NCBI RefSeq assembly: GCF_002138415.1
Contig: NZ_CP015612.1
Location: 3,264,001-3,328,000, forward strand
Reading direction: 5' to 3'
Length of the DNA: 64,000 nucleotides
DNA from: Stenotrophomonas maltophilia
GTDB lineage: Bacteria; Pseudomonadota; Gammaproteobacteria; Xanthomonadales; Xanthomonadaceae
The first letter of the stretch is position 1; the number at the start of each line of letters is the position of its first letter. The translations under genes were made by a program, and so were the position numbers. Below the pieces are notes generated by a model. The model saw only the letters and a program-made list of their open reading frames with translations, was not told the DNA's origin and searched no databases. Shown here in pieces: positions 1-64,000 of this stretch.

Positions 1-1267
1 AGGTCAGCGCATCATTGAGATAGCCGGTGTACTTGAAGATATCGACATCGGTGGTGGCCTTGGTCGTATTGGGGAACGTGCTGGTGCGATCCCCCTCCTG
101 CAGCGTGGTGTAATCGAAGGCCGTGTAGTAGCCGCCAGAACGGTCGGTATCCTGGAAGCGGGTGTACTCAAGGGTATTGCTGTCGTTGATGTTCCAGTCC
201 AGCTTGCCGTAGAACTTCGGGGTGTCTACACGGTAGTGGTTTCGCGCCTGCTGCGCGGCGGCTTCACTGGCGGTTGACACCCCTTCGCGACGATTGGACT
301 CCGCGGCCAGATGGATGAACAACCGGTCCTCGATCAACGGCCCACTGACATAGCCGCTGTAGGTGGTGGTGGTTTCCTTATCGCCACGCCGGTAGCGATA
401 AAGCGTGCCAGGTTTGGCCTCGTTCTCGTAGGCATATCCTTCCGGTAGGCCCATGTCCGGGTACTTCACCGATGCCGGAGACTCGGCGAGCCCGGCCGGT
501 GCCCAGGTGACCTGCGCACCGAAGCGCCACGCGTTGGTGCCGCGCTTGCCCAGCTGATTGATCACGCCACCGGTGGAGCGTCCGTAGCCTGCACCGTAAC
601 CACCTGTAAATGTCTCCTGCTGGTCGATGGAGCCATACGGCAGACTGATACCACCGAGGTTGTTGAGCGGGTTGGTGACGTTGAAACCATTGAGATAATA
701 GGCATTCTCGGTGACGCTGGAGCCACCGAACGACAGCACCGAGCGCGATCCGTTCAGGAACGCACCGCTGCCGGCCACCACACCGGGGGCGAGCAGCGCG
801 ATCGATTCAGCGCTGCGCCCCAACGGCAGCACGTCCAGCTGCTCGGAGGTGATGACGGACTTGGAGACAGTGTGGGTGACATCGATCTTCGGAATGTTGG
901 CCGCGGTGACATTGACCGCATCCAGCGTCGTGGCCGGGCCATGCGCGGCGAAGCTCACTTCGGTGCCGCTGCCCACCCGCAGCTGCACATTGTCATGCTG
1001 TTCGATGATGCGCCCATCACGCTGCAGGCTGATGCTGTAGCGGCCTATCGGTAACGCGCCAAAGCTGTATCGCCCCTGCGCATCAATGGCGGCTGTACGT
1101 TTGAGGCCACTGTCGCTCTGGGCAACGACGATTGCGCCTTCGGAACTCGCCGCGGTGCCGTACAGAGTGCCGGTGGTGCTCTGCGCAGCAACGCTTCCGA
1201 CGATGGAAAACAATAGTGCCGAAAGCGCACTGCGCTTCAGCACACGATGTGTGGATGCAACTGCCAT
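1..1267 (-). CDS. TonB-dependent receptor, Oar-like (5' part only)
   Basis: Outer-membrane TonB-dependent receptor, cut by the window edge so only about 422 N-terminal residues are visible. It begins with a signal peptide (about residues 1-27). A carboxypeptidase-regulatory-like beta-sandwich follows (about 28-100, with RTAAIDAQGRYSFGALPIGR). Next comes a plug domain that includes TSEQLDVLPLGRSAESIALL and the ARSTGG-like stretch GAGYGRSTGGVINQ, then the first barrel strands. This layout is typical of Oar-like receptors. The ATG at 1267 is chosen because GGAGAG lies 6 nt upstream. The start sits just after a perfect 8-bp hairpin that contains this ribosome binding site. The substrate cannot be told from sequence. 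Confidence 0.9.
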   Translation of the reverse strand, partial: MAVASTHRVLKRSALSALLFSIVGSVAAQSTTGTLYGTAASSEGAIVVAQSDSGLKRTAAIDAQGRYSFGALPIGRYSISLQRDGRIIEQHDNVQLRVGSGTEVSFAAHGPATTLDAVNVTAANIPKIDVTHTVSKSVITSEQLDVLPLGRSAESIALLAPGVVAGSGAFLNGSRSVLSFGGSSVTENAYYLNGFNVTNPLNNLGGISLPYGSIDQQETFTGGYGAGYGRSTGGVINQLGKRGTNAWRFGAQVTWAPAGLAESPASVKYPDMGLPEGYAYENEAKPGTLYRYRRGDKETTTTYSGYVSGPLIEDRLFIHLAAESNRREGVSTASEAAAQQARNHYRVDTPKFYGKLDWNINDSNTLEYTRFQDTDRSGGYYTAFDYTTLQEGDRTSTFPNTTKATTDVDIFKYTGYLNDALT

Positions 1268-1273
1268 GAAGCT

Positions 1274-1300
1274 CTCTCCGGTGATGGAACTGCCGGAGAG
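1274..1300 (-). promoter_or_regulatory. Leader hairpin covering the receptor's Shine-Dalgarno
   Basis: On the minus strand CTCTCCGG and CCGGAGAG are perfectly complementary over 8 bp, with an 11-nt loop between them. The 3' arm contains the GGAGAG ribosome binding site of the downstream TonB-dependent receptor, 6 nt before its ATG. A TATAAC-like sequence lies immediately upstream, so the hairpin could be at the very 5' end of the mRNA. The pairing is seen directly; a regulatory role is inferred. Confidence 0.5.
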
Positions 1301-1585
1301 TTATAGGCACGTGTGTGTCGTGAAGGGCAGTGCATCGACTTCCAACGAATCATGCCGAAAGCATCAGATCAGCAGCCATGGGGCCATCGCAGACATGCGT
1401 CATGTCATTGAAAAAACTACTGATCAGGCCGCGAATGGCATCCGTTGCGCCCATCATCGTGACGCCGCAGATCAGACTGTATCCGACACGCGACGGTGAG
1501 TAATACGTCGTCGTGTCTGCTTGGCATTCCGGGAATTCGTTCCGATTCCGACACTCAATTTGTATGCGCGCACGTTCCAGTACTC
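1301..1585. other. Intergenic, no feature recognised
   Basis: This is the spacer between the receptor promoter side and the 3' end of the decayed dehydrogenase gene. No convincing reading frame, RNA or repeat was found. It presumably holds the receptor promoter. Confidence 0.5.
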
Positions 1586-2472
1586 GATGCGCTGGCTCCA
1601 GTCCCTCCCGGGAATGCACGTTGCGGCCGACCTGTGGCGCGCCGATCTCAACATCGACTACGAACCGCCTGCACACCACGTGCCTGAAGCTGTTCTCGCC
1701 GGATAGCAACGCGCGTGGCAACGGGGTGCCCGGTATCGATCAGCAGCGCGGTATCAGCGGCGGCAGGCCGCCGCCCCGCCGCACCTCCGCCCTGCCCTGC
1801 CAACATCGCCCCGCCGCCGGCGCCGGCCGCTCGCACCTCAACTGTTTGCGGATCAGCGCTTCGATGGCCATCGTCGGAATGTAAACACCGTCATCGGCCT
1901 CGGCCAGCAAATGCCAGCTCTGCAGTATCGACGCGCCATCGCCCCTGCCGACCGCATGCACGATCATGCCGAGGTGGTGCTCGCCAAATTTCACCAGGTT
2001 CAGCACCGTGCAGAACCACGGCGACAACAGCTCCAGCGACGGCAAGGTCGGCCACATCCAACAACAAAAAATGCAAGCTACTCAGCGGTATCCGGCCCGG
2101 CACCGTCACGATGAAGCGTCGGCTTTCGGCCAGGCACGATCTCCCCCAACTGCGACGCGGCTTCAGCGGCTCGCCGGCATCGCCGACCACCGCCCGCATC
2201 ACCTTCAGGCCGACACCTGCGTAGGGCGATGGCAAGATGCGACCTTACGCGCTGATGATGTCCATGCGCATAGCCATCGTCCTCAGCAGTGCGGCGGTCA
2301 GCACCGGAGCGCTGGCGGCCGTAGTCCTGGCAGGAACCGGAGGCATCAACCACCAGCTCCGGCCGCTCGGCCTGCAGAACCGGCGCCGGCAGTTCCAGTT
2401 GTGGCAGGTCGCCAGCAACCGTACCAATCGTCCTCCAAAAACCCCGTATCCGCTCAGGATCACGATCTTCAC
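1586..2472 (-). pseudogene. Decayed saccharopine dehydrogenase-like / DUF4166 gene
   Basis: Remnant of a Rossmann-fold saccharopine dehydrogenase-like protein with a C-terminal DUF4166 domain. It is readable only by changing frame several times. From a GTG at 2472 it reads VKIVILSGYGVFGGRLVRLL, the NAD(P)-binding loop. After a 1-nt shift it reads DLPQLELPAPVLQ and AERPELVVDASG. Then, in a third frame, come YAGVGLKVMRAVVGDAGEPL and SRRFIVTVPGRIPLSSLHFL, followed by another frame with VLNLVKFGEHHLGMIVHAVG and YIPTMAIEALIRK. A final piece, FVVDVEIGAPQVGRNVHS, resembles the DUF4166 end. About 890 bp remain, whereas an intact fusion would be expected to need roughly 1.6 kb, so internal deletions are also present. 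Assignment rests on remembered family motifs. Confidence 0.75.
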
Positions 2473-2608
2473 GCGTCGTCCCTGTTGTGCTGTCATGGAT
2501 GGCAACTGGGCTGCAGCCGCATGGTAGCGTGGTCCCGCAGTGCAGCACGATCCCGGGTTAACGCCGGGCGTGCTATCGCTGCGGCTTCGTCCATCGCGGA
2601 GCCCCGAC

Positions 2609-3103
2609 ATGGCACACAAGAACACGATCTGTATCTGGTACGACGACGGCGCGCTTGAGGCCGCCACCTTCTACGCCAGTATCCTGCCCGACAGCGCGGT
2701 GACCGCCGTGCATCACGCCCCCGGTGACTATCCGGACGGCAAGGAAGGCAACGTACTGACGGTCGAGTTCACGGTCTGTGGTATTCCCTGCGTCGGCCTC
2801 AACGGCGGCACCGCGTTCAAGCACAGCGAAGCGTTCTCCTTCCAGATCCAGACCGAGGACCAGGCCGAGACCGACCGCCTGTGGAATGCGATCGTCGGCA
2901 ACGGTGGACAGGAGAGCCAATGCGGCTGGTGCAAGGACCGCTGGGGCATCTCCTGGCAGATCAGCCCGCGCATGCTCATCGAAGCGGTGACCAGCAAGGA
3001 CAAGGCACTGGCCAAGCGCGCATTCAACGCGATGATGCCGATGAAGAAGATCGACATTGCCACCATCGAAGCGGCAATCAAAAAAGGGGACGGAGGGGAT
3101 TAA
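2609..3103 (+). CDS. VOC family protein (PhnB-like)
   Basis: Protein of 164 aa with the paired beta-alpha-beta-beta-beta modules of the vicinal oxygen chelate superfamily, closest to the PhnB/3-demethylubiquinone methyltransferase-like branch. Visible family features are an N-terminal ICIWYDDGALEAATFYASIL and a C-terminal CGWCKDRWGISWQISPRML. The substrate is unknown. The ATG at 2609 matches the usual N-terminus; an in-frame GTG at 2540 would add 23 unlikely residues. The last residues, KKGDGGD, and the stop codon come from the left arm of a long inverted repeat, so the repeat seems to have replaced or extended the native C-terminus. Confidence 0.85.
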   Translation: MAHKNTICIWYDDGALEAATFYASILPDSAVTAVHHAPGDYPDGKEGNVLTVEFTVCGIPCVGLNGGTAFKHSEAFSFQIQTEDQAETDRLWNAIVGNGGQESQCGWCKDRWGISWQISPRMLIEAVTSKDKALAKRAFNAMMPMKKIDIATIEAAIKKGDGGD

Positions 3104-3167
3104 GTCGTTTTTCCCCATTGCCGGTGACCCCATGCGAATTACGACTTAATCCCCTCCGTCCCCTTTT
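3082..3167. repeat. Perfect 27-bp inverted repeat overlapping a stop codon
   Basis: Two 27-nt arms (3082-3108 and 3141-3167) are exact reverse complements around a 32-nt loop. Each arm begins AAAAGGGGACGGAGGGGATT when read inward. The left arm encodes the end of the VOC protein including its TAA. The right arm ends 11 nt before the start of the next gene. A stem this long could act as a bidirectional transcription or mRNA-end barrier. It looks like an interspersed repeat rather than a simple terminator. Confidence 0.8.
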
Positions 3168-3178
3168 CCGAGGTGCTG

Positions 3179-4762
3179 ATGTCCTGGGATGCGATCATCG
3201 TTGGCGGTGGCCACAACGGCCTGGTCTGCGCGGCCTATCTGGCGCGTGCCGGAAAGAAGGTGCTGGTGCTGGAACGTCGTGGCGTTCTCGGCGGTGCCGC
3301 CGTCACCGAGGAGTTCCATCCCGGCTTCCGCAACTCGGTCGCGTCGTACACGGTCTCGCTGCTGCAGCCGAAGGTGATCGACGACCTGCAGCTGCATGCG
3401 CATGGGCTGCGCATCGTCGCGCGTCCGGCCAACAACTTCCTGCCATTGCCGGACGGCCGCTATCTGTTGTCGGCACCTGGCCGCACTCAAGCCGAAGTCG
3501 CCAAATTCTCCGAGCGGGATGCACAGCGCCTGCCCGCGTACGAGGCGCGCCTGGAAATCTTCGCCGATGTGCTGCGTGCGTGGGCTCTGCGCGCGCCGCC
3601 GGACATCGGCGTTGCCGGCGGCTGGCGTGCACTGCCCGCCCTGTGGCAGGTGGGCCGTCTCGGTCGCGAACTGGCCACGCTGGATGCCTCCCTGCGGCAG
3701 GAACTGCTGGACCTGTTCACGCTGTCGGCGGCGGAGTACCTGGACCGCTGGTTCGAGAGCGAACCCATCAAGGCCTTGTTCGGCTTCGACGGCATCGTCG
3801 GCAACTACGCAAGCCCGTATACACCGGGCAGTGCCTACGTACTGCTGCACCATGTGTTCGGCCAGTGCAATGGCGTGAAAGGTGCGTGGGGCCATGCGAT
3901 TGGTGGCATGGGCGCGATCAGCCAAGCCATCGCCACCTCGGCGCGCGAGGCCGGTGCGGAACTGCGCGTGGAGGCCGGTGTGCAGCGCGTGCGGATTGAA
4001 CAGGGCCGCGCGGTGGGTGTGGAACTGGTCAACGGCGAAATCCTGCGCGCACGCGCGGTGGTCGCCAACGTCAATCCGAAACTGCTGTACGAACAATTGC
4101 TGGAACCGGCACAGGTACCCAACGCAACACGCGAACGCATGGCGAACTGGCGCTGCGGTTCGGGCACCTTCCGGATGAACGTGGCGCTGTCGCGGCTGCC
4201 GGAGTTCCGCGCCCTGCCCGGCCCCGGCGATCATCTCAGCGCCGGCATCATCATGGCGCCCAGCCTGGAGTACATGGACCGGGCCTGGCTGGATGCGCGC
4301 CGCGACGGCTGGTCGCGCGAACCGATCGTGGAAATGCTCATTCCCAGTACGCTGGACGATTCGCTGGCACCGCGCGGGCAGCATGTGGCCAGCCTGTTCT
4401 GCCAGCACGTGGCACCGGTGTTGCCTGAAGGCCGCCATTGGGATGATCACCGCAAAACCGTGGCCGACCTGATGATCGCCACCGTCGAACGGTATGCGCC
4501 CGGCTTCGCCGACAGTGTTCTCGGTCGGCAGGTGCTGTCCCCGCTCGATCTGGAACGCACCTTCGGACTGGTCGGTGGCGACATCTTCCACGGCGCGCTG
4601 AGTGCCAACCAGTTGTTCTCGGCGCGGCCGATGGTCGGCCAGGCTGGCTACCGCGGCGCCCTGCCCGGCCTGTACCTGTGCGGCTCGGGCACCCATCCCG
4701 GCGGTGGCGTCACCGGTGCGCCCGGGCACAATGCCGCGCAGGTGGTCTTACGGGATCTCTGA
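3179..4762 (+). CDS. FAD-dependent oxidoreductase, phytoene desaturase-like (PYROXD2-type)
   Basis: Protein of 527 aa of the phytoene dehydrogenase-related family (COG1233), closest in layout to the PYROXD2-like group. The N-terminal dinucleotide-binding loop is AIIVGGGHNGLVCAAYLARA, followed by an acidic end of the second strand (VLVLERR) and GVLGGAA. The C-terminal FAD motif is GLYLCGSGTHPGGGVTGAPG. The middle has a mixed substrate domain. The ATG at 3179 is preferred over a GTG 6 nt upstream. It starts just after the inverted repeat at 3082-3167. It is not next to carotenoid genes, so a role in pigment synthesis is not supported. Substrate unknown. Confidence 0.85.
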   Translation: MSWDAIIVGGGHNGLVCAAYLARAGKKVLVLERRGVLGGAAVTEEFHPGFRNSVASYTVSLLQPKVIDDLQLHAHGLRIVARPANNFLPLPDGRYLLSAPGRTQAEVAKFSERDAQRLPAYEARLEIFADVLRAWALRAPPDIGVAGGWRALPALWQVGRLGRELATLDASLRQELLDLFTLSAAEYLDRWFESEPIKALFGFDGIVGNYASPYTPGSAYVLLHHVFGQCNGVKGAWGHAIGGMGAISQAIATSAREAGAELRVEAGVQRVRIEQGRAVGVELVNGEILRARAVVANVNPKLLYEQLLEPAQVPNATRERMANWRCGSGTFRMNVALSRLPEFRALPGPGDHLSAGIIMAPSLEYMDRAWLDARRDGWSREPIVEMLIPSTLDDSLAPRGQHVASLFCQHVAPVLPEGRHWDDHRKTVADLMIATVERYAPGFADSVLGRQVLSPLDLERTFGLVGGDIFHGALSANQLFSARPMVGQAGYRGALPGLYLCGSGTHPGGGVTGAPGHNAAQVVLRDL

Positions 4763-4766
4763 AGGC

Positions 4767-4946
4767 GTGCCAACCAAGGTTGGGAACTACCGGGCAAGGT
4801 GTGCCGACCAACGGGCGGCACCTACCGCGTCAAATGATCCCATTCAAAGCGTGCCAACCAAGGTTGGCACCTACCCGCGTGGGACAAGGTGTGCCGACCA
4901 AGGTTGGCACCTACCGCGTCAAATGATCCTTCGGATCATTTGACGC
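4767..4946. repeat. Tandem SMAG/REP-type palindromes and a copied gene end
   Basis: Four copies of a short palindrome of the form GTGCCAACCAAGGTTGGCAC followed by CTACC lie in the same orientation, near 4767, 4800, 4850 and 4890. The second is degenerate. The reverse complement starts with GGTAG, as in SMAG repeats of S. maltophilia. The string CGTCAAATGATCC occurs after copy 2 and again after copy 4. The last copy forms a hairpin with a TTC loop (arms 4916-4929 and 4933-4946) with the 3' end of the rhomboid gene. The rhomboid stop codon lies inside this stem. Confidence 0.75.
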
Positions 4947-5610
4947 TGCGCAGATGGTTCGGGCGCTTCGGTGGGCCGGGCGGGCGGCGCTTGTTGAACG
5001 GCGGCTGCCCACGCCAGTAGCGGATCAGCAACCAGCCGAACAGCATGCCGCCGAGGTGCGCGAAATGGGCCACGCCCGGCTGCCAGCCGGTCATGCCCAG
5101 CACCAGCTCGCCCACGCCGAACAGGATCACGAAGGTGCGTGCCTTCATCGGAATCGGGGGGAACAGCAGCATCACCCGCTGGTGGGGGAACAGCATGCCG
5201 TAGGCCAGCAGCAGGCCGAACACGCCGCCGGAAGCGCCCAGCACCGTGGCCGGGTTTTCCAGCAGCGTACCCACCAGCAGTTGGCAGACGCCGGCACCGG
5301 CCACGCACACCAGGTAATACAGCAGGAAGCGCTTCTCGCCCCAGGTCTGCTCCAGCGGCGCGCCGAACATGAAGACGGCCAGCATGTTGAAGAACAGGTG
5401 GCCGAAGCTGCCGTGCAGGAAGCCATAGGTCAGCAGCTGCCATGGCTGGAAGTTGCCGCCCGGCGAGAACGCATCGAAGCCCTGCTGCAACGGTTGCAGC
5501 ATGAACGGCTCGAAGGTCTGCATGCCGAGCAGGAACGGCTGCTGCAGCAGGAACAGGATCGCGTTGGCGATCAGCAGGGCCTTGGTGACGGTAGGCAGTC
5601 GCGGGAACAT
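4936..5610 (-). CDS. Rhomboid family intramembrane serine protease
   Basis: Integral membrane protease of 224 aa that cleaves transmembrane segments of partner proteins in the inner membrane. Six hydrophobic segments are visible. The catalytic serine lies in GASGG (Ser127) in the fourth segment, and the partner histidine in AHLGG (His185) in the last one. The HLFFNM motif at 71-76 is also typical. The C-terminal tail is basic and proline-rich (about 201-224), which suggests a cytoplasmic end. It stands alone between a repeat array and the alkyltransferase-like gene. The stop codon lies within a 14-bp hairpin. Substrate unknown. Confidence 0.92.
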   Translation of the reverse strand: MFPRLPTVTKALLIANAILFLLQQPFLLGMQTFEPFMLQPLQQGFDAFSPGGNFQPWQLLTYGFLHGSFGHLFFNMLAVFMFGAPLEQTWGEKRFLLYYLVCVAGAGVCQLLVGTLLENPATVLGASGGVFGLLLAYGMLFPHQRVMLLFPPIPMKARTFVILFGVGELVLGMTGWQPGVAHFAHLGGMLFGWLLIRYWRGQPPFNKRRPPGPPKRPNHLRSVK

Positions 5611-5703
5611 GGGAGCACCGGCATGGAACGGCCTCCATCATAGCCGCAGCACCGTGTCTTGTTGGCGACTGGCAGGCGCAGCCTGTTCAGTCGCCAGCGG
5701 TGC

Positions 5704-6042
5704 TCAGCCTGGGCCCCACACGGCGGCATCCAATGCCGCCGCCGGATCAGTCGCGGGCATCCGCACCCGGCCGTTCTCCACCACCACGCCCTCCGCGCGC
5801 AACCGCTGTGACTGCTCGCGCCAGCCTGCCGACCCTTGCTCCATGGCGATGCGCCCATCCGAGCGCAGCACGCGGTGCCAGGGCAGGTCCGGGTCGTCGT
5901 TCTGGCCCAGGATGCGCGCGGTCAGCCGCGCACGCCCGGGCAGGCCTGCGCGCATCGCCACCTGCCCATAGCCCATCACCTGCCCCGCCGGGATCGCGCG
6001 GATCACCGCCAGGATGCGCGCACGCGCCTGCTCCGGCGTCAG
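5704..6042 (-). CDS. Alkyltransferase-like protein (MGMT family, ATL type)
   Basis: Protein of about 100-112 aa related to O6-alkylguanine-DNA alkyltransferase. The active-site cysteine is replaced by tryptophan (PWHRV instead of PCHRV). Proteins with this change bind O6-alkylguanine in DNA and pass it to nucleotide excision repair rather than repairing it themselves. The helix-turn-helix arginine region GQVMGYGQVAMRAGLPGRAR is present. The start is uncertain. The full-length family N-terminus (TPEQARARILAVI) would need a CTG at 6042, which overlaps the EamA stop by 4 nt. The first ordinary start in frame is a GTG at 6006. It is very likely cotranscribed with the EamA gene. Confidence 0.85.
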   Translation of the reverse strand: MTPEQARARILAVIRAIPAGQVMGYGQVAMRAGLPGRARLTARILGQNDDPDLPWHRVLRSDGRIAMEQGSAGWREQSQRLRAEGVVVENGRVRMPATDPAAALDAAVWGPG

Positions 6043-6959
6043 CGCCGCAGGCGGGTCACCAGCAGAACGCCGATCAGCACCAGCACGGTGCCGGCGATCT
6101 GCGCCGGCCCCATCGGTTCGTCGAGCAGCCATAGGCTCATCACGATCGTGGAAACAGGGCCCAGCATACCGACCTGCGCGGCCAGCGACGAACCCACGCG
6201 CTGCACCGCCAGCATGATCGCCAGCACCGGCAGCACCGTGCACACGGTGGCATTGACCAGCGACAGCCATTGCACCGGCGCCGGTGCCTGCCACAGCAAC
6301 GGCAGCGGATGGGTCACCGCGAAATGCAGCAGCACCAGTACGCTGGCCACGCAGCTGGCGTAGGCGGTCAGCCGCACCGCACCGATGCGCGCGACCACCT
6401 GGCCGCTGCCGAACAAGTACAGCGCATAGCTGAGTGCACTGCCCAGCACCAGCAGGCTGCCAACGATGATCTGCCCGCCCTCACGCTGCAGGTCATGACC
6501 GAACGCCAGCAACACGCCCAGATAGCTCAGCACCAGCGCGCCGATCTGCCACCGGCCCGGCCGCTGGCGCGCCAGCAGCACGTTGATCAGCAGCACCAGG
6601 GTCGGGTTCAAGTACAGGATCAGCCGTTCCAGGGTCACGCTGATGTACTGCAGCCCCTGGAAGTCGAGCAGGCTGGACAGGTAGTAGCCGGTGAAACCCA
6701 GCCACAGCACGCGGGTACGGTCGGCCCAGGACAGCGGCTCGGCCCGGCGTGCAGCCCACAGTGCCATCAGTACGAACAGCGGCAGCGCCATCAGCATGCG
6801 CAGCGCGAGCAGCGTGGTGGCATCCACGCCATGACGCAGGCCGAGCTTGACGATGATCGCTTTGCCGGAGGCGGCAATGGCGCCGATCGCGGCCAGGCCG
6901 ATGCCACCCAGCGCGATGCGTGGGGAAGCGGTGGCGATACGGGAAGTGGGGCTGGACAT
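6039..6959 (-). CDS. EamA/DMT-family transporter
   Basis: Protein of 306 aa with about ten predicted transmembrane helices in two EamA repeats (roughly residues 15-145 and 160-300). It belongs to the drug/metabolite transporter superfamily. Members export amino acids, nucleobases or other metabolites; the substrate cannot be read from sequence. Each repeat has the usual glycine-rich pattern, including an LERLILYLNPTLVLLI stretch in the first half and VLIGVLLV near the end. It is followed, with a small overlap, by the alkyltransferase-like gene. A REP pair separates it from gor upstream. Confidence 0.88.
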   Translation of the reverse strand: MSSPTSRIATASPRIALGGIGLAAIGAIAASGKAIIVKLGLRHGVDATTLLALRMLMALPLFVLMALWAARRAEPLSWADRTRVLWLGFTGYYLSSLLDFQGLQYISVTLERLILYLNPTLVLLINVLLARQRPGRWQIGALVLSYLGVLLAFGHDLQREGGQIIVGSLLVLGSALSYALYLFGSGQVVARIGAVRLTAYASCVASVLVLLHFAVTHPLPLLWQAPAPVQWLSLVNATVCTVLPVLAIMLAVQRVGSSLAAQVGMLGPVSTIVMSLWLLDEPMGPAQIAGTVLVLIGVLLVTRLRR

Positions 6960-7038
6960 CAGGACGACGGCGGGCCGCGCGGGGCGGCTGGGGAAAGCGT
7001 GGGGGCGGCCATTGTCGCATGGAGGCGTCCGATCCCCT

Positions 7039-7106
7039 GTAAAGCCGAGCCCGCGCTCGGCTGCACCATGTCTGGCGAAAAGCAGCCGAGCATGGCTCGG
7101 CTCTAC
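7039..7106. repeat. Inverted REP pair (SMAG-type)
   Basis: Two palindromic units face each other. The left begins GTAAAGCCGAGC (7039-7064). The right is the inverse of GTAGAGCCGAGCCATGCTCG (7082-7106). Both end in GGCTGC toward the middle. The pair sits in the spacer between two minus-strand genes, as expected of REP/BIME elements that stabilise upstream mRNA ends. Confidence 0.75.
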
Positions 7107-7117
7107 AACGGCCCGGC

Positions 7118-8476
7118 TCAGCGCATCAGCACCACTTCCTCGGCCGAGGTCGGGTGGATCGCCACGGTGTCGTCGAACTGGGCCTTGGTCGCCCCCATTT
7201 TCACCGCCACCGCGAAGCCCTGCAGGATCTCGTCGGCCGCTTCACCCAGCAGGTGAATGCCCACCACCCGTTCTTCCGGACCGGCACAGACCATTTTGAA
7301 CAGGCTGCGCTGGGTACCGTTGGCCAGGGCCTGCAGCATCGGACGGAAACGGCTGTGGTAGACGTTCACCTGGTCGAAGCGCGCGCGCGCTTCCTCTTCG
7401 CTCATGCCCACCGCGCCCAGCGGCGGATGCGAGAACACCACGCTGGCCACGTTCTCGTAATCCATCTTCGACTGCGGGCGGCCACCGAACAGGCGGTCCA
7501 TCAGGCGCCGCGATGCCGCCACCGCCACCGGGGTCAGGCCAACCTTGCCGGCGATGTCCCCCACCGCATGCACGCTCGGCACGCTGGTGGTCTGCCATTC
7601 GTCCACCTGCACCTGCTGGTGCTCACCGATGCCGATGCCGAGCGCTTCCAGACCGAGGTCACGGCTGTTGCCGCGGCGGCCGGTGGCGAAGAACACCGCG
7701 TCGAATACGCTGTCGAGCGGGCCGTCATGACCGAACGCACGCACGCGTTCGCCATCGCGCTGCAGTTCGCGCAGGCGATAGTCGAAATGGATGCGCACGC
7801 CCTGTTGCTTCAGGTTCTCGGCCAACTGATCAGTCAGCTCGTAGTCGAAGCGCTCCAACAGGCGCTTGCCGCGCACCAGGAGGCTGACCTTGCTGCCCAG
7901 TGCCTGCAGCAGACCGGCCAGCTCCACCGCGATGTAACCGCCACCGATGATCGCCACCTCGGCCGGTGCCGCGCGCAGATCGAAGAAATCATCGGAGACC
8001 AGGCCCAGTTCCGCGCCGGGAATGTCGGGCCGCAGCGGGTGTGCGCCAGTGGCGATCAGGATGTGCTCGGCGCTGTAACGCACGCCATCGCTGCAGGCCA
8101 CGGTATGCGCATCGAGCAGATGACCGCGCGCCGGAATGCGCACCACGCCGGTTTCATCCAGGCGCTTGTGATAGCTGGTGTGGATGTTGCTGATGTAGGC
8201 CTGGCGGTGGATCACCAGCTCCTTCCACGACAGCGCCGGGCGCGCTTGGACATCGAATCCCATCGCACTGGCCAGGCCGATGCGCTCGTGCAGGTCTGCC
8301 GCCAGCCACATGGCCTTCTTCGGCACGCAGCCGACATTGACGCAGGTCCCGCCCAGTTCACCAGGCTCCAGCATCGCCACGCGCTTGCCGTGCTGCGCGG
8401 CGCGGATCGCGCCGGCCAGGCCAGCGGAGCCGCCGCCAAGGACGATCAGGTCATAATCATAGGGTGCTGTGCTCAT
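7118..8476 (-). CDS. gor: Glutathione-disulfide reductase
   Basis: Flavoprotein of 452 aa that reduces glutathione disulfide with NADPH in the cytoplasm. The FAD loop is DLIVLGGGSAGL, the redox-active disulfide CVNVGC (Cys45/Cys50), the NAD(P)H-binding loop VAIIGGGYIAVELAGLLQAL, and the second FAD motif VHAVGD. The C-terminal catalytic pair HPTSAEE is present, which separates it from mercuric or dihydrolipoamide reductases. The arginines after the second nucleotide loop (VRGKRLLERFD) fit NADPH use. The ATG at 8476 overlaps the stop of the DadA-like gene by 4 nt, so the two are probably translationally coupled. Confidence 0.95.
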   Translation of the reverse strand: MSTAPYDYDLIVLGGGSAGLAGAIRAAQHGKRVAMLEPGELGGTCVNVGCVPKKAMWLAADLHERIGLASAMGFDVQARPALSWKELVIHRQAYISNIHTSYHKRLDETGVVRIPARGHLLDAHTVACSDGVRYSAEHILIATGAHPLRPDIPGAELGLVSDDFFDLRAAPAEVAIIGGGYIAVELAGLLQALGSKVSLLVRGKRLLERFDYELTDQLAENLKQQGVRIHFDYRLRELQRDGERVRAFGHDGPLDSVFDAVFFATGRRGNSRDLGLEALGIGIGEHQQVQVDEWQTTSVPSVHAVGDIAGKVGLTPVAVAASRRLMDRLFGGRPQSKMDYENVASVVFSHPPLGAVGMSEEEARARFDQVNVYHSRFRPMLQALANGTQRSLFKMVCAGPEERVVGIHLLGEAADEILQGFAVAVKMGATKAQFDDTVAIHPTSAEEVVLMR

Positions 8477-9723
8477 CGGAATCGCTCGGGTCGGTAAGGG
8501 GCAGGATCGATCGCTGGCGTGCGGCCGCAGACGAGATCGGCGATCAGCTGGCCGGTGCCGGCGCTCATGCTGATGCCGAGCATGCCATGCCCCGCTGCAA
8601 GCCAGACGTGAGGATGCGCAGGCGCGCGGCCGATCAACGGCACGTCGTCCACGCTCATGGGGCGCCAACCGCACCACTGTTCCTGCAGCTGCGCACCGCG
8701 CGGCGCACGCAGGTAATGATCGGCAGCCTGCTGCAGGGCCTGCAGGCGGGTCGTGCGCAGCTGCGGATCGGCACCGGCGAATTCCATGGTGCCGCCCAGT
8801 CGCAACGCCTCGCGCCAGGCAATCACGAACACGGAATGGTCCTTCAGGACCACCGGGCGCTTCGGCACCTGAGACGGTCGCGACCAGGTCAGCGAATAAC
8901 CCTTGCCGGGCTGGATCGGCACGCGCAGGTCCAGTTGCCGCGCCCAGCGCGGCGACCACGGCCCGGTCGCCAGCACCAGCTCGCGTGCGTGCAGCGTGCG
9001 TTCGCCGATGTGCACGCGCACACCCTGCGCGTCGGCGCTGAAATCCTGCACGTCCGAGTGCTCTTCGATCACCACGCCCTGCGCGCGCAGCACGCGCGCC
9101 AGTTCAGTGGTGTAGCGGTCCGGCCGCAGTTGCGCATCGCCGGGAAAGTGGATCGCACCGGCGAGGCGATCATGGAACGCCGGATTGTCGCGCGCGTAGT
9201 CGGCGCCATCGATGCATGCCGTGGCAATGCCCTGCGCGTTCAGCGCCTCACACTCGGCAGCGTGGTGATCGAAATTGCGGGCGTCACCGAACACATAGTC
9301 CAGACCGCGCGCCTCGAATTCGCAGTCCAGCGCATGCGTCTGCACCCACTGCGCCAGGCGCAGCCGTGAATCATTCAACAGTGCGCCGCGTGCCCGCGTG
9401 GAGTGCAGCCAGTCACGCGCGTTGCAGCGCGCCCCGAACTGCAGCAGCCAACGCCACAATGCAGGGTCCAGGCGCGTACGCACGTACAACGGCGCACGCG
9501 GATCGAGCATCCAGCGCAGCGCACGCAACGGCACGCCGGGGGCCGCCAGCGGTGGCGCATGGCTGGGCGTGACGGTGCCGCAGTTGCCATGCGACGTCGC
9601 GCCGCCGACGCGCCCTCGGTCGATCACCCGCACCTGCCGGCCCTGCGCGCGCAGCGCCAGCGCGGCGGCCAGTCCAATGGCACCGGCGCCGACCACGATC
9701 ACATCCTCGCGCGCGCCCTGCAT
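8473..9723 (-). CDS. FAD-dependent D-amino-acid dehydrogenase-like oxidoreductase
   Basis: Protein of 416 aa of the DAO/DadA family, which oxidises amines or D-amino acids with FAD and passes electrons onward at the inner membrane. The FAD-binding loop is VIVVGAGAIGLAAALALRAQ, and SHGNCG is the conserved segment after it. The C-terminal part has WCGWRPMSVDDVPLIGRAP and AAGHGMLGISMSAGTGQLIA, both typical of DadA-like proteins. The substrate may be a D-amino acid or proline derivative and is not fixed by sequence. No alanine racemase is nearby. It lies upstream of gor with an ATGA overlap, and 3 nt after the DUF418 gene end. Confidence 0.85.
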   Translation of the reverse strand: MQGAREDVIVVGAGAIGLAAALALRAQGRQVRVIDRGRVGGATSHGNCGTVTPSHAPPLAAPGVPLRALRWMLDPRAPLYVRTRLDPALWRWLLQFGARCNARDWLHSTRARGALLNDSRLRLAQWVQTHALDCEFEARGLDYVFGDARNFDHHAAECEALNAQGIATACIDGADYARDNPAFHDRLAGAIHFPGDAQLRPDRYTTELARVLRAQGVVIEEHSDVQDFSADAQGVRVHIGERTLHARELVLATGPWSPRWARQLDLRVPIQPGKGYSLTWSRPSQVPKRPVVLKDHSVFVIAWREALRLGGTMEFAGADPQLRTTRLQALQQAADHYLRAPRGAQLQEQWCGWRPMSVDDVPLIGRAPAHPHVWLAAGHGMLGISMSAGTGQLIADLVCGRTPAIDPAPYRPERFR

Positions 9724-9726
9724 CGA

Positions 9727-10971
9727 TCAGCCCTGCCCGGCCCCACGCCGCATCGGCGGCCACTGCCGGTAGGTCATCGCACGCCACAACCATTCCATGG
9801 GCCCGAAACGGAAGCGGCGCAACCAGACGTGCGAAAGGGCGACCTGCACGGCAAACAACAGCAGCGCGAACAGCAATTGCACGCTGCGCGGCATCAGCCC
9901 GAAGCCGCCCAGGCCATAGTGGTAGAACAACCACGTGCACAGCAGCGACTGGCCAAGATAATGGGTCAGTGCCATGCGCCCCACCGGGGCCAGCCAGGCC
10001 AACCGCGCACGCCAGTGCACGATCCACGCCAGGTAACCCAGGCACATCGGCAGTCCGCCGATCGTCACCAGTGCCATTGCGGCTGTCACCGGCAGGTCGT
10101 AGGCCCCCGGTGCCAGGTAAGGCTTCCAAGCAACACCGATCAACGTGACCAGCAGGCCCAGCGGCAACGCGATCCAGCGCAGCGACGCATACAGCCGCGG
10201 GAAGCGCTCCGGCGCCGCCAGCGCACCACTGCCGGCGAACCAGCTGCCGATCAGGAACATGCCCAACACTTCCGGGCCGGTGATCAACAGCGCGCCCATC
10301 GACGTGCTGAACTCGCTCAGCCGCTGCACATTGGCCTGCATCCAGCTGCCCTGGCCATAGACCTGGCGCTGCAGCTCGATGCTCTGCTGCGCGTCGGTGA
10401 GCATCTTCTGCACGTCTTCCACCGAAGCCATCGACACCATCGCGCCGACCAGCAGCATCATGGCCACGCCGCCCAGATAGACGATCACGCCCATCCATGG
10501 CAACCAGCTGCGTGGTGCCTCTCGGCAGGCCAGCAACGGAAGCGAGATCAGCGCATACATCACCAGGATGTCACCGGACCAGACCAGCAGCGCGTGGCAC
10601 AGGCCGATCAGCAGCAGCCCGGCGCTGCGGCGCAGGTAGAACGGGGTGAAGTCGCGTCCGGCCACTTCGGCGCGTTGCGCCATCACCGCAAAGCCGGCGC
10701 CGAACAGCAGCGAGAACAGGGTGAAGAACTTGCCCTGCACGAACACGTAGACGAAGGCATCGGCCCAGTAGTCGATACCCTGCCAGTGCACGTCGATGCC
10801 CGTGAAGGCCAGATCCAGCGGTCCGCTGAAGGCCTCGATGTTCATCAGCAGGATGCCCAGCAGCGCGGCACCGCGCAGCACGTCCAACACGGCGATGCGT
10901 TCGCCGGAAGCCACCGGCTGCAGGGAAGGAGAAGCGGCGTTCACGGGGCGTCCGTCAGGCAGGTCCGCCAT
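9727..10971 (-). CDS. DUF418 domain-containing membrane protein
   Basis: Protein of 414 aa with about ten hydrophobic segments and the DUF418 domain in the C-terminal part (about residues 240-400, with VGRMALTHYLGQSLLCTWLF). The N-terminal half begins with RIAVLDVLRGAALLGILLMN, the usual signature of YeiB/DUF418 proteins. The family is predicted to be transporters or acyltransferase-like membrane proteins; the activity is not known. The ATG at 10971 is preferred because longer forms would run into a terminator-like hairpin. It precedes the DadA-like gene by 3 nt and is probably in one operon with it and gor. Confidence 0.85.
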   Translation of the reverse strand: MADLPDGRPVNAASPSLQPVASGERIAVLDVLRGAALLGILLMNIEAFSGPLDLAFTGIDVHWQGIDYWADAFVYVFVQGKFFTLFSLLFGAGFAVMAQRAEVAGRDFTPFYLRRSAGLLLIGLCHALLVWSGDILVMYALISLPLLACREAPRSWLPWMGVIVYLGGVAMMLLVGAMVSMASVEDVQKMLTDAQQSIELQRQVYGQGSWMQANVQRLSEFSTSMGALLITGPEVLGMFLIGSWFAGSGALAAPERFPRLYASLRWIALPLGLLVTLIGVAWKPYLAPGAYDLPVTAAMALVTIGGLPMCLGYLAWIVHWRARLAWLAPVGRMALTHYLGQSLLCTWLFYHYGLGGFGLMPRSVQLLFALLLFAVQVALSHVWLRRFRFGPMEWLWRAMTYRQWPPMRRGAGQG

Positions 10972-11025
10972 TATGCCGCCGGCCCACACGCCATGGATGG
11001 CCGCGTCGTGTTCCAGAAACGCAAC

Positions 11026-11043
11026 GGCCCGCCAAAGCGGGCC
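11026..11043 (-). terminator. Terminator-like hairpin after slyD
   Basis: GGCCCGC and GCGGGCC pair with a 4-nt loop about 30 nt after the slyD stop. The minus-strand sequence that follows is only mildly T-rich, so termination strength is uncertain. Confidence 0.45.
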
Positions 11044-11070
11044 ACTGCTGCCATCACGATCGCGCTGCAA

Positions 11071-11553
11071 TCAGTGGTGGTGGCCGCCGTCGCCGTGGAC
11101 GTGGCCGTGGTCGATTTCTTCCTGGCCGGCTTCGCGCACGTCAACGATTTCGACGTCGAAATGCAGGTCCTTGCCAGCCATCGGATGGTTCAGGTCGACG
11201 TCGACGACGCTCATGCCGACCTTCTGCACGGTCACCGCACGCGGGCCGAAGTTGGTCTGCAGCACGACCTGCTGGCCCGGAGCCAGCTTGGTGTTGCCGA
11301 AGTGCTTCTTCGGCACGCGCTGGGACAGGCCCTCACGACGCTCGCCGTAGGCATCGGCCGCCTTGACGTCGACGTTGAAGGTCGCGCCGGCTTCCTTGTC
11401 CATCATGGCGTTTTCCAGGCCCGGGATAATGTTGCCGTGACCGATCAGGATCGCCAGCGGCTCGCCGCGGTCCTTGGACGATTCGATCGGCTCCTGGCCG
11501 ACTTCGGAAACGGTGTAGTGGAAGCGGACAACGCGGTCTTTTTCGATCTTCAT
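11071..11553 (-). CDS. slyD: FKBP-type peptidyl-prolyl isomerase SlyD
   Basis: Cytoplasmic prolyl isomerase and chaperone of 160 aa that also binds metals such as nickel. Residues 1-70 and about 130-145 form the FKBP fold, with the insert-in-flap chaperone domain between them (about 70-125, AYGERREGLSQRVPKKHF). The C-terminus is histidine-rich but short (DHGHVHGDGGHHH), so metal binding is likely though with fewer residues than E. coli SlyD. The ATG at 11553 gives the standard N-terminus KIEKDRVVRFHYTV. Confidence 0.93.
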   Translation of the reverse strand: MKIEKDRVVRFHYTVSEVGQEPIESSKDRGEPLAILIGHGNIIPGLENAMMDKEAGATFNVDVKAADAYGERREGLSQRVPKKHFGNTKLAPGQQVVLQTNFGPRAVTVQKVGMSVVDVDLNHPMAGKDLHFDVEIVDVREAGQEEIDHGHVHGDGGHHH

Positions 11554-11665
11554 GCGCAACTCTGTCTGGATCTGCCGGAGGCAGGCGGGTTGGGGCGGGT
11601 TGTCGCCCGGCGGGGACGCCGCCATCATGACGGCCAATCCTAAGGTGGCGCATTATCCGGAGATC

Positions 11666-12205
11666 ATGCACATCACGCCAGTTTCGTCCGGCCTGCGCCG
11701 GCTCCTCGCCCCGGCCCTGCTGCTGGCCCTGCCCGTGCTGATGACCGCCTGCGGCGGCGGCAAGGTCACCCGACCCGCGCCGCCCCCGCCGACCGCGAAC
11801 TGGCCGAAGACCGTGCCGGACAATCCCGAGGCGGCAAACTCGGTGCTGATGCGCGCCATCAGCCTGGTCGGCACCCCCTATCGCTATGGCGGCAATACCC
11901 CCGACTCCGGCTTCGACTGCAGCGGCCTGGTGGCCTACGTCTACCGCGAGATGCTGGACCTGAAACTGCCGCGCACGTCGCGCGACCTGGCGGCGGTACA
12001 GGGCCCGAAGATCGACCCGCAGCGCCTGGCCACCGGCGACCTGGTGTTCTTCGGCAGCCGCGGCAGCGTCACCCATGTCGGCATTTATGTGGGTGAAGGG
12101 CGCTTCGTGCACGCGCCGAGCACCGGTGGCACGGTCCGGCTGGACTCGCTCAGCGGTCCGTACTGGAAGGACCACTACACCGGGGCGAAACGCGTCCTTC
12201 GCTAA
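11666..12205 (+). CDS. NlpC/P60 (C40) peptidase, lipoprotein
   Basis: Cell-wall endopeptidase-like protein of 179 aa. A lipobox (LMTAC, Cys29) follows a hydrophobic signal, so it should be lipid-anchored in the periplasm. The NlpC/P60 domain (about 55-179) has the catalytic Cys85 in GFDCSGLV, His137 in VTHVGIYVG and a third polar residue, His149, in FVHAPS. Family members cut peptide stems of murein, as Spr/MepS does. It lies head to tail with a second C40 gene 131 nt downstream, which suggests a duplicated pair with different anchoring. Confidence 0.92.
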   Translation: MHITPVSSGLRRLLAPALLLALPVLMTACGGGKVTRPAPPPPTANWPKTVPDNPEAANSVLMRAISLVGTPYRYGGNTPDSGFDCSGLVAYVYREMLDLKLPRTSRDLAAVQGPKIDPQRLATGDLVFFGSRGSVTHVGIYVGEGRFVHAPSTGGTVRLDSLSGPYWKDHYTGAKRVLR

Positions 12206-12230
12206 GATGAACAGGCGATATGTTCAAAAC

Positions 12231-12246
12231 TGTGACGTTCATCACC
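12231..12246. promoter_or_regulatory. Candidate Clp/CRP-type operator
   Basis: TGTGACGTTCATCACC matches the CRP-family palindrome TGTGA-N6-TCACA at nine of ten positions. It lies about 90 nt upstream of the second C40 peptidase gene, followed by an AT-rich stretch with likely promoter elements. Xanthomonadaceae use the CRP homologue Clp, which binds this kind of site. Binding is inferred. Confidence 0.45.
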
Positions 12247-12336
12247 CACAAACTAACGATTTACTAACGGAATTTTTAACTTATTGCCGCTTTTACAGGG
12301 CATGATGCCCCATCGTTTTTTTCCTGTGACCGACGC

Positions 12337-13110
12337 GTGACGACTGACGACCTGAAAAGCGAAGGCCAGACTTCCGTATCTTCACGTAGTGCCCGCCCGC
12401 TGTTGCTTGGCTTGGCACTGTGTCTGACCAGCCTTCCGGCCTGGTCGCAGACTGCTCCGAACCGTTCCGATGTGACCCCGGCCCCGGTGGCCGAGAGCAC
12501 CGCCCGACCGGCCACCAAGGCCGAGGCTGCTGCCCCGCAGCGCAGCCGCGTCGATGCCGCCGCCAGCGCCACGCTGGCCGCCCTGCTGCCGCACCTGGCC
12601 GCCAATGACACCATTCCGCTGATGGACCGCTCGGCCGTGGTGGCCGGCGACCTCAGCCGCCTGCTTGCCAACTACGACACCAGCAGCGCTGCCAATGGCA
12701 GCGTTGTCGGCACCGCCGCCGACAACGGCAAGGTGCAGTCGCTGCTGCGCCGCGCGATGACCCTGCTGGGCACCCCGTACCGTTGGGGTGGCAGCAACCC
12801 GGACAGCGGCTTCGATTGCAGCGGTCTGGTCGGCTACGTGTTCCGCTCGGCCCTGGGCATCGAGCTGCCGCGCGTCTCGCGCGAGATGGCCCACGATGAC
12901 AAGGCCGAACTGATCAACGACCGCACTGCACTGGCCGCAGGTGACCTGGTGTTCTTCGGCCGCAAGGGCCGTGTTGACCACGTCGGCATCTATGTCGGCG
13001 ACGGCCGCTTCCTGCACGCGCCGAGCTCGGGCAAGGACGTCCGCGTGGACACCCTGCTCAGTGGCTACTGGGGCAACAAGTTCATGCAGGCCCGCCGGGT
13101 CGACCTCTGA
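12337..13110 (+). CDS. NlpC/P60 (C40) peptidase, secreted
   Basis: Protein of 257 aa with a signal peptide (about residues 18-38, ending AWSQ) and no lipobox, so it is probably soluble in the periplasm. A low-complexity linker of about 90 residues precedes the NlpC/P60 domain (about 133-257). Catalytic residues are Cys161 in GFDCSGLV, His215 in VDHVGIYVG and His227 in FLHAPS. The start is the GTG at 12337. The domain is closely similar to the upstream lipoprotein peptidase. A possible Clp site lies in its promoter region, and a strong terminator follows. Confidence 0.9.
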   Translation: MTTDDLKSEGQTSVSSRSARPLLLGLALCLTSLPAWSQTAPNRSDVTPAPVAESTARPATKAEAAAPQRSRVDAAASATLAALLPHLAANDTIPLMDRSAVVAGDLSRLLANYDTSSAANGSVVGTAADNGKVQSLLRRAMTLLGTPYRWGGSNPDSGFDCSGLVGYVFRSALGIELPRVSREMAHDDKAELINDRTALAAGDLVFFGRKGRVDHVGIYVGDGRFLHAPSSGKDVRVDTLLSGYWGNKFMQARRVDL

Positions 13111-13143
13111 CCCGCTGGCGCTACGGCGCCGCCTGAAAGACAG

Positions 13144-13172
13144 AAAGCCGCTGCCCTGCAGCGGCTTTTTTT
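13144..13172 (+). terminator. Rho-independent terminator
   Basis: A GCCGCTGC/GCAGCGGC stem with a 3-nt loop is followed by seven T. It ends the C40 peptidase transcription unit. Confidence 0.85.
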
Positions 13173-13193
13173 GTTGGCCCCGTGCAATTGGTG

Positions 13194-13349
13194 GGTAGCG
13201 GCCGACCTTGGTCGGCACTGTCGCCATCCACGCATGGCGTGGATCTACTGTGGCCCCGCCTGAGTCGGCTCCTCCGATCAGGCGGGTGCCTGCCGGTGGG
13301 TGCCGACCTTGGTCGGCACCGCCTTCATCCACGCATGGCGTGGATCTAC
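13194..13349. repeat. SMAG/REP cluster, two opposed pairs
   Basis: Four palindromes alternate in orientation: GTAGCGGCCGACCTTGGTCG... at 13194-13217, the inverse of GTAGATCCACGCCATGCG... at 13226-13248, then the same two types again at 13296-13319 and 13326-13349. The 100-bp period and near-identical units suggest duplication of a BIME-like pair. A further hairpin (CCGCCTGA/TCAGGCGG) lies near 13258-13287 between them. Together they fill the 327-bp gap between convergent genes. Confidence 0.75.
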
Positions 13350-13392
13350 CAGGGCCCACCTTGGCCGCCACCGCGCCAGCCAGCTCCCAAAC

Positions 13393-13423
13393 AAAAAAGC
13401 CCGCCGGTCAGGGCGGGCCTTTC
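13393..13423 (-). terminator. Rho-independent terminator for the symporter gene
   Basis: On the minus strand GCCCGCC and GGCGGGC pair around a short loop and are followed by six T, 15 nt after the symporter stop. Confidence 0.85.
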
Positions 13424-13437
13424 ATCTCCACGCAACC

Positions 13438-14772
13438 TCAGCCGCGTGGCGGAGTCGGGTCAGGATCGTCCACACCCACATTGCTGGACGGGTTGTCATA
13501 CACCGCCTGGTCGAGCAGCCCGGTTTCCTTGGCCACGATCACCGGCACCAGCATCTGGCCGGTCACGTTCGTCATCGTGCGCATCATGTCCAGGATGCGG
13601 TCGATGGCATACAGGTAGCCGATGGTCTCCAGTGGCAGGTTGGCCGCGCTCAGCACCACCGTGGCCATGATCACCGCCGTACCCGGCACGCCGGCCGTAC
13701 CGAAGCTGCCCAGCACCGAGGCGATCAACACCACCACATACTGTTCCGGGGTCAGCGGCACGCCGCTGTACTGCGCGATGAACACCGCGCACAGCGCCGG
13801 GTAGATCGCACCGCAGCCATCCATCTTGATGCTGGCGCCCAGCGGCACCGCGAACGAACCGTAGTCCTTGTTCACGCCCAGGTTGTGGGTGATCGAACGC
13901 AGCGCCACCGGCATCGCGGCGAAGCTGGACGAGCTGACGAAGGCGACCTGCATGCCCGGCGCCGCGCCACGGAAGAACTTCAGCGGATTCAGGCCGTGCG
14001 CCAGCAGCAGCGCGCTGTAGACCACTACGATGTGCAGGGCGCAGGCCACGTACAGCGCCAGCACGAAATGCCCCAGCGGCAGCAGCTTCTCGAAGCCATA
14101 GCTGCCGACCAGGCCGGCGATCAGGCCGAAGGTGCCGATCGGGGTGACTTCCAGCACGAAGCGGGTCACCTGGATCATGATGTCGCTCATCTGGCCGACC
14201 AGCTTGCGAGCCTCGGTCACCTTCTCGCCCAGCTTGACGATGGCAAAGCCCACCAGGCCGGCGAAGAAGATCACCGGCAGGATCGAGCCACGTCCGGCGG
14301 CCAGCACGGTTTCACCCGCTGCGTTGACCTTGGTGCCGATGCCGGACAGCGCATAGAAGACATTGGCCGGCACCACGTCCAGCAGCACCTGCACCACGCT
14401 GGGCACTTCGCGCGGCACGTAGTTGCTGGCCATGGTCAGTTGCAGACCACCGGCGCCGGGCTGCAGCACGGTGCCCACGCCCAGGCCGACGCACACCGCC
14501 AGCGCGGCGGTGATCACGAACCAAAGGAAGGTGCGGCCACTGAGCGCGGCGACCGACTTCTGGCCGTGCAGCGACGAGATCGCGTTGATGACCGCGAAGA
14601 ACACCAGCGGCACGGCGATCATCTTGATCAGGGTGACGTACAGCTCGCCGAGCGGGCCGAACCACGTTTCCGCGGCCGGGCCGAGCGCCCAGCCGGCCAG
14701 CGCGCCGAGCACGAAGCCACCGACCACGCGCTGCCAGAATGGAATCCGCAGCCAGGCAGAGACCAGCTTCAT
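13438..14772 (-). CDS. Dicarboxylate/amino acid:cation symporter (DAACS)
   Basis: Inner-membrane symporter of 444 aa of the glutamate/dicarboxylate family (GltP/DctA group). It carries the serine-rich reentrant loop FVSSSSFAAMPVAL and the substrate/cation site NLGVNKDYGSFAVPLGASIKM region, then GTAGVPGTAVIM in the second reentrant loop. About eight membrane helices are visible. The ATG at 14772 gives MKLVSAWLRIPFWQRVVGG. Glutamate, aspartate or C4-dicarboxylates are the likely substrates; sequence alone does not choose. It is monocistronic with its own terminator and converges with the C40 unit. Confidence 0.92.
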   Translation of the reverse strand: MKLVSAWLRIPFWQRVVGGFVLGALAGWALGPAAETWFGPLGELYVTLIKMIAVPLVFFAVINAISSLHGQKSVAALSGRTFLWFVITAALAVCVGLGVGTVLQPGAGGLQLTMASNYVPREVPSVVQVLLDVVPANVFYALSGIGTKVNAAGETVLAAGRGSILPVIFFAGLVGFAIVKLGEKVTEARKLVGQMSDIMIQVTRFVLEVTPIGTFGLIAGLVGSYGFEKLLPLGHFVLALYVACALHIVVVYSALLLAHGLNPLKFFRGAAPGMQVAFVSSSSFAAMPVALRSITHNLGVNKDYGSFAVPLGASIKMDGCGAIYPALCAVFIAQYSGVPLTPEQYVVVLIASVLGSFGTAGVPGTAVIMATVVLSAANLPLETIGYLYAIDRILDMMRTMTNVTGQMLVPVIVAKETGLLDQAVYDNPSSNVGVDDPDPTPPRG

Positions 14773-14926
14773 AGGCAATCCAGAGGGGAGGGAAGGGATG
14801 CTGGCACGATAGCCCAAGGCGGCCCGCAGAACGACCGCCCGGCCGGCAAATCAGTGTGTCATCGGCGTGCCTTGCGGGGCCGGGCATAATGAACGTCCCG
14901 TTACAGTTTGTGAGATCCCAGCGTCC

Positions 14927-16633
14927 ATGCGCCGTTCCGTCTCCCTGTTGGCCGCCTGCGCCACCACCCTGCTGCTGGGCGCCTGCGCCAGCACCGCCCC
15001 CGCATCCGCCCCGGCCGGCCTGAAGGTCGCCGTCGATCCCGTCGTCCATCCGGCCGGCGAGACCCCGCAGTGGTGGTACCGCAGTGGCGCCGCCCAGGCC
15101 GCCGCCAACGGCGCGATGTCCGGCAAGGCCAAGAACGTCATCCTGTTCCTCGGTGACGGCATGAGCCTGACCACCGTGGCGGCCTCGCGCATCTACGAAG
15201 GCCAGCAGAAGGGCGGCTCGGGTGAGGAGAACCTGCTGTCCTGGGAGCGCTTCCCGGCCACGGCGTTCAGCAAGACCTACAACACCGATTCGCAGACCCC
15301 GGATTCGGCCGGCACCATGACCGCCATCACCACCGGCGTGAAGACCCACATGGGCGCGATCGGCGTCAGCGCCGGCAGCCGCACCGACTGCGCCGACAGC
15401 CTGTCCAAGGGCCTGCTGACCTGGCTGCAACTGGCCGACAGCGCCGGCCTGGCCACCGGTGTGGTGTCCACCGCACGCCTGACCCATGCCACCCCGGCCG
15501 CCACCTACGCGCACTCGCCCGAGCGCAACTGGGAAAACGACACCGACCTGACTGAAGCCGCCAAGGCGGCCGGCTGCAAGGACATCGCCCAGCAGCTGCT
15601 GTCGACCTCGCGCTATGGCCGTGGCCCGCTGGTCGCCCTCGGCGGCGGTCGCGGTGAATTCACCACGGTGGAAGAGCGCGACCCGGAATACGACGACAAG
15701 GTCGGCCAGCGCCTGGATGGCCGCAGCCTGGTGCAGGAATGGCAGCAGGCGCACCCGCAGGGTGCCTACGTGTGGAACAGCAAGCAGCTGGCCGCCGCCG
15801 CCAACGCGCCGGCCATCCTTGGCCTGTTCGAGCCGGACCACATGCGCTACGAGTACGAGCGCCCGCAGGACCCGGGCGGTGAGCCGAGCCTGGCCGAACT
15901 GACGGCTGCAGCCATCAAGAATCTGGCCAAGCACCAGGAAGGCTACGTGCTGATGATCGAAGGCGCGCGCATCGACCACGCCAACCACAGCGGCAACGCC
16001 TACCGTGCCCTGACCGAGACCGTGGCCCTGTCCGACGCGGTGCGCGTGGCCAATGAACTGACCTCGGCCGACGACACCCTGATCATCGTCACCGCCGATC
16101 ACTCGCACACGCTGAACTTCGTCGGCTACCCGGCACGCGGCAACCCGATCCTGGGCAAGGTGAAGGACAAGGGCGGCGAAGACGGCGCCGGCAAGCTGGA
16201 CTATGCACTGGACGGCAGCGGCCAGCCGTACACCACGCTGAGCTACGCCAACGGCCCGGGCCATACCGGCAGCAGCAACCAGCAGCCGGCCGGTCCGAAG
16301 CGCTACCCGCACAACCCGAGCAGCTTCGAACCGGCCAACGGTCGCCCGAACCTGCGCGAGATCGACACCGAGCATCCGGACTACATGCAGGAAGCACTGG
16401 TGCCGATGAAGTCCGAGTCGCATGGCGGCGAAGACGTCGGTATCTGGGCACGCGGCCCGGGCAGCAAGGCGATCCGCGGCACGCTGGAACAGAACGCGAT
16501 CTACCACATGATCGTGCAGGCCACCCCGGCCCTGCGCGAGCGCCTGTGCCAGGCCGGCACCTGCGATGACAAGGGCGTGCCGGTGCAGCTGCCGGCACCG
16601 ACGGCCTTCGAACGCAAGGCCGAAGCCAAGTGA
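14927..16633 (+). CDS. Alkaline phosphatase, lipoprotein
   Basis: Periplasmic phosphomonoesterase of 568 aa of the PhoA-type alkaline phosphatase superfamily. A lipobox (LLGAC) at the end of the signal suggests lipid anchoring. The metal-binding LFLGDGMS, the nucleophile serine in DSAGTMTAITTG, the metal ligands in EGARIDHANHSGNAYRAL and TADHSHT, and a late histidine in SESHGGEDV are all present. It is longer than E. coli PhoA. It would release phosphate from organic esters. No clear Pho box was found in its 154-bp upstream spacer. The WG-repeat gene follows with a 4-nt overlap. Confidence 0.92.
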   Translation: MRRSVSLLAACATTLLLGACASTAPASAPAGLKVAVDPVVHPAGETPQWWYRSGAAQAAANGAMSGKAKNVILFLGDGMSLTTVAASRIYEGQQKGGSGEENLLSWERFPATAFSKTYNTDSQTPDSAGTMTAITTGVKTHMGAIGVSAGSRTDCADSLSKGLLTWLQLADSAGLATGVVSTARLTHATPAATYAHSPERNWENDTDLTEAAKAAGCKDIAQQLLSTSRYGRGPLVALGGGRGEFTTVEERDPEYDDKVGQRLDGRSLVQEWQQAHPQGAYVWNSKQLAAAANAPAILGLFEPDHMRYEYERPQDPGGEPSLAELTAAAIKNLAKHQEGYVLMIEGARIDHANHSGNAYRALTETVALSDAVRVANELTSADDTLIIVTADHSHTLNFVGYPARGNPILGKVKDKGGEDGAGKLDYALDGSGQPYTTLSYANGPGHTGSSNQQPAGPKRYPHNPSSFEPANGRPNLREIDTEHPDYMQEALVPMKSESHGGEDVGIWARGPGSKAIRGTLEQNAIYHMIVQATPALRERLCQAGTCDDKGVPVQLPAPTAFERKAEAK

Positions 16634-17175
16634 TCACACGGCAGGCCCGCCCTGCCCCCGCCAGCGGCCGCTTCGCGCGGTCGCTGGTCCTGCTTGGCGT
16701 GCTGGTCAGTGCCAATGCAGCGGCACAGGCACCGGCGTGCAAGCTGCTGACCGACGAACACGGGTTGTGGCCGCTGCCCAACTGCGAAGTGGTCGATCAC
16801 CGGCCGAAGATCAGTGCCGACACCTTGAAGGACCTGAATTACGACGACCATGGCCTGGCCGTGGTGTACGCCGACCAGGGCTTCCACTACGTCAACCGCA
16901 AGGGCCGCAGCCTGCCGGTACTGACCTGGGACAACGGTCCGGAAACACCGCAGGAAGGCCTGCTGCGCGCCCGTGTCGGCAACCGCGTCGGCTACTTCGA
17001 CCTGAAGTTCCGCCAGGTGGTACCCGGCACCTTCGATTTCGGGTGGCCGTTCCAGGATGGCGTGGCCGAGGTCTGCAACGGCTGCCGGCGCGGCACGCCG
17101 GATGCCGATGGCCACACGCCGATGGAAGGCGGAGAGCGGTTCCGCATCGACCGCTCTGGCCGTCGGGTGAAGTAG
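16630..17175 (+). CDS. WG-repeat-containing exported protein
   Basis: Protein of 181 aa with a signal peptide (about residues 14-32) and repeats of the WG type, such as GLAVVYADQGFHYVNRKGRS and RVGNRVGYFDLKFRQVVPG. It has three cysteines after the signal plus a CNGC pair, so disulfides in the periplasm are possible. Function unknown. The GTG start overlaps the TGA of the alkaline phosphatase gene, so translation is probably coupled. This suggests an accessory or inhibitor role for the phosphatase, which is only inference from position. Confidence 0.75.
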   Translation: MITRQARPAPASGRFARSLVLLGVLVSANAAAQAPACKLLTDEHGLWPLPNCEVVDHRPKISADTLKDLNYDDHGLAVVYADQGFHYVNRKGRSLPVLTWDNGPETPQEGLLRARVGNRVGYFDLKFRQVVPGTFDFGWPFQDGVAEVCNGCRRGTPDADGHTPMEGGERFRIDRSGRRVK

Positions 17176-17183
17176 GTTTTTCG

Positions 17184-17384
17184 GCAGGGCTGCGCCCTGC
17201 ACCTGCCGAAGCCGAAGCCAAATCGAGATCAAAAGCGGCTCTGGTTTTCTGTGAGTTGGGCGGGGCGGTGTGGGTGGTCAGGACACGCCGTAAACCCGTC
17301 CATGGGGGCTCGATGGCGCCATCCATGGCGCCAACGGTCCTGCCCACCCACACCGCCCCACCCCCGACAGATTTCCGGTGACGG
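17184..17384 (+). repeat. Composite long-hairpin element, copy 1
   Basis: It starts with the palindrome GCAGGGCTGCGCCCTGC (17184-17200) and a spacer ending CTGGTTTTCTGTGAGTTGG. The main stem has arms of 23 nt (17262-17284 and 17337-17359) with one mismatch, enclosing a 52-nt loop. Inside the loop TGGCGCCAT and ATGGCGCCA form a 9-bp inner stem around CC. The right border is CGACAGATTTCCGG. The arms differ in sequence from copies 2 and 3 yet still pair. Confidence 0.75.
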
Positions 17385-17438
17385 TTGGACCATCCACGCC
17401 ATGCGTGGATCAGATCTGTCAGATATCGAATTGAATCC

Positions 17439-17479
17439 GGGGTCAGATCCGTTTTCCGCAGGAAAACGGATCTGACCCC
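17439..17479. repeat. Perfect 19-bp palindrome, GGGGTCAGATCC type
   Basis: The arms GGGGTCAGATCCGTTTTCC (17439-17457) and its exact complement (17461-17479) surround a GCA loop. The same GGGGTCAG head is found in the palindrome interrupted by the insertion sequence at 60093-61440, so it is an interspersed repeat. A degenerate REP lies just upstream (about 17391-17413). With copies 1 and 2 of the composite element it fills the 546-bp gene-free gap before tilS. Confidence 0.75.
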
Positions 17480-17493
17480 ATCAACATGCCCAA

Positions 17494-17698
17494 CAGCTCG
17501 CAGGAAACTGTCGAAGGCGGGGTGGGTCCGGTTGCGGGAGTGTCCGCGGCATGGATGCCGCGGCCAAGCCCCCATGGACGGGTTAACGGCGTCTCCCGCA
17601 ACCGGACCCACCCCGCCAACCCTCAGGAAACCAGCTGTTGCTGTTGCTTCGGCCGTTGCCGTTGCTTGCGCGTCTGCGGGTGCAGGGCGCAGCCCTGC
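17494..17698 (-). repeat. Composite long-hairpin element, copy 2
   Basis: Inverted relative to copy 1. The arms are 25 nt and perfectly complementary (17516-17540 and 17593-17617), with the G-rich arm containing GGCGGGGTGGGTCCGG. The loop is again 52 nt. CCGCGGCAT/ATGCCGCGG forms a 9-bp inner stem around two bases. The flank has GTTGCTGTTGC and GTTGCCGTTGC, then the border palindrome GCAGGGCGCAGCCCTGC (17682-17698). tilS starts 24 nt later. Confidence 0.75.
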
Positions 17699-17721
17699 CG
17701 ACCAACCCTATACTTGCCGCC

Positions 17722-19008
17722 GTGACTGCCTTCCCTGCCCTTGTTCCGCTGGATGCGCCGCTGCTGGTGGGCTACAGCGGTGGTATCGACTCCACCGTGC
17801 TGCTGCACTGGCTGTGGCGCTGCGCCCAGGCCTCCGGCACGGCGCTGCGCGCGGTGCACGTGCACCACGGCTTGCAGCCCGATGCGGATGACTGGGTGCT
17901 GCACTGCCAGCAGCAATGCGAGGCCTGGGGCATCGAACTGGCCGTGCATCGCGTGCAGGTCGACAACCGCGCGGGCCTCGGCCTTGAAGGCGCGGCGCGG
18001 CAGGCACGACGCGCCGCGTTCGCGGCGGAACTGCGCGACGGCGAAACGCTGGCACTGGCGCAGCACCTGGACGACCAGGCCGAGACCTTCCTGCTGCGCG
18101 CCCTGCGCGCGTCCGGCGTTGATGGCCTGGCGGCGATGTCCACCCACAGCCGCCTTGGCGAACATCCCTTGTGGCGCCCGCTGCTGGCGGTACCGCGCAG
18201 TGCGCTGATCGACCATGCCCACCAACATGCGCTGCACTGGATCGAAGACCCCAGCAATGGCGACGACCAGGCGGATCGCAACTTCCTGCGCCTGCAGGTG
18301 CTGCCATTGCTGCGCCAACGCTGGCCGCATGCCGCTGCGGCGCTGGCGGGCAGCGCAATGCACTGCGGGCAGACCCGCGAACTGCTCGATGAGGAAGACG
18401 CCGAGCTGATCGCACACCTGGAAGTCGCCCCACGCGTGCTGTCGCTGCAGCTGCTGCGCCAGGTCTCACCGGGCCGTGCCGCACGCGTGCTGCGTGCCTG
18501 GGTGGCCGGCCACGGTGCGGCGCCGCTGCCGGCCACGGTGCTGCAGCAGGCACTGCACGAGCTGCTGCCGGCCGACAACGATCGTCAGGCCCGTGTGAGC
18601 TGGCACGATCACGCGATCCAGCAGTGGCGCGACCACGCCTACCTGCTGCCGGCCCAGCTGCCTGCGCTTCCCCTCCAGTGGCAGGTCGAATGGGATGGAC
18701 GCGCACCGCTGCCGCTGCCCGATGGCGGACAGCTGCGCCTGCAGGGCACCCCGGCCTTCGAACGCCCGCTGCAGGTCCGTGCACGCGTGGGCGGTGAGCG
18801 CATTCTGCTGCCCGGTCGCCAGCATTCGCATGCGCTGAAAGACTGCCTGCAACGCGAACACCTCGCCCCCTGGCGACGCGCGCAGCTGCCGCTGATCTTT
18901 GATGGCCCGCAATTGCTGGCCGCCGCCGACGTGGTCATCGCGGCCCCTCTGCACGCCTGGTTGCAGGCCCATGATGCTCAGCTGCAGTGGCGTCCCGGCG
19001 GCTGGTGA
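17722..19008 (+). CDS. tilS: tRNA(Ile) lysidine synthetase
   Basis: Cytoplasmic enzyme of 428 aa that converts C34 of tRNA-Ile(CAU) to lysidine using ATP and lysine, which is essential for AUA decoding. The PP-loop SGGIDS lies at residues 19-24. HVHHGL and LALAQHLDDQAETFLLR are further N-terminal domain motifs. The C-terminal substrate-binding domains span about 200-428. The GTG at 17722 gives the usual distance to the PP-loop; longer forms would read into the repeat element. xseB starts 36 nt downstream. Confidence 0.95.
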   Translation: MTAFPALVPLDAPLLVGYSGGIDSTVLLHWLWRCAQASGTALRAVHVHHGLQPDADDWVLHCQQQCEAWGIELAVHRVQVDNRAGLGLEGAARQARRAAFAAELRDGETLALAQHLDDQAETFLLRALRASGVDGLAAMSTHSRLGEHPLWRPLLAVPRSALIDHAHQHALHWIEDPSNGDDQADRNFLRLQVLPLLRQRWPHAAAALAGSAMHCGQTRELLDEEDAELIAHLEVAPRVLSLQLLRQVSPGRAARVLRAWVAGHGAAPLPATVLQQALHELLPADNDRQARVSWHDHAIQQWRDHAYLLPAQLPALPLQWQVEWDGRAPLPLPDGGQLRLQGTPAFERPLQVRARVGGERILLPGRQHSHALKDCLQREHLAPWRRAQLPLIFDGPQLLAAADVVIAAPLHAWLQAHDAQLQWRPGGW

Positions 19009-19044
19009 ATTGACCCCCGCGCGCGGCCCGTCCACACTTGCCAC

Positions 19045-19305
19045 ATGGCCAAGAAGTCCCCCGAAAACGCCTCCCCGGTTGCCCAGTTCGAGCAGTCGCT
19101 CGAATCGCTGGAACAGCTGGTGGAGCAGATGGAAACCGGCGAGCTGAGCCTGGAAGCCTCGCTCAGTGCTTACGAACGTGGCGTCGGTCTGTATCGCCAG
19201 TGCCAGCAGGCGCTGGAACAGGCCGAACTGCGCGTGCGCCTGCTCAGCGATCCGGCGCAGCCGGAAGCATCCGAACCTTTCGATCCACCCAGCCATGACG
19301 GCTGA
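19045..19305 (+). CDS. xseB: Exodeoxyribonuclease VII small subunit
   Basis: Small subunit of 86 aa of exonuclease VII, which degrades single-stranded DNA with XseA in the cytoplasm. It has the characteristic helical hairpin with [20 protein letters not shown] and [20 protein letters not shown]. The length is normal for the family. It overlaps the start of ispA by 11 nt, the widely conserved xseB-ispA arrangement. The dxs gene that often follows elsewhere is absent here. Confidence 0.95.
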
Positions 19306-20173
19306 GGTTCTGTTCGCGCGCTGGCGCGACCGTATCGAAAGCCAGCTCGACGCCGCTCTGCCCTCGCCTGCCGAAGCACCGCAGCGCCTGCACCAGGCCA
19401 TGCGCCATTCGGTGCTGGGCGGTGGCAAGCGGATGCGCCCGCTGCTGGTGTACGCCAGTGGCCACCTGTTCGGTGCGCAGCCGGAAAGCCTGGATGCGGC
19501 GGCCATGTCCGTCGAGCTCATCCACGCCTACTCGCTGGTGCATGACGACCTGCCGGCGATGGATGATGACGCGCTGCGCCGTGGCAAGCCGACCACCCAC
19601 ATCGCCTTCGACGAAGCCACCGCGATCCTCGCCGGCGACGCCCTGCAGACCCGTGCCTTCGGCCTGCTGGCCGATGCACCGGTGCCGGCCACGCTGCGCG
19701 TGGCCTGCCTGCAGACCCTGGCCCACGCCTCCGGCGCGTCCGGCATGTGCGGCGGCCAGGCGCTGGATATCGATGCCACCGGCCAGCAGCAGACGTTGGC
19801 GGCGCTGACCCGCATGCACGCGCTGAAGACGGGCGCGCTGATCCGCGCAGCGGTGCGCATGGGCGCGCTGTGCGGTCAGGCCCACGAACCGCAGCTGGCC
19901 CAGCTGGACAGCTTCGCCGATGCGCTCGGCCTGGCCTTCCAGGTACGCGACGACATCCTCGATGTCGAGGCCAGTTCCGAGCAGCTGGGCAAGACCGCCG
20001 GCAAGGACCAGGCGCAGGACAAGAGCACCTTCCCCGCCCTGCTCGGCATGGACGGCGCAAAGGCCCAGCTGCACGAGCTCGCAGCGCGCATGCAGGCGAT
20101 CCTGGCTGGATACGGCGAAGAGGCCGATGCACTGCGTGCGCTGGCGACGCTGGCGGTCGAACGCGATCATTGA
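19295..20173 (+). CDS. ispA: (2E,6E)-farnesyl diphosphate synthase
   Basis: Prenyl transferase of 292 aa that condenses IPP with DMAPP and geranyl-PP to give farnesyl-PP, the precursor of ubiquinone side chains and undecaprenyl phosphate. The first aspartate-rich motif is [10 protein letters not shown] (Asp84, Asp85, Asp90). The second is [20 protein letters not shown] is the IPP-binding stretch. The ATG at 19295 lies inside the end of xseB, so the two are translationally coupled. A bidirectional terminator follows. Confidence 0.95.
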
Positions 20174-20236
20174 TCGCTGGTGGTGATGCTGCCGCGCTGC
20201 GCGCTCGCCGGGCATGGCCCGGCGCTACCGTCAAGC

Positions 20237-20264
20237 AAAAACGCCCGGCAATGCCGGGCGTTTT
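20237..20264. terminator. Bidirectional terminator between convergent genes
   Basis: AAAACGCCCGGC and GCCGGGCGTTTT pair around a short loop. It has A- and T-runs on both sides, so it can serve ispA on the plus strand and the DUF4870 gene on the minus strand. Confidence 0.85.
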
Positions 20265-20285
20265 CAGTTCCGCATGCAGCTGGTT

Positions 20286-20657
20286 TTACTTGACCAGGCG
20301 CAGCGCGAACGGGTAGCGGTACGCTTCGCCGTTGTTGGCCTTGACCGCTGCAATGATGCAGAACACCAAGTTCAGGATGCCGACGATCGGGGCCAGGATG
20401 CCGCCGATGATCACGATGGTCAGCACGATGCAGATCAGCATCGCGATGGTGATGGTGATCTGGAAGTTCAGCGCTTCCTTGGCCTGGTCGGTCACGAAAG
20501 CCTTGCTGGCGTCGTCCTTGTTGATCAACCAGATGATCAGCGGACCGATGAACCAGGTGAAAATGCCCAGCAGGTGCGCAGCCAGCGCCATGGTGCGCTG
20601 GTCGGCCGGGGCCTCGGTGGTGGCCGGCGGCGGCGGGACGTTATCGAATTCGCTCAC
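20286..20657 (-). CDS. DUF4870 domain-containing membrane protein
   Basis: Small membrane protein of 123 aa with three to four hydrophobic segments (about residues 25-45, 60-85 and 88-110). The DUF4870/Tic20-like pattern reads MALAAHLLGIFTWFIGPLII, then DDASKAFVTDQAKEALNFQI. The N-terminus is proline-rich (PPPPATTEAP). The GTG at 20657 is chosen because AAGGAG lies 7 nt before it. Function unknown. It stands alone and converges with ispA. Confidence 0.85.
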   Translation of the reverse strand: MSEFDNVPPPPATTEAPADQRTMALAAHLLGIFTWFIGPLIIWLINKDDASKAFVTDQAKEALNFQITITIAMLICIVLTIVIIGGILAPIVGILNLVFCIIAAVKANNGEAYRYPFALRLVK

Positions 20658-20744
20658 GACAAAACTCCTTTTCATTGGGTGGTCTTGACCAACCAGCACC
20701 CAGCTGGTTGCGTCAGGCGGGCATAGCTTACGCCATCAATACCA

Positions 20745-22112
20745 TCAATCATTACCGGCGATGGTCATCCGCCCCAGCAGGATCGAGCCGGTCCGGATGT
20801 GCGAGCGCGGGTCGACGTCACTGCCGACCGCCTCGATGCTGCTGAACATCTCGCGCAGGTTACCGGCGATGGTGATGCCATCCACCGGGTACTGGATCTC
20901 GCCGTTCTCGACGCGGAAGCCACCGGCACCGCGCGAGTAGTCGCCGGTCACCCCGTTCACGCCCTGCCCCATCAGCTCGGTCACCAGCAGGCCATCGCCC
21001 ATCTGCCGCGCGATCTCCTGCAGGGAGCCCGCGTTGGCGGCCAGCTGCAGGTTGTGCACGCCGCCCGCATTGGCGGTGGTCTGCAGGCCCAGCTTGCGTG
21101 CCGAATAGCTGCCCAGTACGTAGCGCTGCAGCACACCGTCACGGACCAGTGCCGAAGCACGGGTGCCCACGCCGTCACCGTCGAAGGCGGCCGAGCGCAG
21201 GCCGCGGCGCAGGTGCGGCAGTTCCTCGATCTGCATCCAGTCCGGGAACAGCTGCTGGCCAACGCTGTCCAGCAGGAAGCTGGCCTGGCGGTACAGGGCA
21301 CCGCCGGACACCGCCGACAGCAGGTGACCGACCAGGCTGCGCGCCACTTCCGGGGCGAACAGCACCGGCATGCTGCCGGTGGCCATCGAACGCGGCTGCA
21401 GGCGGGCGACGGTGCGCTCGGCGGCACGACGACCGACCAGGCCCACCTCCTCCAGATCCTCACGGGCCAACGCGCTGGTGTACCAGCCATCGCGCTGCAT
21501 GCCATCACCCTGGCCGGCAATCAGCGCACAGCCCACCGAATGATGGGTGCCACGCTCACGGCCGAAAAAGCCATGCGAATTGGCGTACACCGACAGGCTC
21601 TGCATGCTCGACACCGAGGCGCCGTCGGAATTGCGGATCTGCGCATCGGCCTCGCGGCCGGCGTTTTCACAGGCCAGGGCGATGTCCACCGCCTCGTCGG
21701 CCTGCAGCGCCCAAGGGTGCCAGCTGTCCAGGTCGGGGAAGTCGGTCGCCATCAGCGCCGCCTCGGCCAGGCCGGCGGCCGGGTCGTCCTCGGTATGGCG
21801 GGCAATCGCGCAGGCTTGCTCGACCGTGGCGGCAAGGCTGGCCTCGTTCAGGTCGCCGGTGCTGGCGCTGCCCTTGCGTTGGCCAAAATAGACGGTGACG
21901 GCAATACCGCGGTCGCGGGTGGACTGCACGGTCTCAACCTCGCCAAGGCGGACATTGACCTCCAGGCCACGGTCCTCGCTGCAGCTGACCTCGGCCTGGC
22001 TGGCGCCCAGCGCACGGGCACGGTCGAGCAGCTGCTGGGAGAGGTCGGCCAGCCGTTCCAGCCGGGCCGGGCTGTCGTCGCCGACGGCCACTTCAGGGGC
22101 GATCACGTTCAA
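20745..22112 (-). CDS. pmbA: Metalloprotease PmbA (TldE)
   Basis: Protein of 455 aa that forms a heterodimer with TldD. The pair degrades unfolded peptides and, in E. coli, processes microcin B17 and CcdA. PmbA lacks the zinc motif and supports the TldD subunit. N-terminal ALGASQAEVSCSEDRGLEVN and C-terminal GVTGDYSRGAGGFRVENGEI are characteristic. The start appears to be TTG at 22112, which has AGGA 8 nt upstream; a GTG 6 nt later is an alternative. It is divergent from darP, with tldD beyond it on the same strand. Confidence 0.93.
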   Translation of the reverse strand: MNVIAPEVAVGDDSPARLERLADLSQQLLDRARALGASQAEVSCSEDRGLEVNVRLGEVETVQSTRDRGIAVTVYFGQRKGSASTGDLNEASLAATVEQACAIARHTEDDPAAGLAEAALMATDFPDLDSWHPWALQADEAVDIALACENAGREADAQIRNSDGASVSSMQSLSVYANSHGFFGRERGTHHSVGCALIAGQGDGMQRDGWYTSALAREDLEEVGLVGRRAAERTVARLQPRSMATGSMPVLFAPEVARSLVGHLLSAVSGGALYRQASFLLDSVGQQLFPDWMQIEELPHLRRGLRSAAFDGDGVGTRASALVRDGVLQRYVLGSYSARKLGLQTTANAGGVHNLQLAANAGSLQEIARQMGDGLLVTELMGQGVNGVTGDYSRGAGGFRVENGEIQYPVDGITIAGNLREMFSSIEAVGSDVDPRSHIRTGSILLGRMTIAGND

Positions 22113-22134
22113 TGCTTTATCCTGTACGGGTTGG

Positions 22135-22163
22135 GCCCGGCATCACGCCGGGCGACTTTTTTT
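22135..22163 (+). terminator. Terminator-like hairpin in the darP leader
   Basis: GCCCGGC and GCCGGGC pair with a 5-nt loop and are followed by GAC and seven T. The T-run ends 17 nt before the darP start codon and downstream of the pmbA start. Any transcript reading into darP from the pmbA side would cross it. It may be an attenuator; this is inferred. Confidence 0.5.
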
Positions 22164-22180
22164 GAGATCAGGTAGGAACG

Positions 22181-22768
22181 ATGCGCGGACGCGACGAAGA
22201 AACCGGTGAATTCCACGACAAGAGCCGCAGCCAGAACCGGCGCGACGCGCTCGACGTCCTGGCCCTGGGCGAGAAGCTGGTGTCGTTGACCCCGGCCCAG
22301 CTGGCGCGCCTGCCGATTCCGGAAGACCTGCTGCCGCATATCGCCGAGTGCAAGCGCATCAGCGCCCACATCGCCCACAAGCGCCAGCTGGCGTTCCTGG
22401 CCAAGCACATGCGCCGCGAAGAAGACGCCACGCTGGATGCGATCCGCGATGCGCTGGACGCCAACAGCGAAACCGGCCGCCGCGAAGTGGCGATGATGCA
22501 CCGCGTGGAAGACTGGCGCGAGCGCCTGCTGGCCGAAGGAGACAAGGCGCTGGCCGCCCTGCTGGACGATTACCCGCAGGCCGACCGCCAGCAGCTGCGC
22601 ACGCTGGTGCGCAACGCGCAAGCCGAGAAGGCGAAGAACAAGCCGCCGCGCGCCTACCGCGAGATCTACCAGGTGCTGCGCGCGCTGATGCTGCCGGCGG
22701 CGCTGGGCCTGAAGGCCAGCGCCGAAGACGCCGACCCCATCGAGAACGACGAAGCCGACGAGGACTGA
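22181..22768 (+). CDS. darP: Ribosome biogenesis factor DarP (YjgA, DUF615)
   Basis: Cytoplasmic protein of 195 aa associated with late assembly of the 50S ribosomal subunit. The DUF615 pattern is clear: [20 protein letters not shown] near the N-terminus, [16 protein letters not shown], and the lysine-rich [15 protein letters not shown] near residue 150. The C-terminus is acidic. It lies between pmbA and tldD on the opposite strand, a neighbourhood common in gammaproteobacteria. A terminator-like hairpin with a seven-T run sits in its short leader. Confidence 0.93.
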
Positions 22769-22809
22769 GTGCCCGTCGGTCGGGGCGGTGGCGCTGGCCA
22801 TCGCCCGGC

Positions 22810-24255
22810 TCAGGCCTGGGTACCGCCGACGGTGATGCCCTCGATCAACAGCGAGGGCTGGCCGACACCCACGGGCACGCTCTGCCCGTCCTTGCCGCAG
22901 ATGCCCACGCCCTCGTCCAGGGCCAGGTCGTTGCCGACCATGCGCACCTTCTGCATGGTTTCCGGGCCGTTGCCGATCAGGGTCGCGCCCTTCACCGGTG
23001 TGGTGATGCGCCCATCCTCGATCAGGTAGGCCTCGGTGGCCGAGAACACGTACTTGCCGCTGGTGATGTCGACCTGGCCGCCGCCGAAGTTGACCGCGTA
23101 CAGGCCCTTCTTTACCGAGCGGATCATCTCCTGCGGGTCGTGCTGGCCGGCACGCATGTAGGTGTTGGTCATGCGCGGCATGGTCATGTGCGCGAATGAT
23201 TCGCGGCGCCCGTTGCCGGTCGGCGCCACGCCCATCAGGCGTGCATTGAGGCTGTCCTGCATGTAGCCGACCAGGATGCCGTCCTCGATCAGCGTGGTGC
23301 ACTGGCTGGGATGACCCTCGTCGTCGATGTTCAACGAACCACGGCGTCCGTCCAGCGTGCCGTCATCGACGATCGTCACCCCCGGTGCCGCGACACGCTC
23401 ACCGATGCGGCCCGCGTAGACGCTGGTGCCCTTGCGGTTGAAGTCGCCTTCCAGGCCATGGCCGACCGCTTCATGCAGCAGCACGCCGGGCCAGCCCGGG
23501 CCCAGTACCACCGGCATCACGCCGGCCGGTGCCGGTACCGCCTCAAGATTCACCAGCGCCTGGCGCAGCGCCTCACGGGCGAAGGCTTCCGGGCGGCCGT
23601 CGGCGAACAGCTCCTCATAGCCATAGCGGCCACCGCCACCGGCATAGCCGGACTCGCGACGGCCGTTGTGCTCGACGATCACCTGCACGTTCAGGCGCAC
23701 CAGCGGGCGCACGTCGGCGCCCAGCACGCCGTCGCTGCGGGCGATCAGCACCGTATCGACGCCGCCGGACAGGCTGACCATCACCTGCTTCACGCGCGGG
23801 TCGGCAGCACGCAGGTAGCCGTCCAGGCGCTTGAGCACCTCGACCTTGGCCTCGTTGCCGACGCCATCAATCGGGTCCAGCGCCGGGTACAGCGCGCGCG
23901 CATTGCCGCGCAGCAGCGAACGCCCGGTCTGGGCGCCACCTTCGCGCGAAATCGCACGCGCCGACTGTGCCGCAGCCAGCAGCGCGTCGGCATGGATGTC
24001 ATCGGAGTAGGCGAAGCCGGTCTTCTCCCCGGCAATCGCACGCACGCCCACGCCCTGCTCGATGGAATGGGCACCGTCCTTGACGATGCCATCCTCCACG
24101 CTCCAGCTCTCGCGGCGGGCGTGCTGGAAGTAAAGGTCACCAAAGTCCACACCGGGGCCGAGCAACTGCCCGAAGGTGCGCTCCAGGCCAGCGGTATCCA
24201 GGCCACCAGGGCGCAACAGGCGGTCTTGGGCAAGTGTCAGGGCGATATCAGTCAT
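22810..24255 (-). CDS. tldD: Metalloprotease TldD
   Basis: Zinc-metalloprotease subunit of 481 aa that partners PmbA to digest flexible peptides in the cytoplasm. The zinc site is in [20 protein letters not shown], with the HExxxH arrangement typical of TldD. Another conserved stretch is [20 protein letters not shown]. The ATG at 24255 gives a standard N-terminus; a longer start would add 12 unlikely residues. It follows yhdP, as in many proteobacteria where rng-yhdP-tldD form a string. Confidence 0.95.
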
Positions 24256-24315
24256 GGTCCTCGATCTGGGGATGCGGGGGCGTTCAGGCAAGCCCCGTGA
24301 ACGGGAACACCAGGC

Positions 24316-27300
24316 TCAGCGTGAACGCGAGCGTGGCAGGTCGGTCACCGTCGGCGGAACCGCCGGTGCCGGTGTGGGTGCGGGCGGCGTCTTGTCGCGG
24401 TTGCGTTCGATCACTTCCACCTTCGGCTCCTTCCATGGACCGGTCACCTTGTAGGTACGGGCGCCGATTTCGCCCAACGGTTTGGACAATACCGCATTGG
24501 TGGCGGCGCCGAGTGCCGCACCCACCGGCCCCCCCGCCACCGCGCCGACCACGGTCAGCAGATTGCCGGCGCGCGGGTTGACGTCGATGGTCTGGTCGAA
24601 CTGCTGGTTGCGCAGGTCGGCCTGGCCGCGGATGGTGATGTTCGCCGCCGGACCCTCGATCAGCACTTTGTCGGTACGGGCCATGCCCTGGCCGAACTGC
24701 ACGCTGCCATCGACCTGGTTGAACGCGAAGCCCTTGGAAAAGAAATCACGGAAGTCGAACATCAGGCGCCGCGGCAGCTGCGCGACACTGAGCAGGCCGA
24801 GCACGCGGCCTGCGCCGGGTTCCAACTCCAGCAACTGGCCGTTGCGCGCGTGCAGATCGAGCCGGCCCTGCAGAGTGGCCAGCTGGAAGTCCGAAGGACC
24901 GCCGCTCCACGAGGCCTGCAGCTGGGCCTGACCGGAGCCGCCGCGCAGCTGGCCACCGTAGTCCAGGTTCTGCATCAGGCCGCCCAGGTCCTCACTGCGC
25001 ACCTGTGCGGTCAACTCGGTGCGGGCGCCACCGGTGCGGCCCAGCCAGCGACCGCTGATGTCGATCTCCTGGTCGGGCGCACGGAAGCGCAGCTCGTCCA
25101 CGTTCAGGCCATTGGCCAGCGGCCGCGTACGCAGCACCGCCTGGCCGAGTACGACCTCGCCGAACTGCAGATCGGCAATGTCCAGCGCGAATGGCGGCAG
25201 CTTTGCCGGATCCATGTCGTTGGCGCCGGACTGTACCCGCGCCGGCGCAGCCGGTGCGCCCGGTGCGGCCGGCAGCGACTGCCAATGCACACGGTCGAGC
25301 TGGCCGCTGATGGTGCCGCCCTCGGCATTGGGAACGGTCAGGTGGCCCGCCAGCGACGGCCCATCCAGGCGCACATCCAGCGCCTGCGGGCCAGGCTGCA
25401 GTTTCAGCCGTGTCTGCTCGAAGACGCCGCCGATCAGCATCAATTTGCCGACCTGCACGTCCACCGCGCGCAGCGGCATGCCGTCGTCGTCACCGCCTCC
25501 ACGCGCCAGGCTGATCCACTCCAGCGCATCCAGGGTCGGGCTGCGACCGTTGACGGTCAGCCCGCTCGGTGGCGGCTCACGGTCAACGTGGTCGCTGCCG
25601 AGCGTGACCTGCACGCCGGTCTGGTTGTTGTGGCTGCGCGCGGCCAGGGCCAGACGCTGGCCAAAGGCCACGTCGATGCGGCCTGCCCCCATCGGCAGCT
25701 GCGCGGCCACCGTGGTCGCCAACGGTTCGGCGGCCGGCTTGTCCAGCGGCGCCGGCAGGTCCAGGCGGGTGCCCACCAGATCCGAACTCAGGCGCAGCTC
25801 GCTGGGCGGTGCAGGCGCCCCCGGCGCGACCTTCGGCAGGTTCACCGCAACGGTCCACGGTGAGGTGCCGGCGATGTAGGGCTTCAGCCACGCCATTTCC
25901 GGTGCGCGGTCGATCAGCACGCCAGCATCGAGGTTGGCCGACAGCTGCGATTCAAAGGCCAGCTTGCTGTCGTGCACGTAACCGCCGGCACGCAGGCTCA
26001 GGCGGCCGTCCTGGCCGAGGTGGCGCACCGCAAGTTCCTCGGCGCCGAAACCGCCGTTGCTGTAGCGCGCCTGCCCATGCATGTTGTCGAAGGTCAACTG
26101 GAACCGCTTGTCGACCAGCTTCACACCGTTGAGGTCGACCGTACCCTGCAGGTGGCCCTCGCCTTCATCCAGGTGCAGCGGCTGCAGCAGATCGAAGGTT
26201 ACATGCGCCGGTCCCGCAGCGGTGAGGTTGTCGAGGGTGTCGCCATAATCCTTGTGCAACGGGCTCTGCCGCAGCATCGACAGCAGCTTGCCCGCCTCGC
26301 TGAGGGCATCGGCACGCACGTACAGCGGCCGCTGGCCGAAATCCGGAATGCCCGCTTCGAACTTCTGCACCGCCACACCGGCCAGGTCGCCGCGCCCACG
26401 CATGTCGAAGCCGGGGCCGATGAAGGCGATATCGGCATCGACCTGGCTCATCAGCGGCCAGTCGTGCTGGAAGCGGATGTCGCCGTTGGTGATGTGGCCG
26501 GTGGCCTCGAAGCGGCCATCGTTGTTGTCGAACGGCCAGTCGTCCAGGTCACCGCTGACCAGGCCGACGCCATTGCGCACCTGGCCGCCGGCCAGCGCCA
26601 TGTCCAACCAGTCGGTGGCGCCCTTGCTCATCTTGGAGTGGATCCAGAAGCGCTTGGCTGCGGTCATCGGCACATCGTCCAGCTTGGCCGCCAGCTGCAG
26701 CCAGGGCCGCGTGCCGTCGCCCTGGAACCAGACACCACCGCGCACGTCGGCCGCGTAGTCGGTGCCTTCCACGCGCATCGCCGCAGTGCCGATACGCCAG
26801 CCACCGCCCTCGTCGCGCCATCCCACCACCTGTCCTGCCAGGTGCAGATCATGGCGCACACCAAAGCCGGTCGGCCAATCGAACTGCAGCTGCCGTTGCG
26901 GCTGCAGCTGCAGGCTGAAGCCATCGGCATCGCCCTCGAAACGTCCACCCAGGCCACGCAGGCCCGGGGAATGCCCAACGCTGGCGAAACCCAGCGACTG
27001 CAGCTCTCCCTGCGCCCACAGCGCGCCATCGCGTTCGCCGGCCAGTTGCAGCTCTCGCACATCCAGCTGCGGTTTGGACAGGAACAACCAGTGGCGCAGG
27101 CCTGGTTCGAGGCGATCACTCAGCGCCAGCGCACGCAGCGCGGTACCGGCCTGTACTTCACCGGAACTCACCCGCAGCTGCCTGCCAACCTGCAACTGCA
27201 GGCCATCGAGCCGTTGCTCGCCGTCTTCCGTCTTCAAACGAAGACGCGGTACCTGCAGCGCCCAACCATCGGCCTGGCGCTGCCAGCGCAGGCGCGCCTG

Positions 27301-28173
27301 CAAGCGCTGCAGCTGCAACTGCGGCGTCGCCACGTCGGGCATCGGTGCACCGTCGATGCGCACGTCACGCAGGTCCGAATCGGTGGTCAGCGCCACCGGC
27401 GCGAAGTCGCGCAGGGTCATCCACAGGTTCAGCTCACCCTTGCCTTCGCGCAGGCGCACGCCACCGGCCGCCAGCAGCGGCGACCAGGCGTGGAAATCAA
27501 CAGGATCGGCACCCAGCCAGGCCTGGCCGTTGCCGCGCGCGCGGTCCACGTCCAGCACTGCGGTCAGCGGCAGCGCATCGGTCTGCGCCCAGGCACGCAC
27601 GCCCACACGCAGGCGATCGCCATTGACGCGCAGGCGCAGATCGATACGCGGCAAGGTAGTGTCGATACCCAATCCCGGTGCATGCACGCCCAGGCGGCCA
27701 TCGATCACCTGCAGCTCGCCCAGCCGGCGCAGCGCGTCCAGCGGGTCACCGCCCGTGTCTGACTTCGGCAGGCCGCGCACCGACCAGCGGCCGTCCTCGC
27801 CCTGCTGCAGGTCCAGCGCCAGGCCACGCAGGCGCAACTCGGTCAGCGAGCGGCCAGGCAGCATCCCGCTGTACATCGACACCAGCACTTCGGCCTCGCC
27901 GATCGCCAGGCCCCGGCCGGCGCCGATGCGCAGGCCCTTCAGCTGCAGCAGCGGGCCACGACGGGTCCAGGCCGTCTGCAGCTGGTCGAAACGCACCGGC
28001 TGGCCGGCACGCTCACTCAGCCAGGCGGCAATCTTGTCGGGATGTCGCTCGGCCAGCGGCAGCAGCTGGCTGAGCGTGCCCACCAGCAGTGCAAGCCCGA
28101 CCAGGCCCACCGCGCAGGCGGCAATGAAATGACGGCGGATCCTTCGCAGTCGCAGGCGCGGCGGCGCGCTCAT
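24316..28173 (-). CDS. yhdP: YhdP family protein (AsmA-like phospholipid bridge)
   Basis: Very large protein of 1285 aa anchored by one N-terminal transmembrane helix (about residues 17-38) with the rest in the periplasm. YhdP, TamB and YdbH are AsmA-like proteins that carry phospholipids between inner and outer membranes in E. coli. The DUF3971 and AsmA_2 regions are recognised by the N-terminal RHPDKIAAWLSERAGQPVRF and the C-terminal repeats ending VTGPWKEPKVEVIERN. It lies between rng and tldD, its usual place, with spacers of 30 and 60 nt. Confidence 0.92.
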   Translation of the reverse strand: MSAPPRLRLRRIRRHFIAACAVGLVGLALLVGTLSQLLPLAERHPDKIAAWLSERAGQPVRFDQLQTAWTRRGPLLQLKGLRIGAGRGLAIGEAEVLVSMYSGMLPGRSLTELRLRGLALDLQQGEDGRWSVRGLPKSDTGGDPLDALRRLGELQVIDGRLGVHAPGLGIDTTLPRIDLRLRVNGDRLRVGVRAWAQTDALPLTAVLDVDRARGNGQAWLGADPVDFHAWSPLLAAGGVRLREGKGELNLWMTLRDFAPVALTTDSDLRDVRIDGAPMPDVATPQLQLQRLQARLRWQRQADGWALQVPRLRLKTEDGEQRLDGLQLQVGRQLRVSSGEVQAGTALRALALSDRLEPGLRHWLFLSKPQLDVRELQLAGERDGALWAQGELQSLGFASVGHSPGLRGLGGRFEGDADGFSLQLQPQRQLQFDWPTGFGVRHDLHLAGQVVGWRDEGGGWRIGTAAMRVEGTDYAADVRGGVWFQGDGTRPWLQLAAKLDDVPMTAAKRFWIHSKMSKGATDWLDMALAGGQVRNGVGLVSGDLDDWPFDNNDGRFEATGHITNGDIRFQHDWPLMSQVDADIAFIGPGFDMRGRGDLAGVAVQKFEAGIPDFGQRPLYVRADALSEAGKLLSMLRQSPLHKDYGDTLDNLTAAGPAHVTFDLLQPLHLDEGEGHLQGTVDLNGVKLVDKRFQLTFDNMHGQARYSNGGFGAEELAVRHLGQDGRLSLRAGGYVHDSKLAFESQLSANLDAGVLIDRAPEMAWLKPYIAGTSPWTVAVNLPKVAPGAPAPPSELRLSSDLVGTRLDLPAPLDKPAAEPLATTVAAQLPMGAGRIDVAFGQRLALAARSHNNQTGVQVTLGSDHVDREPPPSGLTVNGRSPTLDALEWISLARGGGDDDGMPLRAVDVQVGKLMLIGGVFEQTRLKLQPGPQALDVRLDGPSLAGHLTVPNAEGGTISGQLDRVHWQSLPAAPGAPAAPARVQSGANDMDPAKLPPFALDIADLQFGEVVLGQAVLRTRPLANGLNVDELRFRAPDQEIDISGRWLGRTGGARTELTAQVRSEDLGGLMQNLDYGGQLRGGSGQAQLQASWSGGPSDFQLATLQGRLDLHARNGQLLELEPGAGRVLGLLSVAQLPRRLMFDFRDFFSKGFAFNQVDGSVQFGQGMARTDKVLIEGPAANITIRGQADLRNQQFDQTIDVNPRAGNLLTVVGAVAGGPVGAALGAATNAVLSKPLGEIGARTYKVTGPWKEPKVEVIERNRDKTPPAPTPAPAVPPTVTDLPRSRSR

Positions 28174-28203
28174 CGGCCACCGCCGGCCTGCAGCCGGCGA
28201 GGA

Positions 28204-29691
28204 TCAGAGCAGAACAACATCGAATTGCTCCTGCAGGTACTGCTCGTCCGCCTGGAAGCGGATGCTCTTGCCGAGGAATTCTTCCAGCTCGGCCACCGCC
28301 GAAGACTCCTCGTCGGTAATGCGTGCAACGACCTTGGTCGAAGCGATCACCAGCAGGCGCGCCGCATCGAACTGGCGCACCGCGCGGGTGATCTCGCGGA
28401 AAATCTCGTAGGTCACCGTCTCGGTGGTCTTGATGCTGCCACGGCCGCTGCACTGCGGGCAGGTTTCCGACAGCTGGCGCTCCAGGCTTTCCACCGTGCG
28501 CTTGCGGGTCATCTCCACCAGGCCCAGCGGCGAGAAGTCGTACACCGTGGTCTTGGCATGGTCACGGGCCAGCGCCTTTTCCAGGGTGCGCAGCACCTGG
28601 CGACGATGCTCGGCATCGTCCATGTCGATGAAATCGATGATGATGATGCCGCCCAGGTTGCGCAGCCGCAGCTGCCGCGCCACTGCCTGCGCCGCTTCCA
28701 GGTTGGTGCGGAACACCGTCTCTTCCAGGTTTCGCTGGCCGAGGAACGAACCGGTGTTCACATCGATGGTGGTCATCGCCTCGGTCTGGTCGATCACCAG
28801 GTAGCCGCCGGATTTCAGCGGCACCTGCTTGTCCAGCGCGCGGCCGATCTCGTCCTCCACGCCGAACATGTCGAAGATCGGTCGGTCACCCGAATACAGT
28901 TCCAGCTTCTCGGCCAGCACCGGCATGTACTTGGCCACGAAGGCCTGCAGCTGCGCGAAGGTTTCCTTGGAGTCCACCTTCACCTTGTCCACGTCCTTGC
29001 GGATCAGGTCACGCACCGAACGCAGCGGCAGGCTCAGGTCCTCATAGATGTTGCTGCACGAGGGCGCTTCGCGGCCACGGCGCTCAACCACGTTCCAGAC
29101 CCGCGACAGGTAGGCGATGTCCTCGGCAATGGCCTCGGCCGGCTGCCCTTCGGCATTGGTGCGCACGATGTAGCCGTAGCCGCCATGCTGGGCCGACAGT
29201 TCGGTCACCAGTGCCTTCAGCCGCGCCCGCTCGCCTTCATCCTCGATGCGCGCGGACACGCCCACCACCTTGGACTGCGGCAGCAGCACCATGTAACGCG
29301 AGGGAATGCTGATCTGCGTGGTCAGGCGCGCGCCCTTGGTACCGATCGGGTCCTTCACCACCTGCACCACGATGTCCTGGCCGTCGCGCAGCAGTTCGAC
29401 GATCGGCACGCTGGACGGCGGCGGCAGCGTGGTGTTCTCGGTGTCCGCACTGGCCACCGGCGCCGGGCGCACCACGTCGTTGGCGTGCAGGAACGCGGCG
29501 CGCTCCAGCCCGACCTCGACGAAGGCCGCCTGCATGCCGGGCATCACGCGCTGTACCTTGCCCTTGTAGATGTTGCCGACCACACCCCGGCGCCAGCCGC
29601 GCTCGATGTGCAGCTCCTGCAGCATGCCGTTTTCGATCACGGCGACCCGGGTCTCGCGCGGGGTCACATTGACCAGGATTTCCTCAGACAT
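28204..29691 (-). CDS. rng: Ribonuclease G
   Basis: Endoribonuclease of 495 aa of the RNase E/G family. It trims the 5' end of 16S rRNA and initiates decay of some mRNAs in the cytoplasm. An S1 domain occupies about residues 35-125 ([20 protein letters not shown]). The catalytic aspartates are in the DVNTGSF and [11 protein letters not shown] stretches, and CPQCSGRG near residue 412 is the zinc link. The long C-terminal degradosome scaffold of RNase E is absent. The start at 29691 ([14 protein letters not shown]) overlaps the end of maf by 8 nt. Confidence 0.95.
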
Positions 29692-30292
29692 CGGCAGCCT
29701 CCCTGGCGGCATCAGCAGTGGGGGCCGGCACGCCGCAGCGCGCCAGCAGACGATCGGTGTGCAGCAGCGGCAGTCCCATCACGCCGGAGTAGCTGCCTGA
29801 AAGATGTTCGATCCAGCGCTCGGCCCCGCCCTGGATGGCGTAGGCCCCGGCCTTGTCCAGCGGTTCGCCGGTGGCCACGTAGGTGGCGATGTCGGCGGCG
29901 CTGATCGGCGCGAAGGTCACTTCGGAAATGACCAGCTCGCTGTCCAGCCCCTCCGCAGAGACCACCACCACCGCAGTCATCACCTGGTGGGTGCGGCCGG
30001 CCAGCCGGGCCAGCATCACCCGCGCGTCGGCGGCATCGGCCGGCTTGCCGAACACTTCACCGTCCAGCACCACCTCGGTATCCGAGCCGAGCACGCGCGC
30101 CTGCGGGTCGTCGGCCAGCACCTGGGCCAGGCCGGCACGCGCCTTGTCGGCGGCGACCCGGCACACGTACTGCTCGGCACTTTCAGTCGCCGCGCGCTGC
30201 TCGACGACCTCCAGGTCAAGGGCCTGGAAGGGGCGTCCGAGTCGGGCCAGCAACTGGTTGCGGCGGGGGGAGCGGGAAGCAAGATAGAGCAT
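29684..30292 (-). CDS. maf: Maf family nucleotide pyrophosphatase
   Basis: Cytoplasmic house-cleaning enzyme of 202 aa that hydrolyses dTTP/UTP and modified nucleotides to monophosphates. Motifs are the N-terminal [33 protein letters not shown] and [11 protein letters not shown]. The last two match the YhdE/Maf group acting on dTTP/UTP. The ATG at 30292 gives the standard N-terminus. It overlaps rng by 8 nt and would be the first gene of maf-rng-yhdP-tldD on this strand. Confidence 0.93.
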
Positions 30293-30422
30293 CGGCACAG
30301 CATAACTGAGGCCGCCACCTGAATCGTCGGCAACCCGTTCCGGAACGCGTTCAACCCCGAACAGGCTCACAGCGCGTTCATCGCTATGACACCACCCTCA
30401 ACGGCACAACAAGGAGTACTCC

Positions 30423-31160
30423 ATGCGCCTGACCGCCACCCCGCTGCTGCTCGCCCTGTCCCTCGCCCTTGGAACCTCGATGACCGCCCATGCTGCCCCG
30501 TCGTCGCCGTCGCTCGCCGCCCCGACCGAAGGCACCCTGCTGAACATCTCGGCCAACGCCGAGGCCACCCGCGTGCCGGACGTGGCCACCCTGTCGGCCG
30601 GCGTGGTCACCCAGGCCGCCGACGGCAACAGCGCCATGCGCCAGAACGCCCAGCAGATGGACAAGGTGCTGGCCGCGATCAAGGCCGCCGGCATTGCCGA
30701 GCGGGACGTGCAGACCAGCGGCGTCAGCCTCAACCCGCAGTACCGCTATGCCGACAACGAAGCACCGAAGATCACCGGCTACCAGGCCAGCAACACGGTC
30801 AGCCTGAAGGTGCGCGACATCGCCAAGCTCGGCAAGGTACTGGACGCATTGGCTGCGCAGGGCGCCAACCAGATCAATGGCCCCAGCTTCGAGATCGACC
30901 AGCCCGAGCCGGTCTATGACGAAGCCCGCCTGGCCGCGCTGAAGAAGGCCCAGGCCCGCGCCCAGACCTATGCGAAGTCGCTGGGCCTGCAGGTGCGCCG
31001 CATCGTCAGCATCTCCGAGAACAGCAATGGCGGTTTCCGTCCGATGCCGATGATGCGGGCGATGTCGGCCGGCGCGGCGATGGACAAGGCCACCCCGGTC
31101 GCGCCAGGCGAGTCAACCGTCTCGGTCAACCTGGATGTGGTGTTCGAACTGGGTCGCTGA
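30423..31160 (+). CDS. SIMPL domain-containing periplasmic protein (DUF541)
   Basis: Exported protein of 245 aa with a signal peptide (residues 1-22, ending AHA) and one SIMPL/DUF541 domain (about 38-245). Family features include LLNISANAEATRVPDVATLS and KITGYQASNTVSLKVRDIAK. Relatives include Brucella BP26, which forms periplasmic oligomers, and E. coli YggE, linked to oxidative stress; the molecular role is not settled. AAGGAG lies 6 nt before the ATG. A terminator follows directly, so it is monocistronic. Confidence 0.9.
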   Translation: MRLTATPLLLALSLALGTSMTAHAAPSSPSLAAPTEGTLLNISANAEATRVPDVATLSAGVVTQAADGNSAMRQNAQQMDKVLAAIKAAGIAERDVQTSGVSLNPQYRYADNEAPKITGYQASNTVSLKVRDIAKLGKVLDALAAQGANQINGPSFEIDQPEPVYDEARLAALKKAQARAQTYAKSLGLQVRRIVSISENSNGGFRPMPMMRAMSAGAAMDKATPVAPGESTVSVNLDVVFELGR

Positions 31161-31183
31161 TCGCGCCCAGCACCGGCAACGAA

Positions 31184-31213
31184 GGCGGGTTCCGCAGGGG
31201 GCCCGCCTTTTTT
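31184..31213 (+). terminator. Rho-independent terminator
   Basis: GGCGGG and CCCGCC pair around a 12-nt region and are followed by six T, 24 nt after the SIMPL gene. The stretch after it (31214-31377) shows a weak GTAG/CTAC dyad near 31270 and the region upstream of tonB. Confidence 0.8.
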
Positions 31214-31377
31214 CATGCCTGCGGCCGGCACTGGCTGAAGGCCAGCCCAACGATACCGACCCTGCCTCTAGGCAGTAGCGGCCCCATCGCGCTACTGATG
31301 CACTGCCAGCCGCGTGCGGCAACCCCGCCACGGGCCCTGGTGCGTTGAGGACTTCGTCACTGGCATGGAGGTGGACC

Positions 31378-32028
31378 ATGGTTCGTACGTATCCCGTTGC
31401 ATCCCCGCACTTCGACCCCGCCCGCGTTGCCGCCTGGAGCGCGGCCATCGCCCTGCATCTGCTCGCATTGCTGTTGCTGCTGATCCCCGCGACCTACCAG
31501 GCCGTACAGGTTCCGCGTGACAAGACCACGGTACGGCTGATCGAGAAGACCCCGCCACCGCCCCCTCCGCCGGTACGGGTGAAACCAAAGGAGGTCGCAC
31601 GAGTGGTGCCGAAGCCGCATGCGCAGCCGGTAGCGCCGCCCCTGCCCGCTCCCACTGCAACCGTGGAGGAAACCCACGGCATCGCATTGCCGGCAGCCGA
31701 ACCGTCACCGCCGCAGCTCGCACCAAGCGTCGACAGCTCAACACCGCTGTCCGGAGCACAGCTGCAGTACCGTAGTGCACCGCCGCCGACCTATCCCGTG
31801 CCGGCCCTGCGCAATCATGAGCAGGGCACGGTGCTGCTGCGGGTGGAAGTCGACAGCAGCGGGCAGCCGGTCGCGGTCAGCATCGAGCGCAGCAGTGGCT
31901 CACGCAGCCTGGACCAGGCCGCGCGTCAGCAAGTGCTCAAGCGTTGGCGCTTCGAACCGGCCCAGCGTGATGGCGTAGCAGTGCCGGCCATCGGGCTGGT
32001 ACCGGTGCAGTTCTCGCTGCCGGACTGA
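31378..32028 (+). CDS. Energy transducer TonB
   Basis: Inner-membrane anchored TonB protein of 216 aa that passes proton-motive energy to outer-membrane receptors. There is one N-terminal transmembrane helix (about 16-37), then a proline-rich spacer with EKTPPPPPPPVRVKPKE. The C-terminal TonB domain (about 135-214) has YPVPALRNHEQGTVLLRVEV and LDQAARQQVLKRWRFEPA. The ATG at 31378 has GGAGG just upstream. No exbB or exbD is adjacent, so it must use those encoded elsewhere. It sits 198 bp upstream of a large TonB-dependent receptor, its likely partner. Confidence 0.9.
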   Translation: MVRTYPVASPHFDPARVAAWSAAIALHLLALLLLLIPATYQAVQVPRDKTTVRLIEKTPPPPPPPVRVKPKEVARVVPKPHAQPVAPPLPAPTATVEETHGIALPAAEPSPPQLAPSVDSSTPLSGAQLQYRSAPPPTYPVPALRNHEQGTVLLRVEVDSSGQPVAVSIERSSGSRSLDQAARQQVLKRWRFEPAQRDGVAVPAIGLVPVQFSLPD

Positions 32029-32226
32029 TTGTCCCGGGCCGGTCCGGCGCCTTGCCGGGCCGGCCTTCACACTCGAAAAGACAGACTCGGCAAAGTTGCC
32101 GGGCAAGCGTTACGAATTAAGCAAAATTTCACTGCTTCGTCACCTGCAGGAAACCTAGATTGGCCCGTCCCGGCATCTTCCGGAGACAGCCCTCAACGCT
32201 ATGGTTTTCCAGTTAGGAGAGAAGCT

Positions 32227-35037
32227 GTGAAACACCTGATCCAACGGCCCGCCAGCCGCCGCCGCTCCACCCTGGCATCGTCCATCACCCATATCCTTAC
32301 CGGCGGCACCCTGCTGCTGGTTGGCGCGGTGGCTTCCACCTCCGCCTTCGCACAGGAGCAGGAAAAGGCCACCAACCTCGACCGCATCACGGTCACCGGC
32401 TCGAACATTCCGCGCACCAACACCGAAACACCGTCCCCGGTGCAGGTAGTGACCCGTCAGGAAATCGACCGCACCGGCAAGACCTCGCTGTCCGAGTACC
32501 TGCAGACGCTGACCGCTGATGGCGCCGGCTCGATTCCCAAGTCCTTCGGCAGCGGTTTCGCCGGAGGTGGTGCGGGCATCTCGCTGCGCGGCCTCGGTGC
32601 CGGTTCGACCCTGGTGCTGTTGAACGGCCGCCGCATGGCGACCTACGGCCTGGCCGACGACGGCCAGAAGGTCTTCACCGACCTGAGCACCATCCCGCTC
32701 GACGCGGTTGAACGTGTCGAAGTGCTGAAGGACGGCGCCTCCGCGATCTACGGCTCCGATGCCATCGCCGGCGTGGTCAACATCATCCTGCGCAGTGACT
32801 TCACCGGCGCCATCCTGCGTGGCTCCTACGGGATGTCCGGCGACGGCGACGGCGACCAGAAGAAGGCGACCCTGACCGCCGGTACCGGCGACCTCGCCAC
32901 CGATGGCTGGAATGCGTTCTTCAGCCTGGATGTCGGCAAGAGCGATGAGATCAAGATCAGCGACCGCAAGAACCGCAAGTGGATCGGCACAGGCGACACC
33001 CGCCAGTGGGGCTACGGCAACAATGCGCAGTTCCTGGGTGGCGCCTATACCAACGGCGGCGCCAGTGGCGGCGTGGGCCCCAATGGCTCGTACTACAACT
33101 CCGCCGGCCTGCTGGTACCGCTGCCGGGTTGCCAGGGTCTGACCACCATCGGTGGCCAGACCGATGCCTCGGTGGCCGCGCAGGGCTGCCTGTGGGATCC
33201 GAACCAGCAATACCGCGACATCTCGCCGGAGGAGAAGTACGTCAACGTGTTCGGCCGCGCCAGCTTTGCCTTCGGTGAAGGCGGAGAGGTCTATACCGAG
33301 ATCGGCTACTCGAAGAAGGAAACCACCTTCAGCAACACGCCATCGAGCGTTTCCGGCGGTTGGGGCTATCCGGGCCACACCGTCAACGCCAACAGTGGCT
33401 CGGGGGCGACCATGCTGGGCGCCAACCATCCTGACAATCCGCTCTATGGTCAGGCGGGTGCAGTTCCGGTGCGGGTACGCTATTCGGCGTGGGACGTCGG
33501 CCCGCGCGTGACCGAGAACACCAACGAGTTCAATCGTTTCCTGGTCGGCGTCAAGGGCAACTGGGGCGACTGGAGCTACGACACCGCCTACCTGCATTCG
33601 GGCACCGACCTGACCAGCAAGCGCAACGGCTTCCTGCGCTACAGCGCCGTGCGCTGTGCGCTGGGTGACGGCAACTGCGCCGGCGGCGTATGGCGTATCG
33701 GCGAAGATGCAGGCAAGAACTCGCAGGCGCTGTACAACTACATCTCCCCGACCATCAACGCCAACGCCAAGTCCAGCCTGGACATGTTCGACTTCACCGT
33801 GTCGCGCAGCCTGATGGACCTGAAGGGCGGCCCGCTCGGTCTGGCAATGGGTACCGAATGGCGTCGCACCAGCAACAGCCTGACCCCGCAGACCTACACC
33901 GACGTGGGTGACATCATCGGCCTGGGCTATTCGGCCTACGACGGCATCCAGAACGTGTACGCCGGCTACGTCGAGTTGTCCGCGCCGGTGCTGGAATCCC
34001 TCGAACTGTCCGGCGCCATCCGCTACGACAAGTACGATGGTGGTGACGGCAAGGCCACGCCGAAGCTGGGCATCAAGTGGACCCCGGCCGACTGGATCGC
34101 GCTGCGCGCCAGCTATGCCGAAGGCTTCCGTGCCCCGAACCCCGCAGAGAACGGTCGCGGTGGCTTGGCGGCCTTCTCCAATGCGGAAGATCCGGTGCGC
34201 TGCGCCGCACAGAACAACACCACCAACTGCAGTGCGCGCTCGGTGGCCATCATCACCACGCCGAATCCGGACCTGAAGCCGGAAAAATCCAAGAGCTATT
34301 CGGTGGGCGTGGTGCTGCAGCCGACCCGCAGCACGTCGCTGACGGTGGACGCCTGGGAAATCAAGCGCACGGACGAGATCGCCGCCAGTGATACCGACGA
34401 CGCCATCGCCGCCGGCAACGTGGTCCGCGATACCGACCTGATCAACGGCATTCCGGGTACCGGCAGCATCCTGGCCGTCAACACCGAGTACGTGAACGCC
34501 GCTTCGTCGCGTGTTCGCGGTATCGATACCGATATCCGCCAGACGTTCGATATCGGCCCGGGCCAGCTGGAAATGGACCTGCAGTGGAGCCATCTGCTGA
34601 AGTTCGAGCGCACCAGTGGCGGCAGCACCGATGACTACCTGGGCACGCATGGCAACTGCGACGTGACCAACTGCATCGGCACGCCGAAGGACAAGATCAA
34701 CTTCGGCACCACCTGGCGCCAGGGTCCGTGGAGCGTCAGTGGCGTCGCCAACTACATCTCCAGCATGGACAACGTTGGCAAGCGTGGCGGCAACTACCTG
34801 TTCCGTTATGCCGACGGCACGCCGGTGAAGAAGATTTCCTCCTTCACCACCTTCGACCTGTCCGGCCGCTGGAGTGTCACCGAGCAGTTCGAACTCAATG
34901 CCTCTGTGCAGAACCTGTTCGACCGCATCGCTCCGCTGGATCCGGTCACCTATGGCGCTGTGAACTACAACCCGATGCATTTCAGCGGTGCCGTTGGCCG
35001 CTACTTCACGGTGGGTGCCAAGTACTCGTTCAAGTAA
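32227..35037 (+). CDS. TonB-dependent receptor
   Basis: Outer-membrane receptor of 936 aa. A long signal peptide ends near residue 42 (STSAFAQ). The plug domain (about 50-190) contains RITVTGSNIPRTNTETPSPV, GISLRGLGAGSTLVLLNGRR and YGSDAIAGVVNIIL. The beta barrel fills the rest and ends with aromatic AVGRYFTVGAKYSFK. Several cysteine pairs in extracellular loops (for example CALGDGNC) suggest disulfide-stabilised loops. The start is GTG at 32227 with TAGGAGAG upstream. The substrate is unknown; similar xanthomonad receptors import plant sugars, siderophores or peptides. A 198-bp leader separates it from tonB. Confidence 0.93.
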   Translation: MKHLIQRPASRRRSTLASSITHILTGGTLLLVGAVASTSAFAQEQEKATNLDRITVTGSNIPRTNTETPSPVQVVTRQEIDRTGKTSLSEYLQTLTADGAGSIPKSFGSGFAGGGAGISLRGLGAGSTLVLLNGRRMATYGLADDGQKVFTDLSTIPLDAVERVEVLKDGASAIYGSDAIAGVVNIILRSDFTGAILRGSYGMSGDGDGDQKKATLTAGTGDLATDGWNAFFSLDVGKSDEIKISDRKNRKWIGTGDTRQWGYGNNAQFLGGAYTNGGASGGVGPNGSYYNSAGLLVPLPGCQGLTTIGGQTDASVAAQGCLWDPNQQYRDISPEEKYVNVFGRASFAFGEGGEVYTEIGYSKKETTFSNTPSSVSGGWGYPGHTVNANSGSGATMLGANHPDNPLYGQAGAVPVRVRYSAWDVGPRVTENTNEFNRFLVGVKGNWGDWSYDTAYLHSGTDLTSKRNGFLRYSAVRCALGDGNCAGGVWRIGEDAGKNSQALYNYISPTINANAKSSLDMFDFTVSRSLMDLKGGPLGLAMGTEWRRTSNSLTPQTYTDVGDIIGLGYSAYDGIQNVYAGYVELSAPVLESLELSGAIRYDKYDGGDGKATPKLGIKWTPADWIALRASYAEGFRAPNPAENGRGGLAAFSNAEDPVRCAAQNNTTNCSARSVAIITTPNPDLKPEKSKSYSVGVVLQPTRSTSLTVDAWEIKRTDEIAASDTDDAIAAGNVVRDTDLINGIPGTGSILAVNTEYVNAASSRVRGIDTDIRQTFDIGPGQLEMDLQWSHLLKFERTSGGSTDDYLGTHGNCDVTNCIGTPKDKINFGTTWRQGPWSVSGVANYISSMDNVGKRGGNYLFRYADGTPVKKISSFTTFDLSGRWSVTEQFELNASVQNLFDRIAPLDPVTYGAVNYNPMHFSGAVGRYFTVGAKYSFK

Positions 35038-35060
35038 CAGCGGTCATTGCGACCTCCTCG

Positions 35061-35086
35061 AAGGCCCGGGCACCTGCCCGGGCCTT
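35061..35086 (+). terminator. Strong hairpin after the receptor gene
   Basis: AAGGCCCGGGCA and TGCCCGGGCCTT pair around CC, a 12-bp stem 23 nt after the stop. The following T-run is short, so it may act as an mRNA-end stabiliser as much as a terminator. Confidence 0.6.
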
Positions 35087-35166
35087 CGTCGTTGCGGCTC
35101 TTGCAGGCATGTTCACGAGCACATCGCTACCGTGTGCATGCGGCATCACCGCCGCAGGGGATCTGC

Positions 35167-36588
35167 ATGGCCGCGACATCGCAGCGCCTGGGCCTGCCCG
35201 CGTTGACCGCACTGGTGGTCGGCTCGATGGTTGGCGCCGGCATCTTTTCATTGCCGCAGAACGTGGCGCGCAGCGCTGGCCCGGCAGCGGCGCTGATCGG
35301 CTGGGCGGTAAGTGGCGCCGGCATGCTGATGCTGGCCTTCGTGTTCCAGGCCCTGGCCAACCGCCGGCCGGATCTCGATACCGGCATCTACGCGTATGCG
35401 CGCGAGGGCTTCGGCAACTACATCGGTTTCTCCGCAGCATGGGGTTACTGGGTTGCCTCGGTGCTTGGCAACGCCAGCTTCTTCGTGCTGATCTTCAGCG
35501 GCCTCGGCCATTTCCTGCCGATCTTCGGCGAAGGCAATACCCCGGCCGCCGTGGCCGCTTCGTCGCTACTCCTCTGGACCGTGCACCTGCTGGTGCTGCG
35601 CGGCCTGCGCACCGCCGCCATCGTCAATGGACTGGTGACGGTGGCCAAACTGCTGCCGATCGCGCTGTTCCTGATCCTGGCCGCCGGCGCGTTCCGCATG
35701 GATGTATTCCGTGCCGACTTCCTCGGTACGCCTGCACTGGGCGATCTCGGCCAGCAGCTGCGCGGCATGATGCTGGTGACCGTATGGGTGTTCATCGGCA
35801 TCGAAGGCGCCAGCATCTACTCGGGGCGCGCGGCCCGGCGCGCCGATGTCGGCCGCGCCACGGTAATTGGCTTCCTCGGCGTCTGGCTGCTGCTGGTGCT
35901 GGTCAGCCTGCTGTCGATGGGCGTGCTGTCGCAGGCCCAGCTGGCCGGGCTGCCCAATCCGTCGATGGCCTACGTGCTGCGCGCCATCGTTGGCGAATGG
36001 GGCGCGACGGTGATCATCATCGGTTCGATCATTTCGGTGCTGGGCGCGTTGCTGGCCTGGGTGCTGCTGTGCGCCGAAGTGCTGTATGCCGCCGCAGGTG
36101 ACGGCACCATGCCCGCCTTCCTCGGCCGTGAGAACGCGCGTGGCGTGCCGGCCAATGCACTGTGGTTGAGCAACGGGCTGATCCAGTTGTTCCTGTTGCT
36201 GGTGCTGGTCAATGCCGGCAGCTACACCGGGCTGGTGCTGCTGGCCGCGTCGATGAGCCTGGTGCCCTACTTCATGTCCACGGCATTCGGCGTGCAGCTG
36301 GCCTGGCGCGGGCAGGCCTACGTTGGCGAACCACGCGTACGCTGGCGTGATTTCGGGGTGGCACTGCTGGCCAGTGCGTATGCGCTGTGGCTGGTGTATG
36401 CCGGTGGCCTCGACAATCTGCTGCTGTCGGTGCTGCTGTACGTGCCCGGCGTAGTACTGTTCGCACTGACCCGGCGCCAACGCGGCGAACAGGTATTCAC
36501 GCGTTGGGAGTGGATGCTGTTCGGCGCGATCCTGATCGTGGCGATCGCCACGCTGGTGGCGTTCTGGCGAGGAACACTGACATTGTAG
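35167..36588 (+). CDS. APC-family amino acid permease (basic amino acid antiporter type)
   Basis: Inner-membrane transporter of 473 aa with about 12 helices. The first helix motif, LVVGSMVGAGIFSLPQNVAR, and RRPDLDTGIYAYAREGFGNY match the basic amino acid/polyamine antiporter group (arginine-ornithine ArcD and lysine permeases). GIEGASIYSGRA lies in helix 6. The ATG at 35167 removes an unlikely upstream extension. No arginine deiminase genes are near, so arginine/ornithine exchange is only one option. The stop codon TAG coincides with the GTAG head of a REP element. Confidence 0.88.
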   Translation: MAATSQRLGLPALTALVVGSMVGAGIFSLPQNVARSAGPAAALIGWAVSGAGMLMLAFVFQALANRRPDLDTGIYAYAREGFGNYIGFSAAWGYWVASVLGNASFFVLIFSGLGHFLPIFGEGNTPAAVAASSLLLWTVHLLVLRGLRTAAIVNGLVTVAKLLPIALFLILAAGAFRMDVFRADFLGTPALGDLGQQLRGMMLVTVWVFIGIEGASIYSGRAARRADVGRATVIGFLGVWLLLVLVSLLSMGVLSQAQLAGLPNPSMAYVLRAIVGEWGATVIIIGSIISVLGALLAWVLLCAEVLYAAAGDGTMPAFLGRENARGVPANALWLSNGLIQLFLLLVLVNAGSYTGLVLLAASMSLVPYFMSTAFGVQLAWRGQAYVGEPRVRWRDFGVALLASAYALWLVYAGGLDNLLLSVLLYVPGVVLFALTRRQRGEQVFTRWEWMLFGAILIVAIATLVAFWRGTLTL

Positions 36589-36646
36589 CCAAGCCATGCT
36601 TGGCTGCTGCGGATGAACCAGCCGAGCATGGGCTCGGCTCTCCAAC
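36585..36646. repeat. REP pair supplying a stop codon
   Basis: GTAGCCAAGCCATGCTTGGC (from 36585) begins inside the permease gene, and its TAG is the stop codon. An opposed unit follows (about 36619-36646, GCCGAGCATGGGCTCGGC), but its outer GTAG has decayed to GGAG. Confidence 0.75.
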
Positions 36647-36651
36647 AAGGC

Positions 36652-36683
36652 AAAAAAAAACCTGCATCTCGCGATGCAGGTTT
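36652..36683 (-). terminator. Rho-independent terminator of the tRNA gene
   Basis: On the minus strand CCTGCATC/GATGCAGG forms a stem with a short loop, followed by nine T. It lies 7 nt after the tRNA-Asn 3' end. Confidence 0.9.
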
Positions 36684-36690
36684 CTCAAGG

Positions 36691-36767
36691 TGGCGCCCGA
36701 AGTTGGACTCGAACCAACGACCCCCTGATTAACAGTCAAGTGCTCTAACCGGCTGAGCTATTCGGGC
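36691..36767 (-). tRNA. tRNA-Asn (GUU)
   Basis: A 77-nt tRNA with encoded CCA. The acceptor stem pairs GCCCGAA with TTCGGGC, the discriminator is G, the T-loop is GTTCGAGTCC, and the anticodon loop CTGTTAA gives anticodon GTT for asparagine. It is followed by its own terminator and lies just downstream of the leuS-rlmH gene string. Confidence 0.97.
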
Positions 36768-36789
36768 AGACGACTAGTATAACCGCTCT

Positions 36790-37260
36790 TCACGCGCGAT
36801 GGTAGGGGTGATTGGCAATCATTGCGGCAGCCCGGTACAGCTGCTCGGCCACCACCAGGCGCACCAGCATGTGCGGCAGCGTCAGCGGTCCGATCGACCA
36901 CTTCTCATCGGCCAGCGCGGAGACTTCCGGCGAATGTCCTTCCGGGCCACCGATCAGGAAGGCGAGATCCCTGCCCTGCCCGCGCCAATGTTCCAGGCGC
37001 TGTGCCAGTTGTTCCGAACTGAGCTGGCGGCCGGGCACATCCAGGGCCACCACATAGGCGTTCTTCGGCAGCGCGGCGATGACCCGCTTGCCTTCATCTT
37101 CAGTGGCGCGGCGCGGATCACGCCCCTTGCCGCGCAGGCCGGGCTCGATTTCCACCAGCTCGAACGGCAGCCAGTGCGACAGCCGCTTCTGGTACTCGGC
37201 GAAGCCCTGCGCGACCCAGCTGGGCGCGCGTTCACCGGTGGCGATCAGGCGGGCTTTCAT
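36790..37260 (-). CDS. rlmH: 23S rRNA (pseudouridine(1915)-N3)-methyltransferase RlmH
   Basis: SPOUT-class methyltransferase of 156 aa that methylates pseudouridine 1915 in helix 69 of 23S rRNA on the assembled ribosome. The SAM-binding knot region is visible as DLAFLIGGPEGHSPEVSALA, and the C-terminus is LVRLVVAEQLYRAAAMIANH followed by PYHR. Length and N-terminus (KARLIATGERAPSW) are normal. It follows rsfS with a 66-nt gap, the common rsfS-rlmH arrangement. Confidence 0.96.
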   Translation of the reverse strand: MKARLIATGERAPSWVAQGFAEYQKRLSHWLPFELVEIEPGLRGKGRDPRRATEDEGKRVIAALPKNAYVVALDVPGRQLSSEQLAQRLEHWRGQGRDLAFLIGGPEGHSPEVSALADEKWSIGPLTLPHMLVRLVVAEQLYRAAAMIANHPYHRA

Positions 37261-37326
37261 CTACACGGTCCTCCAAAACGTCGACGGCGCCATCGGCGCC
37301 GTCGAAGGGATGCATCAACGTGCGGC

Positions 37327-37737
37327 TCAGGCCACTTCGTCGTCGCTGGACGGCGGCTGGTCGCCAACGGTCCACAGGCGCTCAAGGGCGTAGAACTCAC
37401 GCACGCGCGGCAGCATCACATGTACGATCACGTCGCCCAGGTCGACCAGCACCCACTCGGCTTCGCGCTCGCCTTCAACACCCAGCGGCATCACGTCGAT
37501 GTTCTTGGCGAAGCGCACGACTTCATCGGCGATCGACTTGACGTGGCGGGTCGAGGTGCCCGAAACGACGATCATGTAGTCGGCAACGCTGGACCGGCCG
37601 CGCACGTCGATCTCGACCAGGTCCTTGGCCTTCAGGTCTTCGGTGGCTTGGCGGACGCTGGCCAGCAGTTCCGGCACGGACGGCGGCGGGCTGGGCAGAT
37701 CGACCTTGATGGTCTGGGGCTGGGTCTGGTTGCTCAA
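37327..37737 (-). CDS. rsfS: Ribosomal silencing factor RsfS
   Basis: Protein of 136 aa that binds L14 on the 50S subunit and blocks 30S joining in stationary phase. The conserved core (about residues 25-128) includes KAKDLVEIDVRGRSSVADYM and EWVLVDLGDVIVHVMLP. About 20 extra residues with a proline-rich stretch precede it, longer than in E. coli. The C-terminal tail is acidic. It lies between nadD and rlmH in the conserved operon. Confidence 0.95.
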   Translation of the reverse strand: MSNQTQPQTIKVDLPSPPPSVPELLASVRQATEDLKAKDLVEIDVRGRSSVADYMIVVSGTSTRHVKSIADEVVRFAKNIDVMPLGVEGEREAEWVLVDLGDVIVHVMLPRVREFYALERLWTVGDQPPSSDDEVA

Positions 37738-37795
37738 AGTGGATCGACTCGATAAACGTGGGGGCGATTATACGGGGATGGCGCCGCCGCGCCAT

Positions 37796-38461
37796 TCACG
37801 GCGTGGCGGGTCGGTACAGCCCGTGTGCAGCCACAAAGTCGGCCACGGCCGGCGGCAGCAATGCACGCCAGGGGCCGCCGGAGGCGATCTGTGAGCGCAC
37901 GGCACTGGCCGATTCCTCGCGCAGCGGGTGGTGCAGGCGCAGGATGCGCCCGGCCGGGCTGGCAAACAGGGCCTGTTCGTTGTCGGCCCAGCGCCCTTCC
38001 AGCGCGCGGCCCAGCTCGCCGTCGATCGAGGCCCGCAGCGGGCTGCCCGGCCGTTCAGCCACAACGAAATGGGCCAGCCCGAACAGGGCCTCCCATTCGT
38101 GCCAGCTGGACAGGCCCAGCAGGCTGTCGGCGCCGACCAGCCAGGCCAGCGGCCGGCTCGGGCCGAGTTCGCCACGCAGCTCGCGCAGGGTATCGACGGT
38201 ATAGGAAGGACGACCGGGATAGCGGGCAGCACGGTCCAGCTCGCGCCGGTCCAGCAGCAGGCCGGGTTCGTCGCCGATGGCCAGAGACAGCATGCTGCAA
38301 CGCTGCTCGGCCGTGGCACCGGGCACCGCACGGTGCGGTGGGTCGGCCGCCGGCAGCATGCGCACGGCAACCTGCAGTTCGTCACGGGCAGCCCGCGCGA
38401 TCGCCAGGTGACCGAGGTGCACCGGATCGAAGGTGCCCCCGTAATAGATCCGCAGGCTCAT
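37796..38461 (-). CDS. nadD: Nicotinate-nucleotide adenylyltransferase
   Basis: Enzyme of 221 aa that joins nicotinate mononucleotide and ATP to give deamido-NAD in NAD synthesis. The nucleotidyltransferase motif YYGGTFDPVHLGHLAIA is at the N-terminus. WLVGADSLLGLSSWHEW is in the middle, and the C-terminal SASAVRSQIASG replaces the usual ISST-x-x-R. It starts 3 nt after holA ends, so the two are probably translated together. Confidence 0.95.
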   Translation of the reverse strand: MSLRIYYGGTFDPVHLGHLAIARAARDELQVAVRMLPAADPPHRAVPGATAEQRCSMLSLAIGDEPGLLLDRRELDRAARYPGRPSYTVDTLRELRGELGPSRPLAWLVGADSLLGLSSWHEWEALFGLAHFVVAERPGSPLRASIDGELGRALEGRWADNEQALFASPAGRILRLHHPLREESASAVRSQIASGGPWRALLPPAVADFVAAHGLYRPATP

Positions 38462-38464
38462 TGC

Positions 38465-39502
38465 TCAGGCCCGCGCCAGCAGGCGCACGGCACGCGGTTC
38501 GGCCACGGCCACCAGCAGGCGCTCCAGTGCCAGCCACGCATCGCCGTCGGCCCGCCCCTTGGCGATGCGGTCGACCAGGCCCGCTTCGGCCACGAAGCGC
38601 TCCCAGCGTTTGCCTTCCGGGTGCCGCTGCAACGCGCGCTTGTACGGCGCCTGACGCGATTCCCAGATGCCGCGCGATTTCATTTCGGCGGCCAGGTTGC
38701 CGCCACGGGCCTGCACCCGGGCCAGACCGGCACCGGCCAGCAGCTCGCGGATAACCATCGGCATCAACGCAGCCACCGCCTCACCCTCGCCTCGCAGGCC
38801 GGCCAGCATGCGCAGCACCGCTGGCGGTTGCCCGGAGAATGCCGCCTCCACCAGCCGGAACACGTCATAGCGGGCGGCATCGGCCACCAGCGACTCCATG
38901 CGCTCCACATCCAGCGGCTGGCCATCGGCCAACAGCGCCAGCTTGTCGATTTCCTGGGCGGCCGCCAGCAGGTTGCCTTCCACCCGCTCGGCCAGGCGCT
39001 GCACGGCGGCCGGGTCCGCGCGCAGGCCCTTGCCACGCAGGCGGCGCTCGATCCAGTCCGGCAGTTCGTGCGGCTTGATCGCCCACGCCACCGACAGCAC
39101 GCCGATGCGGTTGACCGCCTCGGCCCACTTGCCCTGATGGGCCTTGCTCCATTCGTTGGCAGTGATCATCAGCACCACGTCCGGCGCCGGGTTGGCGCAG
39201 AACTGGCTGATCACCTCGGCGCCGTCCTTGCCCGGCTTGCCGCTGGGCAGGCGCACCTCGACCAGGCGGCGGGCGCTGAACAGGCTGGGCGCATTGAAGC
39301 TGGCGTCGAGCTGGTTCCAGTCGAAATCGCGGCCATCGGCGTCGAACACCTCGCGCTCGCCAATACCGGCTGCACGCGCACGTGCACGGATGGCGTCGGC
39401 GGCCTCCAGCACGCGCAGGGTTTCCGGGCCGGCAATCACATAGACCGGCGCCAGCGCGGTATCAGCGCTCTGGCCGGCCAGCTGCTCCGGACGCAGTTCC
39501 AT
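38465..39502 (-). CDS. holA: DNA polymerase III subunit delta
   Basis: Clamp-loader delta subunit of 345 aa that opens the beta sliding clamp. The N-terminal region has the expected LRPEQLAGQSADTALAPVYV and VIAGPETLRVLEAADAIRAR, followed by an AAA+-like fold lacking a working ATP site and the collar domain. The length matches E. coli HolA (343 aa). It lies between lptE and nadD with spacers of 9 and 3 nt. Confidence 0.95.
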   Translation of the reverse strand: MELRPEQLAGQSADTALAPVYVIAGPETLRVLEAADAIRARARAAGIGEREVFDADGRDFDWNQLDASFNAPSLFSARRLVEVRLPSGKPGKDGAEVISQFCANPAPDVVLMITANEWSKAHQGKWAEAVNRIGVLSVAWAIKPHELPDWIERRLRGKGLRADPAAVQRLAERVEGNLLAAAQEIDKLALLADGQPLDVERMESLVADAARYDVFRLVEAAFSGQPPAVLRMLAGLRGEGEAVAALMPMVIRELLAGAGLARVQARGGNLAAEMKSRGIWESRQAPYKRALQRHPEGKRWERFVAEAGLVDRIAKGRADGDAWLALERLLVAVAEPRAVRLLARA

Positions 39503-39511
39503 CGCCGCGGC

Positions 39512-40096
39512 TCAGTGCTTGGCTGCGGGGACCGGCTCGGCCGGCACCGCACCATCATCCGGCTTGGCCTTCGGCGCCGACAGACTGCCGCCCTTCTCGA
39601 TCTCGGCACGGACCACGCTGTCGATGCGGCGGATGATCGACGCCGACATCTCCCGGCGCAGTTCATCGGCCAGGATCTCGCGTTCGGTGGTGGTACCGGT
39701 GGCGTCGGTTGGCGGCGACACGTAGTCACGCGAGAGCTCGATCACCTGCTGCGGCACCAGCTCGCTGCCATCCTCGCGACGGAAGATGAAGATCACCGCA
39801 TAGCGCAGGCTGTATTCCTGCGCACGGCCCTGCGAGTCGATGGCGATCGGCAGGTCGCCCCAGCGTTCGGACAGCACCTGCAGCTGGGTACTGGGTTCCT
39901 TGCTGTCCTCATCGGCCAGCTTGGCGCCGGACGCCAGCAGGCTGCGATTGAGCAGCTTGACCAGTTCGCTGTACGGCGCGGTGGAGACCACCTTCACCGG
40001 CGCCGTATCGGTCGGCAGCATCAGCTTGTTGCGCAGATGGAAGCCGCAGCCGGCAAGGCCGAGGGCAAGAACGAGGGCAAGCAGGATTCGGGTCAT
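39512..40096 (-). CDS. lptE: LPS-assembly lipoprotein LptE
   Basis: Outer-membrane lipoprotein of 194 aa that plugs the LptD barrel and helps deliver lipopolysaccharide to the cell surface. The signal ends in the lipobox GLAGC, and the mature protein begins CGFHLRNKLMLP, the family signature. The C-terminal region is rich in charged residues and longer than in E. coli (KGGSLSAPKAKPDDGAVPAE). The ATG at 40096 fits the signal peptide. It sits between leuS and holA, its standard position. Confidence 0.95.
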   Translation of the reverse strand: MTRILLALVLALGLAGCGFHLRNKLMLPTDTAPVKVVSTAPYSELVKLLNRSLLASGAKLADEDSKEPSTQLQVLSERWGDLPIAIDSQGRAQEYSLRYAVIFIFRREDGSELVPQQVIELSRDYVSPPTDATGTTTEREILADELRREMSASIIRRIDSVVRAEIEKGGSLSAPKAKPDDGAVPAEPVPAAKH

Positions 40097-40157
40097 GGAG
40101 ACAGTCTGGCGGAGCCGGGCGATCACGGCAACACACAGCGTGCCCGAAGCCGCGTGA

Positions 40158-40188
40158 ATGCAGGGCCATCATGCACATGGCCCTGCAT
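40158..40188. other. Perfect 12-bp hairpin in the leuS-lptE spacer
   Basis: ATGCAGGGCCAT and its exact complement surround a 7-nt loop; a second hairpin (GGCCACC/GGTGGCC) lies at about 40200-40218. Neither is followed by a T-run on the minus strand. They may modulate read-through from leuS into lptE. Confidence 0.5.
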
Positions 40189-40232
40189 CGGAAAGGCACC
40201 GGCCACCACGCGGGTGGCCGATGCGGGGTACG

Positions 40233-42980
<2,748 letters not shown>

Positions 42981-43580
42981 TCAGCGTGGCCGCGACAGCG
43001 GCAAGGCCAATGCCAGCCAGACCGCCCAGCAGGCAAAGGCGACCCGCTGCGCCAGCGGTGCCGGCAGTACGCCCTGCAGGGCGAAGGCCGCCAGCGCCGC
43101 CAGTACGCCGCAGGCAACCGCCACCCCGCCCAGCGCGCGGCCGTGCGTCTGGCGCAGCTGGGAGATGCCCAGTAACAGGGTGCCGGCGACGAAGCCCAGC
43201 ACCCAGACCATCCAGGCACTGGCGTGCAGCTGGCTGGCCGGCCCGTGCAGATCGTCCACATCCAGCGGCAGCAGGCCCATCGCGGCGAAGGCCAGCCCGC
43301 CCAACAGCAGCATCTGGCTACCCACCCGTGGCGCCCAGCCAGCGCTGGCCGGCAGGCGCCGGCGCAGGCACTCGGCCACCACCACCGCCAGCAGGCCCGG
43401 CAGCACGAAACCCAGCAGATTGAAGGCCAACGCGTGTGGCACGCCCTGCGCACCCAGCAGGGCCACCGGGTGCCGCGCCTGCGCATAACCTTCCAGGCCG
43501 GAGCCGAAGCCGGTCACGGCCAGAATGAACACGGTTGCAGCAAGCAACCCCAACCAACGATCACGCTGGAGCACGGACAT
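42981..43580 (-). CDS. DUF998-like membrane protein
   Basis: Protein of 199 aa with six predicted transmembrane helices. The pattern HALAFNLLGFVLPGLLAVVV followed by GLLPLDVDDLHGPASQLHAS resembles DUF998 membrane proteins, which have no assigned function. The HxS and DxxDLHG residues facing the middle of the membrane are notable. It lies 105 nt upstream of leuS on the same strand and may share its transcript. Confidence 0.75.
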   Translation of the reverse strand: MSVLQRDRWLGLLAATVFILAVTGFGSGLEGYAQARHPVALLGAQGVPHALAFNLLGFVLPGLLAVVVAECLRRRLPASAGWAPRVGSQMLLLGGLAFAAMGLLPLDVDDLHGPASQLHASAWMVWVLGFVAGTLLLGISQLRQTHGRALGGVAVACGVLAALAAFALQGVLPAPLAQRVAFACWAVWLALALPLSRPR

Positions 43581-43736
43581 CGCGCGAATTCACCCGGATA
43601 GGAAATGGACCGCCGCATTGTCGCGGCAGCGGCGCGTTGCGCCAAGCACTGCGGATTTCAGATCAATTCGATGTCCATGCGGCGCTCCTCCCGCAATGCT
43701 GTCGCCATGGCAGATCCGCCATGCCGGGAGTCCCCC

Positions 43737-43991
43737 ATGATCCAACGCATCTTCATCGCCACCACGCTCAGCCTTGGCCTGGCCACCGCCGCCCACGCCG
43801 CCGAATTCAGCTGCTATGCCAAGGTCGGCCCTGCCAGCGCCGCCCAGAACAGCGGCACGCTGATGGGGGGCGTCAGTGCCGCCAACCTGCAGGCGGCCGA
43901 AGCCGAGTATTTCAAGCGCACGTCGGCCACGAAGCCGGTCAGCTCCGGCAGGTGGGTGATCCATGAGCTGTATTGCGTGCCGCGCACGTAA
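43737..43991 (+). CDS. Small exported protein of unknown function
   Basis: Protein of 84 aa with a clear signal peptide (residues 1-21, ending AHAA). The mature part has about 62 residues with two cysteines (CYAK near the start, YCVPRT at the end), which could form one disulfide joining both ends. I do not recognise a family. GGGAG lies 5 nt before the ATG. It stands alone between two divergent or unrelated genes. Confidence 0.65.
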   Translation: MIQRIFIATTLSLGLATAAHAAEFSCYAKVGPASAAQNSGTLMGGVSAANLQAAEAEYFKRTSATKPVSSGRWVIHELYCVPRT

Positions 43992-44118
43992 AAACGGCAG
44001 GGCGGGTCCGCGGGCCCGCCGACACCGGATCACAGGCGTGCTGCGTGATGACAGGGTTGAGACCGACGTCGATCGTCACCATAGAATCGGTCTCCAGATG
44101 CCAAACGATGCCTCCCCC

Positions 44119-44976
44119 ATGACCGAGACGACCTACGTATTCGACGCCACCACTGCGACCTTCGAGGCCGAAGTCCTGCAGAAGTCGCTGCAGACGCCGG
44201 TGCTGGTCGACTTCTGGGCCACCTGGTGCGGGCCGTGCAAGACCCTCGGCCCGATGCTGGAAAAGCTGGCCGCCGAATACAACGGCGCCTTCGAGCTGGC
44301 CAAGGTCGATGTCGACGCCGAACAGCAGATCGCTGCGGCCTTCCAGATCCGCTCGGTGCCGACCGTATTCCTGGTCAAGGGCGGCCAGCTGGTGGATGGC
44401 TTCCCGGGGGCCATCCCGGAAGGTCAGCTGCGTGAATTCCTGGCCCAGCACGGCATCGTGCCGGCCGACATCGGCGACGCCGCTGCCGAGGACGAGGCTC
44501 CGCTGGACCCGCAGGCACAGGTGGATGTGCTGCGCGCACAGATCGCCGCCGAGCCGGACAAGGATGAGCTGAAGCTCGACCTGGCCCTGGCCCTGCTGCA
44601 GATCGGCGGCGTGGACGAAGCCGGCACGCTGATCGACGGCCTGCCCGCCAACCTCGCTACCGACGACCGTGCCGTACGCGCCCGTGCCCGCCTGTCCTTC
44701 GCCGCCGCGCTGAAGGACGCACCCGCAGCCGAGGTGCTGGACGCGCGCATTGCCGCCGACGGCAAGGACCTCAAGGCCCGTCACCTGCGCGGCGTGCAGC
44801 TGCTGCTGGGCGGGCACGATGAGGCCGCACTCGCCCAGTTCCTGGAAATGCTGCGGATCGACCGCGCCTTCGAGGAAGGACTGCCGCGCAAGGCGCTGAT
44901 CGACGCCTTCAATGTGATCTCCGACGAGGACCTGGTTGGCCAGTACCGCCGCCGGATGGCCTCCCTGCTGTTCTGA
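44119..44976 (+). CDS. Thioredoxin-TPR protein (YbbN/CnoX-like)
   Basis: Protein of about 285 aa with an N-terminal thioredoxin fold (about residues 5-110) and a tetratricopeptide-like C-terminal part (about 125-285). The active site is WATWCGPCK with both cysteines, so it should be redox active, unlike E. coli YbbN/CnoX where the site is incomplete. Related proteins protect clients from oxidation and hand them to chaperones. The start is uncertain between ATG 44119 and ATG 44098. No operon partner; the LysM/FecR gene begins 182 nt later. Confidence 0.88.
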   Translation: MTETTYVFDATTATFEAEVLQKSLQTPVLVDFWATWCGPCKTLGPMLEKLAAEYNGAFELAKVDVDAEQQIAAAFQIRSVPTVFLVKGGQLVDGFPGAIPEGQLREFLAQHGIVPADIGDAAAEDEAPLDPQAQVDVLRAQIAAEPDKDELKLDLALALLQIGGVDEAGTLIDGLPANLATDDRAVRARARLSFAAALKDAPAAEVLDARIAADGKDLKARHLRGVQLLLGGHDEAALAQFLEMLRIDRAFEEGLPRKALIDAFNVISDEDLVGQYRRRMASLLF

Positions 44977-45158
44977 ACGGGAACGCACTTCGTTCAGAAT
45001 CCCTGCACTGAACGCGGGCAATAATGCGCGGGATGGCGGCCGTTCGGCCGCCACGATCCGTTCGGGGGGATGAGGTCGGGGCCATGGGGTCTTGCAGCTG
45101 CACCCCCGTTTTGCCGGGATTGCAAACTGTGACCTTCGTCCGCTCGCTGTCGTTCGCC

Positions 45159-46784
45159 ATGCGCTTCCAGGGCATCCTGCTCTGTGCCCTCCTCCTGCTG
45201 CCAGCCGTGGCCGCCGCCCAGGACTGGAACTACCGGGTCCGTCCCGGCGATACCCTGTGGGATCTGGGCAGCCTGTACCTGAAACCGTCGGTACGCTGGC
45301 AGCAGCTGCAGCAGCACAACCGCATCGACAATCCTTACCAGTTGCCTCCCGGCCAGCTGCTGCGCTTCCCGATCAGCTGGCTGCGCATCGAGCCTGCGCC
45401 GGCCCGCGTGCTGTCGGTGCGCGGCAGGGTCGAACTGTCCGGCGCCGATGGCAGTGCCACCCGCGCCATCCTGGCCGGCGAGCAGCTACACATCGGTGAC
45501 ACCGTGCAGACCGAGGGCGAATCCAGCATCACCCTCGAATTCGCCGACGCCTCCCGCCTGCAGCTGCGTGAATACTCCCGCCTGCGCCTGGACCAGCTCA
45601 GCCGCTATGGCCATACCGGCATGGTCGATACCCGCCTGCGCCTGCAGCAGGGCCGTGCCAGCAACCGGGTGACGCCCGCCCGCGGCCCGGCATCGCGCTA
45701 CATCATCGATGCCCCCACCGCGACCAGCAGCGTGCGCGGTACCGTGTTCCGGGTCAGCGCTGGCGACACAGCCCATGTCGCGGCCACCGAGGTCCTGCAG
45801 GGCAAGGTGCAGGTCGGCAACACCCATGGCCAACGCATGGTCCAACCTGGACAGGCCACCCGCAGCAGCAGCGCAGACGCAGCCCCCGCTGCGGTCTCGC
45901 CCCTGCTGCCGGCGCCGACGCTGCGAAATGACCAGCTCCGGCTGGCGCCGCTGCCGACCTTGCTGGCCTGGGAAGCGGTGCCCGGCGCCGCGCACTACCG
46001 CGTGGAAGTGGTCCAGGCGGCAACACCGGAAATCCTGCTGTTTGCCGCTACCACCGAAGACACCCGCCTGGCCATCGGCGACCTGCCGCCCGGTCAGCTG
46101 CGCATGCTGTTGCGCGCCGTCGACGCGCAGGGCGTGGAAGGCCTGGATGCCAGCGCTGATTTCGAACTCAGCGACCAGCCGCCGCCGCCGCTGACGGTGG
46201 CCCCGCTGCATGGGCAGACGATCAACAGCGACCGGCCGCGTTTCCGTTGGAGCCAGGCCCCCGGCGCACGCAGCAGCGTGCTGCAGATCGCCGCCGAGCC
46301 AAGCTTCGTGCAGCCACTTCAGGAACAGACGACCCAGGGCACCGACCTGCGCCTGGCGCAGCCACTGCCGCCGGGCCAGTACTTCTGGCGCATCGCCTCG
46401 CGCGATGGCAACGGACACCAGGGCCGCTATGGTCAGGCGCTGCCGCTGCAACTGAGCAATGAACCGGTCGATCCGGCCCTGCAGCCACCGGAGGCCGCGC
46501 ACGGTGAACTGACCCTGCGCTGGCAGGCCGGCAGCGAAGGCCAGCGCTACCGGGTGCAGGTCGATCGCCGCGGCGACTTCAAGGCCCCCCTGGTCGATGA
46601 GACGGTTGCCGAGCCCCAGGTCAGCTTCAAGCGGCCGTGGAGCGGCACCCTGCACGTACGCGTGCAGTACATCGACGATGACGGTCATGCCGGCGAATAT
46701 TCGCCGGCGCAGCAGATCAAGCTGCCGTGCCGCCTGTGCTACAGCGCCGGCGGCGGCGCCCTGCTGCTGTGGCTGTTGTTATGA
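45159..46784 (+). CDS. LysM and FecR domain protein, exported
   Basis: Protein of 541 aa with a signal peptide (1-20). A LysM domain (about 24-72, NYRVRPGDTLWDLGSLYLKP) should bind peptidoglycan. A FecR domain follows (about 85-200, with GDTVQTEGESSITLEFADAS and APTATSSVRGTVFRVS). Next come about three fibronectin-III-like repeats, seen as LLAWEAVPGAAHYRVEVV, PRFRWSQAPGARSSVLQI and LTLRWQAGSEGQRYRVQV. A CRLC pair and a short hydrophobic end (LLLWLLL) close it. It overlaps the CHASE2-GGDEF gene by 4 nt, so it may be a periplasmic sensor partner for that cyclase. Confidence 0.88.
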   Translation: MRFQGILLCALLLLPAVAAAQDWNYRVRPGDTLWDLGSLYLKPSVRWQQLQQHNRIDNPYQLPPGQLLRFPISWLRIEPAPARVLSVRGRVELSGADGSATRAILAGEQLHIGDTVQTEGESSITLEFADASRLQLREYSRLRLDQLSRYGHTGMVDTRLRLQQGRASNRVTPARGPASRYIIDAPTATSSVRGTVFRVSAGDTAHVAATEVLQGKVQVGNTHGQRMVQPGQATRSSSADAAPAAVSPLLPAPTLRNDQLRLAPLPTLLAWEAVPGAAHYRVEVVQAATPEILLFAATTEDTRLAIGDLPPGQLRMLLRAVDAQGVEGLDASADFELSDQPPPPLTVAPLHGQTINSDRPRFRWSQAPGARSSVLQIAAEPSFVQPLQEQTTQGTDLRLAQPLPPGQYFWRIASRDGNGHQGRYGQALPLQLSNEPVDPALQPPEAAHGELTLRWQAGSEGQRYRVQVDRRGDFKAPLVDETVAEPQVSFKRPWSGTLHVRVQYIDDDGHAGEYSPAQQIKLPCRLCYSAGGGALLLWLLL

Positions 46785-48403
46785 GGCGCTCGCCGCTGCC
46801 GTGGCCGAAGCGGATCCTGCTGGCACTGCTGGCCGGGGTGCTGACGGTGATCGCCAGCCAGGGCCAGTGGCTGTGGCGGCAGGACGAAGCTGCCTACGAC
46901 GCCATGGTCGGCAACTGGGACTATCGTCCCGACCCGAGCGTGCTGATCGTGGCGATCGACGAGGGCAGCCTGCAGCGCATCGGCCAATGGCCCTGGCCCC
47001 GCTCGGTCCATGCCCGCCTGCTGGACCGGCTGACCGACGCCGGCGCCGAACGCGTCGCACTGGACCTGATGCTGTCCGAGCCGGACCGCCGCGACAGCCG
47101 CCAGGACGAAGTGCTGGCCGCAGCCATCCGCCGCAATGGCCGGGTGGTGCTGCCGGTGCTGGCCGCGCCCGCGGCCGGTGATCGCATGGCTGAGGAAATG
47201 CTGCCGGTACCGCAGATTGCGGCCAGTGCCGCCGCCATCGGCCACACCGACGTTGAAGTGGACGGCGATGGCGTTGCCCGCGGCGTGTACCTGCACGCCG
47301 GCATCGGCCAGGCGCATTGGCCGGCGCTGGGCCTGGCGCTGGCCGACCTGCCGCCGGGCGCGGTGCACGGCCTGCCCGACCCCCATCCGGAAATCGGCTC
47401 GCCCTATCAATGGCGGCGCAACGACTACGTGCGCGTGCGCTATGCCGGGCCGCCCGAGCGCCTGCCGCAGGTGTCCTATGCCGACGTGCTGGATGGTCAC
47501 GTGGACATGGCGATGCTGCATGGCCGCCGCATCGTGGTGGGCATGACCGCCAGCGGCATCGCACCGCGGCTGCTGACCCCGACCACCCGCGAGTTCTGGA
47601 TGAGCGGCAGTGAGTACCAGGCCAACATTGCTTCGATGCTGCTGCAACACAAGCAGATCGATCTGCTGCCACGCCTCTGGCAGCACGCCATCAGCGGCGT
47701 GCTGGTGGCGCTGTGCGTGATCCTGCTCGGCCTGCGCCTGCCATGGCTTGCTGCGCTGTGCTCACTGCCGCTTCCTCCGCTGCTGAGCTGGTTGCTGTTG
47801 CGCGCCGGTGACCTGTGGTGGGCACCGGCCAGCGCCATGCTGGGCATCCTGCTGGTGCTGCTGGCCTGGGCGATCTGGCGAGTCTCGGCCTGGCACCGCC
47901 TGGCCAACCGCGATGCACTGACCGGTCTCGGCAATCGCCTGCGTTTCGAGCAGTCGCTGCAACAGGAATGCGATGCCGCGCGACGCAGTGGCAAGTCCCT
48001 GAGCCTGGCGCTGATCGACGTTGACCATTTCAAGCGCCACAACGACCGCCACGGCCATCAGGTCGGCGACCGCGTGCTGCGCGATGTCGCACGCCTGATC
48101 GGTGCGCATGCGCGACGCCCTCGCGACATGGCCGCGCGCTACGGCGGTGATGAGTTCGCACTGGTGCTGCCGGATACCCCGGCCGAAGGCGCGCGCCAGG
48201 TCATCGAGGACCTGATCGCCTGCGTGCGTGCACTGCCGGCGCCCGGTGACGGCAGCGAAGCAGGCGTCACCCTCACCATCGGCGTGTTCACCCGCGTACC
48301 CGACGGCACGCTGCAACCGCACCATTTCGTCGAAGGCGCCGACACCGCGTTGTACCAGGCCAAGGCCAACGGCCGCGACGGGTACGTGATCGACGGCGCA
48401 TGA
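46781..48403 (+). CDS. CHASE2 domain diguanylate cyclase
   Basis: Membrane protein of 540 aa that should make cyclic di-GMP. One transmembrane helix (about 10-28) leads to a periplasmic CHASE2 sensor domain (about 40-290). Three helices follow (about 300-375), then a cytoplasmic GGDEF domain (about 385-540). The active site is RYGGDEF near residue 455. RPRD five residues before it fits the inhibitory I-site. No EAL domain is present. The ATG overlaps the stop of the LysM/FecR gene (ATGA), so the two are translationally coupled and probably act as one signalling unit. Confidence 0.92.
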   Translation: MRRSPLPWPKRILLALLAGVLTVIASQGQWLWRQDEAAYDAMVGNWDYRPDPSVLIVAIDEGSLQRIGQWPWPRSVHARLLDRLTDAGAERVALDLMLSEPDRRDSRQDEVLAAAIRRNGRVVLPVLAAPAAGDRMAEEMLPVPQIAASAAAIGHTDVEVDGDGVARGVYLHAGIGQAHWPALGLALADLPPGAVHGLPDPHPEIGSPYQWRRNDYVRVRYAGPPERLPQVSYADVLDGHVDMAMLHGRRIVVGMTASGIAPRLLTPTTREFWMSGSEYQANIASMLLQHKQIDLLPRLWQHAISGVLVALCVILLGLRLPWLAALCSLPLPPLLSWLLLRAGDLWWAPASAMLGILLVLLAWAIWRVSAWHRLANRDALTGLGNRLRFEQSLQQECDAARRSGKSLSLALIDVDHFKRHNDRHGHQVGDRVLRDVARLIGAHARRPRDMAARYGGDEFALVLPDTPAEGARQVIEDLIACVRALPAPGDGSEAGVTLTIGVFTRVPDGTLQPHHFVEGADTALYQAKANGRDGYVIDGA

Positions 48404-48424
48404 CGCAGGACATGCACACCACCT

Positions 48425-49028
48425 GTAGAGTCGAGCTTGCTCGACTGCCTCCGCCTCATTCCAGCGGCCAGCGACACCACGCAAGCGGATAGTCTCCCAG
48501 CCGCGATGTCAGGCCCGCGCGCACGGGGTTGGCCAGTACATACAGTGACTGTTGCCGAACATCCTCCTCATTCCGGATCAGATGATCGTAGTAGCCCCGC
48601 TGCCACACCGGCAGTTCTTCATCGGAGTGCGCATTGACTGCAATGGCCACTCTGGACTTCAGTGACTGCATGCATCGCCCCAGGGTTCCTTGACGCAGCT
48701 GCATGACCCGGTGCAGATGATCGGGCATTACCACCCAGGCAAATGATCTCGTGAGTCCTCGGCGGTCACTGTCACGAAGGCCGTCCATCAGGGTCGCCGC
48801 GTCTCGCGTATCTGCAAAGATGCGTCGACGACCCGCAGTGACAGTGGTGACTACGTAGAAGCATCCGATTGCGGAAAATCGACCGCGCAACAAGGCAGGG
48901 CTGGGCATGTAAACAGCGTGGACCGGGGACCGAGCCGTACCCATCGGGAAAACCCTGAAATAGCTATCGGATGGCGTCGAGCGTATTCGCTGCTGCCCCT
49001 GAAAGCAGTCGAGCAAGCTCGACTCTAC
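48425..49028. mobile_element. RAYT gene bracketed by inverted REPs
   Basis: A 24-nt REP beginning GTAGAGTCGAGCTTGCTCGA (48425-48448) is repeated exactly in inverted orientation at 49005-49028. The RAYT transposase gene lies between them. Both GTAG heads point outward, the arrangement expected of a REPtron-like unit in which RAYT acts on its cognate REPs. Total length about 604 bp. Confidence 0.82.
48456..48908 (-). CDS. REP-associated tyrosine transposase (RAYT)
   Basis: Protein of 150 aa of the Y1/HUH transposase family (TnpA-REP, IS200-like). It nicks REP palindromes next to their GTAG tetranucleotide through a tyrosine. The HUH motif is in VMPDHLHRVMQL. The catalytic tyrosine is most likely in RGYYDHLIRNEED, and SLYVLANPVRAGL is another family signature. 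The ATG at 48908 is chosen since longer forms read into the flanking REP. The gene lies within a perfect inverted pair of REPs and looks intact. Confidence 0.92.
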   Translation of the reverse strand: MPSPALLRGRFSAIGCFYVVTTVTAGRRRIFADTRDAATLMDGLRDSDRRGLTRSFAWVVMPDHLHRVMQLRQGTLGRCMQSLKSRVAIAVNAHSDEELPVWQRGYYDHLIRNEEDVRQQSLYVLANPVRAGLTSRLGDYPLAWCRWPLE

Positions 49029-49131
49029 AATTCGCCGGACCACGCCCAAATTGTGCGGACGCTCGCCCGGGGTGCAACATACGCATGCGAATGGTTAGAC
49101 TGGGCGCCTCGCCCTGCGCCCCCGGACCCGC

Positions 49132-49584
49132 ATGAACGCCCGCCTGTTCCGCTTCGGTATCAATCTCTGGCCGCCGTTCCTGTTCACCGGCATCCACGTC
49201 ACCCGGGTCTCGCCGGACTACCGGCAGATCGACGTCGAACTGCGCATGCGGCCCTGGAACCGCAACTACGTCGGCACGCATTTCGGCGGCAGCCTGTTTG
49301 CGATGACCGATCCGTTCTGGATGCTTGGCCTGCTGCACATCCTCGGCCGCGACTACTACGTGTGGGACCGTGCCGGCGCCATCGATTTCCTCAAGCCCGG
49401 CCGCGGTACCGTGCGTACCTCGTTCCGCATCGACGACGCACTGCTGGACGAACTGCGCGCCGAAGCCGCCACTGGTGACAAAGTGCTGAGGTGGTTCAGC
49501 AATGATGTCGTCGATGAAAGCGGCGAGGTGGTCGCCCAGGTGCGCAAGCAGGTCTACCTGCGGTTGAAGCCGCACGCACGCTGA
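49132..49584 (+). CDS. DUF4442 (hotdog-fold) protein
   Basis: Protein of 150 aa related to the DUF4442/YiiD-like hotdog-fold thioesterase group. The segments YRQIDVELRMRPWNRNYVGT and HFGGSLFAMTDPFWMLGLLH match the hotdog helix and its entry strand. The substrate would be an acyl thioester, but this is inferred from the fold. It begins about 100 nt past the RAYT unit. It converges with the next minus-strand gene, 7 nt apart. Confidence 0.82.
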   Translation: MNARLFRFGINLWPPFLFTGIHVTRVSPDYRQIDVELRMRPWNRNYVGTHFGGSLFAMTDPFWMLGLLHILGRDYYVWDRAGAIDFLKPGRGTVRTSFRIDDALLDELRAEAATGDKVLRWFSNDVVDESGEVVAQVRKQVYLRLKPHAR

Positions 49585-49591
49585 GCGCGCT

Positions 49592-50908
49592 TCAGTCGCG
49601 TCCCGCCGCAGTCGAAGCCGATTCCTTCTGCAACGGCACCGACAGCCACGGGTTCTCTTCAGCGCTGCGCGCTGGAGAGCGACGCGGCACCTGCAGATGG
49701 CGGCCATCGGCGGACAACTGCGGCGACCGCACCGGCGAGCGGAACTGCGCCGGCAGCCGCTGCAGGGCGTCCACCGGATCATCCGTCTGCTGCCGCAGCC
49801 AACGCTGCGCCCCCAGCAGCCGCACCATCGCCGCGGCATCCTGTGGCCGTGACGAATATGCGGGATAGGCAGGCGCGGCGATCTCCGTTAGCACGCAGCC
49901 CATCACGTTGGACAGGCAACCGAAATCCCGCTGCGGCGTTGCCTGTACCGGCAACGGCCGATCGGCCTCCAGCGCGGCCATCGCGGCTGCACCACAGGCC
50001 CAGCCAAGATTGCCGGCCACGCGCGCCAACGTACTGCTCCGATCCAGCACCAGGACGCCGCCAAATTCCGGGGCCGATGTCTCGATCGCCGCCCGGCTCA
50101 TCGCGTACTCACCCTGCATCGCACGGCACAGGCTCTGTTCCTCTGCGCGCAGCGGTTGCATGGCTTGTTCGCACTCCGCCGGCAAGGGGTGGCCGGCAGG
50201 CAGTTCGACCAGCATGTCGGCCAGCAGCTGGGCATTGGCCTGGACCAGGCTGGCGCCGATGATGCTCTCGATCAGATAGCTGCTACCGGGCACCAGCCGC
50301 CTTCCCAGCAGCAGTCCGCGGCAGCTGCCACGCAGTGCGCCGTCGATATCGCCCTGCACGTAGGCCAGTGCCCGTGCACTGGTGGCGTCCACCACCAGGC
50401 CATACGTCGGCAACGGGACCAGGATGCCCTCGCCCTTCGGCTGGAACGGGGACATGAAGTAGTCCGCTTCGGCCAGCTGATCCAGCCGCACATGCAACTG
50501 CTGGTGGCCGGCATGGGCCTCCACGAAGCGTTGCGGGTCAGCGCGGACCTGGGCGAGGCAGCCGCTGGCGGCCGGCCCGCAACTGGCACCCGGCCGCGAG
50601 CGCAGCTCGGCATGGTTGGCCACCAGGTGTGTCTGGCCGCTGCTACCGCCCTGCGGGTCGGCTTCCCAGCGCCGTACATCCTCGGCCAGCGCCTGCTCGC
50701 GCTGCAGGGCATCCAGATCGTCGAACGGCAACGTCCACAACAATGCATAACCGTTGTGGCCGGTCGCCGGCAGGCGTGCCTCCAGTCGCTGCTGCGCCTG
50801 CAAACGCGATTCGGGCACCGGCCACATGCGCGAGGCGCACCACACCACGATGGCCAGCACCAGCAGGCCTGCCAGGGTCCAGCCCAGTCCGCGCAGAATC
50901 TTCAACAC
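49592..50908 (-). CDS. Unknown membrane-anchored protein
   Basis: Protein of 438 aa with one N-terminal transmembrane helix (about residues 9-26) and a large, probably periplasmic body. I do not recognise a domain. Features are GHNGYALLWTLPFDDLDALQ near residue 50, at least eight cysteines outside the helix (several in pairs such as CGPAASGC and CLSNVMGC), and a proline/arginine-rich C-terminus. The layout suggests disulfide bonds and export. It is likely a xanthomonad family protein. It converges with the DUF4442 gene, with only 7 nt between the stops. Confidence 0.7.
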   Translation of the reverse strand: MLKILRGLGWTLAGLLVLAIVVWCASRMWPVPESRLQAQQRLEARLPATGHNGYALLWTLPFDDLDALQREQALAEDVRRWEADPQGGSSGQTHLVANHAELRSRPGASCGPAASGCLAQVRADPQRFVEAHAGHQQLHVRLDQLAEADYFMSPFQPKGEGILVPLPTYGLVVDATSARALAYVQGDIDGALRGSCRGLLLGRRLVPGSSYLIESIIGASLVQANAQLLADMLVELPAGHPLPAECEQAMQPLRAEEQSLCRAMQGEYAMSRAAIETSAPEFGGVLVLDRSSTLARVAGNLGWACGAAAMAALEADRPLPVQATPQRDFGCLSNVMGCVLTEIAAPAYPAYSSRPQDAAAMVRLLGAQRWLRQQTDDPVDALQRLPAQFRSPVRSPQLSADGRHLQVPRRSPARSAEENPWLSVPLQKESASTAAGRD

Positions 50909-50984
50909 AGCTTCCCTTCCATGTGCCGTTGCCGCAGTCGATTCCCCAGCGTAATCGACCGGCCGTGGCCGCTACAATGCGCAC

Positions 50985-51668
50985 ATGTCGCTCGAAGCCC
51001 CCGCCCTGGTTCCCCGCCCTTCCCTGCAGCGCCTGTTCCTGACCGGCCTGCTCACCCTGCTGCCGATCTGGCTGACCTGGGTCGTGGTCAAGTTCGTGTT
51101 CGTGCTGCTGTCGGGCATTTCCAGTCCGCTGGTGGTACCACTTTCCGAGCAGATCGCGACCAGCTTCCCGCACTACCTCGGCTGGGTCCGCGCCGAATGG
51201 ATCCAGGACACCATCGCCCTGCTGGCCACCCTGCTGGTGATCCTGGCGGTGGGCGTGGCCAGCCGCCGCGTGCTGGGCCAGCGCCTGCTGCGCTGGGTCG
51301 GCGCGGTCATCAAGCGCATTCCGCTGGCCAGCATCATCTACGACAGCGCCAAGAAGCTGCTGGACATGCTGCAGACCGAACCGGGCAGCACGCAGCGCGT
51401 GGTGCTGATCGATTTCCCGCACCGCGACATGAAGTCGGTCGGGCTGGTCACCCGCGTGATCAAGGAACACGGCACCGACCGTGAACTGGCCGCGGTGTAC
51501 GTGCCAACCACGCCGAATCCGACTTCGGGTTACCTGGAAATCGTGCCGGTGGAGCTGCTGACCCCGACCGACTGGACCGTCGACCAGGCCATGAGCTTCA
51601 TCATTTCCGGCGGCGCCGTCGCGCCGTCCAGCGTTCCGTTCACGCGCGCCGGCGATCGCAGCGAATGA
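50985..51668 (+). CDS. DUF502 domain-containing membrane protein
   Basis: Protein of 227 aa with two transmembrane helices (about 12-40 and 68-95) and the DUF502 cytoplasmic part. Family signatures are GLLTLLPIWLTWVVVKFVF, KRIPLASIIYDSAKKLLDML and AVYVPTTPNPTSGYLEIVPV. Its role is unknown. It overlaps the next gene by 4 nt (ATGA), so the two are probably cotranslated. Confidence 0.9.
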   Translation: MSLEAPALVPRPSLQRLFLTGLLTLLPIWLTWVVVKFVFVLLSGISSPLVVPLSEQIATSFPHYLGWVRAEWIQDTIALLATLLVILAVGVASRRVLGQRLLRWVGAVIKRIPLASIIYDSAKKLLDMLQTEPGSTQRVVLIDFPHRDMKSVGLVTRVIKEHGTDRELAAVYVPTTPNPTSGYLEIVPVELLTPTDWTVDQAMSFIISGGAVAPSSVPFTRAGDRSE

Positions 51669-52450
51669 CCGCGGCGCCGATCGAGCGCCCGCTGCAGGAC
51701 CGCGCGGTCCTGCTGTTCATCGTGCTGGCCGCGTTCTTCTGCGGCAATGCGGTGCTGGCCGAGCTGATCGGGGTGAAGATCTTTGCGCTGGAAGACACCC
51801 TGGGCATCGATCCGCTGAACTGGAACCTGTTCGGCCAGACCGGCTCGCTCAGCTTCACCGCCGGCACCCTGTTGTGGCCGGTGGTGTTCATCATGACCGA
51901 CACCATCAACGAGTTTTTCGGCAAGCGCGGCGTGCGCTTCATCTCGTGGCTGGCGGTGGTGCTGATCGGCTACGGCTTCCTGTTCGCCTTCGCGGCCATT
52001 TCGCTGGCGCCGGCCAGCTGGTGGGTCACCTCGATGGATGGCCACGGCGTGCCCGACTACCAGGCCGCGTTCGCGGCGGTGTTCGGCCAGGGCATGTGGA
52101 CCATCGCCGGCTCGCTGGTGGCCTTCCTGCTCGGCCAGCTGATCGACGTGGCGGTGTTCCATCGCATCCGCCAGGCCACCGGCGAACGCCACGTGTGGCT
52201 GCGTGCGACCGGATCGACCGCGATCTCGCAGGTGGTGGACAGCTTCGTGGTGATCTGGATCGCCTTCGTGCTGGGCCCCCAACACTGGCCGACCTCACTG
52301 TTCCTGGCGGTCAGCAGCGTCAACTACATCTACAAGATGGGCTTTGCGATCGCACTGATTCCGTTGCTGTACCTGATGCGGCGTGCAATCACCCGCTATC
52401 TGGGTGCCGAACGTGCTGCGTCGTTGCAGGCTGCCGCTGCGGCTGACTGA
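51665..52450 (+). CDS. Queuosine precursor transporter (YhhQ/VUT family)
   Basis: Inner-membrane protein of 261 aa with about six to seven helices, of the YhhQ (DUF165) family that imports preQ0/preQ1 for queuosine synthesis. Family motifs are FFCGNAVLAELIGVKIFALE, the conserved TDTINEFFGKRG and STAISQVVDSFVVIWIAF. The ATG overlaps the DUF502 stop. No que genes are adjacent. Assignment to the family is firm; the substrate is taken from characterised members. Confidence 0.9.
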   Translation: MTAAPIERPLQDRAVLLFIVLAAFFCGNAVLAELIGVKIFALEDTLGIDPLNWNLFGQTGSLSFTAGTLLWPVVFIMTDTINEFFGKRGVRFISWLAVVLIGYGFLFAFAAISLAPASWWVTSMDGHGVPDYQAAFAAVFGQGMWTIAGSLVAFLLGQLIDVAVFHRIRQATGERHVWLRATGSTAISQVVDSFVVIWIAFVLGPQHWPTSLFLAVSSVNYIYKMGFAIALIPLLYLMRRAITRYLGAERAASLQAAAAAD

Positions 52451-52544
52451 AGCCCCAGCAGCAAAAAGCTGACTGCGCCTTCACGCTGGCCGTACGCGGC
52501 CGGATCGTGCAAGCTCCACGGTCTGTGTTCCACGGAAGCTCCTG

Positions 52545-54485
52545 ATGCCGCATCCCACCCGCGCCCTGGCCGCCGCCATCGCCGCGTTGTTCCTGTTCAG
52601 CGCCGTACCGTCGGCCGAAGCAGCGAAGAAGAAGGCCAGCCGCCCTGCCACCGCGCAGACCCGCCAGGCCGCCAAGCCCAAGGCCAGGCCCGCCCGCGCC
52701 ACCGCGCCGGCCCGTGGCAGTTCGGCGCGCCGCGCCACGCCGCGTCCGGTCGCACCGGCCCGGGCCGTACCCAAGCAGGTGCAGCTGGAGCGCCTGTACG
52801 ACGAATACTGGGATGCCTCGATGCGGTTGAACCCGCTGCAGGCGACCTTCCAGGGCGAACCCCGCTACAACGACCAGCTGCCCAACATCCTGTCCGCCGC
52901 ATGGCGCCAGCAATCGCACGACTTCACCACCGAGTGGCTGGGCAAGGTCGAGAAACTCGGCAGCGACGGCCTGCAGGGCCAGGACCTGCTCAGCTACGAG
53001 ATCTTCGTTCGCGATGCGCGCGCCTCGCTGGCCGCCGAGCGCTACCCGAGCTGGATGATGCCGATCAGCCAGTACTACAACATCGGCAGCATCATGGCGA
53101 TCCTCGGTGCCGGTGCCGGCGCACAGCCGTTCAACACCGTGCAGGACTACGACACCTGGTCGCGCCGTTCGCTGGGCATTCCCGAGCTGTTCGACCAGGC
53201 CATCGACAACATGCGCCAGGGCATGAAGGCCGGCGTGGTACAGCCGCGCGACCTGATGGAGAAGGTGCTGCCGCAGCTGGATGCGGTCATCAAGCCGACC
53301 GCTGAAGAGAGCATCTTCTGGTCGCCGATCCGCACCATGCCCAACACCATCGCAGCCGAGGACAAGGCGCGCATCAGTGCCGAGTACAAGCGCATGATCG
53401 AACTGCGCATCATGCCGGCCTACCGCGCCCTGCGCGGTTTCATCGCCACCGAATACCTGCCCGCCACGCGCGCCAGCAGTGGCCTCGGCGCACTGCCCGA
53501 TGGCCAGGCCTGGTACGCCAACCTGATCGTGCAGACCACTGCCAGCGACCAGACCGCCGCGCAGCTGCACGCGCTGGGCGAACAGCGCGTGCAGGAGCTG
53601 CAGGCACAGATCGCCACCGTGATGAAGGACGCCAAGCTGCGCGGCACGCCGGCCAAACTGCTGCGCAGCATGCGCAATGACCGCCAGTTCCAGTACGGCG
53701 ACGCCAATGCGCTGATCAACCGCTACCGCCAGGTACAGCAGCAGGTCAATGCGCGCCTGCCGCAGGTGCTCGATACGCTGCCCAAGTCCACGCTGGACGT
53801 GCGCGCAGTGGAACCGGAGCGTGCACTGACCGCCGCCGCAGCGGCCTATCAACCGTCGGCCGCCGGGCAACCCGGCGTGCTGTACGTGAATACCCGCGAC
53901 CTGCCCAGCCGCAAGCGCTGGAACGTGCCGGTGCAGTACCTGCATGAAGCGATCCCCGGCCACCACGTGCAGCTGGGCCTGCAGCAGGAGCTGGCCAAGC
54001 TGCCGCGCTTCCGCCGCCTCGGTGGCGACCTCGCCTTCGTCGAAGGCTGGGGCCTGTACGCGGAAACGCTGGGCGAGAACCTGGGCATCTACACCGATCC
54101 CTACGACCGCATCGGCTATCTGTACTCGCGCCTGCTGCGTGCCGCCCGCGTAGTGGCCGACACCGGCGTGAACGCGCAGGGCTGGAGCAAGCAGCAGGCC
54201 GTGGCCTACCTGCAGAAGACCGTGGACATGAGCAGCGACGACGCCAACGCCGAAGTCGAGCGGATCATGGCCCAGCCCGGCCAGGCGCTGTCCAACGTGG
54301 CCGGACTGACCACCATTGTCGCCCTGCGCGACAAGGCCAAGGCACGCCAGGGTGCCGCCTTCGACCTGCGCCGCTTCCACGCCGAACTGCTGAAGGACGG
54401 CTCGATGCCGCTGGACGTGCTGGACCGCAAGATGGAACGCTGGATGGCACAGCCGGCCAGCGCCACACCCACGCCTTCACCCTGA
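52545..54485 (+). CDS. DUF885 family protein (putative metallopeptidase)
   Basis: Exported protein of 646 aa with a signal peptide (about 1-27) followed by a basic, alanine/proline-rich linker (about 28-75). The DUF885 domain fills the rest. The zinc-like motif is YLHEAIPGHHVQLGLQQE, followed by FVEGWGLYAETLGENLG, which fits the gluzincin-type peptidases proposed for this family. It would cleave peptides in the periplasm. It is followed 17 nt later by a serine hydrolase and then a VOC gene, likely one operon. Confidence 0.88.
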   Translation: MPHPTRALAAAIAALFLFSAVPSAEAAKKKASRPATAQTRQAAKPKARPARATAPARGSSARRATPRPVAPARAVPKQVQLERLYDEYWDASMRLNPLQATFQGEPRYNDQLPNILSAAWRQQSHDFTTEWLGKVEKLGSDGLQGQDLLSYEIFVRDARASLAAERYPSWMMPISQYYNIGSIMAILGAGAGAQPFNTVQDYDTWSRRSLGIPELFDQAIDNMRQGMKAGVVQPRDLMEKVLPQLDAVIKPTAEESIFWSPIRTMPNTIAAEDKARISAEYKRMIELRIMPAYRALRGFIATEYLPATRASSGLGALPDGQAWYANLIVQTTASDQTAAQLHALGEQRVQELQAQIATVMKDAKLRGTPAKLLRSMRNDRQFQYGDANALINRYRQVQQQVNARLPQVLDTLPKSTLDVRAVEPERALTAAAAAYQPSAAGQPGVLYVNTRDLPSRKRWNVPVQYLHEAIPGHHVQLGLQQELAKLPRFRRLGGDLAFVEGWGLYAETLGENLGIYTDPYDRIGYLYSRLLRAARVVADTGVNAQGWSKQQAVAYLQKTVDMSSDDANAEVERIMAQPGQALSNVAGLTTIVALRDKAKARQGAAFDLRRFHAELLKDGSMPLDVLDRKMERWMAQPASATPTPSP

Positions 54486-54502
54486 CCCACTCCGGAGCCG
54501 CC

Positions 54503-55573
54503 ATGCGCCCTGCCGCCGCCCTGTTCGCCGTCGTGCTGGGCCTGCTACCACTGGCAAGCGCCGCCGCACCGGTGCTGACCCCACCGGATGCGGGCATCGA
54601 CGGCCTGATGCAGGCCTACGATGGCCAGGTACCCGGCGCCGCCGTGCTGGTACTGCACGACGGGCAACCGGTATTCCGCCGCGGCTACGGCCTGGCGGTG
54701 GTCGAGGACGGTTCCGCGGTCACCGCGGCCAGCAACTTCCGGCTGGCCTCGGTCAGCAAGCAGTTCACCGCTGCGGCGGTACTGCTGCTGGTGGAAGACG
54801 GCCGGCTGGGGCTGGACCAACCTGCCCGGCAGTGGCTGCCCGAGCTGCCACCGGCAGCGGCAACCATCACGATCCGCCAGCTGCTCTCGCATACCGGTGG
54901 CCTGCTCGACTACGAAGACCTGATGGACCCGGCCGACGCCCGCCAGGTGCATGACGCCGACGTGCTGACCCTGCTGTCGCACGAGGACCGGCTGAATTTC
55001 GCACCCGGCACGCAGTACCGCTACAGCAACAGCGGCTATGCGTTGCTGGCACTGATCGTCGGCCGCGCCTCCGGCCAGGATTTCGCGAGCTTTCTGCAGC
55101 AGCGCATCTTCCGCCCACTGGGCATGGCGCATACCGTGGCCCACCAGGATGGCGTGGACACGGTCGCCGCACGCGCCTATGGCTACAGCTGGATCGATGG
55201 CCGTTGGCAGCGCACCGACCAGAGCACCACCAGCGCCGTGCTCGGCGATGGCGGCATCTATTCCTCGCTGGACGACCTGGCCCGCTGGGATGCGGCGCTG
55301 TACGACGACCGCCTGCTCTCGAGGGCCTCGCGCCGCGCGATGTTCAGCCCGGCAACGGCAACACCCGAACCGGATGTGCCGCACTACGGCTTCGGCTGGC
55401 GCCTGAATGGCCCGGTGCAATGGCACAGCGGCGAGAGCATCGGCTTCCGCAACGTGATCGTGCGCCATCCGGAGAGGCACCTGACCGTGATCGTGCTGAC
55501 CAACCGCAACGATCCCGAGCCGTATCCGCTGGCGCAGAAGATCGCCCAGCGCTGGCTGGACACCCTGCAATGA
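54503..55573 (+). CDS. Serine hydrolase, class-C beta-lactamase-like
   Basis: Exported protein of 356 aa of the beta-lactamase/DD-peptidase-like family (AmpC/EstB fold). A signal peptide ends near residue 22. The nucleophile motif is SVSK in NFRLASVSKQFTAAAVLLLV, the tyrosine motif YSNSGY, and the C-terminal HSG is in VQWHSGESIGFRN. These proteins are usually esterases or D-peptidases rather than true beta-lactamases; the substrate is not clear. It overlaps the VOC gene by 4 nt and follows the DUF885 peptidase. Confidence 0.9.
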   Translation: MRPAAALFAVVLGLLPLASAAAPVLTPPDAGIDGLMQAYDGQVPGAAVLVLHDGQPVFRRGYGLAVVEDGSAVTAASNFRLASVSKQFTAAAVLLLVEDGRLGLDQPARQWLPELPPAAATITIRQLLSHTGGLLDYEDLMDPADARQVHDADVLTLLSHEDRLNFAPGTQYRYSNSGYALLALIVGRASGQDFASFLQQRIFRPLGMAHTVAHQDGVDTVAARAYGYSWIDGRWQRTDQSTTSAVLGDGGIYSSLDDLARWDAALYDDRLLSRASRRAMFSPATATPEPDVPHYGFGWRLNGPVQWHSGESIGFRNVIVRHPERHLTVIVLTNRNDPEPYPLAQKIAQRWLDTLQ

Positions 55574-55974
55574 CCCCCGGTTCCGACGCCCTGCTGGGCA
55601 TCCACCACGCTGCGCTGATCTGCAGCGACTACGCACGCTCGAAGGACTTCTACGTGCGCATCCTCGGCCTGCGCGTGCTGGCCGAGAACCATCGCGCCGA
55701 GCGCGACTCCTGGAAGCTGGACCTGGCCCTGCCCGACGGCGGCCAGCTGGAGCTGTTCTCCTTCCCCTCACCACCACCGCGCCCCAGCCGCCCCGAAGCC
55801 CAGGGCCTGCGCCACCTCGCGTTCCGGGTGGCTGCACTGGAACCCTTCATCCAGCGCCTGGCCGCGCATGGCGTCGCCTGCGAACCGATCCGCGTGGACG
55901 AATACACCGGCCGCCGCTTCACCTTCTTCGCCGACCCCGACGGCCTGCCGCTGGAGCTGTACGAAGCCGGTTGA
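55570..55974 (+). CDS. VOC family protein (GloA2/YaeR-like)
   Basis: Small glyoxalase-fold protein of 134 aa, closest to the SMU1112c/YaeR (GloA2) group. It has GIHHAALICSDYARSKDFYV at the N-terminus, LPDGGQLELFSFPSPPPRPS in the middle and TFFADPDGLPLELYEAG at the end. The histidine and glutamates fit a metal site. True glyoxalase I activity is unproven. The ATG overlaps the serine hydrolase stop (ATGA), so it is the third gene of that operon. Confidence 0.88.
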   Translation: MTPGSDALLGIHHAALICSDYARSKDFYVRILGLRVLAENHRAERDSWKLDLALPDGGQLELFSFPSPPPRPSRPEAQGLRHLAFRVAALEPFIQRLAAHGVACEPIRVDEYTGRRFTFFADPDGLPLELYEAG

Positions 55975-55992
55975 GCGTTTTCAATCGTGATT

Positions 55993-56040
55993 CATCCATG
56001 CATGCATGGATCTACGTGTCGACCAAGGTCGACACCCACC
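55993..56040. repeat. Two REP-type palindromes
   Basis: CATCCATGCATGCATGGATC plus TAC (55993-56015) is directly followed by GTGTCGACCAAGGTCGACAC plus CCACC (56016-56040). Both are inverse-oriented SMAG-like units. With the composite element downstream they fill the 368-bp gap between the VOC gene and the DUF2147 gene. Confidence 0.7.
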
Positions 56041-56063
56041 AAGAGCAGGTCGTTCCATTCCGG

Positions 56064-56255
56064 CAGATCGCAGGACTCTGTCGAAGGCGGGGTGGGTCCG
56101 GTTGCGGGGGCGTGAGCCGCATGGATGCGGCGACCGAGCTTACAGGGACGTACTTGCAGCGCCCCCCGCAACCGGACCCACCCCGCCATCCACGGAATGG
56201 CCGCTTTTGCCGTTGCCGTTGCTGTTGCCTCTGCGGGTGCAGGGCGCAGCCCTGC
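56064..56255 (-). repeat. Composite long-hairpin element, copy 3
   Basis: Same orientation and borders as copy 2. The left border is CAGATCGCAGGACTCTGTCG. The arms are 25 nt and perfectly complementary (56086-56110 and 56163-56187), and the loop is again 52 nt. GCCGCAT/ATGCGGC forms the inner stem around two bases. The flank carries GCCGTTGCCGTTGCTGTTGC and the border palindrome GCAGGGCGCAGCCCTGC (56239-56255). It lies about 38 kb from copies 1 and 2. Confidence 0.75.
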
Positions 56256-56342
56256 AAAGCCCCCCCTTCCCCATACCCCGCCGAATGGGTATACAGTCGT
56301 CCCATGCCGGCAGCGTGCCGGAATGAACCCTGGGAGGGGACC

Positions 56343-56786
56343 ATGCGCAACACCTTCAAGACCCTGCTGCTGGCACTGCCGCTGTGCCTGGCCGCCCTGT
56401 CGGCGCAGGCCGCCGACGGCGCCGCCGGCCGCTGGAAGACCATCGACGACAAGACCGGCAAGGTGAAGTCGATCGTCGAGATCAGCCAGGCCGCCAATGG
56501 CACGCTGACCGGCAAGGTGGTCGACATCCTGCACTCGGACAAGGGCCCGAACCCGGTCTGCGACGGCTGTGAAGGCGCCAACAGGAACAAGCCGGTGAAG
56601 GGCATGACCATCCTCTGGAACCTGAAGGCCGACGGCGCCAACAAGTGGTCCGGCGGCACCATCCTTGACCCGGCCAACGGCAAGACCTACAAGTCGAAGA
56701 TGGAACTGCAGCCCGGCGGCACCAAGCTGGACGTGTCCGGCTGCATCGCCTTCATCTGCCGCGCGCAGACCTGGCAGCGCGAATAA
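56343..56786 (+). CDS. DUF2147 domain-containing exported protein
   Basis: Exported protein of 147 aa with a signal peptide (1-21, ending AQA). The DUF2147 core spans about 25-147: AGRWKTIDDKTGKVKSIVEI, then a CDGC motif and KPVKGMTILWNLKADG, ending CIAFICRAQTWQRE. The four cysteines may form disulfides. Family function unknown. The ATG has GGGAGGGG upstream. It sits just after the composite repeat and before metG. Confidence 0.9.
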   Translation: MRNTFKTLLLALPLCLAALSAQAADGAAGRWKTIDDKTGKVKSIVEISQAANGTLTGKVVDILHSDKGPNPVCDGCEGANRNKPVKGMTILWNLKADGANKWSGGTILDPANGKTYKSKMELQPGGTKLDVSGCIAFICRAQTWQRE

Positions 56787-56888
56787 GCGCCCCCGTCCCC
56801 GCTTCATCCCCGTGACCCGGCCCCGGCCGGGTCACCTCGTTGCGGGCATGCGATAATCTGCGGTTCCCCTCGGCTTCACCCCGCGACC

Positions 56889-58970
56889 ATGACCCGTACC
56901 GCGCTCGTCACCACCGCCCTGCCCTACGCCAACGGCCCGCTGCATCTGGGCCACCTGGTCGGCTACATCCAGGCCGACATCTGGGTGCGTGCGCGGCGAA
57001 TGAGCGGCGGCAAGGCCTGGTTCGTCTGCGCCGACGACACCCACGGCACGCCGATCATGCTGGCTGCGGAAAAGGCCGGGGTTACCCCGGAAACCTTCAT
57101 CGCCAACATCCAGGCCAGCCACGAACGTGACTTCGCCGCCTTCGGCGTGGCCTTCGACCACTACGACTCGACCAATTCGGCGGCCAACAAGGCGCTGACC
57201 GAGCAGTTCTACCTGAAGCTGGAAGCGGACGGGCACATCAGCCGCCGTTCGGTGGCGCAGTTCTACGACCCGGCCAAGGGCATGTTCCTGCCCGACCGCT
57301 ACGTCAAGGGCATCTGCCCGAACTGCGGCAGCCCCGACCAGTACGGCGACAACTGCGAAGTCTGCGGTGCCACCTATGCACCGACCGACCTGAAGGAGCC
57401 GCGTTCGGTCATCTCCGGTGCCACGCCGGAAATGCGCGATTCGGAGCACTTCTTCTTCGAGGTGGGCCACTTCGATGCGTTCCTGCGCGAATGGCTGGCC
57501 GGCGATGTCGCCCTGCCGGGCGTGAAGGCCAAGCTGGGTGAGTGGCTCAATGCCGAAGGTGGCCTGCGCGCGTGGGACATCTCGCGCGATGCGCCGTACT
57601 TCGGTTTCCAGATTCCTGGCCAGCCGGGCAAATACTTCTACGTCTGGCTGGATGCGCCGATCGGCTACCTGTCCAGCTTCCAGACCCTGTGCGGCAAGCT
57701 CGGCGAAGACTTCGAAGCGCACCTGCGCGCCGGCACCGCCACCGAGCTGCACCACTTCATCGGCAAGGACATCGTCAACTTCCACGGCCTGTTCTGGCCG
57801 GCGGTGCTGCACGGTACCGGCCACCGCGCGCCGACCCGCCTGCACGTCAACGGCTACCTGACCGTGGACGGCGCCAAGATGAGCAAGTCGCGCGGCACCT
57901 TCGTGATGGCGCGTACCTTCCTCGATGCCGGCCTGGAGCCGGAAGCGCTGCGCTATTACTACGCCGCCAAGTCCGGCGGCGGCGTCGACGATCTCGACCT
58001 GAACCTGGGTGACTTCATCGCGCGCGTCAACGCCGACCTGGTCGGCAAGTTCGTCAACCTGGCCAGCCGCTGCGCCGGCTTCATCAGCAAGCGCTTCGAC
58101 GGCCTGCTGGCCGCACAGCTGCCCGATGCGGCGCAGTACCAGCGCTTCGTCGATGGTTTGGCGCCGATCCGTGAAGCCTACGAACGCAACGACCCGGCCG
58201 CGGCGATCCGCCTGACCATGACCCTGGCCGACGAAGCCAACCGCTACATCGACGACGTCAAGCCGTGGGTCATCGCCAAGCAGGAAGGCGCCGATGCGCA
58301 GCTGCAGGCGGTGTGCAGCCAGGGCCTGAACCTGTTCCGCGTGCTGGTCACTGCCCTGAAGCCGGTGCTGCCGGCCACCGCCGCGCAGGCCGAGGCCTTC
58401 TTGGCCGCGCCGGTAAACGACTGGACCGACCTGGTACAGCCGCTGCTGGGCCACCGCATCACCGACTACACCCCGCTGTTCACCCGTATCGACCCGAAGA
58501 AGATTGACGCCATGATCGACGCCTCCAAGGACACCCTGCAGCCGGCCACCGTTGCCGCCCCCACCGCCAAGACCGAAGTGGTCAAGCCGGCCGCACCGGC
58601 ACCGGCCAAGGACGAAGCCAAGAGCGCCGACACCCCGGCCTACATCGGCATCGACGATTTCGCCAAGCTCGACCTGCGCATCGGCAAGGTGCTGGTGTGC
58701 GAGTTCGTGGAAGGTTCGGACAAGCTGCTGCGCTTCGAGCTGGACGCTGGCGAGCTGGGCAAGCGCCAGATCTTCTCCGGCATCCGCGCCAGCTACGGCG
58801 AGCCGGAGAAGCTGGTCGGCCGCAGCGTGGTGTTCATCGCCAACCTGGCTCCGCGCAAGATGCGCTTCGGTCTGAGCGAGGGCATGATCCTGTCGGCCGG
58901 TTTCGACGGCGGCGCGCTGGCACTGCTGGACGCCGACAGCGGCGCGCAGCCGGGCATGCCGGTCCGCTGA
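56889..58970 (+). CDS. metG: Methionyl-tRNA synthetase
   Basis: Class I synthetase of 693 aa. The HIGH motif is in NGPLHLGHLVGYIQAD near residue 20. A zinc knuckle CPNCGSPDQYGDNCEVCG lies near 142-159, and the KMSKSRGTF motif near residue 333. The C-terminal 100 residues form a tRNA-binding OB domain (DLRIGKVLVCEFVEGSDKLL), with an alanine/proline-rich linker before it. Both are normal for MetG of this group. It is likely cotranscribed with the downstream phosphatase gene. Confidence 0.97.
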   Translation: MTRTALVTTALPYANGPLHLGHLVGYIQADIWVRARRMSGGKAWFVCADDTHGTPIMLAAEKAGVTPETFIANIQASHERDFAAFGVAFDHYDSTNSAANKALTEQFYLKLEADGHISRRSVAQFYDPAKGMFLPDRYVKGICPNCGSPDQYGDNCEVCGATYAPTDLKEPRSVISGATPEMRDSEHFFFEVGHFDAFLREWLAGDVALPGVKAKLGEWLNAEGGLRAWDISRDAPYFGFQIPGQPGKYFYVWLDAPIGYLSSFQTLCGKLGEDFEAHLRAGTATELHHFIGKDIVNFHGLFWPAVLHGTGHRAPTRLHVNGYLTVDGAKMSKSRGTFVMARTFLDAGLEPEALRYYYAAKSGGGVDDLDLNLGDFIARVNADLVGKFVNLASRCAGFISKRFDGLLAAQLPDAAQYQRFVDGLAPIREAYERNDPAAAIRLTMTLADEANRYIDDVKPWVIAKQEGADAQLQAVCSQGLNLFRVLVTALKPVLPATAAQAEAFLAAPVNDWTDLVQPLLGHRITDYTPLFTRIDPKKIDAMIDASKDTLQPATVAAPTAKTEVVKPAAPAPAKDEAKSADTPAYIGIDDFAKLDLRIGKVLVCEFVEGSDKLLRFELDAGELGKRQIFSGIRASYGEPEKLVGRSVVFIANLAPRKMRFGLSEGMILSAGFDGGALALLDADSGAQPGMPVR

Positions 58971-59033
58971 TGCCCGCAGCGGGCGTGGCCTCGGCCGCGC
59001 CCGCCGGCAGCACCGGCTACCGGAGGCAACGCG

Positions 59034-59639
59034 ATGGGAAGCAACGGAATGGAACTGGCGCTGTTCGACTTCGACCACACCGTGACCACCTGCGATACCT
59101 ATGGCCGTTTCCTGCGCCGCGTGGCCACCGCCGAACAGCTGGCGCAGGCGTGGTGGAAGGTCGGCCCGTGGCTGGGTGCGTACAAGCTGAAACTGATCTC
59201 GGCCGAACGCATCCGCGCGCGCGTCACCCGCCTGACCTTCAGCGACCGCCACAGCGATGACATCGCCACGCTGGCGGCCGGTTTCTCGCGTGAGTTCCTG
59301 CCCGACGTGGTCCGCCCGGAAATGCTGGAGCAGATCCGCTGGCACAAGGAACAGCAGCACACCGTGGTGATCGTGTCCGGCTCGCTGGACCTGTACCTGC
59401 GGCCGTGGTGCGAGCAGCTCGGCCTGCAGTTGATCTGCAACCGGCTGGAAAGCCAGGACGGTCGTCTGACTGGTCGCTATGCCGGTGGCGACTGCGGCCC
59501 GCGCAAGGTCGAGCACATCCGCCGCCAGTTCGATCTGTCGCGCTACGTGCGCATCCATGCCTACGGTGACAGTTCCGAAGACAAGCCGATGCTGGCGCTG
59601 GCCCACGAGCGCTGGTTCCGTGGCAAACCCCTGAAGTAA
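59034..59639 (+). CDS. HAD-IB family phosphatase
   Basis: Cytoplasmic HAD-superfamily hydrolase of 201 aa. Motif I is ALFDFDHTVTTCDT with both aspartates. Motif II is VVIVSGSLDLYLRPW, with the helix from about 25 to 80 as the IB cap. Motif III/IV includes YGDSSEDKPML. Similar proteins dephosphorylate phosphoserine-like or phospholipid substrates; the specific one is unknown. The ATG at 59034 has GGAGG 7 nt upstream; an ATG at 59049 is an alternative. It lies between metG and the RnfB-like gene. Confidence 0.88.
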   Translation: MGSNGMELALFDFDHTVTTCDTYGRFLRRVATAEQLAQAWWKVGPWLGAYKLKLISAERIRARVTRLTFSDRHSDDIATLAAGFSREFLPDVVRPEMLEQIRWHKEQQHTVVIVSGSLDLYLRPWCEQLGLQLICNRLESQDGRLTGRYAGGDCGPRKVEHIRRQFDLSRYVRIHAYGDSSEDKPMLALAHERWFRGKPLK

Positions 59640-59663
59640 CCCAACGCGCAGCCTTCGCCACGC

Positions 59664-60077
59664 ATGAGCCTGATCCCGCCCCTGACCGAACGCCTCGACC
59701 GCCTGCTGCCGCAGACCCAATGCGGGCAATGCGGCTACGACGGCTGCCGCCCGTACGCGCAGGCGATGGCGCGCGGCGAGGTGGGCGTGGACCGCTGCCC
59801 ACCGGGTGGCGATGCCGGTGCACGGGCGCTGGCGCAGGTGTTGGGCGTCCCGGCGATTCCGTTCGATCGTTCGCGCGGCGAGCACAAGGCGGCTCAGGTG
59901 GCATTGATCGTGGAAGCCGACTGCATCGGCTGCACCAAGTGCATCCAGGCCTGCCCGGTGGATGCCATCGTCGGCGGTGCCAAGTACATGCACACGGTCA
60001 TTGCCGATCTGTGCACCGGCTGCGAGCTGTGCATTCCACCGTGTCCGGTGGATTGCATCGAGCTGGTGCGCCCGTAA
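59664..60077 (+). CDS. RnfB-like iron-sulfur protein
   Basis: Protein of 137 aa related to RnfB/RsxB. A four-cysteine 4Fe-4S domain (Cys20, Cys23, Cys28, Cys45) is followed by two ferredoxin clusters in [12 protein letters not shown] and [12 protein letters not shown]. The N-terminal transmembrane helix of classical RnfB is missing, so it is probably soluble. No rnfA, C, D, G or E gene is in the window. It may be a stand-alone electron carrier. The IS element begins 15 nt after its stop. Confidence 0.88.
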
Positions 60078-60092
60078 CAGGGGGTCAGGTCC

Positions 60093-61440
60093 TGAGGTAT
60101 CCCCACGTTTTCATGGCAGCAAAGTCATTTGGTCCAAGGCCTTCCCTGGGGGCGAGCGCAGAAGATCAAGCCACCGTGCCGGTGGCCCTAGGGGCCAGCC
60201 TCTGACTAGTGCCTCGCGCCCAACGCGTGGGGTGGAATAGCGTTTGCGGGTGCTTTTGCTGGGCCAAAGCCAGTGGGCGATGTCTGCCGCTTCACACACC
60301 AAGCCGGCCAGCCAGCTGACGAAGGTGGCCAGCGTGCTGATCAGGAGCAGGATCTGCAGCCTGGGCCCTTGCCGGGTCAGACTGTCTTCCAAGGCATGCC
60401 CGTAGCGGTGTGATTTGAGATCTCGAAAGGCCAGTTCGATCTGCATCCGGCGGGCATAGAGGTTAACCAACTGTCGGGCGCTGGCCTGACTCAATTCGGG
60501 CGCGGCCACGATAAGCCAAGGCTCTCGCTCACGAGCGGCAGCCTTCAGGCTCACCGCCGAACGAGAGGCCTGCTGTGGAGTACGGCGGGTGGATTTTTTG
60601 CGGCCCTTACGCGTTTTGGAACACAGCACCACGCGGCAGGCCAGCGGCGAGCTGCGGTTGACCAGCGCTGGCGGGAGCTCGCGTGGCACGGTCCTGGCTC
60701 TGGCGTGCAGGGTGCGGCTGTCATGCCAGTGTTCCGGGTAGTTGGGGGCCTCCTGAAGTTTGATGCGCGTTGCTCCACGCAGACGCCCCACCCAGTGCCA
60801 GCCCAGCGCAGAAACCGCGCGAAACCAAGGGGTCCGGAACCCAGCATCGGTCACCAGAATCGGAGTTACCCCTTCTGGAATGAGCTTGCGCAATTGCTGC
60901 AGAAAATGCCTCTCGGCCTCGGCGGAGCCTTGTTCTTTCCCGCGAACAATCATGTCCAGCAGCGTCAGCGTGCGGCCGCCCACGGGAACCGCCGCGCGAA
61001 GCAAGCACCAGCTTTTGTCCGGCTTCAAGTCAGACCAGTCGATGAGGATGACCGGCTGTGGGCCACGTAGCAGCCAGCGAGCCATGTCAGCCTCAATGGC
61101 ACTGCGTTCGCCATGTAGATGCCGATTCCCCAACAGGCGATCAAACGCCTTGAGGGGAGCTCGTACACGCTCGGCCCCAGGCCACGCTCGAGCGATATCG
61201 GTCAAGGTCAACCGTCGCCCAACGATCAGCGCTTGCACCGCGCTGAGAAGGGCCCGCATGCGCAGGACATGCATGGCCGATAGTGAGTTGGGCAAGCACT
61301 TCTGCAATACTTGGCTGGCGCGCATGACCGCATTCTTCTTTTGGTTTAGTCACCTTGAAGGCTGCGGCATGCGCGCACTTGTTTCCAGAGCCTGATGCGT
61401 AAGCCATTGCTCTGTCTGAGGAAAACGTGGGGATACCTCA
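60093..61440. mobile_element. IS4-family insertion sequence, 1348 bp
   Basis: The element has perfect 20-bp terminal inverted repeats, TGAGGTATCCCCACGTTTTC, at 60093-60112 and inverted at 61421-61440. It is flanked by an 11-bp direct repeat, GGGTCAGGTCC (60082-60092 and 61441-61451), the target duplication. It carries one transposase gene on the minus strand that looks intact. It has split a palindromic repeat of the GGGGTCAG type: rejoined, the flanks give arms of about 18 nt around a TTC loop. Confidence 0.9.
60111..61325 (-). CDS. IS4 family transposase
   Basis: DDE transposase of 404 aa. The catalytic aspartates are in VILIDWSDLKPDK and PILVTDAGFRTP. The IS4 signature Y-x2-R-x3-E-x6-K is met by YARRMQIELAFRDLKSHRYG. 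The N-terminal part (1-90) is helical DNA-binding. The reading frame is open throughout and ends inside the right-hand inverted repeat of the coding strand, so the gene appears functional. The ATG at 61325 is a normal start. Confidence 0.93.
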   Translation of the reverse strand: MRASQVLQKCLPNSLSAMHVLRMRALLSAVQALIVGRRLTLTDIARAWPGAERVRAPLKAFDRLLGNRHLHGERSAIEADMARWLLRGPQPVILIDWSDLKPDKSWCLLRAAVPVGGRTLTLLDMIVRGKEQGSAEAERHFLQQLRKLIPEGVTPILVTDAGFRTPWFRAVSALGWHWVGRLRGATRIKLQEAPNYPEHWHDSRTLHARARTVPRELPPALVNRSSPLACRVVLCSKTRKGRKKSTRRTPQQASRSAVSLKAAAREREPWLIVAAPELSQASARQLVNLYARRMQIELAFRDLKSHRYGHALEDSLTRQGPRLQILLLISTLATFVSWLAGLVCEAADIAHWLWPSKSTRKRYSTPRVGREALVRGWPLGPPARWLDLLRSPPGKALDQMTLLP

Positions 61441-61487
61441 GGGTCAGGTCCCTTTCCTTCGGAGAGGGATCTGACCCCGTTCAATGA

Positions 61488-61835
61488 TTACGGCACCGCT
61501 GCCGTCACCACGATCTCGACCTTCCACTCGGCGTGGGCCAGCTTGGCTTCGAAGGTTGCACGGGCCGGGGTCGCGCCCTCGACCACCCACTCGTCCCACG
61601 CCTTGTTCATGCCGTCGAAGTCGGCGATGTCGGCCAGGAACACTTCCGCGCGCAGCACGTGCTGGCGGTCACTGGCGACCAGCGCCAGCAGCTTGTCGAT
61701 CTCCGCCAGCACCTGCCGGGTCTGCCCGGTGATGTCCTGGCTGGTGTCTTCCGGAATCTGGCCGGAGAGATAGGCGACCTTGTTGTACACGGTCATCTCG
61801 GACATGCGCGGTCCGACGTCGTAACGCTCCATCAT
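61488..61835 (-). CDS. RidA family protein
   Basis: Protein of 115 aa of the RidA/YjgF superfamily. Members remove reactive enamine/imine intermediates formed by PLP enzymes. KVAYLSGQIPEDTSQDITGQ and QVLAEIDKLLALVASDRQHV are characteristic. The C-terminus ATPARATFEAKLAHAEWKVE carries the arginine and glutamate positions of the RidA active site. It is closer to the Rid3-7 or YjgH-like members than to archetypal RidA. A good Shine-Dalgarno (AGGAG) precedes the ATG. Confidence 0.9.
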   Translation of the reverse strand: MMERYDVGPRMSEMTVYNKVAYLSGQIPEDTSQDITGQTRQVLAEIDKLLALVASDRQHVLRAEVFLADIADFDGMNKAWDEWVVEGATPARATFEAKLAHAEWKVEIVVTAAVP

Positions 61836-62028
61836 GGGCGTGGCTCCTGCGGGTGATCAGGTCTGCATTGTCCTCCAAACCGGTCAACGGTGGGTGCATG
61901 GGTGACCTTCGCGTAACCCCACTACCGGGCTACGACACACCCGCTGGTCAAATGACGGCGACAGGCGCACGATGCGCCACGCTCCGCGTTGACACTGCCC
62001 TCGCCACCCCTGACGCACCCTTGCGCCG

Positions 62029-64000
62029 ATGACCCCAGACACCGACCCCGCCACCGCTTCCTCCACCCCGGCATGGAAGCGGGTCCTGACCATCGTCGTT
62101 CCCCTGCTGATCCTCTCGCTGGCCCTGCATGGCCTGGCCGGTGAGTTCGACGAGCACGGCTACCGTGCCATCCGCCAGGCGTTCCGCCAGCTCAGCGGCA
62201 CGCAGATCGCGCTCACTGTGCTGCTCGGCCTGGCCAGCTACGCCTGCCTCATCGGCTTCGACGCCATCGGTCTTCGCCGCAGCGGCATCCGCGTACATCC
62301 GGCACGCATCGGCATCACCGCTTTCCTGGCGCATACGCTGGGCCAGACCGTGGGCTTTGCGGCATTGACCGGCGGTGCGGTGCGCCTGCGCGGCTACCGC
62401 AGCGCCGGCCTGGACCTGGCGCAGATCGGCCAGGTGGTGCTGATGAGCACGCTCGGCTTCGTATTCGGTGCATGGCTGTTGATCAGCGTGGCGCTGTGCA
62501 TGGAACCTGCGACGGCAGCGTTGGCATTGCCATTGAATCCTGATGCTGTGCGCGTCGTTGGCATCGTCGCCCTGCTCGCCTATCTCGGCACCGTGCTGCT
62601 GGTCGGCCGCGAGGGACGGCAGTTCAGCGTGTTCGGCCATGCGCTGTGGCTGCCCGACCGCCGCACCATGATCGGTGTCACCGTACTCAGCGTCATCGAG
62701 CTGGTGCTGGCCAGTGCCGCGTTCTACGTGCTGCTGCCGGACTCCACGCCCACCGGCCTGCCGGGCTTCGTCGGCCTGTACCTGGTGGCGGTGCTGGCCG
62801 GCCTGGTCTCGACCGTGCCGGCCGGCCTGGGCGTGTTCGAATGGAGCCTGCTGAAGCTGCTGCCACAGGTGGCACCGGCGGCGGTGCTGGCGGCCGCGTT
62901 GATCTACCGCGTTACCTACTACGTGCTGCCGCTGGTGCTGGCCACCCTGCTCGCGCTTGCGCCCGCCCTGCGCCAGCCGCTGCAGGCCAGCGCCGGCGCA
63001 ACCCGTGCCGGCTGGAACGCGCTACGCCCGTGGTTGCCGCAGATCATCGCGCTGGCGGTGTTCAGCATCGGCGCGGCGTTGGTGATCGACGGCACGCTGC
63101 CGACGCCACGCCGTCACCTGGTCAATGCCTCGCTGCCGATCCTGGAAACCTCGCACCTGATCGGCAGCCTCAGCGGCGTTGCACTGCTGCTGATCGGCCA
63201 GGGCCTGGCCCGGCGCAGCCACGCGGCGTGGATGCTGGCGATGGCGGTGTGCGTGATCACCCCGCTGCCGCTGTGGCTGCGGGGTGGGCAACTGTTGATC
63301 GCCGTCTCGGCAGTGCTGGTGGCGATGGCACTGTGGGCCGCACGTCGCGAGTTCTATCGCCAGGGTGCGCTGCTGGACGAAGCCTGGTCGTGGCCGTGGC
63401 TGCGCAATCTCGGCCTGGTTCTGGTGGCCGTTACCTGGCTGCTGTTCTTCACCTACAGCCATGTCGAATACCAGAACGAGTTGTGGTGGCAGTTTGCGGT
63501 GTCGGGCAACGCACCGCGCGCGCTGCGTGCGTTGCTGGTGGTAGCCATCGCGCTGGTGATGTTCGGCCTGGCGCGGTTGCTGCACAGCACGCGCAGCCCA
63601 CTGCAGCCCGCCGACGAGGCCACGCTGCAGTCATTGGCACCGGTGCTGGCCGGCGCTACCGATACCCAGGCCTGCCTGGTGCTGACTGCCGACAAGGCGG
63701 TGCTGCGCGATGAAGCCAAGCTGGGCTTCGTGATGATGCAGCGCTATGGCGGCTCGCTGATCGCAATGGGCGATCCGGTCGGTCCGCCGGACGTCGCCCG
63801 TGCACTGATCTGGCGCTTCCGCGAAGAAGCCGACCGGCTTGGCCTGCGTCCGGTCTTCTACCAGGTCGGCGAGACGTATTGGCAGACCTATCTCGACCTC
63901 GGCCTTGGGCTGGTCAAGCTGGGCGAAGAAGCGATGGTGCCGCTGCACGACTTCGGCCTGGAAGGCCGCGAACGTGCCGACCTGCGCCAGGCCTGGAACC
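62029..64000 (+). CDS. mprF: Phosphatidylglycerol lysyltransferase-like MprF (5' part)
   Basis: Large membrane protein, cut by the window edge after 657 codons. About 12-14 helices in the N-terminal part form the flippase region (UPF0104-like, GFAALTGGAVRLRGYRSAGL and GLVSTVPAGLGVFEWSLLKL). The cytoplasmic acyl/aminoacyl transferase domain (DUF2156) starts near residue 530, with FVMMQRYGGSLIAMGDPVGP. MprF adds lysine or alanine to phosphatidylglycerol and lowers sensitivity to cationic peptides. The ATG at 62029 fits. The amino acid used cannot be told. Confidence 0.9.
   Translation, partial: MTPDTDPATASSTPAWKRVLTIVVPLLILSLALHGLAGEFDEHGYRAIRQAFRQLSGTQIALTVLLGLASYACLIGFDAIGLRRSGIRVHPARIGITAFLAHTLGQTVGFAALTGGAVRLRGYRSAGLDLAQIGQVVLMSTLGFVFGAWLLISVALCMEPATAALALPLNPDAVRVVGIVALLAYLGTVLLVGREGRQFSVFGHALWLPDRRTMIGVTVLSVIELVLASAAFYVLLPDSTPTGLPGFVGLYLVAVLAGLVSTVPAGLGVFEWSLLKLLPQVAPAAVLAAALIYRVTYYVLPLVLATLLALAPALRQPLQASAGATRAGWNALRPWLPQIIALAVFSIGAALVIDGTLPTPRRHLVNASLPILETSHLIGSLSGVALLLIGQGLARRSHAAWMLAMAVCVITPLPLWLRGGQLLIAVSAVLVAMALWAARREFYRQGALLDEAWSWPWLRNLGLVLVAVTWLLFFTYSHVEYQNELWWQFAVSGNAPRALRALLVVAIALVMFGLARLLHSTRSPLQPADEATLQSLAPVLAGATDTQACLVLTADKAVLRDEAKLGFVMMQRYGGSLIAMGDPVGPPDVARALIWRFREEADRLGLRPVFYQVGETYWQTYLDLGLGLVKLGEEAMVPLHDFGLEGRERADLRQAWN

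Follow-up and report, generated by a model that had tools for sequence, protein, structure and literature searches.

Palindromic elements known as YPAL or RU-2 occur in 2 to 144 copies per Yersinia genome (PMC2847712). In the excerpts that we cite here and in the following, they are described as mobile elements that duplicate 3-26 bp of their target, insert in or beside dyad symmetries and have both filled and empty sites, and as 'co-translated' (sic) with upstream genes (PMC2229807). Ysr224 (RF02770), an Rfam family that matches Yersinia-type copies, is listed as temperature-responsive (PMC9029176), and its copies are differently expressed in Y. ruckeri biofilm formation (PMC12112432). A search of the open-licence literature returned no paper that joins YPAL and CsrA.

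RNAs that bind the regulator CsrA or its homolog RsmA form a second group of relevance. CsrB titrates CsrA through repeated GGA hairpin loops (PMC7652899), a trait that CsrB/CsrC and RsmX/Y/Z share with the element described below; however, they are single many-loop genes, whereas our element occurs in dispersed copies with two loops each, and at most four in a partner hairpin. In Xanthomonas, a published search, as excerpted, reports no CsrB/RsmX/Y/Z homolog (PMC7694677). RsmU of Xanthomonas campestris is an RsmA-binding RNA from a 3' UTR in a genus related to ours, but it is a single locus, reported there to be conserved only in Xanthomonas, and we set it beside our element by its description (PMC7694677). 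Furthermore, the Rfam clan CL00106 holds both CsrB and TwoAYGGAY (RF01731), a family with two AYGGAY-loop hairpins within an outer stem, resembling our element, in which, however, the second loop base is not limited to Y. A 2014 in silico study proposed from motif matches, with validation then pending, that TwoAYGGAY binds CsrA (PMC4333381). Lastly, Stenotrophomonas maltophilia itself harbors the SMAG REPs, described as units of 20-40 bp with a GTAG head, which are palindromic, extragenic and often dimeric.

The window, that is, the whole stretch of 64,000 nucleotides analyzed here (S. maltophilia, contig NZ_CP015612.1, positions 3,264,001-3,328,000), contains three copies of a repeat that recalls all of these systems. 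On direct reading, all three share a GCAGGGC...GCCCTGC palindrome at one end and CTGTCG at the other, as well as a long outer stem (with arms of 25-34 nt that are 91-100% complementary) that encloses exactly 52 nt, in agreement with a preliminary description of this DNA. Copy 2 (17508-17698, plus strand) begins with CTGTCG at 17508-17513 and ends with the palindrome at 17682-17698; its arms (17516-17540 and 17593-17617) are 100% complementary and enclose a 52-nt core (17541-17592, plus strand) with the hexaloops AUGGAU (17551-17556) and AUGGAC (17574-17579). Copy 1 (17184-17370) is its inverted neighbor, as had been recognized, with minus as the sense strand: the 3'-end palindrome lies at 17184-17200 and the CTGTCG end at 17365-17370, and the inverted repeat of outer stem and core (17258-17363, minus strand) consists of arms at 17258-17284 and 17337-17363, 93% complementary with 52 nt between them, and a 52-nt core at 17285-17336 (minus strand) with AUGGAU at 17321-17326 and AUGGAC at 17298-17303, both on the minus strand. 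The preliminary description had let this copy extend to 17384; the copy is real but a little shorter, because its CGACAG ends at 17370. Copy 3 (56078-56255, plus strand) ends with the palindrome at 56239-56255 and has arms at 56077-56110 and 56163-56196 (91% complementary, 52 nt between them), and its core (56111-56162, plus strand) carries AUGGAU at 56121-56126 and AGGGAC at 56144-56149. Its sense strand is likewise plus; the genes on its two sides encode a glyoxalase-family protein (gene end at 55974) and a DUF2147 protein (gene start at 56343). Folded as RNA, the three copies reach z scores of -8.03, -6.93 (outer stem and core of copy 1) and -9.53 below dinucleotide shuffles.

Copies 1 and 2 are separated by a spacer (17371-17507, unstranded), delimited by sequence and inverted repeats, that holds further palindromes. 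We take the one at 17392-17410 to be SMAG-like, and the self-complementary GGGGTCAG... (GGGGTCAGATCC...) palindrome at 17439-17479 would fit GGGGWSAS, the TIR consensus reported for TIRYT tyrosine transposases, of which two families are described in S. maltophilia (PMC3733652). While SMAG-like units thus occur in spacers, the repeat itself differs from SMAG, which has no 52-nt core, and shows neither the GTAG head nor a length of 20-40 bp; the earlier statement that it is not a SMAG repeat is borne out by comparison with the published SMAG traits.

The same description had left the element unnamed. Its core, however, is homologous to YPAL/RU-2, so that one of the refuting outcomes named there, a match to a repeat family already on record, applies in part. 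When aligned, the own-type core and the printed RU-2 of Yersinia pestis are identical in 47 of 52 bases (PMC2759123, as excerpted), and our covariance model, R1, finds two Yersinia similis loci (61.7 and 60.8 bits) with the same flanks as the printed RU-2. Conversely, Ysr224 scores 126-134 bits, with a cut-off of 70, on three loci of the Yersinia type (L271, L316 and L359), and 32-33 bits, under that cut-off, on the antisense of copies 1 and 2 in the window. Our repeats resemble YPAL in their core, their dispersed intergenic placement and the occurrence of filled and empty sites, here at one site, that of copy 3. By contrast, YPAL measures 167-168 bp compared to 178-191 bp in the window copies, and the outer arms are unrelated. 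Moreover, head-to-head pairs prevail in Stenotrophomonas and several other genera, unlike in YPAL, with other repeats between the members in Stenotrophomonas. Judging from these comparisons, the window repeats appear to be a paired, highly amplified branch of the YPAL-type mobile elements.

This branch is large. R1 matches copy 1 at G000:C1:3281271-3281350 (minus strand), copy 2 with 101.9 bits and copy 3 with 97.9 bits, and, from 150 scored candidates, yields at least 141 own-genome matches, which, together with strong covariation, answers the check that had been suggested with a covariance model. Within the genus, 29 of 39 genomes have matches, from a single one up to at least 120, while the R1 search of the remaining 10 gave no match; the element is therefore dispensable. 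Under stricter filters, by which weak matches are lost, 42 of 149 genomes (15 of 46 genera) are positive in the taxonomic family, 76 of 370 genomes (64 of 272 genera) in the class sample, with at most 12 matches listed per genome, and 44 of 397 genomes in the phylum sample, all 44 of which belong to the class. The core pattern was also found in at least 120 stretches of named genomes. Among the 80 listed with titles are Stenotrophomonas, Lysobacter, Luteimonas, Arenimonas, Thermomonas, Rheinheimera, Marinobacter, Methylomonas, Methylotuvimicrobium, Pseudomonas, Halopseudomonas, Idiomarina, Yersinia, Pantoea and numerous MAGs of Gammaproteobacteria; one record is titled simply Proteobacteria, and another is a Klebsiella MAG. 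We take the genera of these matches to belong to Gammaproteobacteria. Searches of window positions 17184-17698 against phages and of copy 2 against plasmids gave no match. One viral contig (IMG/VR) has the core pattern, with a Yersinia-type (YPAL) copy at L359 6178-6295.

The 52-nt core folds into two small hairpins. Searching the own genome with the pattern N10-ANGGAN-N17-ANGGAN-N13, which forces A and GGA, yields 55 cores with outer stems in 40 stretches, 46 of them distinct. Helix 1 comprises 5-7 bp and is sometimes closed by tandem GA pairs, whereas helix 2 consists of three base pairs, a 5-nt bulge and three further base pairs, capped by the hexaloop ANGGA(C/U). The 'CATCCATG core' of the preliminary description is the apex of the first small hairpin; the second one, with the loop ANGGAC, had been overlooked. 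Paired changes in the inner stems, already pointed out between the window copies and visible in their sequences, extend through the family: in the own genome, GC and CG alternate at 8-19, 9-18 and 29-49, UA and CG at 31-42, and AU and CG at 32-41. In 51 distinct own-genome sequences, 95.4% of cells pair and both partners vary in 20 of 28 pairs, for a covariation score of 0.502 compared to 0.125 in shuffled and at most 0.095 in slid alignments. Across genomes, pairing reaches 97.0% of cells, covariation extends to 26 of 28 base pairs and the score is 0.804 (0.174 shuffled, at most 0.13 slid), in an alignment fitted to the covariance model, which favors the model. The outer arms vary between genomes yet still pair, over 26.8 bp on average (76 distinct stems of at least 12 bp).

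The mismatches in these outer stems reveal the strand on which the structure is maintained. With arms extended by Watson-Crick pairs only, the 76 distinct stems, which are not fully independent, contain 72 G-T and 10 A-C mismatches (binomial 1e-12), and those of the own genome 15 and 4. Within the core, mismatches are rare (one G-T and one A-C in the own genome, seven and one in other genomes). Because G-T exceeds A-C by 72 to 10, selection acts on the strand that bears the GGA loops, and the selected form is RNA or one strand of single-stranded DNA. The earlier claim of selection on a folded form is thereby upheld, while its 'DNA cruciform or RNA' narrows to this strand. That the element acts as double-stranded DNA, as a cruciform or a G-quadruplex, is accordingly very improbable: its long, near-perfect palindromes and the insertion of other mobile elements in the core or at its edge would suit such a role, but the mismatch ratio is unexpected if both strands were to pair. 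A G-quadruplex, as had been suggested from the G-rich arm, finds no support as a trait of the family, as the outer arms in other genera are unrelated and several of them, by reading, are not G-rich.

The loops are likewise conserved. As pattern searches force A.GGA., we rely on the model-based count alone, in which, of 77 hits from 69 loci outside the training set, 73 have ANGGAN as loop 1 and 71 as loop 2, with N free; no pattern beyond the model was imposed, although the loci were fetched as model matches, so that the count leans towards the model. In own-genome stretches, ANGGAN is found in loop 1 of 78 and in loop 2 of 81 out of 89; most of the others are insertions or weak hits. Hexaloop 1 is AUGGAU in all 46 distinct cores (A.GGA. 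forced by the pattern). The two hexaloops stand 17 nt apart. Outside the loops, four unpaired core bases, U3, A27, U44 and C47, are near-invariant, in 70-72 of 72 distinct cores; together with the YUYRC bulge, they go beyond the needs of a plain CsrA site.

ANGGA within a hairpin loop is a feature of CsrA/RsmA-binding RNAs. RsmE contacts the A and the GGA of an ANGGAN hexaloop, one CsrA dimer bridges sites 10-63 nt apart, and the SELEX consensus is RUACARGGAUGU, with most ligands having a six-nt loop, AC/GU pairing and stems of at most four base pairs (PMC7652899, as excerpted). Hairpin 2 has a UAC/GUA stem in 25 of the 46 distinct cores of the own genome and in 38 of the 72 distinct cores from elsewhere, and in this form is close to the SELEX consensus. 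The own genome has one csrA gene, whose 67-residue product shares 88% identity with E. coli CsrA in an alignment of 52 residues. Of the 370 genomes in the class sample, 324 encode CsrA, namely 75 of the 76 with the element compared to 249 of the 294 others (Fisher 3e-4; table read by eye, G321 being the sole positive genome without it), a co-occurrence confounded by reduced genomes that lack both.

From these likenesses, we slightly favor the view that the repeats are mobile non-coding palindromic elements of the YPAL kind, whose transcript is a predicted CsrA/RsmA-binding module. Several observations count against this reading: helix 1, with 5-7 bp, is longer than most SELEX ligand stems, Ysr224 is modeled on the strand opposite to the GGA strand, CsrA by itself does not account for the near-invariant bases outside the loops, and the cores show no sense bias towards the gene on their 5' side. 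In addition, RsmU of Xanthomonas is reported to be bound by RsmA in vitro even with changes in each of its four predicted GGA motifs (PMC7694677, as excerpted), so that RsmA binding in the family of Xanthomonas and Stenotrophomonas involves more than GGA hairpins.

Despite the shared architecture, the element is not a member of TwoAYGGAY by Rfam score. RF01731 gives 41.0 bits on copy 2, with a cut-off of 43; in the own genome, there are four matches at E 0.001, the best with 41 bits and none above the cut-off, and elsewhere the best match has 41.7 bits (L051), with none of 40 loci of other genomes reaching 43. In the Rfam alignment, the second hairpin of TwoAYGGAY has a long stem without the 5-nt bulge, unlike our element. 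Rfam also returned microRNA-like matches, which we discarded, as they are below the cut-off and any long stem yields them.

Neighboring copies are typically arranged head-to-head. With a limit of 2 kb, the own-genome cores form 92 clusters: 47 minus-plus, 44 single and one minus-plus-minus, the third core of which is 1941 bp away. All 47 two-member clusters are thus head-to-head, and none is plus-minus or tandem. In named genomes, 16 of 21 non-overlapping neighbors within 500 bp are minus-plus, five are on the same strand and none is plus-minus; one pair overlaps. Three of the five same-strand neighbors belong to a direct tandem array of four cores that recur about every 180 bp in a Saccharophagus MAG (L248 3123-3737, plus strand).

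Even where no second core is recognizable, a partner hairpin may be present. A flank search without a GGA requirement, performed on 91 of 106 plus all 77 hits (20 of 168 dropped near a locus end), found long-stem partners on the 5' side of 39 of 148 hits and on the 3' side of one, whereby both members of a pair can count. Of these 39 partners, 36 have their GGA hairpins on the strand opposite to that of the hit and three on neither strand; not one has them on the strand of the hit. Some have loops of 56-129 nt, with GGA hairpins as the main common trait, and the partner at L094 has four. In ten chosen loops, nine of which had been pre-filtered for an ANGGA or CAGGA motif (all except the nested module), GGA occurs in 16 of 20 local hairpins, compared to a mean of 1.28 (maximum 6) in 1000 shuffles and none in antisense. 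This nested module, X, is inserted in loop 1 of several copies in the own genome and two relatives, and adds two GGA hairpins.

The site of copy 3 bears on the mobility of these elements. Thirteen of 20 fetched orthologous loci are readable, with the core present in nine and absent in four. Intergenic regions with the core span 364-597 bp, represent several subtypes and are interrupted in three of nine cases, while those without it span 88, 123, 126 and 155 bp. The longest core-less locus retains the element's 3' part and looks like a deletion. The flanks are too divergent to define a target site duplication.

These patterns also suit another reading, namely that the core is a single-strand DNA recognition or processing site of a mobilizing enzyme (REP/RAYT, IS200/IS605-like), with loops read by this enzyme and no role for CsrA. 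The elements are dispersed and patchy, with one orthologous site found both with and without the core; a strand-specific fold would suit single-strand enzymes too; the unpaired bases conserved outside the loops could be read by such an enzyme; and the head-to-head pairing resembles a transposition unit. Nevertheless, we consider this reading rather improbable, since partner subfamilies retain the GGA hairpins while losing the other conserved bases, and since the second loop base is free exactly where CsrA tolerates change. Likewise, no linked transposase belonging to the element emerged from the six large spacers of the own genome, which are occupied by foreign insertion sequences, an aldolase gene or a frame without Pfam match.

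An autonomous transposon between paired copies was considered and rejected, as none of these six spacers (935-1531 bp) contains a transposase of its own. Three of them (L131, L134 and L135; G000:C1, about 469438-470890, 3473311-3474729 and 3672772-3674280) share a segment of about 1.27 kb, 98.6-99.1% identical between them, that encodes an rve-type transposase (by a Pfam search of L131). This segment lies where the outer stem of the left copy meets its core, as if this insertion sequence targeted the hairpin structure. At L019, one of its ends abuts another copy. The remaining spacers hold a DDE_Tnp_1 transposase beside a GGGGTCGG-type palindrome (L133 1721-2935, minus strand), a KDPG/KHG aldolase gene (L132) and an open frame without Pfam match (L136).

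The gene context was derived with a purpose-written gene caller, and a degenerate partner accompanies some of the own-genome 'single' sites. Across genomes, the 3'-side gene points towards the element in 55 of 74 cases, as it does in 34 of 52 own singles, and divergent settings are few (5 of 74 and 6 of 52). There is no sense bias to the 5'-side gene in either set (43 of 74 and 30 of 52 in sense), and we therefore rejected gene-sense orientation as proof of transcription within 3' UTRs. In codirectional settings, cores are more often antisense (26 to 14 across genomes, 16 to 12 in own singles).

This placement brings up the explanation that the repeats are REP/MITE-like 3'-end structures, in which a strong stem protects or ends mRNAs and the loops are incidental. 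It is consistent with elements that adjoin stop codons, with the frequent facing orientation of the 3'-side gene and with the scarcity of divergent settings. Yet a nuclease-blocking stem has no need of invariant loops, the two small hairpins covary internally, and no terminator with a T-run is found in the window pair, which makes this explanation unlikely.

CsrB/CsrC and RsmX/Y/Z genes carry their own promoter and intrinsic terminator. By contrast, a search of 17150-17760, covering the pair of copies 1 and 2, detected no promoter by the sigma-70 consensus and no intrinsic terminator. For this reason, if the elements are predicted RsmA-binding modules as we favor, they are probably transcribed in Stenotrophomonas by read-through from neighboring genes, and the transcript may be processed or left as a 3' UTR. 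The long outer stem, free in sequence as long as pairing is kept, would hold the 52-nt core with its two ANGGAN hexaloops, both of which could be gripped by one RsmA dimer. More than 100 copies would then dock or titrate RsmA, as the many-loop RNAs CsrB and RsmZ do. As a tentative extension, which we regard as possible but doubtful, selfish repeats may carry regulator-binding sites as cargo: the more than 100 copies would jointly constitute an RsmA antagonist in Xanthomonadaceae, with titration set by read-through and copy number, and YPAL would be the same device. This would link YPAL-type mobile palindromic repeats with TwoAYGGAY-type CsrA RNAs, which have so far been listed apart. If binding holds true, what seemed to be genomic litter would serve to buffer a master regulator, tuned by copy number, across many Gammaproteobacteria, possibly including genera without a known classical antagonist RNA.

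Finally, further palindromes lie in and around some of the elements. Palindromic modules of two kinds are nested in the hexaloops, one in hexaloop 1 at L012, L013, L015, L023, L029, L222 and L226, and the other in loop 2 at L222 and L228, the latter looking unlike a CsrA site. In genome G036, four dispersed copies (L089, L094, L099 and L100) have similar 31-bp stems, and this composite is flanked by additional inverted palindromes, resulting in nested inverted repeats.
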